Below, in pieces: positions 1-64,000 of a DNA stretch of 64,000 nt. A program made the position numbers and the translations under genes. This stretch comes from Spiroplasma melliferum. GTDB lineage: Bacteria; Bacillota_I; Bacilli_A; Mycoplasmatales; Mycoplasmataceae. Under the pieces are notes generated by a model, which saw only the letters and a list, made by a program, of their open reading frames with translations, made no database searches and was not told where the DNA came from. Each line of letters starts with the position of its first letter. Position 1 is the stretch's first letter. The DNA lies in NCBI GenBank assembly GCA_005222125.1, contig CP029202.1, positions 1 through 64,000 of the forward strand, read 5' to 3'.

Positions 1-57
1 TTTTCCACATCTTTTATTTATAATTAATAACGATAAAAACTATTGGAGATGAAATTA
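1..57. other. oriC left part: DnaA box upstream of dnaA
   Basis: TTTTCCACA at 1-9 matches the DnaA-box consensus TTWTCCACA. It sits just upstream of dnaA and is followed by AT-only sequence. Together with the boxes after dnaA it indicates that the origin flanks this gene, as in other mollicutes and Firmicutes. More boxes probably lie upstream of the window edge. The RBS GGAG at 46-49 serves dnaA. Confidence 0.65.
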
Positions 58-1410
58 ATGAACACAAAAGAATTATGGATTGAAGTTAAAGAAATATTAT
101 CTCGTGATGAATCAGTTTCCCCAGAAATTTATAACTACTATATTAGTGACACAAACTTATATACTGTATCTGATAATAACTGCTTAATTACAACAAAATC
201 AGAAATTGCAATTGGTGTTTTTGAAGCAGGATTAAATGAAAAAATTAAAAATATCTTAAAAAAACTAACTGGAATCCAATATAATATTTCATTTGAATTA
301 GAAAAAAATATCAATAAGCAAGCATCTGTAATTAGTAAAATTGACACATTAACAGAAAACAATAACCTTGCTTACTATGAAAATTATACTTTTGAAAATT
401 TTGTTCGTGGTGATTCTAATCACGAAGCAATGCAAGCAGCTTTAGCAGTTGCTTTAGATCTTGGAAAAAAATGAAATCCATTATTCATATATGGAGACTC
501 TGGACTAGGAAAAACACATCTATTACATGCAATTGAAAATAAGGTAAATGAAATTTATAAAACAAATAACCGAGTAAAATATTTAAAAGCTGATGAGTTT
601 GGAAAAATTGCTATGGATATTTTAAACCAAGGCCATGAAATTATTGAAGCTTTTAAAACATCTTATGACATTTACGATTGTTTATTAATTGATGATATAC
701 AATTATTAGCAAAACGAAATAAAACAAATGAATTATTTTTTCATATTTTTAACTCATATATTGAAAAAAATAAACAAATTGTAATCACTTCTGATAAATA
801 TCCTGATGATCTAGGCGGTTTTGAAGCTAGAATTATTTCTCGTTTTTCATATGGTTTAAGTATTGGCTTAGATTCACCAGATTTTGAAACAGCACTTAAA
901 ATATTAGAACAAAAACTAAAACATCAAAATAACTTAGGATTATTTTCAGAAGAATCACTAGAATTTATTGCTTTAAATTTTAACAGTGATGTTAGAAAGT
1001 TAGAAGGAGCAATTAAACGATTATTATTTTTAGCTGTTATGAACAAAAAACCAAATGAAATTATTACATTAGCTGATGTTGAAAAGGCATTTAAAAATGC
1101 CCCCCTGCAAAATAATGAAAAAATTACCCCTAAAAAAATTAAACAAATTGTTGCTGACAATTACAATATTACTATCAAAGCAATGATGAGTAAATCACGA
1201 GTTAGTAATGTTATGCAAGCACGACAATTAGCAATGTATTTTTGTAGAACATTACTAGATGAACCATTTACAAGAATTGGAACAGAGTTCGGTGGCAAAG
1301 ACCACACAACTGTGATGAATAGTGTTAAAAAAGTTGAAGCACACATTAGTACAAACAAAGAATTTAAACATTTAGTAAATGCAATTCGTAGAAAAATTGA
1401 AGGAAAATAG
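58..1410 (+). CDS. dnaA: chromosomal replication initiator DnaA
   Basis: This gene encodes the 450-aa origin-binding AAA+ ATPase that melts oriC and loads the helicase. The Walker A motif GDSGLGKT lies at about residues 146-153, Walker B LLIDD ends at about 213, and the domain IV DNA-binding signature GGKDHTTV lies at about 412-419. One TGA near codon 140 is read as Trp immediately before the Walker A region. ATG 58 was chosen because GGAG sits about eight bases upstream; in-frame TTG 43 and ATG 49 lie on or before that RBS. DnaA boxes flank both ends of the gene, so autoregulation is likely by analogy with other bacteria, but the sequence does not prove it. Confidence 0.97.
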
Positions 1411-1578
1411 CACATTATTTTCCACGATTGTTTTTTAATAAAAAATAATATTATTCAAAACTTTATCAAGTTTTCCACATTTTCTACAATATAATACTAA
1501 TAAATAAAAAACAATATTTTAACAATGGTATATAATTATTTATATATTACAGAATATACTAAAGTAAGGAGTAACAAA
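1411..1578. other. oriC right part: DnaA boxes and AT-rich unwinding region
   Basis: A DnaA box TTTTCCACA lies at 1471-1479. A near match TTTTCCACG is at 1418-1426, and a degenerate tandem copy TTTCTACAA is at 1481-1489. The sequence from about 1430 to 1560 is almost pure A/T and is the likely unwinding element. A -10-like TATAAT at 1531-1536 and AAGGAG at 1566-1571 serve dnaN. The dnaA-boxes-dnaN arrangement is the standard oriC layout of low-GC Gram-positive relatives. Confidence 0.7.
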
Positions 1579-2697
1579 ATGATTGTAAACATTAAAAGAG
1601 ATAAGATATTAGATGAATTATTGAAAGTAAGTCGGATAATTTCTCAAAAGACTTTAATTCCTTCATTATTGGGAATTTTAATTGAAGTTAAAAAAGACAA
1701 AATTACTTTTACTACTTCTGATGGTGATACATCAATTAAATCAGAAATTATGGGCAATGATTTAAACATTACTCGAATTGGAAGTGTCTTAATTAAAAAT
1801 AAATTTATTGTTGAAGTTATTCGTAAAATTGAAGATGAATTTATTACATTAGAAGTAGTTGAGGGCAATTTAATTAAAATTAAAGCAAATAATTTTGATT
1901 CAGTTTTAAATACATTAAACTCAGCAGATTATCCACATTTATCATTTGAGACAGAGGGTAAAGAAATAATTTTTACAAGTACAGTATTAAAAGAAATTAT
2001 TTCACAAACAAGTTTTGCAATTGGAGAAAAAGAAAAGAGAATAGTTTTTAATGGTTTAAATATTAAAACAGATCAAAATAATAAAGAATTAATAATTACT
2101 GCAACTGATTCATTTCGATTATCATGTAAAAAGATTGACTATAGTAATAATTATAATTTTGATGTTATTATTCCTGGAAAATTTATTAATGAAATTGGGC
2201 GTTTAATTTCAGAAAATGATCAAGAAATTAAAATGAAAATTACTGATAAGTCAGTTAGCGTTATTATTAATAATACAATTGTTCAAACAAAAATTATTGA
2301 AGGAAAATATCCTGATACAAGTAAAGTTATTCCAACTTCCTTTAATACTTCATTAACAATCAATAATCGTGAACTAATTAAAATTATTGAGCGAGCTAGT
2401 GTTTTATCAAATGAGGCGATGACAACAATTGTTACATTAAAAATAAAAGAACAAAAAGTTTTAGTTACTTCATTTACACAAGAAATTGGTAACACGGAAG
2501 AAGAAATTAGAGACTTTAAAGTTGAAGGAGCAGACCAAATAATTGCTTTTAATTCAAAATATATTTTGGATGCTTTAAAAGCCTTTAAAACAAAAGAAAT
2601 TACAATTAAAATGATTGATGAAACAAAACCATTAATTATTACTGCTAATGATGATCCAACATTACAACAATTAGTTTTACCAATTCGGTCATATTAA
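1579..2697 (+). CDS. dnaN: DNA polymerase III beta subunit (sliding clamp)
   Basis: The 372-aa product is the ring-shaped processivity clamp of the replicative polymerase. Its length and three-domain pattern fit the family. The N-terminus begins [14 protein letters not shown], and the C-terminal end has the typical LVLPIRSY-type finish. ATG 1579 is chosen because AAGGAG lies eight bases upstream; a further in-frame upstream ATG at 1525 would add 18 residues with no homologous counterpart and has no RBS. An intrinsic terminator follows directly, so gyrB is probably a separate unit. recF, which usually follows dnaN in Firmicutes, is missing here. Confidence 0.96.
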
Positions 2698-2719
2698 AAA
2701 CTCAGTAATGAGTTTTTTT
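2696..2719 (+). terminator. intrinsic terminator after dnaN
   Basis: The arms AAAAACTCA (2696-2704) and TGAGTTTTT (2709-2717) pair around the loop GTAA. A T-run follows immediately, and the stem begins inside the dnaN stop codon. Confidence 0.8.
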
Positions 2720-2737
2720 ATTTTATAACTTTTTTAT

Positions 2738-2811
2738 AGGGTTAAATTAGACACTAAAAATATAAAAATATTTTTTAGAATATTTAAAAATATATTTGAT
2801 AATTTAGCCCT
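2738..2811. repeat. long imperfect inverted repeat upstream of gyrB
   Basis: AGGGTTAAATTA (2738-2749) pairs with TAATTTAGCCCT (2800-2811), with one mismatch, across about 50 bases of AT-rich sequence. That spacer contains further short A/T inverted repeats. The element fills the dnaN-gyrB gap between the dnaN terminator and the gyrB start. It could be a cruciform-prone or regulatory element of the gyrase promoter, or only compositional; there is no direct evidence of function. Confidence 0.4.
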
Positions 2812-2832
2812 AAAATTAGGTAATAATGGTAA

Positions 2833-7263
<4,431 letters not shown>

Positions 7264-7265
7264 AA

Positions 7266-8532
<1,267 letters not shown>

Positions 8533-8534
<2 letters not shown>

Positions 8535-8556
8535 AATGTTTCACGTGAAACATTTT
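8533..8556. promoter_or_regulatory. parS: parS site 1 (ParB/Spo0J-type centromere)
   Basis: TGTTTCACGTGAAACA at 8537-8552 matches the bacterial parS consensus exactly. The symmetry extends to a 24-bp perfect palindrome starting in the serS stop codon. Such sites bind ParB near the origin and nucleate chromosome-segregation complexes. The position, about 8.5 kb from dnaA, fits. No parA or parB gene is in this window, so binding is inferred from the sequence alone. Confidence 0.85.
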
Positions 8557-8581
8557 AAATAAACAAGGAAGAGAGAAACCA

Positions 8582-8619
8582 AAAATCCGCAATGTTTCAC
8601 GTGAAACATTGCGGATTTT
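8582..8619. promoter_or_regulatory. parS: parS site 2 within a 38-bp perfect palindrome
   Basis: A second exact TGTTTCACGTGAAACA lies at 8593-8608. Its flanks AAAATCCGCAA and TTGCGGATTTT extend the symmetry to 19-bp arms with no mismatch. The two parS centres are 56 bp apart. In RNA the same palindrome folds into a strong GC-capped hairpin ending in a U-run, so it probably also terminates serS transcription. A dual centromere and terminator role is an inference. Confidence 0.85.
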
Positions 8620-8652
8620 AATAAAAAGGATATGCAAAATAAAATTCTATGC

Positions 8653-8658
8653 TATAAT
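8653..8658 (+). promoter_or_regulatory. -10 element of the SRP RNA promoter
   Basis: TATAAT is preceded by TATGC, which forms a TRTG-type extended -10. It lies a few bases before the closing stem of the SRP RNA. No convincing -35 is visible, as often with extended -10 promoters. Confidence 0.6.
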
Positions 8659-8659
8659 T

Positions 8660-8750
8660 ATTTATGTCATTACAATAGTTACATTTGAAATTGGTCAGGA
8701 CCGGAAGGTAGCAGCCATAAGACTAAGGACTATGTGTAATGACATTTTTT
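8660..8750 (+). ncRNA. ffs: signal recognition particle RNA (small bacterial type)
   Basis: The universally conserved SRP domain IV core is present as GGTCAGGACCGGAAGGTAGC at 8693-8712, followed by AGCC; it includes the GGAA-type tetraloop and the asymmetric loop that bind Ffh. Outside it, ATGTCATTACA (8664-8674) pairs with TGTAATGACAT (8735-8745) to close a single hairpin of about 80 nt. This is the short 4.5S-like form without an Alu domain, as in mollicutes. An extended -10 precedes it and a T-run follows the stem. The serS-ffs-tadA-dnaX neighbourhood resembles that in Bacillus. Exact ends are estimates. Confidence 0.93.
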
Positions 8751-8767
8751 ATGATAAGGGTGAATTT

Positions 8768-9211
8768 ATGAAAGATACTACATTAATTTTCAATAAATTA
8801 TATAAGTTATCACAACGAGCATATAAGAAAAAACATGTTCCAATTTCTGCATTAGTTGTTGACCGAAATGGTAAAATTATTGCCATTGGATATAATAAAA
8901 CAACAAAAAATTCAGTAACAACGCACGCTGAGATTTATGCTTTAAATCAAGCATGTCGAAAAAAAAGAACAAATAAAATTAGTGATTGTTCAATATGAGT
9001 TACTGTTGAACCATGTATGATGTGCCTAGGAGCAATAATTAATTCAGGAATTAAAGTTATTAATTATTATTTATCAAATGAAAAATATGGTTTTTTAAAG
9101 TCTAATCATACTTTTGATGTCTCAAAATTAAAAGTTCAACATGTTAGAAAATATGAAGAAAATATGATTTTAAAAGATTTAATGAAGAAATTTTTTGAAC
9201 AATTAAGATAG
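8768..9211 (+). CDS. tadA: tRNA-specific adenosine deaminase
   Basis: This 147-aa zinc deaminase converts A34 to inosine in tRNA-Arg(ACG). The catalytic HAE motif is in TTHAEIYAL, and the zinc ligands are in EPCMMCLGAI. A TGA Trp lies between these motifs. ATG 8768 follows AAGGG. The C-terminal half is Lys-rich and ends in a helix, as in the family. It lies between the SRP RNA and dnaX, the Bacillus order, which favours TadA over cytidine or guanine deaminases. Confidence 0.9.
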
Positions 9212-9245
9212 AATATTTGTAATTAAAAGAGTAAAATAAGATTAT

Positions 9246-9251
9246 TATAAT
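9246..9251 (+). promoter_or_regulatory. probable -10 for dnaX
   Basis: TATAAT lies 25 bases before the dnaX start, with a weak TTAAAA 17 bases upstream at 9223-9228. GGAGG at 9265-9269 is the dnaX RBS. Confidence 0.45.
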
Positions 9252-9276
9252 AACAATATTGGACGGAGGCATAAAA

Positions 9277-11349
9277 ATGGATTATATTTCTTTATATCGT
9301 AAATATCGACCAAATAATTTTGATAAAATTGTTGGGCAAATTGAAATTAGAAAAGCTTTGAAAAATGCAATTATAAATAATACATTTTCACATGCTTATT
9401 TATTTTCAGGACCACGAGGGACAGGGAAAACTTCGATTGCAAAAATATTTGCAAAAGCAATTAATTGTATTAATTTAGATAATGGAAATCCGTGTAATGA
9501 ATGTGCCAGTTGTAAGGAAATAAACCGTGCCGGAGCAGTTGATGTGTTTGAAATTGATGCTGCTTCAAACAATGGTGTTGATGAAATTAGAGAAATTAGA
9601 AATAATGTCCAATTACTTCCTACAATGACAAAATATAAAGTTTATATTATTGATGAAATTCATATGTTAACTAATTCGGCTTTTAATGCGTTATTAAAAA
9701 CATTAGAAGAACCACCACAACATGTTGTTTTTATTTTAGCAACAACCGAAAGTCATAAGATTCCCGCAACAATTATTTCACGTTGTCAACAATATAATTT
9801 TCGTAAAATATCAAAAGTTGAATTAGAAAATAATATTATTAATATTTTACAAAAAGAAGAAATTAAATATGATTTGGCTGCAATTAAAGAAATTGCCCTT
9901 TTAGCTGATGGTAGTGCTCGCGATTCGCTAAGTATTCTAGAACAAGTAATTATGTTTTCTGATCGTAATGTTACCTTGGAAAATGTGAATATTATTTTTG
10001 CAACAGTTTCAAAAACCATTAAATTAAAATTGTTAAAAGATATTTTAGAGTATAAAACAACTGAAGTTTTAATCGCTAGTAAAAAAATTTACCAAGCGGG
10101 TTCTGATTTTGAAGTTTTAACATTAAATTTGTTAGATATTTTAAAAGAAATTTTTGAGTTTAAACAAACTAATAATTTAATTTTTTTAAGTTTATTATCA
10201 GAAGAGCAAGCAAAAGGATTTGCTGAACAATTAAGTTCAAAAGAATTAATTATGTTACTTGATTTATTTACTGAAGCAGCAAGTAAAATGCGAAATAGTA
10301 AAACACAAGAAATGTATTTTGAATTAATTTTATTAAAAGCTTTAGCAATCTTTGAAAATAATATTAAAAATTTAGAAGCTTTAAAATTAAGTGATTTAAT
10401 GATTTTAACGCATGAAGAGGGAAAAGAAATTAATCAGCATAAAACAGAACAAATTTCTATAAATAAAAAAATAATAGAAAATAATTCTGAAAAAAGTCAA
10501 GTCCAAATTTTAAAAGATGATCTTATTCCAGAGAAAGAATTAAAAACCAATGATGAAGTAATTCATTTAAAAGAGCCAAAATTACCTAATAACCAACCAT
10601 TATTTCATAATTTTTCATTATTTGATGATGAAGAACCTAATATTACTTCTTTTAATAACATAGAATCACAGCAAGATAAAATCATAGTAGATGAAAATGA
10701 TATTCAAACTAATTTTAAACAAACAAAGGAAAAAGAAAGTTTTGAAACAATTGGACCAGAACAAGTTTCTTATGGAAAAGAATTAGAAGGAATAACTGAC
10801 TTGCAAAAATATCGTGATGATATGAAAAATAAAATTAATATTTATGAATTTTCTAATATTAATTATTCTAATAATCAAATTTTTAATATTTTAATTAAAG
10901 CTAGTAAAGAAGAACGAGAAAAATTTGAAAGTAAATTTATGGAATTAATTAACGAAAAAAGTAAAGTAGTTCAATTAGATAAACTAATTAGTTTCTATGA
11001 TGTTAAATATGCGGCTGCATCAGAACAAGGGCTGATTATTGTAACTAATACAAAACCAGAAGCAAATTGAATTAGTTTTGAAATGTGTGATTGAGAATTT
11101 CGTAATAAGATTTTCCAAGCATTTGATTTTGATTTTATTATTATTGCTTTAAGTGAAAATGAGTGAAATAATGTTCGCAATGATTATGTTAAAATTAGAC
11201 AAGCAAATAAATTACCGCAACCAACATTAATTGATGTTGAAGAGTTTTACCAAAATTTATTAGTTAAACAAATTGATAACTATGAGGAACATAAAGATGT
11301 TCTTGAAACTGGTAAACAAATTTTTGATAACATTAAGATAGTTGAATAA
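9277..11349 (+). CDS. dnaX: DNA polymerase III gamma/tau subunit
   Basis: This 690-aa clamp-loader ATPase has Walker A GPRGTGKT at residues 45-52. A zinc-binding cluster follows (CINLDNGNPCNECASC), then Walker B with DEIHML and an SRC sensor motif in ISRCQQY. Residues of about 380-510 are a low-complexity acidic and Asn-rich linker, and a C-terminal domain (to WEFRNKIF and beyond) matches the tau tail. Three TGA Trp codons lie near the end. ATG 9277 is set by GGAGG; the in-frame ATG 9259 precedes that RBS. No properly phased slippery heptamer was found, so only a full-length product is predicted. Confidence 0.94.
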
Positions 11350-11366
11350 TTGATTGGAGATTTAAA

Positions 11367-11948
11367 ATGAATTATGAAGAATTAATTATGGAATTAAAAA
11401 CTATTTTAGGTGTTGGTAAAAAAACTGCTGAAAGAATTTTTAATAAATTAATTATTAAACCATCATTATTACAAACATTAGAACATGTTTTTAATGAAAT
11501 AAAAAATAATTATCATCAATGTCCAATTTGTTCAACATTAATGCAAAACAATGTTTGTTTGTTTTGCCATAATGATTTACGTGATCAAACAAAGCTTTGT
11601 GTTGTTAGCAATTTCTTTGATATTATAAAAATTGAAGCAACAAAAGTTTTTAATGGAGTTTATCATGTTTTAAATGGTGAAATTAATGTAAAAAATGGTA
11701 TTACACCAGATAAATTGACTTTTCCTGCGTTAGAATCCCGAATGAATGATAAAATTATAAAAGAAGTTATTATTGCTGTTGGTGCTACTTTTGAAGGAGA
11801 AGTAACAGCTCAATACTTAAAAACATTTTTGCAACCTTTTGATATAAAAATATCACGTTTAGCACAAGGGATACCAATTGGTGGTTCTTTAGATTATATT
11901 GATGAGGTAACGTTAAAACAAGCTTTAGAGGGGCGTAAAGATGTTTAG
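11367..11948 (+). CDS. recR: recombination mediator RecR
   Basis: This 193-aa protein acts with RecO in RecA loading at gaps. An N-terminal helix-hairpin-helix ([10 protein letters not shown]) precedes a C4 zinc finger with Cys 52, 55, 64 and 67. A Toprim domain follows, and the C-terminal [16 protein letters not shown] is typical. It lies 17 bases after dnaX and just before tmk. ebfC/ybaB, which normally separates dnaX and recR in Firmicutes, is absent. Confidence 0.95.
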
Positions 11949-11962
11949 GAACAGGGAGTGTA

Positions 11963-12610
11963 ATGATGCTATTTATAACATTAGAAGGAATTGATGGTTC
12001 CGGGAAAACAACGATTTCAAAATTATTAAAAGAAAAATTACGGTCAGAGGGATACCAGGTTGTTTTAACAAGAGAACCAGGGGGCAATGAAATTGCTGAA
12101 CAAATTAGAAATGTTATTTTAAGTAAACATAATTTGGGAATGGACCCATGAACAGAAGCTTTATTATATATTGCTGCTCGTAGGCAACATGTCGTTGAAG
12201 ATATTTTGCCTGCATTAAAACGAGGAGAAATTGTAATTTGTGATCGTTTTATGGATTCCACTTCAGCATATCAGGGATATGCTCGTGGGTTAGGAATTCG
12301 AACATTAGATGAAGTACAATCAATTGTTTTAGGTACAACAAAACCAGATTTAACTCTTTTTTTTGATATTGAACCAACAATGGCGAGTGAAAGAATGAAA
12401 GTTCGAAATGAGGTTGAAATGAACCGTCTTGATTTAGAAAAAAATTCGTTTCACAAAAAAGTATACGAAGGATATCAAGTTTTAATTAGTGAGAATGCAG
12501 AGCGCATTAAAGTTATTGATGCTAGCAAGCCAGTTAATGAAGTATTAGAGCAAGTATATTATTATGTTGATGAAATTATTCAAAAAATAAAGGACAAAGA
12601 AAATGGATAA
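11963..12610 (+). CDS. tmk: thymidylate kinase
   Basis: This 215-aa kinase phosphorylates dTMP to dTDP. The P-loop GIDGSGKTT is at the N-terminus, followed by [14 protein letters not shown] and the [16 protein letters not shown] motif. Start ATG 11963 or 11966 cannot be separated; GGGAG at 11954-11958 gives spacing of 4 or 7 bases. Its end overlaps holB by 8 bases, so translation is coupled. The recR-tmk-holB order is conserved in Firmicutes. Confidence 0.95.
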
Positions 12611-13439
12611 TTTATTTACAAAACATGATGTTGAGAAAATGACATTATTTAAAAATTTAATTTTAAAAAATAATTTATCAAATCAACTTTTGATTTCTTG
12701 CAATAATAAAGTTAAGTTAGAAACATTTGCAACAGAAATTATTAAATTTTTATTATGTTTAAAAAAACAAGAAGCAGATTGTGAATGCGATATTTGTCAA
12801 CGCGTTAATAATAAAACTTATTATGATTTAAAAATTAAAGGTGATTTTGAAACAACAATCAAAAAAGAAGCAATTCAAGAAATTATTCAAACCTTTAATT
12901 ATTCTGCGTTAGAACAAACAGGAATAAAAGTATATGTTATTAATGGTATTGATTTATTAACGTTAGAAGCTGCTAATTCATTATTAAAATTTTTAGAAGA
13001 ACCTAGTCAAAATACATATGCTTTTTTATTAACAACTAATAAAACAAATGTCATTGATACTATTAAATCACGTTGTTTAAATATTATTTTAGAAAATACA
13101 ACTGATTTATTAGAAATTGATGATTTTAAAAATGAATTTATTTGTACTTTTTTTAGCAATTTTATAAGTAACTCAACAAATAACTTTATTCATATTCGCC
13201 AGTTAAACAATTATGATAGCGTTGAATGCCGCCAATTTTTTTTAGCAATTGCTAATGTTTTAAAAAACAAAGAATGAGAAAAATATCAAATTACAGATCA
13301 AAATTTAATTCAAAAATTAAATCATAAAAATAGTAGGTTAATTGAAATTTGTTATACTATTGCAAATTTATTACTAGAAAATTTAAATAAAGAATTAATT
13401 TTAGAAAAGGGATTAATTGATTGGTATAACGAGGTGTAA
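12603..13439 (+). CDS. holB: DNA polymerase III delta' subunit
   Basis: This 278-aa clamp-loader subunit is related to DnaX but lacks a P-loop, as usual for delta'. It has the Cys cluster CECDIC, the segment YVINGIDLLTLEAANSLLKF equivalent to Walker B, the EEPSQNTYAFLLT block and a KSRC sensor motif. One TGA Trp lies near residue 225. The start overlaps the end of tmk and the stop is adjacent to the next start. Identification rests on motifs plus synteny. Confidence 0.9.
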
Positions 13440-13440
13440 A

Positions 13441-14163
13441 GTGAAAGTTTTAAATGATTTATTAGATTATGAAGGAATTAAAATTAACCAACGAACTGAT
13501 ATGTTTAATTTTTCATTGGATACAGTGTTATTGGCTCGTTTTGCAACATTAAATACAAGAATAAAAAATATTTTAGATATTGGTACTAATAACGCAGCAA
13601 TTCCGTTAATTTTATCAACTTTAACTTCAGCAATAATTACTGGAATTGAATTGCAAAAAGAAGCCGTGCAATTAGCAGAAGAAAATATTTTATTAAATAA
13701 TAAAACTGAGCAAATTAAAATTATCCATGATGATATTAATGAGTATGTTAAAACTAATGCTGATTTTAAATATGATTTAATTATATGTAATCCGCCTTTT
13801 TTTAAAGTTGATGGAGCAAAATTAAATGAAAAAAATAAATTATTAATTCCAGCACGTCATGAAACAAATGTTACATTAGAAGAGATTATTTTTGCTGCTA
13901 AGAAATTAGTTGCAAATCGTGGTTATTTTGCGATTATTCATCGTACAACAAGATTATTAGAAATTACTTCATTGTTAATTAAATATGGTTTTAATATTAA
14001 GCGACTACAATTTATTCATCCTTTTTTAGAAAGTGAAGCAAATAATGTTTTAATTGAAGCTCGATTTCAAAGTGGTGAAGGTCTTATTATTGAAAAACCA
14101 ATTATTGTTCATAATAAGAATTATCATTATACAGAAGAGGTTTTAAAATTATTTCGAAAATAG
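13441..14163 (+). CDS. tRNA1(Val) A37 N6-methyltransferase-like (YabB/TrmN6 family)
   Basis: This 240-aa class I SAM-dependent methyltransferase starts at GTG 13441, preceded by GAGGTG at 13431-13436. The N-terminal NQRTDMFNFSLDTVLLA matches the YabB/TrmN6 entry segment. The SAM site is LDIGTNNAAIPL and the catalytic motif is NPPFF, typical of N6-adenine methyltransferases. Position after holB corresponds to Bacillus yabB. The upstream in-frame ATG 13417 lies inside holB and before the RBS. The exact tRNA target is inferred from family members. Confidence 0.85.
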   Translation: MKVLNDLLDYEGIKINQRTDMFNFSLDTVLLARFATLNTRIKNILDIGTNNAAIPLILSTLTSAIITGIELQKEAVQLAEENILLNNKTEQIKIIHDDINEYVKTNADFKYDLIICNPPFFKVDGAKLNEKNKLLIPARHETNVTLEEIIFAAKKLVANRGYFAIIHRTTRLLEITSLLIKYGFNIKRLQFIHPFLESEANNVLIEARFQSGEGLIIEKPIIVHNKNYHYTEEVLKLFRK

Positions 14164-14172
14164 GTGATTAAA

Positions 14173-15477
14173 ATGGAAACTAAACTTTTAAAACAGAATG
14201 CAAAATATGTTATTGGTGTGTCTGGTGGTCCGGATAGTATGTTTTTACTTGATAATATTTATAATTCAGAATTAGATATTAATAATTTTATTGTGTGCTT
14301 GGTAAATTATCAGAAGCGAAAAGATAGTGACTATGATGAAGAAATTGTTGTTGAATATTGTCAAAAACGAAATATTAAAATATGTGTAAAAAAAGTAACC
14401 GCAAGTGACTATGAACAATATCAGGTTAATTCCCATAATTTTCAAGCAGTTGCTCGTGAGTTACGATATGATTTTTTTTTACAAATTAGTGAAAAATATC
14501 ATTGCCAGGAAGTTTTAATTGCCCATAATTTAACTGATCATATTGAAACATATATTTTGCAAAAGCAACGAAATGGAATTGTTGAATATTATGGTCTAAA
14601 TAAAACTAGTTATTATTATTCTCAATTGTTGGACAAAAAACTAAAAATATTGCGAATTATGTTAAAAATATCAAGAGAAGAAATTATTGAATATTTATTT
14701 CATCAGCAAATTAATTATGCGATTGATTCAACTAATATTTTAGCAATTTATAATCGAAATATTATTCGTAATGAAATTCAGCATATTAATTTACAAGATA
14801 TGTTATTAGAAATTGAACAAAGAAATAAAGAAAATGAACAATTAAAATTAATTGCAAAAAATTATTTGATTGAAAATTTTGGACAAATTAATGTTACTAG
14901 TTTTAATGCTCTTAATAATATTCAGTTGCAAAAAATTATTATTTTTAATTATTTTAAAACTAATAAAGTTGTTCATTTAATTAGTAATAAAAAAAGAAAG
15001 TTTTTAGATGAAATAATTAAGGAATTAAGAAGTTTAAAACCAAATATTATTCTTAAAATTAATTCAAGATATTCTTTAATTAAATCATATGATAATGTTG
15101 ACATTGTTAATAACGAGCTTTTAGAATTAACAACAATTCAAATTACACCAACAACTGTGTTACCAATAAGATGAAAAGAAAATATTATTAATTGGGGAAC
15201 TAAAAATAAGTACGATTTTAAAATAACAGCAGCACAATGACCAATCATAATTACTAATGATTTATCTTTGTTAAGAAATGTAATGGTTAATAAGGTACGT
15301 TTAAATCGTTGATTTATTAAAAATAAAGTACCACTTTTAGCACGAAAAAGTTATTTTGTGTTAGATAAAAATAATAATCTTATTTATGGAAACAATTTAG
15401 TTGATTTAAAAATTAATAAATTTATTAATAATACTTTAGCGGAAAAATACAATTTATTTTTTTTTATGATAAAATAG
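14173..15477 (+). CDS. tilS: tRNA(Ile)-lysidine synthase
   Basis: This 434-aa enzyme attaches lysine to C34 of tRNA-Ile(CAU), changing its codon specificity to AUA, which matters in an AT-rich genome. The PP-loop SGGPDSMFLL is near the N-terminus, with AHNLTDHIETY and an IRNEI block downstream. The C-terminal part is divergent and contains five TGA Trp codons. ATG 14173 is preceded by AGGTG. It lies directly before ftsH, the classical tilS-(hpt)-ftsH order, with hpt absent here. Confidence 0.92.
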
Positions 15478-15487
15478 TCTAGAATTG

Positions 15488-15507
15488 GGTCATTGTTTTA
15501 AATGACC
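15488..15507 (+). promoter_or_regulatory. hairpin in the ftsH 5' region
   Basis: GGTCATT (15488-15494) pairs with AATGACC (15501-15507). It is not followed by a T-run, so it is a leader hairpin rather than a terminator. A TATGATAAAAT stretch just upstream could be an extended -10 for ftsH. The role is unknown. Confidence 0.4.
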
Positions 15508-15550
15508 GAAAAAGATTAATTTTAAAAGTCTTAATAGAGAGGAAATAGTT

Positions 15551-17569
15551 ATGAATAAAAAAAGAATGTGATTTGCAATTATAAGTTCGTTAATTTTTAT
15601 TGGTTTGATTATTTTAACAATTGTACTATGAACAAAATCAGATATTACAAAAATTAGCGAAGGAGATATGCAAAAAATTGGTAATACTCAAAAGTATAAC
15701 GAAAAAAATATTGATGAAATTACTATTAAGGCTAATGTTGGTAAAAATACTGTAGTTATGGAAGGAATCATTAGATATTCTGAAGATGGTGTTATCAAAA
15801 CTGTTCGTTATAGTTCGGAATGAAACCGTGAAGGGTTTAGAGCTTATACTTATAAGGATGGAATAGTAACTAATACATGAGATGAAAATTTCAAAAATAA
15901 ATTAAAAGGTGGTCTTGTTTCACTTGACCGTGAATTTATTCCAATGTGACAAGCAATGTTAATACAATTAGTACCATGATTATTAATAATGGGAATTGCT
16001 GTCTTTATGATTGCTCGATTATCAAAAATGTCTGGTGGAATGTCGGGGGCTAATCCCTTTTCAATGGGGAAAAATAAAGCACGTCAAATTCAATCAACCG
16101 TTAAATTTTCTGATGTTGCAGGAATCAATGAGGAAAAAACAGAGTTAGTTGAGTTAGTTGATTATTTAAAAAATCCACAGAAATATTCAAGTATGGGTGC
16201 TCGTGCTCCAAAAGGAGTCCTAATGGAAGGACCACCAGGGACAGGAAAAACTTTATTAGCAAAAGCTGTTGCTGGAGAAGCTGGTGTACCATTCTTCTCA
16301 ATTTCAGGTTCTGAATTTGAAGAAATGTTTGTTGGAGTTGGTGCTTCAAGAATTCGTGAAATGTTTATTGCTGCTAAAAAAGCGGCACCATGTATCATTT
16401 TTATTGATGAAATTGATGCTGTTGGTCGAAAAAGAACTGTTTCAATTGGAAGTGGTGCTAATGAACAAACATTGAACCAATTATTAGTTGAAATGGATGG
16501 TTTTGGAACTAATACGGGAGTTATTGTTATGGCAGCAACAAACCGAGTTGATGTATTAGACTCTGCTCTATTAAGACCAGGACGTTTTGACCGTCAAATT
16601 CAAATTTCATTACCAGATATTAATGAACGAGAAGCAATTTTAAAATTACATGCCCGAAATAAAGCAGTTTCAACAGAAGTTGATTTTAGACGAATCGCAG
16701 AAAGAACGCCAGGATTTTCTGGAGCCCAATTAGAGAATGTTTTAAATGAAGCAGCAATTTTATGTGTTCGTAAGAATTTAAAAATTATTACTGTTAATAT
16801 TATTGATGAAGCGATTGATCGTGTTGTTGGTGGACCAGCAAAAGAATCACGCAAATATTCAGTAATGGATAAAGATATTGTTTCTTATCATGAAGCTGGT
16901 CATGCTTTAATTGGTTTACGTTTAGAGGCAGCGAGCAAAGTTCAAAAAGTTACTATTATTCCGCGAGGACAAGCAGGGGGTTATACAATTATGACTCCAA
17001 AAGAAGAAACAATGTTTCATAGTAAAGAAAACTTATATGCGACAATTACTGGTTATTTAGGTGGCCGTGCATCAGAAGAAATTATTTTTGGAAAAACAAA
17101 AATAACAACAGGAGCACATGATGATTTAGAAAAAGCAACTAATATTGCTCGTCATATGGTTACTGAATATGGAATGAGTTCTTTAGGATTAGTACAATTT
17201 GAATCACCAAAAGATGAATATACTGGAACAAGAAAACGCTATTCAGAGGATATTGCAGCTAAAATTGATACTGAAGTTCGCAAAATTTTAGATGATTGTT
17301 ATGTAACAGCAAAAGCATTAATTGCTGAAAATCGTAGTTTATTAGATTTAATTGCTGAAAGTTTAAAAATATTAGAAACAATTACCGCAGAACAAATTGA
17401 ATATATTGATAAATATCATAAATTACCTGATGAAGTGATTCGTGAAAAAGAACGTGCAGCAAAGCATAAAGAAAAAGAAGCAAAAGGTGAAATTTTAGAA
17501 GTTAAACCAAAAGAACGAAAAAAAGATCACCCAGAAGATGAAAAAAATAATGATCCAAATAAGAAGTAG
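15551..17569 (+). CDS. ftsH: ATP-dependent zinc metalloprotease FtsH
   Basis: This 672-aa membrane-anchored AAA+ protease performs quality control of membrane and cytosolic proteins. The first TM lies at about 8-28 and the second at about 140-158, with an extracytoplasmic domain between. The AAA+ module has Walker A GPPGTGKT at about 227 and Walker B IIFIDEID. The zinc protease motif HEAGH is at 447-451. The tail beyond residue 620 is a highly charged Lys/Glu stretch. The RBS GAGAGG precedes ATG 15551. A strong terminator follows. Confidence 0.96.
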
Positions 17570-17589
17570 ACTAATTAAGTCTACTTTTT
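17564..17589 (+). terminator. intrinsic terminator after ftsH
   Basis: AAGTAGACT (17564-17572) and AGTCTACTT (17578-17586) form a perfect 9-bp stem around AATTA, followed by T-rich sequence. Confidence 0.85.
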
Positions 17590-17591
17590 GT

Positions 17592-17620
17592 TTTACTTTT
17601 AACGATGATTATACTATAAT
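17592..17620 (+). promoter_or_regulatory. promoter of hslO
   Basis: TTTACT at 17592-17597 and TATAAT at 17615-17620 are separated by 17 bases. The promoter lies between the ftsH terminator and the hslO RBS. Confidence 0.6.
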
Positions 17621-17656
17621 TGCAAAGGAAAGAAATTTATAAAGGAGTTTAAAGGA

Positions 17657-18520
17657 ATGGATAAAGTAACGAAAGCAATTAGTAATGTTCATAATGTTAA
17701 AATGACAGTTGTTGATGCAACTAAATCATTAAATGATATTATTAAATTACATGCGACTAATCCGCTTGCAACAATTGTGTTATCAAGAGTTGTTTTAGCT
17801 ACTATTTTAATTGGTAGTGATATGAAAAATGCAACTGATAAAATGACAAGTATTATTAATGGAAATGGTCCAATTGGAACTATTATGGCAGAATATAGTG
17901 GTCATAAAGTACGGGGTTTTTGTGCTAATCCACAATTTGATGTTGACCAAATTAATCGTGAACATAATGTTATTTCACAAGTAGTTGGTACAAATGGTTA
18001 TTTACGAGTGATGAAAGATTTAGGAATGAAAGAAAGTTTCTCAGGTCAAATTGAGTTAATTTCTGGTGAAATCAATTTAGATTTTACTTATTATTTAGCA
18101 CAAAGTGAACAAATTAAATCAGTTATTGCATGTTCAATTAAAATGAATGAAGATAATACAATTGCAAAAGCAGTTGGTTTTTTCGCTCAATTGTTACCAG
18201 AACATAAAGAGGAAGATATTGACTATTTAGAAGAAAAAATTGAAAATTTAGAAAATATTAGTCATAAATTAATTGCTGAAGATAACTTAATTAATATTTT
18301 TAAACTCATTGATCAAAATGCTAAAGTGTTAGAAGCTGATGAAGTTAAATTTGAATGTAGTTGCTCATATGAAAAGGCTTTAGAATCAACAAAATTATTA
18401 GGCGATGAGCAGCTTAATGAAATTTTAACAAATAATGGTGAAATTGAAATTGCATGTGATTTTTGTCGCAAAAAATATCATATTAGAGCGAGTGATTTAA
18501 AAAGTTTACTTAAAGAATAA
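17657..18520 (+). CDS. hslO: redox-regulated chaperone Hsp33
   Basis: This 287-aa protein is a holdase activated by oxidative disulfide formation. The C-terminal redox switch is visible as CSC near residue 234 and CDFC near 271, the family CxC...CxxC zinc motif. The N-terminal domain has the GPIGTIMAEY block and the NGYLRVMKDLG segment. AGGAG precedes ATG 17657 with somewhat long spacing. The ftsH-hslO order is common in Firmicutes. Confidence 0.94.
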   Translation: MDKVTKAISNVHNVKMTVVDATKSLNDIIKLHATNPLATIVLSRVVLATILIGSDMKNATDKMTSIINGNGPIGTIMAEYSGHKVRGFCANPQFDVDQINREHNVISQVVGTNGYLRVMKDLGMKESFSGQIELISGEINLDFTYYLAQSEQIKSVIACSIKMNEDNTIAKAVGFFAQLLPEHKEEDIDYLEEKIENLENISHKLIAEDNLINIFKLIDQNAKVLEADEVKFECSCSYEKALESTKLLGDEQLNEILTNNGEIEIACDFCRKKYHIRASDLKSLLKE

Positions 18521-18635
18521 GCACAAGATATCTTAAATAAGTTGATAAAATTATAATAATTTTGTTATGATATTATTATGATAAAAAATAATTGTAAAAT
18601 GTATTTTAATATTCAAAGGGGAGGCACAACACAAG

Positions 18636-19577
18636 ATGGCTGAAATTAAAGATGTACCTAATACAGACCAAACAAAACCACATGGGAAAGAAGCTAAAGC
18701 AAAAAAACCAAATGACAAGGAAGCAAAAGAAAAAGTTGATTATACTGCCGTTAAAGAATTTAAACAAAAGTTAAAAGAACAAAAGAAACAAACTAAGTTA
18801 TATTCAAAACGAATTTTAAAAGGGGAAATTATCTCGACAACAAACAGTAAACCAGATACAAGTAAATATGTAATTGAATTAGTTAATGTTAAAAAATCTT
18901 ATATTACCGGGGAAGTTGAAACACCAGTTTTAAAAGGAATTGATTTAAAGTTAGAAAAAGGAGACTTTATTGTTATTTTAGGTCCTTCTGGATCAGGAAA
19001 AACAACGTTACTAAACATTATTTCAGGTTTAGATAAAGTTTCAAGTGGGGATGTTTTTGTTATTGGTTATAACTTATCGTTATTAAAAGATGTTGATTTA
19101 ACAAAATTTAGACGAGATAATGTTGGCTTTATCTTCCAACAATATAATTTATTAACTAATTTAACTGCTAAAGAAAATGCTGAAGTTGGGGAAAATTTAA
19201 GTAAAAATAAAAATAAAGATATGACAATTAAGGACATTTTTGAAACAATTGGAATGGAAGAACAAATGAACAAATATCCTCACCAAATGTCAGGGGGACA
19301 GCAACAACGGGTTTCAATTGCTAGAGCATTAGCAAAAAATCCAGACATCTTATTTGGTGATGAACCAACAGGAGCTTTAGATGAAGAAATGGGTCGAAAA
19401 GTACTTGAAATTTTAGTTGATGTTAATAAGAAATATAAAACAACGGTTATTATTGTTACGCATAACCCAAATATTGCCGATATTGCTAATACAGTTATTC
19501 ATGTTCGTAATGGATTAATTGACCAAATTAAGAAAAATGCACATCCAAAGAAACCAAGTGAAATTGATTGATCTTAA
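18636..19577 (+). CDS. ABC transporter ATP-binding protein (LolD/MacB type), permease not adjacent
   Basis: This 313-aa ATPase has a Lys/Glu-rich hydrophilic N-terminal extension of about 77 residues before the ABC domain. Walker A GPSGSGKT is at about 116-123, the signature is MSGGQQQRVSIARAL, Walker B is ILFGDEPTGALD, and the switch His is in VTHNPNIAD. The motif set matches the LolD/MacB family, which usually pairs with FtsX/MacB-like permeases. No permease lies next to it, and terminators bracket it. The last TGA is Trp, giving the C-terminus DWS. GGGGAGG precedes ATG 18636. The substrate is unknown. Confidence 0.9.
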
Positions 19578-19580
19578 TCT

Positions 19581-19612
19581 GTAAAACACATATTAGTGTT
19601 TTACATTTTTTT
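19581..19612 (+). terminator. intrinsic terminator after the ABC ATPase
   Basis: GTAAAACAC (19581-19589) pairs with GTGTTTTAC (19596-19604) around ATATTA, followed by a T-rich tract. Confidence 0.85.
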
Positions 19613-19786
19613 CTACTTGCATTTACAATTTTCAAGATTAAAAATATTTTTAAAAATAATAAAATAATTTTAGAATACTTTAATGAATTATTAAAATTTG
19701 TTACAATTAAATAGAAGCTAGTATTCAACTATTTACTTACAAGTAATAATTTATTAAGGAATATTTTTTGTAAGGAGGAAATTGAA

Positions 19787-19897
19787 ATGCCAGATTGTGA
19801 TTTTTCTTGCCATGCATGCCAATGCTCATGTGCAGGTACAAACAGTGATCACAAATGTTTTGAATGTGATTGTAACCCACCGCATGGTCGAAAATAA
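19787..19897 (+). CDS. 36-aa cysteine-rich small protein, possible metal binder
   Basis: A short reading frame starts at ATG 19787 behind a strong AAGGAGGA at 19772-19779. It has 8 Cys (4, 8, 11, 13, 15, 24, 27, 29) and 3 His in 36 residues, with CxC and CxxC spacings. Own -10-like TACAAT (19702-19707) and a strong terminator (19904-19928) bracket it, so it looks like an independent gene. The composition resembles metallothionein-like or Zn/Cu-binding miniproteins. No family is recognised, and a structural or redox role is equally possible. Confidence 0.75.
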   Translation: MPDCDFSCHACQCSCAGTNSDHKCFECDCNPPHGRK

Positions 19898-19903
19898 TAT
19901 TTT

Positions 19904-19928
19904 GTTTCTCGTTCTCGAGAAACTTTTT
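19904..19928 (+). terminator. intrinsic terminator after the cysteine-rich gene
   Basis: GTTTCTCG (19904-19911) pairs perfectly with CGAGAAAC (19916-19923) around TTCT, followed by TTTTT. Confidence 0.85.
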
Positions 19929-20059
19929 ATTTTTCAAAATATATTATATTGACTATAAAAAAGAGGAATTAAACTTAAAAATAGTTTTTTTATTGAATTT
20001 ATTGTTATTTTTGATTAAGATTTATCTAATGACTGTTAATTAAAGAAGGAATTAGAAAA

Positions 20060-21052
20060 ATGAGAATTGGAAATATTGAAATCAAAGGGCAAGTTTTTTT
20101 AGCACCAATGGCGGGAATTACGAATGAAGCATTCCGAATTATTTGCCATGAATTAGGAGCAGGATTAGTTTATGCTGAAATGGTTAGTGATAAAGCAATT
20201 TTGCAAAAAAATGAACGAACTTTACAAATGATTAAAGTAAATAAATTAGAACATCCAATTTCAATGCAAATTTTTGGAACGGATATTGAAACCTTTGTTG
20301 CAGCGGCAAAATATGTTGACCAACATAGTGATTGTGATATTATTGATATTAATATGGGTTGTCCTGCACCAAAAATTGCAATTAAGTCACAAGCGGGGTC
20401 ATATTTATTAAAACATCCCCAACGCGTTTATGAAGTTGTTAAAGCAGTTGTTGAAAATGTTACTAAACCGGTAACTGTTAAAATTCGAATTGGTTGAGAT
20501 GAAGAAAATATTAATTGTGTTGAAATTGCAAAATATTGTGAGCAAGCAGGCGCACAAGCAATTGCAGTTCACGCTCGAACACGAAATCAATTTTATTCTG
20601 GAAAAGCTGATTGAAATTGAATTAGTAAAGTAAAAGAAAATGTTGCAATTCCAGTAATTGGAAATGGTGATGTTTTTACTTGCGAAGATGCAGAACGAAT
20701 GTTAAAAGAGACTGGTTGTGATGCAATTATGTTAGCACGAGGAGCACAAGGTAATCCATGAGTATTTAAACAAATTCAACATTTTTTAGATACTGGTGAA
20801 AAAATTGAGCAACCACCATTAGATGAATGACAGAATATTATTTTCCGTCATGCAGAATTATTATTAAATTTAAAGGGAGAACGAATTGCAGCTAGTGAAA
20901 TGCGGAAAAATTTAGCATTTTATTTTAAAGGAAAACCAGAAGCTACTAGTTATAAAATTCGGGCAACGCAAATAAATACAATATTTGAGTTAAAAACGCT
21001 TGTTAATGAATATATTGCCTATTATAATAGTAATATTAGTGTTGCTAAATAG
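20060..21052 (+). CDS. dusB: tRNA-dihydrouridine synthase (DusB-like)
   Basis: This 330-aa FMN-dependent enzyme reduces uridines in the tRNA D-loop. It shows APMAGITNEAFR at the N-terminus, the MGCPAPKI motif (the catalytic Cys of Dus enzymes), a VHARTR block and GNGDVFTCEDA. The RARGAQG-type phosphate-binding segment reads MLARGAQGNPW. Seven or so Trp codons are TGA. It sits before lysS, as dusB does in Firmicutes. The target position within tRNA is inferred from the family. Confidence 0.93.
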
Positions 21053-21069
21053 TAAAAAGGAGAATTAAA

Positions 21070-22572
<1,503 letters not shown>

Positions 22573-22580
22573 GTGATTGT

Positions 22581-23585
22581 ATGGCATTTGGTATTGAAAT
22601 TGGTTATAGTTCAATTTTAACATTACGTGAAACAGTAGAAGCAATTAGTCTAATTAAACGTGAATTAGTTCGTCGTTTTATTATTCAATTTAATTTATTA
22701 AAAGTTGATGCACCTTTAATTACTACAGAAGAAAAAGGACTTAACGATGATTTTCAAATGACAGAACGACCAATTGATTTTGATATTTCACCAACTAATT
22801 TAACTGGTGAAATATTTCAGTCACATAATAAATGACGACGAAATGCAATTAAACAATATGAATTGTTAGAAAACGAAGGAATTTTAACAACAGCAATGGT
22901 TTTACGTCGTGACATTAAGCAATCAAATAGCCAAGCAGTAAGTTTTAGCGAAATTGGATTTGATTTATTATTGGAAGAAAAAGACATTACATTATTAAAA
23001 ATTAAAGAAACAATTGATAGAGCAACGAATATTATTAGTGATGTAGAAGATATTTTATTATTAAAATTTCCGCAATTAAATAAAAAATTTAAGAAAAAAT
23101 TAAATTGAACAAGTCAAATTGAATTGCAAAAAGCAATGCGATTATTAAGTTATCAGGAACGTTTGAATCGATATACAAGAGAAAATGGTGCTACAATTTT
23201 ATATGGTTTAAAAAATAGTATTACTAATAATACAATTGAAATTAGTGAATCGCAAGATGTTTTTAATTGGGAACTCTATGCGAAAATTTTTGTTTATGAT
23301 TTTGTGTTAGAAAAAGCTATTTGTATTGGTTATTGTGCTGCTACTGTTAATCGTGATGTTTTAAAAAACCAATTAGCAGTAACAAAAGAAACAAGTAAAT
23401 TAAGAACAGAATATGATGCAAAAGTAGCAACAAATGACTTGCCAGTTACACTTTCGTTTGGACTTTTTAAGTCACAATTAGATTTATTCTTGTTAGAAAA
23501 ACAACATATTGGTGAAGTTATTGCTTCGGTTTGAAGTGATGATTTTTTAGAATATGTTAAGAAAAATGGAATTGAAATTTTATAA
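22581..23585 (+). CDS. AsnA-like (aspartate-ammonia ligase family) protein, active site degenerate
   Basis: The 334-aa length equals that of AsnA. Recognisable blocks include a DAPLITTEEKGLNDDF segment (AsnA QAPILS...QDN), HNKWRRNAIKQYELLENEG (AsnA [20 protein letters not shown]), VLRRD and QHIGEVIASVW (AsnA PHIGQVQAGVW). By eye alignment to E. coli AsnA, the C-terminal glycine-rich GGGIGQSR is replaced by LSFGLFKSQ, and the Glu248, Ser251 and Arg255 positions become Cys, Tyr and Thr. Catalysis is therefore doubtful. It is embedded tightly between lysS and ispD (stop-start TAAATG), so it is expressed. Function unknown; a true but divergent ligase is not excluded. Confidence 0.75.
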
Positions 23586-24272
23586 ATGAAAAATTATACG
23601 GTAATTATTGTTGCAGCGGGAAAGTCATCACGTTTTAATCAAAAGGACAATAAGTTGTTATATCAACTTAATAATAAACAAACTATTATTGAGCAAACAT
23701 TAATGTTATTTTTAAACGATCCACTTTGTACTGAAATTATTGTTGGTGTTAGCGAAGAAACTTTAACTTTTTTATTGAAAAAAAATTATCAAGCAAAGAA
23801 TGTGCAATTTATTATGGGCGGAGCAGAACGAGTTGATACAATTTATCAATGTTTAATTAATCATAAAATTAGTAATGATATTATAATGATTCATGATGGT
23901 GTCCGTTGTTTTACGAGCTTAACTTTTATTAATCAATTAAATCAAGTTTTTCAGTCACAAAATTATGAAGTGTTAGTTCCAATTTTGCCAATTACAGAAA
24001 CCCTTAAAAAGGTTAAAAATAATTTTGTTGAAAAAACATTACCACGAGAAGAATATTTTACAACTCAAACTCCACAAATTTTTAAGGCAGAATTATTATA
24101 TCAAGTTTATGAAGCATATTTCCAGACGAAAAATAAAACAATAATTTATGATGATAGTTATTTAGTAGAGTTGTTTTCACCAAAAACAAAAATTCATACA
24201 ATTTATGGTGAAAAACAAAACATTAAATTAACTTATGCTGATGATTTAAAATTATTAAAATTAATAAAATAA
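23586..24272 (+). CDS. ispD: 2-C-methyl-D-erythritol 4-phosphate cytidylyltransferase
   Basis: This 228-aa enzyme forms CDP-methylerythritol in the MEP isoprenoid pathway. The nucleotide-binding N-terminus is VAAGKSSRFNQKDNKLL. HDGVRCF corresponds to the HDxxRP block, TTQTPQIF to the TQTPQ motif, and YDDSYLVE to the DDA region. The start directly follows the TAA of the preceding gene. MEP genes occur in Spiroplasma but not in most other mollicutes, which supports the genus assignment. Confidence 0.92.
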   Translation: MKNYTVIIVAAGKSSRFNQKDNKLLYQLNNKQTIIEQTLMLFLNDPLCTEIIVGVSEETLTFLLKKNYQAKNVQFIMGGAERVDTIYQCLINHKISNDIIMIHDGVRCFTSLTFINQLNQVFQSQNYEVLVPILPITETLKKVKNNFVEKTLPREEYFTTQTPQIFKAELLYQVYEAYFQTKNKTIIYDDSYLVELFSPKTKIHTIYGEKQNIKLTYADDLKLLKLIK

Positions 24273-24275
24273 CTC

Positions 24276-24304
24276 TTACAATTGAAGGAAATATAAGGTA
24301 TAAT
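24276..24304 (+). promoter_or_regulatory. promoter of rpsF-ssb-rpsR
   Basis: TTACAA (24276-24281) and TATAAT (24299-24304) are separated by exactly 17 bases, right after the ispD stop. Confidence 0.75.
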
Positions 24305-24334
24305 AATTGGAGAGTTAATAATGCTTGAATTATA

Positions 24335-24372
24335 ATTATTAGCTCCTTGTCCGAATAGGACCTAGACCAAAA
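24335..24372 (+). promoter_or_regulatory. candidate S6:S18 autoregulatory leader
   Basis: The 5' leader of rpsF contains GTCC (24349-24352) pairing with GGAC (24358-24361), or alternatively TCCT with AGGA, presenting a CCG in the hairpin. The known S6:S18 leader motif in bacteria presents a conserved CCG trinucleotide in a hairpin upstream of rpsF. Position and CCG fit; the full consensus could not be verified by eye. Confidence 0.4.
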
Positions 24373-24385
24373 GGAGGAAAATAAA

Positions 24386-24835
24386 ATGCGTAAATATGAA
24401 ATTATGTATATATTAAATCCCGAAGCAACTAATTTAGATGAATTAGAAAGTAAATTACACCAAATTTTAGAAGCTAATGGGGGAAAAATAGAAGAACACG
24501 GTAAATGAGGAATTAAGGACTTAGTATATCCAATTAAAAAGAAAACAAAAGGATATTATGGAGTATTAATTGTTAATACAACATCAGTAAATATTGATGA
24601 ATTTGTTCGAATTAGTCATATTGAACAAGATGTATTACGAATTCTAGTAATTAATACAGAAAAAGAAAAAGGATATATTCAATCAACTGTTTATGCAAAA
24701 ACAGAAGTTAAGAATGATAAACCAGACCGTGATCGTAAACCAGGGAATAGAAAACCTGATTATAAACGTCATGAACAACGTTCAGAAGGTGAAGAAACAA
24801 AACCAGAAAATGAACCAACTGAAACAAAAGAATAA
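24386..24835 (+). CDS. rpsF: 30S ribosomal protein S6
   Basis: The 149-aa protein starts with RKYEIMYILNPEA, the S6 signature, and has the KKKTKGYYGVL strand. The globular domain ends near residue 100. A charged, Lys/Arg/Glu-rich tail of about 50 residues follows, longer than the usual 95-100 aa protein. AAGGAGG precedes ATG 24386. Operon with ssb and rpsR, the universal order. Confidence 0.96.
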
Positions 24836-24860
24836 GAAAAATTAGGATCGTGCAAGAGTT

Positions 24861-25295
24861 ATGTTAAATCGAGTTTCATTAGTAGGAAGACTAACCCGTG
24901 ATTTAGAATTAAAAAATTCTGTTAATAGTAAACCATTTGTTGCTTTCACATTAGCAGTAAATAATAATTTTAATAACCAAGCTTCGTTTATTCCATGTTT
25001 TGCTTGGAATAAAACGGCAGAAAATATGGCCCGTTATTTAAAAAAAGGATCATTAATTGCATTAGATGGACGTTTGCAAACGAGAACTGATAATGTTAAT
25101 GGTCAAGTTACAACAATTGTTCAAGTAATTGCTGATATAGTTTCTTTTTTAGATTCAAAAGGGGCTGGTGCTAACATTGGTAGTCCATCAATGCCAATTG
25201 CTAATGATTTTAATAACACAACTTTTGAACAATCAGAACCACAAGATGATAATAATATTACTTTTGATGGCGATGATGCAATTTTATGAGATTAA
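24861..25295 (+). CDS. ssb: single-stranded DNA-binding protein
   Basis: The 144-aa product has an N-terminal OB-fold beginning MLNRVSLVGRLTRDLEL, with FIPCFAWNKTAENMARYLKKG. An acidic, Asn-rich tail ends in DDAILWD. The end is close to the DDDLPF-type interaction peptide but uses a TGA-coded Trp, so the stop is TAA at 25293-25295. The RBS is weak (AGAG), so coupling to rpsF is likely. It lies between rpsF and rpsR. Confidence 0.95.
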
Positions 25296-25313
25296 AAAGA
25301 AAGGAAAGTAAAA

Positions 25314-25538
25314 ATGAATCCAAAATTTAAACGTTTTAAAAAACAATGTTATTTTACAAAAAATAAAATAACATACATTGATTATAAAGATGTTGAATTA
25401 TTAAAAAAATTTATTTCTGGTAATGGTCAAATTTTACCAAAACGAGTGACGGGAACAACTGCTAAAAACCAAAGAATGTTAGCAACAGCAATTAAAAGAG
25501 CTCGTCAAATGGCTTTATTACCATTTGTTATTGATTAA
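25314..25538 (+). CDS. rpsR: 30S ribosomal protein S18
   Basis: The 74-aa basic protein contains [13 protein letters not shown] and the [25 protein letters not shown] block that is diagnostic for S18. AAAGGAAAG precedes ATG 25314. It binds S6 in the 30S platform. It is the last gene of the operon, followed by a terminator. Confidence 0.96.
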
Positions 25539-25571
25539 AAAAATACTTACTTTTGTGAGTATTTTTTCTTT
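25538..25571 (+). terminator. intrinsic terminator after rpsR
   Basis: AAAAAATACTTAC (25538-25550) pairs with GTGAGTATTTTTT (25555-25567), with one G-U pair, around TTTT. A T-rich tail follows. Confidence 0.85.
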
Positions 25572-25631
25572 TTTCGTGTAGAATTAATATGATATATATC
25601 TAGGCACTAAAAAAAGTTAAGGGATGACATT

Positions 25632-27641
25632 ATGAAACAAAGTCCAAGATTTATTAATGTTTTCAGAACAGAGGCAAAAGAAAAAATAGCAAAAAATCGA
25701 CTACAAATAATTAAGTATATGCTAATTTGCTTTGTGCCTTTTTTGTATGGTTTTATTTGTTGCTGGGCTTTTTGAAATCCATTAACAAAAATTGGTAATA
25801 TCCCGATGGCAATTGTTGATAATGATAGACCACCTTGTATTGCCTATGTTGTTCAGAAAAAAGGAACTGATGAAAATAACTTATTAACTTCACCAGCTGT
25901 TGAATATTTTAATTCTAGTACATTAGCAGTTTGTCAAGAAAAAGCCCAAGAATGATTTGAAAATAATAAAAAAATTGATAAAGCTCTTTATAAACTGCAA
26001 TATCGTTATGATAGTATGGTGAATTTATCTGTTACAAATAATAAGTTTTATAATGCTAATACAAAAGCATTAGAATTAGAACAAAACGGTATGACTATTA
26101 AATTAAACTATTTGCATGGTAATGAAACTACTTTTAAACCAGTTGACAAATATTGAGCTCAATTACAAGTTAATAGTGGTTTTACAGAGAATATTTTTAA
26201 ATTAATGCGTGCAATTGGTAATCATAGTCCAACAGAAGTTATTAAAAGTTTAGAATATTTAATGGAAAATATTCCTCAGTTTTGATCAACATATAAACAA
26301 AATTTTTTAGCTGGACAAGTGTTATATACTTTTACTCAAATTAAAACTGCTTTGGTTCATTCTGCCTTGCCAGAAACATTAGGCACTTCAATGTTTTGAG
26401 CTTTTGCGCAATGAGATGAATCAACGAATACATATTATTTAACTGGCCGTGATTTTAGCAATTATTTAGAAAAAATTTTATTAATTATTGGTCCTAATAC
26501 TCCGATTGGAAAAATAATCTTAGACTATGTTGAGAAAAATCATTCACAATATTATGAAATTATTAAAAAAACATTAGAATGAATTGAAAGCGAAGGAAAA
26601 CAATTTATTGATGGTTTTGTTCGTGAGATTTTTCCTAATTTGGATGAACATGTAACTTGACCAAGATATAGTGCAAAAGCTCAGCAAGTAATTCGTGATT
26701 GAGCAAATTTAAATTCATCAATTTTTCAAATTCCAGTTCATATTCAAGGTTATCAATATGGTGAATATGGAATTGGCTTAGGTGAATTTTTTATGGCAAT
26801 TGCAATGTGAGTTGGAGTTTTAATGCAAACATTTATTTTTGACCGTACTTGTCGAACAAAACGAGCCCGTTGATATCAGCACTATTTTTCAAAATTATTA
26901 TTAATGTTAATTACAACAGTACTTCAAACCACAATTCTTGCGCTTTCATTAGCGGCATTAGGTTATAGTCGTTTGGGAATTAGTTTTGGTTTATTGTATG
27001 TTTGATTATTATTTTGTAGTATTATTTTTACTATCATTGAACATGCAATATGATTTGCTCCTGCTGATGGGGATGTTGGAAAATATTTAATTGTTATTTA
27101 TTTAATTTTAAATTTAACAGCAGGTTGAGGGACTTTCCCAGCCTTTATGCAAGCAACGTTCTTCCATTTTATTTCATTTATTACACCGTTTAAATATGCA
27201 ATTCATGGAATGGGTAATATTATTTATGGAATTGGAACAGGTGAAGGCTCTTTAGCACAATATCAAACTGAAATTTTACAAAATACTGGCATTTTATTAA
27301 TTTGGATTCCAATACTATTAATAATTAGTTTAGGGTTAACTTATTTATGACGACAAAAAGAATTATACGGAACTTTCAAACTAAAAGCTTTACAAACTGT
27401 TTTATTAGAAAAAAATATTCCAATTCAGAGAAATATTAATCAAACTTTAAGAAAATTATCAGATCAAGAAGTTGAAGGAATAAAAAAACAGATTTTAATT
27501 GACCAACAAAATATTTTTGAAAAGCAGCAACTTAAAAAGATTGACAAAATGCAAACAAAATTTGAAGCAACAAAAGATCCAAAATATTTATATCGAATTA
27601 AAAAAATTAAAGCAAAAACCTTTACTGTTGAAATAGAATAA
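25632..27641 (+). CDS. YhgE/Pip-like ABC-2 type membrane protein, copy 1
   Basis: The 669-aa protein has one TM near residues 27-47 (FVPFLYGFICCWAFWNPL) followed by PMAIVDND, the N-terminal signature of YhgE/Pip proteins. A large extracytoplasmic segment follows to about residue 380. A C-terminal block of about five TM helices (GEFFMAIAMWVG to LGLTYLW) resembles ABC-2 permeases. A cytoplasmic tail of about 90 residues is Lys/Gln-rich and probably coiled-coil. More than ten Trp codons are TGA. It is a tandem paralogue of the next gene. Family members are linked to export or phage adsorption; the substrate here is unknown. GGGATG is the only weak RBS. Confidence 0.8.
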
Positions 27642-27686
27642 ACAGATCGAGATAGTATTATGTAAAGATAATTAAGGAGAACAGTT

Positions 27687-29432
27687 ATGGATACCAAAAA
27701 AAAATTACCAACTTTTAAAGAAATTTTTAAAAAAGAATGGCATCAACAAACAGCTAAAGATAAAACTCGCATTATAAAATTTATTGCAATTTGTATTGTG
27801 CCATTTTTGTATGGTTTCTTTTGTGTTTGGGCTTTTTGAAATCCATTTCTTAAAACTGACCAAATTCCAATGGCAATTGTTAATCGTGATGCTAATTTAT
27901 GTGTGATTTATAAACCTAAAAATGATAAGGATCAATCAATTGCTAATGCAACAGAAGTTCGTTATTTAACAACAAAAGATGAGGCGACTTGTTTAGCAAC
28001 GGTTAAAGAAAATGAGATTGCCCGTTATACAAGTATTAGTGATAATGCGATTGTGGGACCACATTATTATGATAAGGAAAATAATAATGTTCAAATTAAC
28101 ATTAGTAGTATTACTTTAAAATTAAATTATTTGAAAAATGAAGCAACTGATTTTAATCCGATTGATAAATATTGAGTACAATTACAAATTCCAGAACATT
28201 ATTCAAGTCATTTAATTAGTATTTTACGCAACATTGGTAGCGGTGTTTTAGATGCTGATCAGTTTTTGACAGATATTACTTGAATAATAAATAATCCAAT
28301 TAACCTTTGGGCTACTTATAAACAAAATTTTTTAATTGGTTATTTTGCAACAACATTTACAAATTTGCGAGAAAGTTTTGTTCGCGAAGCAGTTCCGCAA
28401 TTAATTTTACCGATGCTTTATACAATTTTAGCTAACCCGGATGGTTCAGTTGATCGTTCTGTTTATCAAGAATATATTCAAAAAATTAATACAAAAAATT
28501 TAATAGATGAAACAAATAAATTAGTAACAGAAGGGAAACTAACTACAGAACAAGGAAAAATTATTAATTCCTTATTAAAGGTTTATGGAATTGTAAAGGG
28601 GAAAATGCTTTCATTTATTTTTGGTGCAGAAAATGTTGTTAGCAAAGAAAAATATTTTGCGAATAGTGATGAGTTAGGGAAACATTTAAAAGATATTGGT
28701 AGCATAATTGATATTCCATATAATGTGCAAGGTCATGAATATAACCAGTATGGAATTGGTTTGGGTGAATTATTTATGTTAATTGGTATTTGAGTTGGTT
28801 CTTTAACACAAACATTTGTGTATGACCGTAAAGGAAGAACTAAAAATACTTTGTTTTATCAACACTATTTTAGTAAATTGTTATTAATGTTATTAACATC
28901 TTGGATTCAAGTGACATTAATGATGCTTTCCTTATTAATCTTAGGGTTCGGTCAAATTGGACCAGTTTATGCTTGACTATGGTTATGACTCTTATTTTTA
29001 GGCTCAATTTTCAATATTATTATTTGTTCAATTTGATTAGCAGTTCCTGATGAAATGTTGGCGCGTTTTATTGCTGTTGTTTATTTAATTATTAATTTAT
29101 CAGCAGGTTGAGGGACTTTCCCATCCTTTATGCAAGGAAAATTCTTTGATATTTTATCCTATATAACACCATTCCGTTATGGATTACATAATATTGGTAC
29201 AATAATATATGGTTTATCATCTCCAACAATTGTAGGAATTAGTGAATATCAAACTGAAATTATTAAAAATATGGCAATTTTATTTATTTGAGTTATTATT
29301 TTTGCTATACTAGGATTAGTAGGAACCTATTATCGTTTTTTAAAAATAAAATATGGAACATTCAAGATAAAAGTAATTTATCAAGCAATGAATCAAATTG
29401 ATAGTATTAAAGATTATAAAAAAAAATACTAG
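27687..29432 (+). CDS. YhgE/Pip-like ABC-2 type membrane protein, copy 2, apparently frameshifted near the C-terminus
   Basis: The 581-aa protein has the same plan as its upstream neighbour: VPFLYGFFCVWAFWNPF and PMAIVNRD at the N-terminus, a loop of about 350 residues, then five TMs including the shared AGWGTFP segment. It ends at a TAG directly after nine consecutive A (29418-29426). In the +1 frame the sequence continues to 29541 with TLNYLTKEEQTLIK and KKKIKKQHK, which parallels TLRKLSDQEVEGIKKQ in copy 1. The original protein was thus probably about 37 residues longer. AAGGAGA precedes ATG 27687. Since only the cytoplasmic tail is affected, the transporter part is intact. Confidence 0.8.
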
Positions 29433-29541
29433 TACATTAAATTACTTGACAAAAGAAGAACAAACTTTAATAAAAACAGAGGTTTTTGCACAATTAGCAA
29501 CAAAACAACAGAAGAAGAAAATAAAAAAACAACATAAATAA
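29433..29541 (+). pseudogene. out-of-frame C-terminal tail of YhgE-like copy 2
   Basis: Read in the frame ending at TAA 29539-29541, this stretch encodes a Lys/Gln-rich tail matching the tail of the upstream paralogue in sequence pattern. It has no start or RBS of its own. A one-base indel in the A9 run would join it to the preceding gene. Confidence 0.6.
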
Positions 29542-29644
29542 TTAATTTTATTTTTAAAATATTAAATATTGTATTTTTTCTTATTGATGATAGTTTTAAA
29601 TGTATTCTTAAACTATCAATTTCTTCTAAGAAAGGATATTCCAA
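29542..29644 (+). promoter_or_regulatory. intergenic region with leader hairpin before the symporter
   Basis: This AT-rich gap holds a hairpin: GATAGTTT (29589-29596) pairs with AAACTATC (29610-29617). AAGAAAGGA just downstream is the RBS of the next gene. Without a T-run directly after it, the hairpin may be a leader structure or a weak terminator. No other signal was seen. Confidence 0.35.
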
Positions 29645-31216
29645 ATGTATTTCAATTTATTATTTAGTTCAGGCAATAATAATCCATTGCATGATTTTTT
29701 ATCAATTTCAACTTGACAATCACTTGTTAGCATCCTTATTTTCTTTGGAATAATGGTTTTATTATGATTTTGAATTAAAAAAACAAAAATGCGATTTATT
29801 TTTCGCGTTTTATTAGGATTAGCAATTGGTTTAATTTTTGGAATTACTATTCAAGCAATTAATGGTTTCCCATATAATACAACTGAACCATCAGGATCAA
29901 TGATTAATCCAGTGATTCCAGATCCAAATGATTCGGGAAAAACTATTCCAAATAATATTTATGTTTTATGAGTACATGAGTTTTCAATTTGAGTTAATTT
30001 ATTTAGAATGATTTTCTTAAATGCAATTTTATTGATGACTGTTCCTGTTGTATTTTTAGCAATTGCAAGAGCTGTTTCAAAACCAGGAAAAGATGTATCT
30101 TCGCGAAGAGGAACTATTATTACAATTACTATTTTATTATTAAATGTTGCAGCAATGTTTATTATTTCATTATTTATTGGGATTGCATTTAATATTGGTA
30201 ATGGCTTTACAATTTCAGGAAGCGGAAGTTATGATAAGGATGCATCAAAGCCATTGCCAGAAATTATTTGGAATTATGTGCCTTCTAATTTTGTCCAGCC
30301 ATTTCTTTTAGGAACAATTCTTCCTGTAATGGTAATTGCTGGTTTAATTGGGTTAGCTGTTAAGAAATCAACTAAGCGACATCCAGAAGATATGCAAAAG
30401 ATTCGTGATGGTTTTGACCGTTGATGAACAATTATTATGTCATGTTTAATGTTTATTATTAAATTAATGCCATATGCTGTAATGTCAATGATTACTTATG
30501 CTATTATTTCGCGACCAATTGGATACTTAGCACAGATTGGAATTGTTGTTGGAGTTGGGTACTTATGTTTAATAATTGCTTTAATTTGGCATTCATTGTT
30601 ATTAACATTGTCAGGAGTAAATCCATTTAAATGATGGAAGTTTGCTATCAAGCCGGTAATTCAAGGGTTTACAACTCAATCTTCTAATGCAACATTACCC
30701 TTAACAATGGAAGTTTTAAAAGATGATATGAAAGTAAAAGAAAATCTTGTCGGGATATCCGCTCCTTTAACCACAACGATGGGTTTAACTGGTTGTGCAG
30801 GTGTACAAGCAGGGATTATTGTTTCTTTTATTTCAACAGCTGGTTTATATGATTTAACTGTTGCTAATTTCTTTATTGTTTTATTGGTAGTAGTTGTAGC
30901 TTCGTTAGGAATTGCTGGTGTGCCAGGAACAGCTAGTGTTGTTACTGCTGGTGTTTTAGGAGGAATTGGTTTAGGAACTTTATATGTGCCAGTTTATGCA
31001 ATTATTGGGGCCCTAGATGGCCTATTTGATATGGGACGAACAAGCGTCAATGTTGCTGGGGGGCTACAAGCAACAACAATTGCGGCTCGGTTAACTAATT
31101 CATTAGAAAATGAAGACTTAATTCTTTTTAAATGATCAAGATTGCGAAGAAAACGAAATCGGGAAAAAAAAGAAAAAACAAGAATAAAGGCGGAGTCCTT
31201 TATTTTTATTTTAGTA
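29645..31216 (+). CDS. dicarboxylate/amino acid:cation symporter (SDF/DAACS family)
   Basis: The 523-aa polytopic protein has about 8 TM helices. It carries the family-specific segments TTQSSNATLPLTMEVL (serine-rich re-entrant loop), TTTMGLTGCAGVQAG (the NMDGT-like motif region), GVPGTASVVTAGVLGGIG and DMGRTSVNVAGG. These match Na+/H+-coupled glutamate or C4-dicarboxylate transporters. The insert at about residues 75-110 (GFPYNTTEPSGS) is an extracytoplasmic loop. The tail is strongly basic. Substrate cannot be fixed from the sequence; amino acid uptake is plausible in a host-dependent mollicute. Confidence 0.88.
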
Positions 31217-31227
31217 ATCTAAGGTTA

Positions 31228-31233
31228 TAATAT
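31228..31233 (+). promoter_or_regulatory. -10 element before the disulfide oxidoreductase gene
   Basis: TATAAT lies 28 bases before ATG 31262, in the short gap after the symporter. No clear -35 is visible. Confidence 0.45.
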
Positions 31234-31261
31234 TACTATAGAAGAAAGTGAGTTGAAAAAT

Positions 31262-32602
31262 ATGAAAGTAATAGTAATAGGTGGTTCAACAGCTGGAATG
31301 ACAGCAGCAAGTAAATTAAAACGGATGTTAAAAAATGATGTTGAAATTATTGCTTACCAAAAGTTTCAATACCCATCATTAGGAGCTTGTGGAATCCCTT
31401 ATTATGTTGGAAAACATTTTGACAATGCTGAAAGAATGATTGCACGAACTGTTGAAGAATTTCAAAATAATGGGATTCTTGTTAAAACTAGTTGCGAAGT
31501 AACACGCGTTGATTTTAAAACAAAAACTATTTATGGAATTAACTATAATACAAACCAAGAATTTATTGATAATTATGACAAATTAATTATTAGTGTTGGA
31601 GCAACACCACGTCGTCTAAATTTAGCAGGAGAAAATGCTACAAATGTTTTTACAGGAACAACATTAGAAGCAGCAGTTGAATTACGTTCGCGTTTAAAAA
31701 AAGTAAAAAATGTTACTATTATTGGTGGAGGATTTATTGGACTAGAATTTTGTGAAAGTTTTGGCTTGGCAAGAAAAAGAATTACATTAATTGAAGCTGA
31801 TAAATGAATTTCACGAAAGTTACTTGATGAAGATATGGCACAATTATTAGTCAATGATTTAGAAAAAAAAGGAATTAAAGTTAAAACAAATACCAAAGTA
31901 ACGGAGTTTGTTGTTGAAAATAATAAGGTAACAAAAATTAAATTATCACCACAAGAAGAAATTGCAACAGATTTAGTATTAGTTGCAATTGGAGTTGTGC
32001 CGGCAACTAAGTTTTTGAAAACAACAGATTTAAAAATGAATGAATTTGGAGCAATTTTAGTGAACAGCCAATTTGAAACAAATATTAAAGATGTTTATGC
32101 TGTAGGTGATTGTGTGATGACAAAAAATATTATTGATAATAAATTAAGTTATATGTCATTAGCAACAATTGCAGCCAAAAATGGCAAGGTTCTCGGTAAT
32201 ATTTTAGCAGGAAAGAAGGACCATTTTCCTGGAGCAATTGGAACAAGTATTATGCAGGTTTTTGAAAGTGAAATTGCTCGAACAGGATATACAAAAGAAC
32301 AGGCAATTTTAAATGGTTTTAATGCCAAAGAGATTGTTGTAAATGGGACAGATCACACACACTATGTTGCTGATGCTAAGCCAGTAACAATTAAAATAAT
32401 TTATGACCAAAAAAATAGGATTATTGTTGGAGCACAAATTTTTGGTTATAATAAGGCTAGTTTAAGAATCAATGCTTTAATTCCAATTATTTGGACAAAA
32501 ACTAAAATTGGTGAAATTGAATATTTAGATTTACCATATTCACCTCCTTTTGCAAAAAGTGTTGATGTATTAAACGTTGCTTTAGCAAAAATTAATGAGT
32601 AA
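31262..32602 (+). CDS. FAD-dependent pyridine nucleotide-disulfide oxidoreductase (NADH oxidase / CoA-disulfide reductase family)
   Basis: The 446-aa flavoprotein starts VIVIGGSTAGMTAA (FAD Rossmann fold). The single redox Cys lies in GACGIPYYVG near residue 43, as in NADH oxidases and CoA-disulfide reductases. A second Rossmann motif, TIIGGGFIGLEF, binds NAD(P)H, and VYAVGDC closes the FAD site. A C-terminal dimerisation domain ends in PPFAKSVDVLNVA. ATG 31262 has GTGAG upstream; TTG 31253 is the alternative. NADH oxidase (NAD+ regeneration with O2 reduction) is the likely role in a fermentative mollicute, but CoA-disulfide reductase cannot be excluded. Confidence 0.88.
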
Positions 32603-32630
32603 TAAAAATTAAAGGAGATAATAATATTAA

Positions 32631-33275
32631 ATGACAGTAAAAAATGCAATTAATTGACGGAAAACTGTTAAAAAATATAATAGTGAAAAAGTAATTAATT
32701 ATGAAGATTTAACAGTAATACTTGAAGCAGGGCGCTTAGCACCTTGTTCATTAGGAATTGAAGTGACTAATGTTGTTAGTATTACAAATCAAGAATTAAA
32801 AAACAAATTTGCTGATGAAGCAATGCTCGGATGAAATCAAGAAAAAGTGAAAAATGCTAGTTGTATAATGCTTATTACGGGTATTAATCCATCTTATTTA
32901 GTTTCAACTGAATTTTTAACAAAACGACTAAAACGGGTTATTAATCAAGCAGATGAGTTAGAAAAGACAATTAAAAAATATCAAACTTTTTTACAACAAA
33001 AAGAACATCTTTTTGCATTTGTTTCAGAACAAGCCCATATTGTAACTAGTTTTATTACAATTCAAGCTGCTGATTTAAAAATAGGAACTACTATCATGGG
33101 TGGCTTTAATGCAAAAAAATGTGATGAATTATTAGCAAAACATTGTTCGTTTGATCAAGAAAAGCATCATACAGTTTTAGTTTTAGCCTTAGGATACTAT
33201 GATGAAGATGATGATAAAGCAACAATGCCACGTGTTAGAATTGATTTTAATGAATTTGCAAAGATTATTAAATAA
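32631..33275 (+). CDS. nitroreductase family protein
   Basis: The 214-aa protein starts with AINWRKTVKKYN, which matches the FMN-phosphate-binding RRSxRxF-type entry of nitroreductases. LEAGRLAPCSLGIE corresponds to the SPSxxNxQP block. HIVTSFITIQAADLKIGTTIMGGFN is the family helix with the glycine motif near the C-terminus, and VLVLALGYYDEDD matches the terminal strand. A flavin-dependent NAD(P)H reductase of unknown acceptor is predicted. It follows the flavoprotein gene by 28 bases and is probably co-transcribed. AAAGGAG precedes ATG 32631 with long spacing. Confidence 0.85.
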
Positions 33276-33286
33276 TCTTTGTTTTT
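33260..33286 (+). terminator. possible terminator overlapping the nitroreductase stop
   Basis: AAAGATTATT (33260-33269) can pair with AATAATCTTT (33271-33280), followed by GTTTTT. The loop must open a few terminal pairs, so strength is uncertain. Confidence 0.45.
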
Positions 33287-33358
33287 ATTTAAATATGTGT
33301 TATCATTATTTACGTGCAAATAATATGCAGTCATATTATTAAAAGTGAGGTGAGTTAT

Positions 33359-33664
33359 ATGGCAAGAGAAGGAATCCATCCAAAATATTTTGATACTAAA
33401 ATTATGTGTACAACTTGTGGAACAGAATACATGAGTGGTTCTACTAAAGGAGAAGAATTAAAAGTTGATACTTGTTCTTCATGCCATCCCTTCTATACAG
33501 GTAGTCAACAGTTTGCTAATGCAGCTGGACGTGTTGAACGATTTAAATCTAAATTTAATAAAAAAGAAGAGTTAGTAAAACAAGCAGAAAAAGCATCAAA
33601 AGCACAAAAAGAACTTAACAAAAAAACAGTTAAACCAAAATCTGATGACCAAAAAGCAGAATAA
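33359..33664 (+). CDS. rpmE: 50S ribosomal protein L31
   Basis: The 101-aa protein contains GIHPKYF, a CTTC pair, CSSCHPFYTGSQQFANAAGRVERF and the other L31 blocks. The four Cys mark the zinc-binding form. A basic and acidic Lys/Glu/Gln-rich tail of about 35 residues extends beyond the usual 66-aa length. GAGGTGAG precedes ATG 33359. It is a single gene with its own terminator. Confidence 0.95.
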   Translation: MAREGIHPKYFDTKIMCTTCGTEYMSGSTKGEELKVDTCSSCHPFYTGSQQFANAAGRVERFKSKFNKKEELVKQAEKASKAQKELNKKTVKPKSDDQKAE

Positions 33665-33669
33665 TTGGT

Positions 33670-33704
33670 AAACCTTTATCTTTTCAAGATAAAGGTTTTT
33701 TTGA
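33670..33704 (+). terminator. intrinsic terminator after rpmE
   Basis: A perfect 13-bp stem is formed by AAACCTTTATCTT (33670-33682) and AAGATAAAGGTTT (33686-33698), with loop TTC and T-run. Confidence 0.9.
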
Positions 33705-33819
33705 TATTTTGTAATGTAATTTTATTAAATTAGAATAAATGTAAGTTTAACTTAACAATAACTATTTTTTATTATTTTTATTTGGGTATAATAAAATTAA
33801 TTGGGAGCGTGATATTTTA

Positions 33820-35736
33820 ATGGGATTGAAAATTAATAATTTAAAGTATAAACGATATAAAAAAGTTATTTTTAATGATTTAAATTTTAGTGTTAATAGT
33901 CAAGAAGTTTTGGGGGCTCATTTTGAAAATAAGTTTTCACAACTATATTTTTTAAAATTGTTATTGGGAAAGAAAAAACCACGTAGTGGAAAGATTTATT
34001 TAAACAATAGGAATATTACAACTTTACTACCAAAAGAACGAAAAATTGGTTATGTGTCACCAGGACCATTAAGATTAGCTTTTTTACCAACAAAATTACG
34101 TCTTGCTTATCATATTTTAAAAACTCCAAAGTTTTTACATGATAGTTCATTAAAATATAACAAAAATAAATATTTTTATAAAAATTTAGTTTTTATCGGT
34201 AATGATTTGAATAAACAAGATTTAATATTAAAAACAGATAAAATTATTAATGAATATTTTACTAATTCAATTCATATTAAAGAAGAATGAATAGAGACTT
34301 ATTTAACTCAAATTAGTGAATTCCATAAAAAAGAAATTAGTAAAATTTTAGATGATGATAAAGATTCAATTTTAATTCAAAGTTTACATACTTATACATA
34401 CAAAAGAGAAGAAATTCGTGTATATGAAGGTTATCTTGCATTTTTACAAGCTTTATGAGATAAAATCTATTATATTTCTGACTTAGATTATTTGTGTGAT
34501 TGCTATGATATTGCTAAAAAAAGAAAACGTAAAGATAAAAGTTTTGGTTTTATTGGGGCAAAATTAGTTTGTGAAAAGTATTTAAAAATATTGCAGACTG
34601 AAATTACATATGAACGGTATCTATTAATTAAAGCACGAAAAGCATTAAAAAAATATCGTCTTAATGTTATAAAAAAGGATGGCAAACATAAGAGTGTTAT
34701 TAAAGGAATTTTAAATAAAAGTAATTCTACAAATATAATTACTTGAACAAAATTATCAGAAGATCAATGATTTAACTATAATCAAAAACAAGAACAATTA
34801 ATTGCAAATTTATTACCAGATGAAGCAACAATTATCAAAGGAAAAGTTTTAGAATATTTTCATAAATATCATTTAGAATTATTAAATAATACATTACAAA
34901 CTCAAGAAAAAGATAATTCACTTGCCATTGAAGAAGCAAATGAAAAAGTTGTGACAGTTTATAATCAAGCTTTTGAAGAAGTTAAAAAATTAATGAGTAG
35001 TTTAAATATTAAAATGAATTGATTTAAACTTACTAAAAACTTAAGTAGTTTTGATCATACTAAAATCAGATTAATTAATGCCATTTTAAGTAAGAAAGAA
35101 TTAATTATTTTACATAATACTTTTGACAATTTAACTCATAATGAAGCAAATGAATTAAATGAAATTTTACTTAGTTTAAAAAACTATAATCCGCAGTTAA
35201 CTTTTTTAGTTTTAACAAAGAATATTGAAAATATTAAAAATTATGTTACAAAATTATTATTTTTTGATAAGGATAATAATTACAAATTAATGTCAAAAAA
35301 TCATGCTGAATTTTTACCTAACACAATTAATTTATATCAAATAATGTATAATAGTTCAGAAAACATTTTTAGTATGAAATATTCTGCAGCAGAAAATGTT
35401 TTAGAAAATGAGCAAATTAAAATTAAATTACCTAAAGGAACTAAATTAATTGATCAAAAAGAATATTTTTTAGCAATTAATCCAAATTTAATTTCATTTC
35501 AGAAGACAAAAGAATTTAACAAAGACTTACATTTAGCATATAAAGGACATGTTAAGTCGATTAAAAAAGTTGTTAAATCAATTGTTTGTTTTTTTGAAGT
35601 TAATAATGATGTTATTTTTAAAATTTTAGTATCAGAAAAAGAACTAAATTTAAAAAAAACAACGACAATATATTTTGAAAAGAATGCATTATTAGTTTAT
35701 GATAAAGTTAACAGTAACTTAGTTGCTAACATATAA
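33820..35736 (+). CDS. PotA-like ABC protein with all catalytic motifs lost (predicted pseudo-ATPase)
   Basis: The 638-aa protein follows the outline of a PotA-type ABC ATPase: an N-terminal beta segment, GKIYLNNRNITTLLPKERKIGYVSP (PotA-like up to the Q-loop region), a helical insert of about 300 residues, then the signature and Walker B region and a C-terminal TOBE-like domain from about 500. The conserved residues are gone: GAHFENKFSQL replaces Walker A, SSFDHTKIRLI the signature, LIILHNTFDNLT Walker B and D-loop (DEP to HNT), and LTKN the switch His. ATP hydrolysis is not expected. A TATAAT at 33787-33792 and GGGAG serve it. No permease is adjacent. The frame is intact and codon use is normal, so a conserved non-catalytic role is likely. 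Confidence 0.7.
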
Positions 35737-35749
35737 GTGAGGAAAACAA

Positions 35750-36712
35750 ATGCAAGATTTAAAAGGGCTTATTTTACAAAAAATTAAAGATTATAAAACA
35801 ATTATTTGTTTACGCCATATTTCACCAGATGGTGATGCATATGGTTCAGCATTTGGATTAGCACAATTCATTAAAGATAATTTTCCAAATAAGAGAGTAT
35901 TAGTTGATGGTGCAACAAATGATTTTTTAGCTTTCTTAGCAACACCTGATCTTGTGCAAGTAGAAGATTATCAAGATGCATTAGTAATCGTAACTGATAC
36001 AGCGAACATTGAACGAATTGATAGTAAATATTGGCAGCAAGCAAAAGAAATTATTAAAATTGATCATCATCCTAATGTTACACCATTTGGTGATATACAA
36101 TGAATTGATGAAACTAAAATTGCGGTTTCAGAAATGATTGCTGAATTGGTTTTAACATCAAAATTAACGGTAACGCCAGAAGCAGCTAGATTAATTTTTA
36201 CTGGAATTGTAACAGATTCAAATCGTTTTATGTATAGTAAAACTTGCCAAAATACTTTTATGTTAGCAGGGCAATTAGTTGCTACAGGTTTTGATTTGCA
36301 ATCAATTTATCAGAATTTATATGAAGAATCATGAGTCAATGTGCGCTTTAAAAATTATTTGTTATCGCAAGTAGTTATTTATAATAAAGAAATTAGTTAT
36401 GTTAAGATAACTGATGAAATGTTAAAAGAGCATAAAATGAGTTATGAAACTGTTAAACCATGAGTCAATATTATGAGTAATATTAAAGAATTTAAAATTT
36501 GAATGTGAGCAATTGAAAATAAAGCAGAGGGTTATATAAATCTTAGCATTCGTAGTAATACTTATATTGTTAATAAGGTAGCAGAAAAGTATTGTGGTGG
36601 TGGTCATCAGTTAGCAAGCGGGGCGAAAATTTATCAGTGAGAAGATTTAGAACAAGTTTTAAAAGACTTAAGTTTTGTAATTAAAAATAACATTAAATAT
36701 ATGGGAGGTTAA
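35750..36712 (+). CDS. DHH/DHHA1 family phosphoesterase (NrnA-like)
   Basis: The 320-aa protein has the DHH-family motifs: SPDGDAYGSAFGL, an aspartate in IVTDTANI, IKIDHHPN, and a distal IVTDSNRFMYS. The C-terminal DHHA1 domain has YCGGGHQLASGAKI. Such enzymes degrade nanoRNA or pAp, and some cleave cyclic dinucleotides. Five or more Trp are TGA. GTGAGGA precedes ATG 35750. The stop is two bases before tdk. Confidence 0.9.
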
Positions 36713-36714
36713 GA

Positions 36715-37299
36715 ATGTATTTTTTAAATAGTAAAGCTCAAATAGGATGAATAGAAGTTATCACTGGTTGTATGTTTGCTGGAAAAACTGAGGAGTTTAT
36801 TCGTCGTTTAGTTCGCCTAAGTTATGCTAAATTTGAAATTCAAGTTTTTAAACCAACAATTGATAATCGTTATAGTGAAAACCAAGTTGTTAGTCATAGT
36901 AAAAAAGCAGTTGAAGCAATATCAGTTAAGGATTCTGATGAGTTATTAGCAAACCTTAAAACAACAACAAATGTTGTTGGGATTGATGAAGTACAATTTT
37001 TTGATAATAATATTGTTAAAATTGCTGATTCTTTGGCAGATAAAGGAATTATTGTTATTGTTAATGGTTTAGATAAAGATTTTCGAGGCGAAGCTTTTAC
37101 TAATATTGAGCAATTAATGACACGAGCAGAAGAGGTTAAAAAATTACATGCAATTTGTGTTAAATGTGGAAATTTAGCAAATAGAACACAACGTTTAATT
37201 AATGGGAAACCAGCTAATTATTATGATCCAATTGTTTTAATTGGTGAAAAGGATAAATATGAAGCTCGTTGTCGTCATTGTCATGAAGTAACATATTAA
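36715..37299 (+). CDS. tdk: thymidine kinase
   Basis: The 194-aa type II thymidine kinase has the P-loop GCMFAGKTEEF and Walker B-like VVGIDEVQFF. The lasso and zinc site follow (CVKCGNLANRTQR, then CRHC near the C-terminus). A single TGA Trp is at codon 12. GGGAGG upstream lies inside the preceding gene end. It salvages thymidine to dTMP, fitting with tmk elsewhere in the window. Confidence 0.95.
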
Positions 37300-37314
37300 T
37301 TTAGGAGGAAAAAA

Positions 37315-37623
37315 ATGTTAACAAAAAATGGATTAAATGCTGAAGCTTATTTTGTTATAAATAATAAGCCAAAAAATGTAAAAAAAATTAAAGGTCATTT
37401 TGTTGAAAACTTGCCAATTAATTCTAAGATTATTATTTTAGAAGATTTATTAATTAAAGAAAATGACAATGTGATTGTTAATGGTAATGTTTTTAAAATT
37501 AGTCAAAAAATTATTAATAAACATCCCATTAAGAAAACATTTGAAAGTTGTGAATATCGATTAACTTTAGTTGACCAATTAAAAAATTTGCCAAAATTTC
37601 AAACATTAATTTCAAATCAATAA
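37315..37623 (+). CDS. conserved-looking small hypothetical protein (102 aa)
   Basis: No family is recognised. The protein is soluble, Lys/Asn-rich, with a predicted beta-rich core (SKIIILEDLLI, DNVIVNGNVFKI) that could be a small barrel or OB-like fold. One Cys near residue 82. TTAGGAGG precedes ATG 37315 and a terminator follows, so it looks like the last gene of an operon with nrnA-like and tdk. Confidence 0.7.
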   Translation: MLTKNGLNAEAYFVINNKPKNVKKIKGHFVENLPINSKIIILEDLLIKENDNVIVNGNVFKISQKIINKHPIKKTFESCEYRLTLVDQLKNLPKFQTLISNQ

Positions 37624-37652
37624 AAAATCATTAATTATTATGATTTTTTTTA
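37622..37652 (+). terminator. intrinsic terminator after the tdk operon
   Basis: AAAAAATCAT (37622-37631) pairs with ATGATTTTTT (37640-37649) around TAATTATT, with a T-run. Confidence 0.8.
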
Positions 37653-37692
37653 TTATAATGAATTAAATTAATCATTATTATTTAAAATATAT

Positions 37693-37698
37693 TATAAT
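37693..37698 (+). promoter_or_regulatory. -10 element of prfA
   Basis: TATAAT lies 30 bases before the prfA start and just after the terminator of the preceding operon. Confidence 0.5.
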
Positions 37699-37728
37699 TG
37701 TTAAGTGTCTAAAAAAGAGGTGAAGCAA

Positions 37729-38805
37729 ATGAATCAAAAAACAATTGAACGATTAGAAACGATGTTAAAGCGGTGAAATTTAATTAATGAAGAATTAACG
37801 AAACCAGAAATAGTTAATGATGTAAAAAAATTAACTAGTTTAGCAAAAGAACAAGCACAATTAGAGGAAACCGTTGCTTTATACTTAAATTATAAAAATG
37901 TTTTAAATAATATTAATGAAGCAAAATTAATTTTAGAGACAGAAAAAGATTATGAATTAATTGAATTAGCAAAAGAAGAATTAAAAACTTCGGAAATAAG
38001 AAAAGAACAACTTGCAGCAGAATTAAAGGTAATATTATTACCAAAAGATCCTAATGATGATAAAAATGTTATTTTTGAAATTCGTGGAGCAGCGGGTGGT
38101 GATGAAGGAAATATTTTTGCTGGTGATTTATATCGAATGTATATAAAATATGCAGAGCAACAACATTGAAAAGTAGAATTAATTGAAGCAAATGAATCAG
38201 AAGCAGGAGGTTTTTCTACAATTTCGTTTATGGTTAAAGGAGATCGTGTTTATTCAAAAATGAAATTTGAATCAGGGGCACATCGTGTTCAACGAATTCC
38301 AAAAACAGAAAGTAAAGGTCGAGTACATACATCAACTGCAACCGTTGCTGTTTTACCAGAAATTGAAGAAGTTGATTTTGAAATTAAAACTGCTGATTTA
38401 AAAATTGATACTTACCGTGCTTCAGGAGCAGGGGGACAACATGTTAATACAACTGATTCAGCTGTTCGAATTACGCATTTACCAACGGGGGTTGTTGTAA
38501 CTTCCCAAGATGGTCGTAGTCAACATGATAATAAAGCATTAGCAATGCAACATTTACGAAGTAAGTTATATGAAGAACAACAACGTAAAATTAATGAAGA
38601 ACGTGGAACATTAAGAAAAGATGCAGTAGGAACAGGTGACCGGAGCGAAAAGATTCGAACATATAATTATCCTCAGAATCGGGTTACCGATCATCTTATT
38701 AATTTAACACTACAAAAATTAGACCAAATTATGGAAGGTAATTTAGACGAAATTGTAGTAGCATTAATTAATGAAGAACAGAGATTGAAAATGGAAGGAA
38801 ACTAA
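37729..38805 (+). CDS. prfA: peptide chain release factor 1
   Basis: The 358-aa factor terminates at UAA and UAG. The catalytic GGQ lies in [16 protein letters not shown]. The tripeptide region for stop-codon reading is [14 protein letters not shown] (PxT type of RF1). [15 protein letters not shown] is the domain 2 signature. In a code with UGA as Trp only RF1 is needed, and no RF2 is seen here. GAGGTGAAG precedes ATG 37729. The stop overlaps prmC by one base. Confidence 0.96.
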
Positions 38806-39665
38806 TGACAGTTAATGAATTAATTCAAAAGTCAGAAGATTATTTGAAAGACTCAAATAATGCTAATTATCTTGCCGATATTAAAATTTTAATAGCATTT
38901 TTTATGAAAACTTCGTTAGCAAAATTATATGCAATTCAAAATGATAAAATTAACTTTAAGATTGATGATTATTGACAACAGTTGATTGCGTATCGTAATG
39001 GAAAACCAATTCAGCATATTACTAATTTACAAAATTTTTATGGATATGATTTTTATGTTGATTATAATGTTTTAATTCCCCGTTATGAAACAGAAGAATT
39101 AGTTGATAATATTAATATTATAATTGATGAAATGTTTCTTAATAATTGTAATAAACGATTAACTTTAATTGACATTGGAACTGGGAGTGGAGCAATTGCA
39201 ACTAGTTTAGGCTTAGAAAATCCAAATCTAACAATTTATGCTAGTGATATTTCAATTGAAGCATTAAAAGTAGCAAAAAGAAATATTAAGCAGTTAAATT
39301 GCAAAAATGTTAAATTATTGGAAGGTGATATGCTAGAACCATTTATTAAAAATAAGATTAAAGCTGATCTTCTAGTTTGTAATCCACCTTATATTCCAAA
39401 TAATCAAAAGATTAGTCATCGTGTTAAAAATTATGAACCGCATGTTGCTTTATTTGGTGATGCTGATGGCCTGTATTTTTATCGAGAAATTTTTCAAAAT
39501 TGACAGAAAGTTGTTAAAAAAAATGGTATTTTATGTTTTGAACATGGTTATGACCAAAAAAAAGATTTAGAAAAATTAGTAAAGGAATATTTTCCGAATC
39601 AGAAATATTATTTTCAAAAAGATATAAATAAAAAATGACGAATGTTATTTATTAATATTTTGTAG
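38805..39665 (+). CDS. prmC: release factor glutamine methyltransferase
   Basis: The 286-aa enzyme methylates the GGQ glutamine of RF1. The SAM-binding motif is IDIGTGSGAIATS and the catalytic motif is CNPPYIPN. The N-terminal helical domain is followed by RNGKPIQHIT and FYVDYNVLIPRYETEELV, which are typical. The start overlaps the prfA stop (TAATG), and AAGGAAAC lies upstream. The prfA-prmC pair is conserved. Confidence 0.94.
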
Positions 39666-39699
39666 TAAAATAAAAGAAACTTAAGTGTGAGGTGCAGAT

Positions 39700-41121
39700 A
39701 TGGAAGATAAACTTAAAAATATTAAAAGAACTCGCATTATTAGTATTGCTTTTTTACTAGTTTTATTTATCATGGTCCCATATTTTACTTTTATGTATGT
39801 ATCACATAGTGATCAACTTTTAAAAAAATACTTTCATTTTATTGCAACAGTACCTAAGGATGTTTTAGCAACATTTACAACACCTGATTTACCAAATGAG
39901 TTTTTAATCTTTGGTTTGCCATATATTGCGTTAGGAACATTAGCAGGTGCCATTATTAGTAGTGTTTTTTACATGCATCACCAAAAACGAACAATTAATT
40001 TTAATAATAGAATGTTGCTAATTGGAACAGTTTTTATTATCTCTTTTTTATTTAGTGCTTGTTTATTATTTTCACTTGCAGAATATTATTATGATTTATT
40101 TACAGAGTGATGTCGTTCTTTAAGAGGCGGTTATACTGGGCCTGAGTTTGTTAAAAATATTCAAGATATGATTCATCCAGATATTCCAAATCGAGAAGCA
40201 ATTGTTAACGCATTAATTAACTTAGCTACGGGACCTGGAACAAACAATAAGTATCCATTAACTTGAATTGGTCTTAATGCTATTTGATGAATTACAGGAT
40301 TACAGATGATTTTTATTATTTTTATTATGTTAAAAGTTGGTTTTAAATTAGAATGATTATTAAATGATAATATTAATCTAACTAAAAAAGAAGAATTATT
40401 TGTTTTAAAAGATACATTTAATCAAAGCCGTCTTAAAAAGTTTATTAGTTTATATTTAATTCCAAATGAATTTAATATTTCACTATGAGTCGTTTTTTTT
40501 TCAAGTATAGTTTTTATTCCACAATTTGTTTATACAATTATTATTGGCAGTAGTTTTACTGATGCAAACCGATTTTTTTTATTTTCTTATTTCTATCCGC
40601 AATTAACAATTAACGCTATTATTCCAGATACAAGTAGTATTTTGGATAAGCCAAATATTGATTATTTTAATATGACAATGAATATGCCAGGGTCAGGAAT
40701 TTTTATTAGTGTTGTGCCAATTATTTCTTCTGCTTTAATTATTTCAATGTTATTTGCTTTTACTTTTGTGATGTTGAAAAAACCAAATTTAACTAAAAAG
40801 GGTTTTATTAGTTTTTATGTTAGTTTTTTAATTGTAACTGGAACTTCACTAGTAATGTTTCTGGTTTCTCAATATGAATTAACAAAAGCAGTTGATTATT
40901 GAAACAGTCAAAGCGAGAATTTTAAAGAAACGGTAATGAAACCACTTTTTAAAACAACACATTTGGATTACTTTTGATTACAAGGAAATGAATTATTAGC
41001 AAGTGGTATTTTATTATCTGCTTTCATTACTGTTTTATCAATTATTGCTCTTTCACATATTTCAAAAATTAAAAGTAATCATATTAGCAATGAACAAATT
41101 AAATCAAATTCAAAAGGTTAA
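39700..41121 (+). CDS. polytopic membrane protein of unknown function (473 aa)
   Basis: About 8 predicted TM helices are visible: near residues 12-33, 68-90, 103-127, 198-220, 262-288, 338-362, 368-388 and 430-455. The extended loop after TM3 contains GGYTGPEFVKN. Many Trp codons are TGA. The N- and C-termini are short, basic and soluble. No motif of a known transporter family is recognised. GTGAGGTG precedes ATG 39700. It lies between prmC and sua5, which are neighbours in most Firmicutes, so it looks like an insertion into a conserved operon. Confidence 0.75.
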
Positions 41122-41143
41122 TAAGAAAGGAGGCTAATTATAT

Positions 41144-41683
41144 ATGAAAGTATATACTGTAAAAGATCGCAAAGAAATTATTGCTAGTTATTTAGCAGAA
41201 AAAGTGATTATTGTTCCAACAGATACTATTTATGGAATGACATGTATTATTAGTTCACCAGTAGCAAAAGCAAGAATTTTTAAAGTTAAAGGTCGATCAG
41301 AAAAAATGTATTTATCAGTTATTGTTAGTTCAGTTCGAATGGCAAAGAATTTTATTGACTTGCCGCGTGAAGATTTAAAACTTTTTAAAAAGAATGAAAC
41401 TATTACTATAATAGGTAACATAAAAGATGATATTAATAAGCTTTATAACATTACAGAAGATAATACAATTGGGATTAGAATTACAAAGTCAAAATGATTA
41501 AAAAAAATTATTAATAAGGTTGGACCAATTTATGGGACAAGTGTAAATATTAGCGGTCAGAATTATGCTAAAGAATTTAATGATCTTCAAAAATTTAATG
41601 TTGATATTATTGTTGACGCTGGTTATTTAGATAATCGTCCTTCAAAGATTTATAATTCTTTAACGAAAGAATTTATTAGATAA
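41144..41683 (+). CDS. L-threonylcarbamoyladenylate synthase (YrdC/Sua5 domain)
   Basis: The 179-aa protein starts a t6A-tRNA biosynthesis step. IIVPTDTIYGMTC is the YrdC hallmark, with KVKGRSEKMYLSVIV (the KxR...P region, Pro replaced) and GTSVNISGQ near the C-terminus. It is the short form without the Sua5 extension. AAAGGAGG precedes ATG 41144. Its place downstream of prmC matches Firmicutes synteny. Confidence 0.9.
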
Positions 41684-41694
41684 GGAGATAAAAA

Positions 41695-42054
41695 ATGGCA
41701 AAAAAAATAAATAAAAAAAAATGATCATGATATCGAATTGTTAATCTTGTTGTTTTATGTATTTTAATCTTGTTAACATGTATTTTTACTGTTTTATTTG
41801 TTATCAATCATGAAAAGTATACGGTTGCTTTTTTAATTACAATTTTATTTTTAGGTGTTTGAGTTATTGGCTACTTTATGGGGCATTTCCTTTTTATGAA
41901 TAAAGATAATCTTTGAATTGGGGCAAGAAAACTAATGAGGGACTATCGTAAAAAAGATGATGATGGTAGCAATCCACCATCAGAAAGCAAAGAAGAAAGA
42001 ATTAAACGATTAGAACAAGAACTTGCTGATTTAAAGAAAGAACGCAATGGTTAA
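41695..42054 (+). CDS. small membrane protein with two TM helices and C-terminal coiled coil (119 aa)
   Basis: TM1 lies at about 15-37 and TM2 at about 44-68, followed by a cytoplasmic tail ending in a helix ERIKRLEQELADLKKER. The layout is like LapA/YrvD-type proteins, but sequence identity is not evident, so no function is assigned. TAAGGAGA precedes ATG 41695, which lies 11 bases after sua5. A terminator follows. Confidence 0.75.
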
Positions 42055-42080
42055 TTTTAGAAAAGGATAATATCATACCA

Positions 42081-42108
42081 AATTGCATTTCATAATGCAA
42101 TTTTTTTT
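42081..42108 (+). terminator. intrinsic terminator after the sua5 operon
   Basis: AATTGCATT (42081-42089) pairs with AATGCAATT (42094-42102) around TCAT, followed by eight T. Confidence 0.9.
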
Positions 42109-42126
42109 ATAAGTTTTTTTTGGAAA

Positions 42127-42137
42127 TATGATATAAT
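42127..42137 (+). promoter_or_regulatory. extended -10 promoter of the 42173-46157 operon
   Basis: TATGATATAAT combines a TRTG extension with a perfect TATAAT (42132-42137). It lies 35 bases before the first gene of the operon and after the previous terminator. Confidence 0.65.
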
Positions 42138-42172
42138 TTAACTATAAAGAAATGAGGCAGGAGGACTACACG

Positions 42173-43177
42173 ATGTACATCAATCCATTCGAAAGAATGA
42201 AAAATTTAAAATTAAATACTGATGAAACAAATACAATAAATATGAAAAGCAATGATCGAAACATAAATTTATTACAAGGCAACAATGAAGATGGGGAACT
42301 AACAGGAGATTCTCTAAAGAATAATAATCATAATATTAAAACTAATGAACTTAAGATTGATGGAATTACATTATCAAGTTTTGAAATTATTCGTGATTTA
42401 ATGAAAATATTTAAAGAAAAAAATAACGAAATGCAGTTTTTCTTAGCAGTTATGGACAAAGGAAATTGTGATTCAATGTCTGAAATTGCTACTTCATTTT
42501 TTTCAATGCCGCTTGTTAATATTGATTTATTACGTATTGAGTTATATGCTTCACCATTTTTATTTCTACTTAAAAAAATTATTAAAGGACTACCGAAAGT
42601 TAATTTAGAAGATAAAAAAGTTTTATGAGATCGTGTTAAACTATTTGCACGAACTTTAAAACAAAGTGAATCGTTAGAACAAGTTAATGATTCGAATTCA
42701 ATTGTAATTGTTAATGAGTTAGAATTTGATGATCCATTAGAATATATTAGAAGAGAATTTGAAGAAATTCTACGTGCTTATGACATTACAGAAAATATTG
42801 TAGTAATTTTTAATAATATTGATTTAGTGGGATATGTCAAATTTAAACAAATATTTAGTCTAGTACAAGCTATTTTTAAAGGAATTTTACAGTTTAAATT
42901 TATTGCTGGATTAAATCCACTTTTAATTGAAACTTATGTTAAACAAATGTATGGCAATTATGCAACAGACCAATTGGTTGCGCATGAAGTTAGTGTTTAT
43001 AACAAACGATATATTATTAAAAATGAGGATGATAATGTCGTTACTAAAGAACCAACAAAAGAAGCAGTTGATTCTTATCATCCAATGTCAGATTTTGCTT
43101 CTGTTTCTGTTGAAACAGAAGATGAGGATGATGAAACGATTGGCTTTGATTATTGAGCTATGCGCGGTGGAAAGTAA
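42173..43177 (+). CDS. hypothetical cytosolic protein (334 aa), first gene of a two-gene operon
   Basis: No family is recognised. Residues 1-60 are Asn/Lys-rich and disordered. A mostly helical core follows, with the segment ENIVVIFNNIDLVG and then a FKGILQFKFIAGLNP strand, which loosely resembles the Walker B part of KAP-type P-loop NTPases; no Walker A is present. The C-terminus is very acidic (about residues 305-325) and ends MRGGK. CAGGAGGA precedes ATG 42173; an in-frame ATG at 42152 lies before that RBS. It is followed after 19 bases by the large acidic membrane protein. Confidence 0.75.
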
Positions 43178-43196
43178 ATAGAGGAGGATAATTAAA

Positions 43197-46157
43197 ATGT
43201 TTGTGTTTTTAGTAACATTAGGGTGAAGCCTAATGATAATTGGAGCGATAGTTCAAATTTTTATTGCTATTTTAAACCTTTTGGTAATTCAATCTGTTGC
43301 GCTTCCATCAATTTTAAATTCAATGAATGATATTTTCCAAAAATCAATTTTTAAACAAGAACAAATTTTAAGTTATTTAACAGGAGATATTTGAGGATAT
43401 ACAATTATTGCTTTAACAATTTTTGTTGCATTATTGGTTATTACATTAGTATCAGTTCAACTGCATCGTGTTAAAAAAGGGCAATTAATTGCAAAACCAT
43501 ATATTAAAATGATCTTTGTTACATTAATTATTGCAGCACTAATTTATGGGAAAGTAGCAGTATTAATATTAGCAGCATTAATGTTTATTGGTTTATTATT
43601 CATTGAATCATCATTATTTGATGTTGAGTCTTTACAAAATTTTGTTGAAGAACGAAATATGATTGTTATTTACCACCAAGATAAAAAACTTGAAAGAGAG
43701 GTAAATAAAGAGGGAAAGTATCATGGAAGCGCAACTTTGGGAGTTGACGCGACTATCGCAGGGATCGGAGAAACCGAAAGAAATTTCAAAAACAATGATT
43801 ACGTAAGAGAGGATGATAGTAAAAAATTATCTCATCAAAAATCAAATTCATTTTTTTCATCAAATGAATTAAATAATTTATTTAATTCTGATAAAAATGA
43901 TGTTGATGAACATGAATTAGCAAATTTAATTAATGATATGACACAAACTATGACAAATCCACCAAAACCAGCGGTTTTTGAAACAAAATTAAATACAACG
44001 GAAACTAATTTAAAGCAAAACGAATCTAAAGAATTATCAAAACCACCAGTTGTTAATGAAGTTGAGCAACAGGAAACATCAAAATTGGAATTAGAACAAT
44101 TAGAAGAGCAAAATTCATCAAATGATGATGACTCGCAAGGTGAAACAGTTGCGGAAATCCCTCTTCCATTCTTGGATACCAAATCAAATGATGATTATAA
44201 GTTCAATGCTGATATTAAAGGTTTTGTTGATAAAACGGCTGTAAACGAAAATAATGATTTTAATGAATCAGAAGATGAAAAACTAAATTTTTCTTTTTTA
44301 GATGATGAATTTTTAAATTCATCATGAGCAGCAGACAAAACAATGACAAGAAAAGAAAAGAGACTTTATAATAAATGAAGTGAAATGCAGCAACAGGCTC
44401 TTAATATCAAACAAATGGTAGAAGAAGAAGTAGAAATAGCAGAAGTAAAACCTAAATTTATTAAAAAGAAAGCTAAAATTTATAATGTCCTTGCTAAACA
44501 AGCAAATGGATTAGTAAAAAAATTGAAGTTAGGACCAGAGCATGAATTAAAATTAATGCGTATTGCTGAAATATTTAGTAATAATTCACAAGCCACAGTT
44601 GATTTTCTTAATGACCAAATTTTAGCAACAGATAGTAATGTAATTGATAATGTCTTGAATGACAACATTAATATTGATGAGAAGTTTAATGAATCATCAG
44701 AAAATATTAGTTTAGAAATTAATACTTTTAATAATGTTGTAGATAATGATAAAACAAAAAAAGAGATAGAAATTATGAACAACAATATTAAACTAGAAAA
44801 CCAAGAAATACAACGTACAGGAATTATTTTTATTCCATCTGACCATAATATTGATAAATTAAAAGGAGAATTATTACCTGATATTAAAACATCAGATGAT
44901 GAAGAATCAAAGACAGATAATGTTTCAGATAATTATGATTATCCTTTTGCTGAACTAGTAGGGTTAGATGATTCACAAGTCGAGCATAATGATGAAATTA
45001 ATTCAGTTGTAAATGAAAATAATTATGATGATGAAATAAAACCTTCTGAAAACAATGACCTTTCAGAACTATCAGCTGAGCAACAGACAGAAGAACAACT
45101 AGAAAACAATTTGGCAGAGTTAGTTGAAGATGAAATAAAACCAGAACATGAGTTAAAAACTGATGCAATTAATTTAGAATTAACTCCTGATCCACTAGAT
45201 ACAGCAGAAGCAAACAATATGGCAACAGATATATTTAATATTCCAATGAATGAAAAAGAAAATACTATTTTAACAAAAACAGAAGATAGTACACTTGCAG
45301 AAATACTTACAACAAATGCTGAAGCAACAAATCAATTAGAAGTTAAGACAGATGAATCAAATGAAAATAAAGAAGAAACTCATCAAAGTCAATTATTGCA
45401 TGATGTTGTCTCAAGTGAAATAAATGAAACGCTACAATTAGAAATTAAACCAATTTTAAAAGAAGAAGTGTCATATAGTTTAGATGAATTAGATGATAAA
45501 ATTATGAATGGTGATTTTTCAAATTTGGATGATGAAGTAATTGAATACTTTAATCAGCAAAAACCAGAACCTATTAAAGAAACAGTGTTTGCAGAAGAAC
45601 CAGCATTAAAGGAACAAGCACCACCATTACAACAAGTTATGCCAAATGATTTTGAATGTCGTTTTGAAAAAATTGAAGAATTAATTAAAGATTCAATTAA
45701 CTTGCATACAGCACACACAAAAACATTAGGAGAAGTACAAGAGCACTTAAAAACTTTAACTTTAAAAGTAGAATCATTAGAAACAAAATCAGCTGATTTT
45801 GCAAAAAAAATTAAAGATGTTGAAACTAAAAAACATATTAAACATCATGATGTTGTACCGATTGATCAATTTTATCCTCAAATTAGTGATATTAATTTAG
45901 TATCAACACGTTATAATTTATATAATAAAAAAGGATATTCTAACACATATGGAGTTGCTAATTCTAGTGAAAGTTCATATGGCTTAGGTAATTATTATCG
46001 AACTAAAAATGGTAGTTCATCTCAAGAAGAAATAAGTGTAAATAATAATCAATTTGCTGACTATAATCACCTTAATTTACATAATATTTCCAAATATACT
46101 AAACAAGATATTCCTTTTGAAACAAATTGTCCATTTTGTAAAAAAAATAACAAATAA
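43197..46157 (+). CDS. large membrane-anchored acidic protein (986 aa)
   Basis: Three hydrophobic segments at about 4-33, 67-88 and 104-137 anchor the protein. The remaining 840 residues are hydrophilic, rich in Glu, Asp, Asn, Lys and probably largely disordered, with a helical basic patch at about 395-470 (RKEKRLYNKW onward) and a coiled coil near 830-880 (EKIEELIKDS onward). A Ser/Tyr/Asn-rich stretch follows, and the extreme C-terminus is CPFCKKNNK, a lone CxxC. TGA codons at 44325 and 44376 are Trp, so this is one gene, not two. GAGGAGG precedes ATG 43197. The topology suggests a membrane-linked scaffold or cytoskeletal anchor, a guess only. Confidence 0.78.
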
Positions 46158-46201
46158 AAATTATTATTTTGTTGATTAACATTGTAAATAATTTTATTAA
46201 A

Positions 46202-46240
46202 AAAGTTAAATTTAGGTTAATTAAATTTAACTTTTTTTAT
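46202..46240 (+). terminator. intrinsic terminator after the acidic-protein operon
   Basis: AAAGTTAAATTTA (46202-46214) pairs perfectly with TAAATTTAACTTT (46222-46234) around GGTTAAT, followed by T-rich sequence. Confidence 0.85.
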
Positions 46241-46427
46241 TTAGAAAGTAGTTTTTCTTTTCATTCGTTTAAAAATATGTTAAAAATAAATTAGCAATGA
46301 GATATTGCATTGTTAGGGCATTAAACATAATAATTTAAGTATGAAAGGAAATATTCAATTGCCGAATAATAATTAATTAAAAAATATAATTTATTAATAA
46401 TTAATAGTAAATGGGAGGAAATAAACA
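46241..46427 (+). promoter_or_regulatory. leader region of the nucleoside ABC operon with alternative hairpins
   Basis: No gene is visible. GCAAT (46294-46298) can pair with ATTGC (46304-46308), or TTAGCAATG (46291-46299) with the downstream CATTGTTAG (46308-46316) including a G-U pair. The two structures are mutually exclusive. GGGAGGAAA at 46413-46421 is the RBS of the lipoprotein gene. No known riboswitch class was recognised. Confidence 0.35.
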
Positions 46428-47831
46428 ATGAGAAAATTGCTCAGTGTTTTTGTAGCAGCAACTTTGCTAAATGGTTCGAGTCTTTTTCTTGTTGCATGTG
46501 CCAAAAAATATTATTTCGATAGTAATATTTGAGTTATTACCGATGCTGGTATTGTGACCGATGCATCGTTTAATGAATCAGCATGAGATGGAGCAAGTAA
46601 ATATGTTGTTTCACAAAAAGATAAAGAAATTTTACCATCAAAGTGAAAAACAAGTCGTTATCGAGCTAGTTATTATGAACCAGCAAGTCAAACACCATCT
46701 GACTTTAAAACAGCTTATTTAACAGCATATATTGCCGGAGCAAAAACATTAATTTTACCAGGTTTTGTTCATGGTAATACAATTGGATGAGGCGCTGAAT
46801 TAGCTGATAATTTAATTTATATTGATGGAAGTAGTCAAAATATTCATTTAGGAATGGACCCCAAAAAACCCTTAGCAACAAATGTTGTTGGAATAAGTTA
46901 TGAAGCTGAATCCTCTGGTTTTTTTGCGGGAATTGCAGCAGCATTATGATTAAATGCTAATCAAAGTAAATATCCTTCGGGTTTAAAAATATCTACATAT
47001 GGTGGAATGGATAATCCTGGTGCTGTTTCAAATTATATGTGAGGTTTTTTAGTAGCTGCTGATGTTTTTAATACAATCATTAGTAACAACAATTTTCCAA
47101 ACTTATTTAAAATTAGAGCAGATATTTTAGCACAAGTTCAAAAAATGAATCCAGCAATAACTGCTTTACAAAAAATTGAAAAAGTACAAAATGTTATAAA
47201 AAATAATGAATCATGATTTTCACAATCATTTGAAGTTGGACATGGGAAAGATATTTCAGATGAATTACTTTCTCGCAGAGCAAGCATTATTTTCCCTGTT
47301 GCAGGTCCACAAACCCAAGATACTATTGGCCGAATTAAATATAATAAATCACCAGCTAAAGTTATTGGTGTGGATACAGAACAATCTAAAATTTATGGAG
47401 AAGACATAATTGTAACAAGTGCTTTAAAAGAAATTGTAACTTCAACCCAAGAAGCTCTACAAAATATTTATTCGGATAAATGTGGTTATCAATCTAATAG
47501 TAATACTTGAGATAATAATAAAGTAACATCGGAATGTTGAATTAATACTGACCAATCATCAGTACAACATCCAACTTGAACAGGGATTGAAACAACAAAG
47601 TCAATTAATGAAAATACTGTTAACTTTATTCATAATAAAACTGATGATTTAACAAAGGATACAGCATTTGATAAGATCATTAAAGTATTACAAGATGTTT
47701 ATTCACGAGGAATTGGTGATATCCCTCCTGTTGCAGCGAAAGTATTTACAACAACATTATTAAATACATATCAAAATAGTGATACATTGAAAGCTTATAT
47801 TTTAGATGCAATTGAGGCTGCTTTGCAATAG
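46428..47831 (+). CDS. BMP family lipoprotein, substrate-binding component of a nucleoside-type ABC transporter
   Basis: The 467-aa lipoprotein has a signal peptide and lipobox LVAC with Cys 24. The mature N-terminus shows VITDAGIVTDASFNESAWDG, the hallmark of BMP/PnrA proteins that bind purine nucleosides. VVGISYEAESSGFFAGIAAA and YGGMDNPGAVSNYMWGF are further family blocks, and IIFPVAGPQTQDT and KVIGVDTEQ fall in the second lobe. It is longer than PnrA (about 330-350 aa) because of inserts. Many Trp codons are TGA. It is encoded upstream of the ATPase and two permeases, so the operon is complete. Confidence 0.9.
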
Positions 47832-47849
47832 AAGGAAAGGACATAATAT

Positions 47850-49415
47850 ATGAAAAATAATAATGAATATGTAATTGAAATGAATAATATTACTAAGGTT
47901 TTTGGTGATTTAATTGCAAATGATGATATTACCTTAAAAGTTAAAAAAGGTGAAATTCATGCTTTAATTGGAGAAAATGGAGCAGGAAAATCAACATTAA
48001 TGAGTATTTTATTTGGTTTGTATGAACCAACAAAAGGAGAAATCCTTATTAATGGAAAACCAGAATATATTAATAATCCTATTAAAGCAAATCAATTAGG
48101 GATTGGTATGGTTCATCAACATTTTAAATTAGTTGATATTTTTACTGTACTTGATAACATTACGTTAGGATATGAACAGCTAAAAGGGAAAGTATTTTTA
48201 GATCGTTCAAAAGAAGCCCGTGATATTGCTCAAATTGCAATTAAATATAATTTGCAAGTTGATTTTGGTTCAAAAATTGCAAACATTTCAGTTGGAATGC
48301 AACAACGGGTTGAAATTTTAAAAATTTTGTACCGTGGAGCAGATATTTTAGTTTTTGATGAACCAACAGCTGTGCTAACCCCACAAGAAATTGAAGGTTT
48401 ATTGAATATTATGCTAGATTTAAAAAAAGATGGGAAAACGATTATTTTTATCTCCCATAAATTAGATGAGGTGAAAAAAATTGCTGATCGAGCAACGGTT
48501 ATTCGGCGTGGAAAAGTTGTTGAAACTTTTAATGTGCAAGATAAAAATGAAAAAGAAATTGCTGAAGCAATGGTTGGACGTAATTTAGTTGAAATTAAAA
48601 ATTCAGGGCAAGCACCACAAGAAGATGTTTTATTAAGAATTGAAAACTTATCAGTGAAGAAAAAAGGTCTAACGCGTTTGATGGCTTTAGATGATTTTAA
48701 TTTAACCGTTCATGCGGGAGAAATTGTTGCAATTGCTGGAGTAGAAGGAAATGGACAGACCGAATTAGTGAATGTCTTAACCGGATTAGAAAAAGGAACC
48801 TCGGGGGAAATAATTTTTAATGATATTAATGTAACCAAAAAAAGTATTTATGAGCGCTATCAAAATGGAATGTCCCATATTCCTGAGGATCGTCATAAAT
48901 ATGGCTTAATCTTAGAATTTAATGCAATTGATAATGTTGTTTTACAAAATATTAATCAAAAGCCATTTTCAAATTGTGGTTTATTAGATAAAGGAGCAAT
49001 TCAGTTATATGCTCAACAAATTGTTAATAAATATGACGTGCGAGGTGCAAATTCTGGATTTGCTGTTACACGTAGTTTATCAGGAGGTAATCAGCAAAAA
49101 TTAATTATTGGGCGAGAGTTATCACGGCAACATAATATTTTAGTTGTTGTCCAACCAACAAGAGGCTTAGATGTTGGGGCAATTGAATATATTCATAATA
49201 AAATTTTAGAAGAAAAAGCACAGGGGAAAGCAGTCTTATTAGTTTCATATGAATTAGAAGAAATTATGAGTTTAGCAGATCGCATTGTTGTTTTACATAA
49301 TGGACGCATTACTGGTGAAGTTGCTGGCAATAAAGTTAAACGTGAGGAAATTGGTTTAATGATGGCAGGAAGATATCAAAAGAAAGGAATAAAAATTAAT
49401 GCAAACACAAATTAA
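47850..49415 (+). CDS. nucleoside-type ABC transporter, double ATP-binding protein
   Basis: The 521-aa protein has two ABC domains. Domain 1 has Walker A GENGAGKST, signature SVGMQQRVEIL, Walker B LVFDEPTAVLT and SHKLDEV. Domain 2 has a degenerate Walker A (GVEGNGQTEL), an intact signature (SLSGGNQQKLIIGREL) and a changed Walker B (LVVVQPTRGLD). This asymmetry is usual in the sugar/nucleoside (RbsA, NupO) class. AAGGAAAGG precedes ATG 47850. Its end overlaps the first permease by 17 bases. Confidence 0.93.
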   Translation: MKNNNEYVIEMNNITKVFGDLIANDDITLKVKKGEIHALIGENGAGKSTLMSILFGLYEPTKGEILINGKPEYINNPIKANQLGIGMVHQHFKLVDIFTVLDNITLGYEQLKGKVFLDRSKEARDIAQIAIKYNLQVDFGSKIANISVGMQQRVEILKILYRGADILVFDEPTAVLTPQEIEGLLNIMLDLKKDGKTIIFISHKLDEVKKIADRATVIRRGKVVETFNVQDKNEKEIAEAMVGRNLVEIKNSGQAPQEDVLLRIENLSVKKKGLTRLMALDDFNLTVHAGEIVAIAGVEGNGQTELVNVLTGLEKGTSGEIIFNDINVTKKSIYERYQNGMSHIPEDRHKYGLILEFNAIDNVVLQNINQKPFSNCGLLDKGAIQLYAQQIVNKYDVRGANSGFAVTRSLSGGNQQKLIIGRELSRQHNILVVVQPTRGLDVGAIEYIHNKILEEKAQGKAVLLVSYELEEIMSLADRIVVLHNGRITGEVAGNKVKREEIGLMMAGRYQKKGIKINANTN

Positions 49416-51558
49416 AAATTATGGGTGATTATTAAAACAAAAAACAAGAATTTTCTTTCGCTCAAATGAATTTAAAACTAAAATGAATTATTTTAAAGCA
49501 TCTATTTGTGCAATTATTGCAGGAGTTCTTCTTAGTTTTATTATTATCGGTGCAAATGCATCAGATCCATTATTATTTTTTAGTTATGTTTTTCGGTTAG
49601 CTTTTCACCCATTATTAAAAGATTCAACATTAACTTATTGAGCAATTTATATTGTTGCAGGATTAGCTGTTGCGGTTGGTTTTAAAGCCGGACTATTTAA
49701 TATCGGTGTTCCTGGTCAAATGTTATTAGCGGGTAGTATGACGATTGTTTTAGGTTTAAAAAACCCAGCAATTAGTCAAGGTGCTGGTGTAATTGGAGCA
49801 TTATTTATTTCAATTATTGCTGGTGCAGCGTTAGCAACAATTGCAGGAGCATTAAAAGCTTATTTTAATATTCATGAAGTTGTTTCAACAATTATGCTAA
49901 ATTGAATTGTTTGATATGTTATGAAATGAATGTTTATGAATCCAGCGCATGGGATGTGAAATTCAAATCAAAATTCAACAATTGATATTGTGACAACAGC
50001 CCCAAATTTTAATTTAGTATTGAATGGACAACTGTGAATTATTCCGTTTATTATTGCAATGTTACTATTAGGAATAATTGTTTTTATTATGAATTATACT
50101 GTTTTAGGGTTTCGAATTAAAGCAGTTGGAAAATCAAAAAATGCTTCTTTATATGCTGGAACAAATGTCAAAGCATATACTATTGTTTCAATGGCACTAT
50201 CAGGTGCTTTAGCGGGCGTTTTAGGAATGTTATATTATATGACGCAATCAACAGTATTACAATTTACAACAGATGCATTACCAGTTGTTGGATTTGATGC
50301 AATTGCTGTTGCATTAGTTGCTTTTACAAATGGGTTTGCTATTTTACCAATTGCTTTACTATGAGGAATTATTAAAACAGCTGCTTTGCAAGCAACGCAA
50401 TTACCTGATTTTCAAATGTCAAAACAGATGGGTCAATTGATTTTTGGAATTATTATTTATATGACTGCAATTTCTACTTTATTTATTTATTTTAAACCAA
50501 TCTTTTGATTGCGTCGTTGATGAAATATTCAACACAATGGAGAATGAAAGCAAGAATATAATAAATATCAAGCACAAATAAAGGATTATCAAAAACAAAT
50601 TAAGAATACAAATAAAATGTATCGAATTAAAATGCAAGAATTAAAAAAACAAGGAACTAAAGAAGAAATTAAAGCATATCGGAATGAAATTAATGATCAA
50701 TTGACTTTATATGCTGGAAAAATTACCACTTTAAAAACAGAAATTCGTTTTTTTGAAAATTTAAAATATAAAGAAGCAACAAAAATTGGACAACGTGGTC
50801 TTAAAACAAAATATAAATTAGCAACATTTATTGCCCTTGGCTCGGCATTAGATCATTTTGTACAAGTAAAAAATGAATATTTATTAAAAAAACAAGAAAT
50901 TAGTTTTTTAAAAAATAATTATTATCAAGCAGTATGGAAAGTAAAAGGACAAGCAAAACAAGAATTATCACAGTTTTATAATTTGCCAAAAAAAGAATTG
51001 TATGCTAAATTAGCACATTTACAGTCACAATATGCTGACTTAGTGCTAAAGCAAGAGGAAGCTATTAAAAAATTGCGTGAAAGTTATTATCCTGTTTTTA
51101 ATCAAATTCAACAAAAATATTTAAATGATTTTAAAACATTGCAAAAAAAAGAAGCAATGATTACTAAAAAATTAAATCAAGAAATTAAAGCATTAAAGCG
51201 TCAACAACGTCATGAAATGTATCAATTTAGAATAACAAATTATCAAAGCAAGAAAAAAATTAAACGGGAATTAAGAGTGATTAATCGTCAAATAAAAGGA
51301 GATGTTAAGGTTCAACAAGAAGTGGCACTGTTAAAACAAAATTTAAAACTGCAATTAAAAGAGATGAAACAACAATTTAATATTGAATATCAAGTTATGC
51401 GTAAAAAACATAAAACAAAGATGCCACAGTGAAAAAATGAATTAAATCAAAAATTAAAACATATTAGAAAAGTTGTTTCAGAAGATAATAAAATTTTAAA
51501 AGCAGAATATCATCGTCAAAATGCCACTTATCAAGTGCAAAAAGGAGGAAAAAAATAA
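49399..51558 (+). CDS. nucleoside-type ABC permease 1 fused to a long C-terminal coiled coil
   Basis: The 719-aa product consists of a normal NupP/YufP-like permease (residues 1 to about 370, with 8-9 TMs and the blocks GFKAGLFNIGVPGQMLL, FNIHEVVSTIMLNWI, RIKAVGKSKNASLYAG) and a 340-residue cytoplasmic tail. The tail is Lys/Gln/Glu-rich (MQELKKQG, EIKALKRQQRHEMY) and looks like a long coiled coil; BLAST would be needed to tell if it is shared in the genus. The start overlaps the ATPase gene and the stop overlaps the next start (TAATG). The TGA at 51430 is Trp, so the tail is one frame. Confidence 0.88.
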
Positions 51559-52472
51559 TGGAAGCAGTTTCACAATTATTTGCTAATGGGTCAGTTCTTT
51601 TTGCCGTATTATTAATTGCCGCAATGGCGGGTTTGTATTCAGAACGAGCAGGAGTTGTTAATATTGCTATTGACGGAATGATGATCGTTGGTGCGTTAGT
51701 CTATGCGTTGCTTGGAAAAGTATTATCACAATATGGTAATGGAATGCAGATTATTGCTTTATTAATTGCCGCAATTTGTGGTGGAACCTTTGCCTTATTA
51801 CATGGTTTTGCTTCAATTACTTTAAAAGCACAACAAGTAATTTCTGGAACGGCGTTAAATTTATTAGCAACTGGAATTGGATTATTTTTTGTTAGTATTC
51901 CATCCTTAGCAGCTGGAAATATGATTAAAACAGGCTTTAGTACAATTGGGATTGATTCATATCAAATTATTAATATTTTCTTAATTATTGCAATTGCTTT
52001 AGCAGTTTTTACCTTTGTTTTCTTTAGATTTACAAAAACAGGTTTACGTTATGTTGGATGTGGTGAGAATCCTAATGCAGTTGATGCAGCGGGAATTAAT
52101 GTAATTAAAACAAGATATAAGGCAGTTATTATTTCTGGATGTTTAGCAGGACTAGCAGGGGCAATGTTTACCCATTATGTTTCTGGACAATTTCGTGGTG
52201 ATGTTCAAGGACAAGGATATATTGCTTTGGCAATTATGATTTTTGGACAATGAAGAATTCAATATATTACATTGGGAGCAGTTTTATTTAGTTTTTTAAT
52301 TGCTTTAGCAGGAACATTATGACGTTTTGCTGGTTGAAATATTGCGGATCCATCAAATCAATTATTAAAAATTTTACCATTTGTCTTTGCATTAGTAACA
52401 ATGGTCATTTTCTCGAAATATTCGAAAGTACCAAAAGCATCCGGAATCCCATTTGATAAATCATTACGATAA
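51558..52472 (+). CDS. nucleoside-type ABC permease 2
   Basis: This 304-aa permease has about 8 TM helices and the NupQ/YufQ blocks GLYSERAGVVNIAIDGMM, KAQQVISGTALNLLATG, RYVGCGENPNAVDAAGI and GQGYIALAIMIFG. AAAGGAGG precedes ATG 51558, which overlaps the stop of permease 1. The heterodimeric permease with the double ATPase and BMP lipoprotein forms the importer. Four TGA Trp codons near the C-terminus. A terminator ends the operon. Confidence 0.93.
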
Positions 52473-52500
52473 AAACAACCGATATTGGTTGTTTTTATTT
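52471..52500 (+). terminator. intrinsic terminator of the nucleoside ABC operon
   Basis: AAAAACAACC (52471-52480) pairs with GGTTGTTTTT (52487-52496) around GATATT, with T-rich tail. Confidence 0.88.
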
Positions 52501-52519
52501 ACATTTTCTTATTTTTTTT

Positions 52520-52525
52520 TATAAT
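52520..52525 (+). promoter_or_regulatory. -10 element of the lipoprotein gene
   Basis: TATAAT lies about 50 bases before ATG 52576 in a T-rich stretch. GGGGAAAA at 52561-52568 is the RBS. Confidence 0.45.
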
Positions 52526-52575
52526 TAATGTATTCTGAGGATATATTCTGTAAAAAATAAGGGGAAAAACTATTT

Positions 52576-54237
52576 ATGAAAAAACTATTCATTATTTTTA
52601 GTGTTGTCGGATTATTTATCACTGGAATAACTAGCAAAATTACAAGTTGTCGAATGATCAAATATCGTGATGCTAATTATAGTAATTCAAATTTACAAAA
52701 TGATATGTTAATTTGGATGAAAATTGCCAGTGATATTAGTAATGAGATAACAAATTATGATAACAATGGAAATATTAAAAATTCAAACGAATTTCCAGAA
52801 TTAAATCAGTTTTATAATTTAGTTAATCAACATAATCAGTCACTTGTTCTTGACCGTTCAAATGCTCAGATTAATTTAGGATTAAGAAAGTTTCAAAATG
52901 AATTTAAGGAAATATTTCAAAAATTAAATGTTAAAATTAGTGAAACATATCAAAATTATTTTAATACTTTAGAGAAAAAACCATTATATCATCTTGAAGA
53001 AGAAGATAAATTTACTTTAACTTATGTTGATTTAGATAAAATTAATAAATTAACTAATACTGCAACAACTGGAGTTCGGGCAGTTCAAATTCAGTATGAG
53101 TTTATGTTAGATTTAAGTTTTAAATCTTTAAGACAAATGCGGCCATTTACAGTTACTTATGTAGTTACAAATGAACCAAATGAAATTAAAAAAATTTTAG
53201 AAAAATCAATTGAAAAAATCAAAAAATATTTAATTAACTTTTTTAATAATTATGAAGATGTTATAGTTGATCAAAATAATGAATTCAAATCAATTTATGA
53301 TGATTTTGAAATTAATTATAATAATAATGTTAAACCATTAGATAAAATTTTTATTAAACAATTTAATGAAAAAATTAAGAAAAATAATGCAATTAACCAA
53401 GAAATTCGAGAGGCAATTGCTTTTGATAAAACTGGTAATAAATATTTAATGCGACTAATTTTAGGAACCGTAACTGCTGAAAATTCAGGACAGTTACCTG
53501 AAACAGCTGACATTGGTAATTATCAACCAGCCTTATGAGCAGGAGAAGGAATAACCCCGCCCGGTTTAACTGCTGAAAATTTTGTTACAGCTTATAAAAA
53601 AAGTTTACCTATTTTTAATGTCAATGATGACCATATGATATTAGCTAGATTATCTGTTAATTTAAATTTTATTTCACTGTATGGTTTACCATTAGCTGGA
53701 ACATTAAAAATAGATGGTAAAAATTTTGAAAGTAATATTTTAATTAGTCGCCAAGGTTTAGATAATAAATTAATGAATTTTGGGAAAATAATTGTTGCTT
53801 TTCATAAATATTATCAAGTTGAAATTAAAAAACGAGTTTCAACCTTTAAAGATGAAATTAATTTTAAGCATACGAGTGTATTTCATGTTGGTGAAGAATT
53901 GTTTAAGAAATTTAAAAATAACATTAGTAGTGCTAATGCAATTTTTAAAGAACTATTAAATAATTTTAAACAAAGTTCAATTGCACATAATTTACCTGAC
54001 CTTAAGTTATTTAATCTTTATAATTTAGTTAAAGATAAAGCAGTTTGAATTGGAAATAATAATTATGAAGTCATTCAGAATCGAATTGTGTTCAATTACT
54101 ATCGAGGTTCATTTTGTTTAGCATTTACATTTGGTTTAAATCGAACAAATTCAATTTTCTATGCAGCTTATGGTTCAAATGGTGGCGATATTGATGTTAA
54201 ATATGGATGATGAGCATGAATCTTAATTGATAAATAA
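52576..54237 (+). CDS. predicted lipoprotein of unknown function (553 aa)
   Basis: A basic and hydrophobic signal peptide (KKLFIIFSVVGLFITGITS) is followed by a lax lipobox ITSC with Cys 25, as in mollicute lipoproteins. The mature protein is Asn/Lys-rich and helical in its first half, with beta-like segments later and a Gly/Trp-rich C-terminal end (about 530-553) containing TGA-coded Trp. No family is recognised. It stands alone between the nucleoside operon terminator and a short gene. A surface or adhesion role is typical for such lipoproteins but not shown here. Confidence 0.75.
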
Positions 54238-54300
54238 TTTAGTTTTACAACTTAATTATTTTTTAGTAAAATTAAAATAATATATAAGGAGGTCTAGAAA

Positions 54301-54456
54301 ATGGCGGATTTTAATCCAAAATGTTTTAAATGTGTTGCAGAACAAGAAAAACAAGGTGTTAGTGGCGGAGCTGCCGGAGTTTTATTTGGGAAAATGAAAG
54401 AAGCAATGGTTGGCACTGTTGATGATGAAATTTTTATTTGTGATCGTCATAAGTAA
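54301..54456 (+). CDS. 51-aa zinc-ribbon-like small protein
   Basis: ATG 54301 follows a perfect AAGGAGG at 54287-54293. Two Cys (8, 11) in CFKC and a C-terminal CDRH (Cys 47, His 50) form a possible CxxC...CxxH zinc site, separated by the segment VSGGAAGVLFGKMKEAMVG. No family is recognised. A terminator lies directly after it, upstream of the rpoB promoter, so it is an independent small gene. Confidence 0.72.
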   Translation: MADFNPKCFKCVAEQEKQGVSGGAAGVLFGKMKEAMVGTVDDEIFICDRHK

Positions 54457-54470
54457 TAATTAATAGAAGA

Positions 54471-54498
54471 AAAAAGCAATTTATGCTTTTTTTAATTT
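54471..54498 (+). terminator. intrinsic terminator before rpoB
   Basis: AAAAAGCA (54471-54478) pairs with TGCTTTTT (54484-54491) around ATTTA, followed by T-rich sequence. Confidence 0.8.
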
Positions 54499-54511
54499 TT
54501 AATAAAAAGAA

Positions 54512-54540
54512 TTGACTTTTGTCTCAAACCAATATAAAAT
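54512..54540 (+). promoter_or_regulatory. promoter of rpoB-rpoC
   Basis: TTGACT (54512-54517) and TAAAAT (54535-54540) are spaced 17 bases apart, 38 bases before ATG 54579. rplJ/rplL are not upstream, so rpoBC has its own promoter here. Confidence 0.6.
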
Positions 54541-54578
54541 TTATAAGCGTATATTGTGAAAAGTGAGGTTAATAATTA

Positions 54579-62252
<7,674 letters not shown>

Positions 62253-62254
<2 letters not shown>

Positions 62255-62280
62255 AAAGACCATATGGTCTTTTTTTTCTT
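62253..62280 (+). terminator. intrinsic terminator of rpoBC
   Basis: AAAAAGACC (62253-62261) pairs with GGTCTTTTT (62266-62274) around ATAT, within the rpoC stop and followed by T-run. Confidence 0.88.
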
Positions 62281-62300
62281 GGGAATATTGCGGATAAATA

Positions 62301-62329
62301 TTGACTTAATTTTTTGTTTTATGTAATAT
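62301..62329 (+). promoter_or_regulatory. promoter of the str operon (rpsL-rpsG-fusA)
   Basis: TTGACT (62301-62306) and TAATAT (62324-62329) are spaced by 17 bases. The leader between this and rpsL is about 55 bases, with no clear known ribosomal-protein binding fold. Confidence 0.65.
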
Positions 62330-62389
62330 TATATATGGATTGTATTCTTTGATACACTCGGGTATGTGAAACAGAAAGGAGAAAGTTTA

Positions 62390-62812
62390 ATGCCAACAAT
62401 TAATCAATTAGTGCGTAAACCACGTAAAGATAAAGTGTGAAAAACAAAAGCTCCTGCTTTAAACAGAGGGCTAAACTCTTTACAAAAAAAACCTACTAAT
62501 GTTACGGCACCACAAAAAAGAGGTGTTTGTACAAGGGTTGCAACAATGACCCCAAAAAAACCGAACTCAGCGTTACGAAAATATGCTCGTGTTCGTTTAA
62601 CAAACGGAATGGAAGTAACAGCATATATTCCTGGTGAAGGACATAACTTACAAGAACATAGTGTTGTATTAATCCGTGGGGGAAGGGTTAAAGACTTACC
62701 AGGGGTTCGTTACCATATTATTCGTGGTACTTTAGATACTGCTGGGGTTAATAAACGCCAACAAGGAAGATCACTATACGGAACAAAAAGACCAAAAGCT
62801 ACAAAAGCTTAA
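62390..62812 (+). CDS. rpsL: 30S ribosomal protein S12
   Basis: This 140-aa protein begins [12 protein letters not shown] and carries [11 protein letters not shown] (streptomycin-pocket Lys at about 56), [32 protein letters not shown] and the basic tail ending [13 protein letters not shown] 62390 is preceded by AAAGGAGAAAG. TGA at codon 17 is Trp. First gene of the str operon. Confidence 0.97.
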
Positions 62813-62837
62813 TTAAACAGAAAGGAGGATTATTACG

Positions 62838-63305
<468 letters not shown>

Positions 63306-63326
63306 AAAATAGAAAGGAAAAGAAAA

Positions 63327-64000
63327 ATGGCAAGAGAATATTCTCTAGAAAATACGAGAAATATTGGAATTATGGCACATATTGATGCTGGAAAAACCAC
63401 AACAACAGAACGCATCTTGTTCCATACTGGTAAAATTCATAAAATTGGTGAAACCCATGATGGAGCTAGTCAAATGGATTGAATGGCTCAAGAACAAGAA
63501 CGTGGAATTACAATTACTTCTGCAGCAACAACGGCGTTTTGAAAAAATATGCGTTTAAATATTATTGATACTCCAGGACACGTTGATTTTACTGTTGAAG
63601 TAGAAAGATCATTACGAGTATTAGATGGGGCAGTTGCTGTCCTTGATGGGCAATCAGGAGTTGAACCCCAAACAGAAACGGTTTGACGTCAAGCAACAAC
63701 TTATGGTGTACCACGGATTGTCTTTGTTAATAAAATGGATAAAATTGGAGCTGACTTTTTATACTCAGTAAAAACAATTCATGACCGTTTACAAGCTAAT
63801 GCCCATCCAGTTCAAATTCCAATTGGAGCTGAAGATCAGTTTACAGGAATTATTGATATCGTTGAACGAAAAGCTTATCATTATGATGGCGCAGCAAACG
63901 AAGAAGCAAAAGAAATTCCAATTCCAGATGATTTAAAAGACTTAGTTGAAGAATACCGTATGAAATTAATTGAAGCAGCGGTTAACTTTAATGAAGAGTT
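63327..64000 (+). CDS. fusA: translation elongation factor G (N-terminal part, truncated by window end)
   Basis: The first 224 residues are visible. The GTPase motifs are G1 [12 protein letters not shown]2 RGITITSA, G3 DTPGHVDF and G4 NKMDK. The CDS runs beyond 64000. AAAGGAAA precedes ATG 63327. TGA Trp codons occur at 63478 and 63538. EF-G moves tRNAs and mRNA during translocation. Confidence 0.97.

Follow-up and report, generated by a model that had tools for sequence, protein, structure and literature searches.

The nearest described counterpart of the gene studied here, gene X, is MMSYN1_0138 of JCVI-syn3.0 (Mycoplasma mycoides). A 2019 study already observed that this gene resembles an ABC ATP-binding region whose ATP site is not conserved (PMC6629657). 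In JCVI-syn3 the genes at this locus are rpmE (0137), 0138, nrnA (ytqI, 0139) and tdk (0140) (PMC6609329, PMC6629657), and this rpmE-0138-nrnA-tdk order is the same as that around X. From the published order and the pseudo-ABC description, rather than from a sequence comparison, we identify MMSYN1_0138 as the JCVI-syn3 member of the X family and treat it as an orthologue of X, which has both the rpmE-X-nrnA-tdk order and a pseudo-ABC sequence. In the main text of the paper describing 0138 we did not find the metal-site motif, the descent or the distribution reported below, the main texts of PMC6609329 and PMC6755753 make no mention of 0138 by name, and a literature search on JCVISYN3A_0138 found no paper.

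The second system for comparison is the group of long-insert UgpC/MalK-type ATPases of Mollicutes. In the M. hominis group, importers with such ATPases lie beside a surface nuclease, and import of nucleic-acid precursors has been proposed for them (PMC3585158). The genes MAG_5030-5070 of M. agalactiae have the same nuclease-importer operon layout and have also been interpreted as importing nucleic-acid precursors, and by this layout MAG_5050 is an example of a long-insert ATPase (PMC3585158). These ATPases have their layout, the place of their insert and homology over the whole chain, insert and TOBE tail included, in common with X. Unlike X, they have an intact Walker A, LSGGQ-type signature, Walker B, D-loop and switch His, they have permease and binding-protein genes alongside, and they have no CxC or HxYH motif. 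PotA of the PotABCD polyamine importer also has the combination of ABC and TOBE architecture in common with X. Zinc sites in an insert of an ABC ATPase are known from Rad50 and UvrA, which resemble X in carrying a cysteine pair within an insert that lies between Walker A and the signature but, unlike X, are active ATPases on DNA.

Gene X and its catalytic motifs

In the window, by which we mean the whole 64,000-nucleotide stretch of Spiroplasma melliferum DNA that was analyzed, gene X is an ATG-to-stop frame at exactly 33820-35736 on the + strand, as are the parts of X, the terminator and the rpmE, nrnA and tdk genes given below for the window. It encodes a 638-aa protein under genetic code 4, with 5 TGA codons read as Trp and no internal stop. 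Motif positions in this copy were assigned by alignment to seven intact long-insert paralogues. The chain begins with an ABC N-lobe remnant (residues 1-88, 33820-34083), which is recognized by a profile match to solved ABC N-lobes and by hhalign to the intact paralogues. An insert of ~310 aa follows between the Q-loop and the signature (34084-35013), with homology to the one found in long ABC ATPases of the UgpC type, and the chain ends with a TOBE-like tail (residues 501-638, 35320-35733), in which P555 stands at the position of the paralogues' TOBE-domain IRPE. The Walker A, LSGGQ and Walker B motifs are all absent. The dead Walker A position has FENKFSQLY where the paralogues have GPSGCGKST (residues 35-43, 33922-33948), the Q-loop Gln is replaced by Pro81 (34060-34062), the dead signature is LSSFD instead of LSGGQ (residues 408-412, 35041-35055), the dead Walker B is IILHNT instead of LLLDEP (residues 429-434, 35104-35121), the dead D-loop is DNLT instead of SNLD, with T439 in place of the Asp (35125-35136), and the switch His is replaced by Lys467 (35218-35220).

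The same motifs are lost throughout the family. Neither the Walker A pattern GxxGxGK[ST] nor the signature pattern SGG[Q-like] has a match in any of the 70 full-length orthologues. In aligned columns, where part of the counts depend on the alignment of a strongly diverged region, Walker A glycines 2 and 3, the second Gly and the Gln of the signature, the catalytic Glu, the D-loop Asp and the switch His are each found in 0/70 orthologues, the Walker A Lys in 12/70 and the Walker B Asp in 8/70. Residues of shape survive, namely the S of LSGGQ (47/70), the L of the D-loop (60/70) and the P of IRPE (61/70), which fits a fold that is retained and a chemistry that is gone. Based on these alignments, we consider it close to certain that gene X encodes a pseudo-ABC protein and no normal ATPase.

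A preliminary description of this DNA had claimed an intact open frame of 638 aa, an ABC-type arrangement that includes an insert and ends in a TOBE-like tail, joint loss of the catalytic motifs and, as a possibility, a non-hydrolysing role. The frame is as described, the layout is supported by, among others, the INPN of X, which stands where the intact paralogues have IRPE, the joint loss holds for the window copy and for the 70 full-length orthologues, and the non-hydrolysing role is supported. Orthologues with intact motifs, which would have pointed to recent decay of this copy, were looked for, and 0/70 full-length orthologues are intact. Absent from that description were the conserved residues D214, C226-x-C228 and H348-x-Y350-H351 and the fixed pairing with nrnA.

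X has an orthologue in 74/74 genomes of three related mollicute families, which we call f1 (60/60 genomes), f9 (5/5) and f11 (9/9); the f1 genomes include all 14 of the window's genus. The f9 and f11 orthologues come from a family-profile search, and 4 of the 9 in f11 are clear only with the insert profile. With the family and insert profiles, none was found in the remaining families of the order. Short "second copies" returned by the searches of the order were rejected as copies of X, because they are pieces of the intact 600-800-aa paralogues that matched in part only. Pairwise dN/dS of X in close relatives is about 0.07-0.14, with the C-lobe and the insert among the lowest. X is thus under purifying selection and not in recent decay. 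X is split by one frameshift each at L082 (genome G005) and L083 (genome G010), and the rest of the gene is well conserved in both; these frameshifts may be recent breakage or assembly errors.

Relationship to intact long-insert ATPases

The ABC ancestry of X is real, as judged from profile comparisons, yet beyond most single-sequence tools. X alone matches Pfam ABC_tran with an E of 0.004, below the cut-off, and its best NCBIfam match, WtpC (E 1.1e-12), is far below the cut-off of that model. When a profile of the X family was compared with solved ABC ATPases, the best match was EcfA2 (E 1.9e-11); ModC (3d31) matched with an E of 2.8e-9 in an alignment of C-lobe plus tail, and GlcV (1oxx) with an E of 0.015 at positions 398-625. 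A search with the insert reached intact paralogues of 600-800 aa, nearest to UgpC by NCBIfam, in which Walker A, signature, Walker B, D-loop and switch His are present and the insert is in the same place. The alignment by hhalign of the X family with these intact long-insert ATPases covers 605 columns, insert included (E 9.5e-19), and the insert alone aligns over 287 columns (E 2.9e-8, score 70.3). That this similarity is mere helical composition was rejected, because the score of 70.3 compares with at most 28.6 in the controls (column shuffles reached at most 18.0 and block shuffles at most 28.6, in 60 runs each, and reversed profiles scored 24.3 and 21.9). The N-lobe, C-lobe and TOBE tail are homologous to those of UgpC/MalK-type ABC proteins, and the ~300-aa insert between Q-loop and signature is homologous to that of the mollicute long-insert UgpC-type ATPases. 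The insert of X gave no convincing match in Pfam or PDB, and a search of PDB sequences with the insert profile brought up no relative. An AlphaFold2 model of X, made from only three close sequences, has a mean pLDDT of 31.5, too low for the model to be of use, and it is from sequence homology alone that we predict an ABC fold for X.

The intact long-insert ATPase was found (E 1e-90) in 21 genomes of f1, in 97 genomes of a further family, f7, and in 5 genomes of f9, and at full length in 0/14 genomes of the window's genus. Given that f7 has the intact form and no X, the insert is probably older than X. Descent of X from a long-insert UgpC-type ATPase, or from an ancestor shared with one, is well supported by these comparisons. 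The direction of change, from an intact ancestor to X, is one that we infer without a rooted tree of X and the intact forms, since X is too diverged to be placed safely in one. New here is the homology over the full length, insert included, to intact UgpC-type ABC ATPases of 600-800 aa with a ~300-aa insert.

In the preliminary description, the N-terminus of X was called PotA-like. Descent from PotA was rejected, as the closest intact relatives found are the UgpC/MalK-type ATPases with the same ~300-aa insert and an orthodox PotA is found elsewhere. The possibility of a separate, true PotABCD, also raised in that description, was borne out, as one lies elsewhere in the genome (about C3:131332-135985); its PotA (a 358-aa frame) is without the insert, unlike X, and has PotB and PotCD beside it, away from X. 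At G000:C3:526926-530652, in the window's genome, there are several partial ABC_tran matches in short frames near one another, possibly a broken ABC gene cluster.

A candidate metal site in the insert

The best-conserved residues of X, which are D214, C226, C228, Y350 and H351, are all within the insert. In the window, Asp214 is encoded at 34459-34461, C226-x-C228 at 34495-34503 and H348-x-Y350-H351 at 34861-34872, and the two latter motifs would supply candidate metal ligands. D214, C226, C228, H348 and H351 are invariant in 58/58 f1 sequences, which have a median pairwise identity of 27%, and the pattern D-x11-C-x-C is found in 70/70 full-length orthologues. H351 is kept in f1, f9 and f11, and H348 in f1 only. 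The X of f11 has C-x-C-x-C (CFCGC) and no H348, and the X of f9 has C-H/R-C-H-x-x-H (CHCHxxH) at the CxC pair and no H348. Reading from these extra His and Cys residues beside CxC, we think it probable that a fourth ligand is swapped between clades; D214, invariant in all three families, would be an alternative candidate for it. In the seven intact long-insert paralogues we found neither the CxC nor the HxYH motif.

With this invariant set of candidate ligands, we hold it to be rather probable that the Asp/Cys/Cys/His site of the insert binds a metal, with zinc as a first guess. Alternatively, the invariance of the Cys and His residues could be structural or reflect thiol chemistry. The invariant D-x11-C-x-C and the conserved YH motif in the insert, a likely metal site that is absent from the intact paralogues, are new here. 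Near residue 285, the window copy has three residues fewer than its genus relatives (NVIK---KDGK).

The conserved locus and the proposed role of X

Upstream of X, the conserved locus is flanked by rpmE (L31, 33314-33664), which is followed by a 13-pair intrinsic terminator (33670-33698). Downstream are nrnA (35750-36712), which encodes a DHH/DHHA1 oligoribonuclease/pAp phosphatase, and tdk (thymidine kinase, 36715-37299), the third gene of an X-nrnA-tdk block, followed by prfA and prmC. Given the terminator after rpmE, X probably opens its own transcription unit, together with nrnA and tdk; promoter-like matches were at chance level. The order rpmE-X-nrnA is found in 32/32 loci, with rpmE inverted in one, and tdk was recognized in 31 of these, with prfA and prmC following. 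The conserved order in the 32 loci includes no permease gene, and the permeases and binding protein expected of a long-insert UgpC-type locus are absent, the neighbors being rpmE, nrnA, tdk, prfA and prmC. Of 18 genomes sampled from families that lack X, 9 have prfA immediately after rpmE, so X and nrnA seem to be an added block. The L31 frame of the window (116 aa) has a Lys-rich C-terminal extension past the Pfam domain (residues 18-82), and a 102-aa ORF between tdk and prfA (37315-37623) was recognized at loci L027 and L028 and not in the other loci compared.

The intact long-insert ATPases are also often near NrnA-type genes, which is new here. In f1, an NrnA-type gene lies within 2.5 kb of the ATPase in 11/21 genomes (by coordinates) and is directly adjacent in four; in f7, at least 11 of the 42 genomes sampled have one within 10 kb; and in f9 this was seen in 0/5 genomes. 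Most f7 genomes and half of those of f1 have no NrnA gene near the ATPase. The chance expectation is only roughly set, at a few per cent per genome, and the genomes are related. The NrnAs linked to importers in f1 and f7 group in a single supported clade (98/96), with one very long f7 branch outside, and this clade is separate from the X-linked NrnAs of f1 (genera other than the window's) and f11; the X-linked NrnAs of the window's genus and of f9 have a weakly supported placement in the tree. Alternatively, the NrnA linkage might simply reflect a gene order passed on by descent, as the surrounding rpmE, prfA and prmC are likewise conserved. In one f7 importer, an SNase lipoprotein is encoded between the binding protein and the ATPase, as in the operon described for M. 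agalactiae MAG_5030-5070 (PMC3585158).

We propose that X is an ancient pseudo-ATPase, either a descendant of the long-insert UgpC-type ATPase found in mollicute importers or a relative of it through a common ancestor. Its ATP-binding and hydrolysis motifs would have been lost before f1, f9 and f11 split, and it would have kept the TOBE-like tail and the insert, whose Asp/Cys/Cys/His site probably binds metal. X, encoded with, and possibly bound to, the nanoRNase/pAp phosphatase NrnA, would then act as a scaffold or regulator that does not hydrolyse ATP and has a metal-stabilized insert, and the two would serve nucleotide or oligonucleotide salvage as part of an X-nrnA-tdk nucleotide-salvage block. 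Taken as a whole, this explanation has in our judgment about even prospects of being right. A scaffold or regulator seems most likely among the non-catalytic roles, and a physical or functional partnership of X with NrnA is put forward tentatively. More doubtful is a further step, in which a dead ATPase, once part of a nucleic-acid-precursor importer, turned into a metal-stabilized cytosolic scaffold of NrnA and the insert is an NrnA-docking module both in the importer and in the dead copy; if true, this would give a function to a minimal-cell gene and explain the odd insert of the mollicute UgpC-type ATPases.

A different reading would keep X at the membrane, as a non-catalytic NBD-like subunit that docks on a permease, of its own lost family or of another importer, and regulates or stabilizes it. 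UgpC-type descent and a retained TOBE-like tail are consistent with such a role, and asymmetric ABC transporters with one degenerate site exist, but X is without both Walker A and signature, so both composite ATP sites would be missing from a dimer that X formed with an intact NBD. In addition, no permease gene belongs to the conserved order at the 32 loci, and X remains in 14/14 genus genomes from which the full-length intact long-insert ATPase is absent. This absence also makes it unlikely that X is a partner of that ATPase, and docking on a permease in general appears unlikely to us.

We give still less weight to the idea that X is a neofunctionalized enzyme or metal-dependent protein, with an activity carried by the D/C/C/H site of the insert and the dead NBD as only a frame. 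The best-conserved residues do sit in the insert, which has no Pfam or PDB relative; however, a Cys/Cys/His site with probable ligand exchange is more in keeping with a metal in a structural than in a catalytic role, and there is no candidate for a substrate. Equally improbable is a translation-associated factor linked to the ribosome, L31 or release factor. Some ABC proteins do act on ribosomes, rpmE and prfA/prmC flank X in 32/32 loci and X is basic (pI about 9.5), but rpmE and prfA are also neighbors in families without X, so the order is no pointer to X, the terminator parts X from rpmE, and the intact long-insert paralogues are basic too (pI 8.4-9.5). By far the least probable explanation is that X is a pseudogene in decay or has lost its function recently. 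Every catalytic motif is gone and two genus members have a frameshift, but the motif loss is common to 70 full-length orthologues, the gene is present in 74/74 genomes with a dN/dS of about 0.07-0.14, and it is retained in a minimal genome. Recent decay was rejected on these grounds, and the shared motif loss, the dN/dS and the presence in every genome bear out the argument of the preliminary description against simple decay.

For the scaffold or regulator that we prefer, the combination of pseudo-ATPase, candidate metal site and NrnA-linked relatives makes gene X and 0138 testable, the expectations being no ATP binding, a bound metal and bound NrnA. These findings also suggest a use for the 300-aa insert of the mollicute UgpC-type ATPases. 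In genome G014, nrnA is apparently duplicated in tandem downstream of X (L061:6924-8855). Tandem NrnA-type DHH genes, in two or three copies, were also seen near long-insert importers of f7 (L183:6360-8313, L184:14990-17999, L190:14005-15932).
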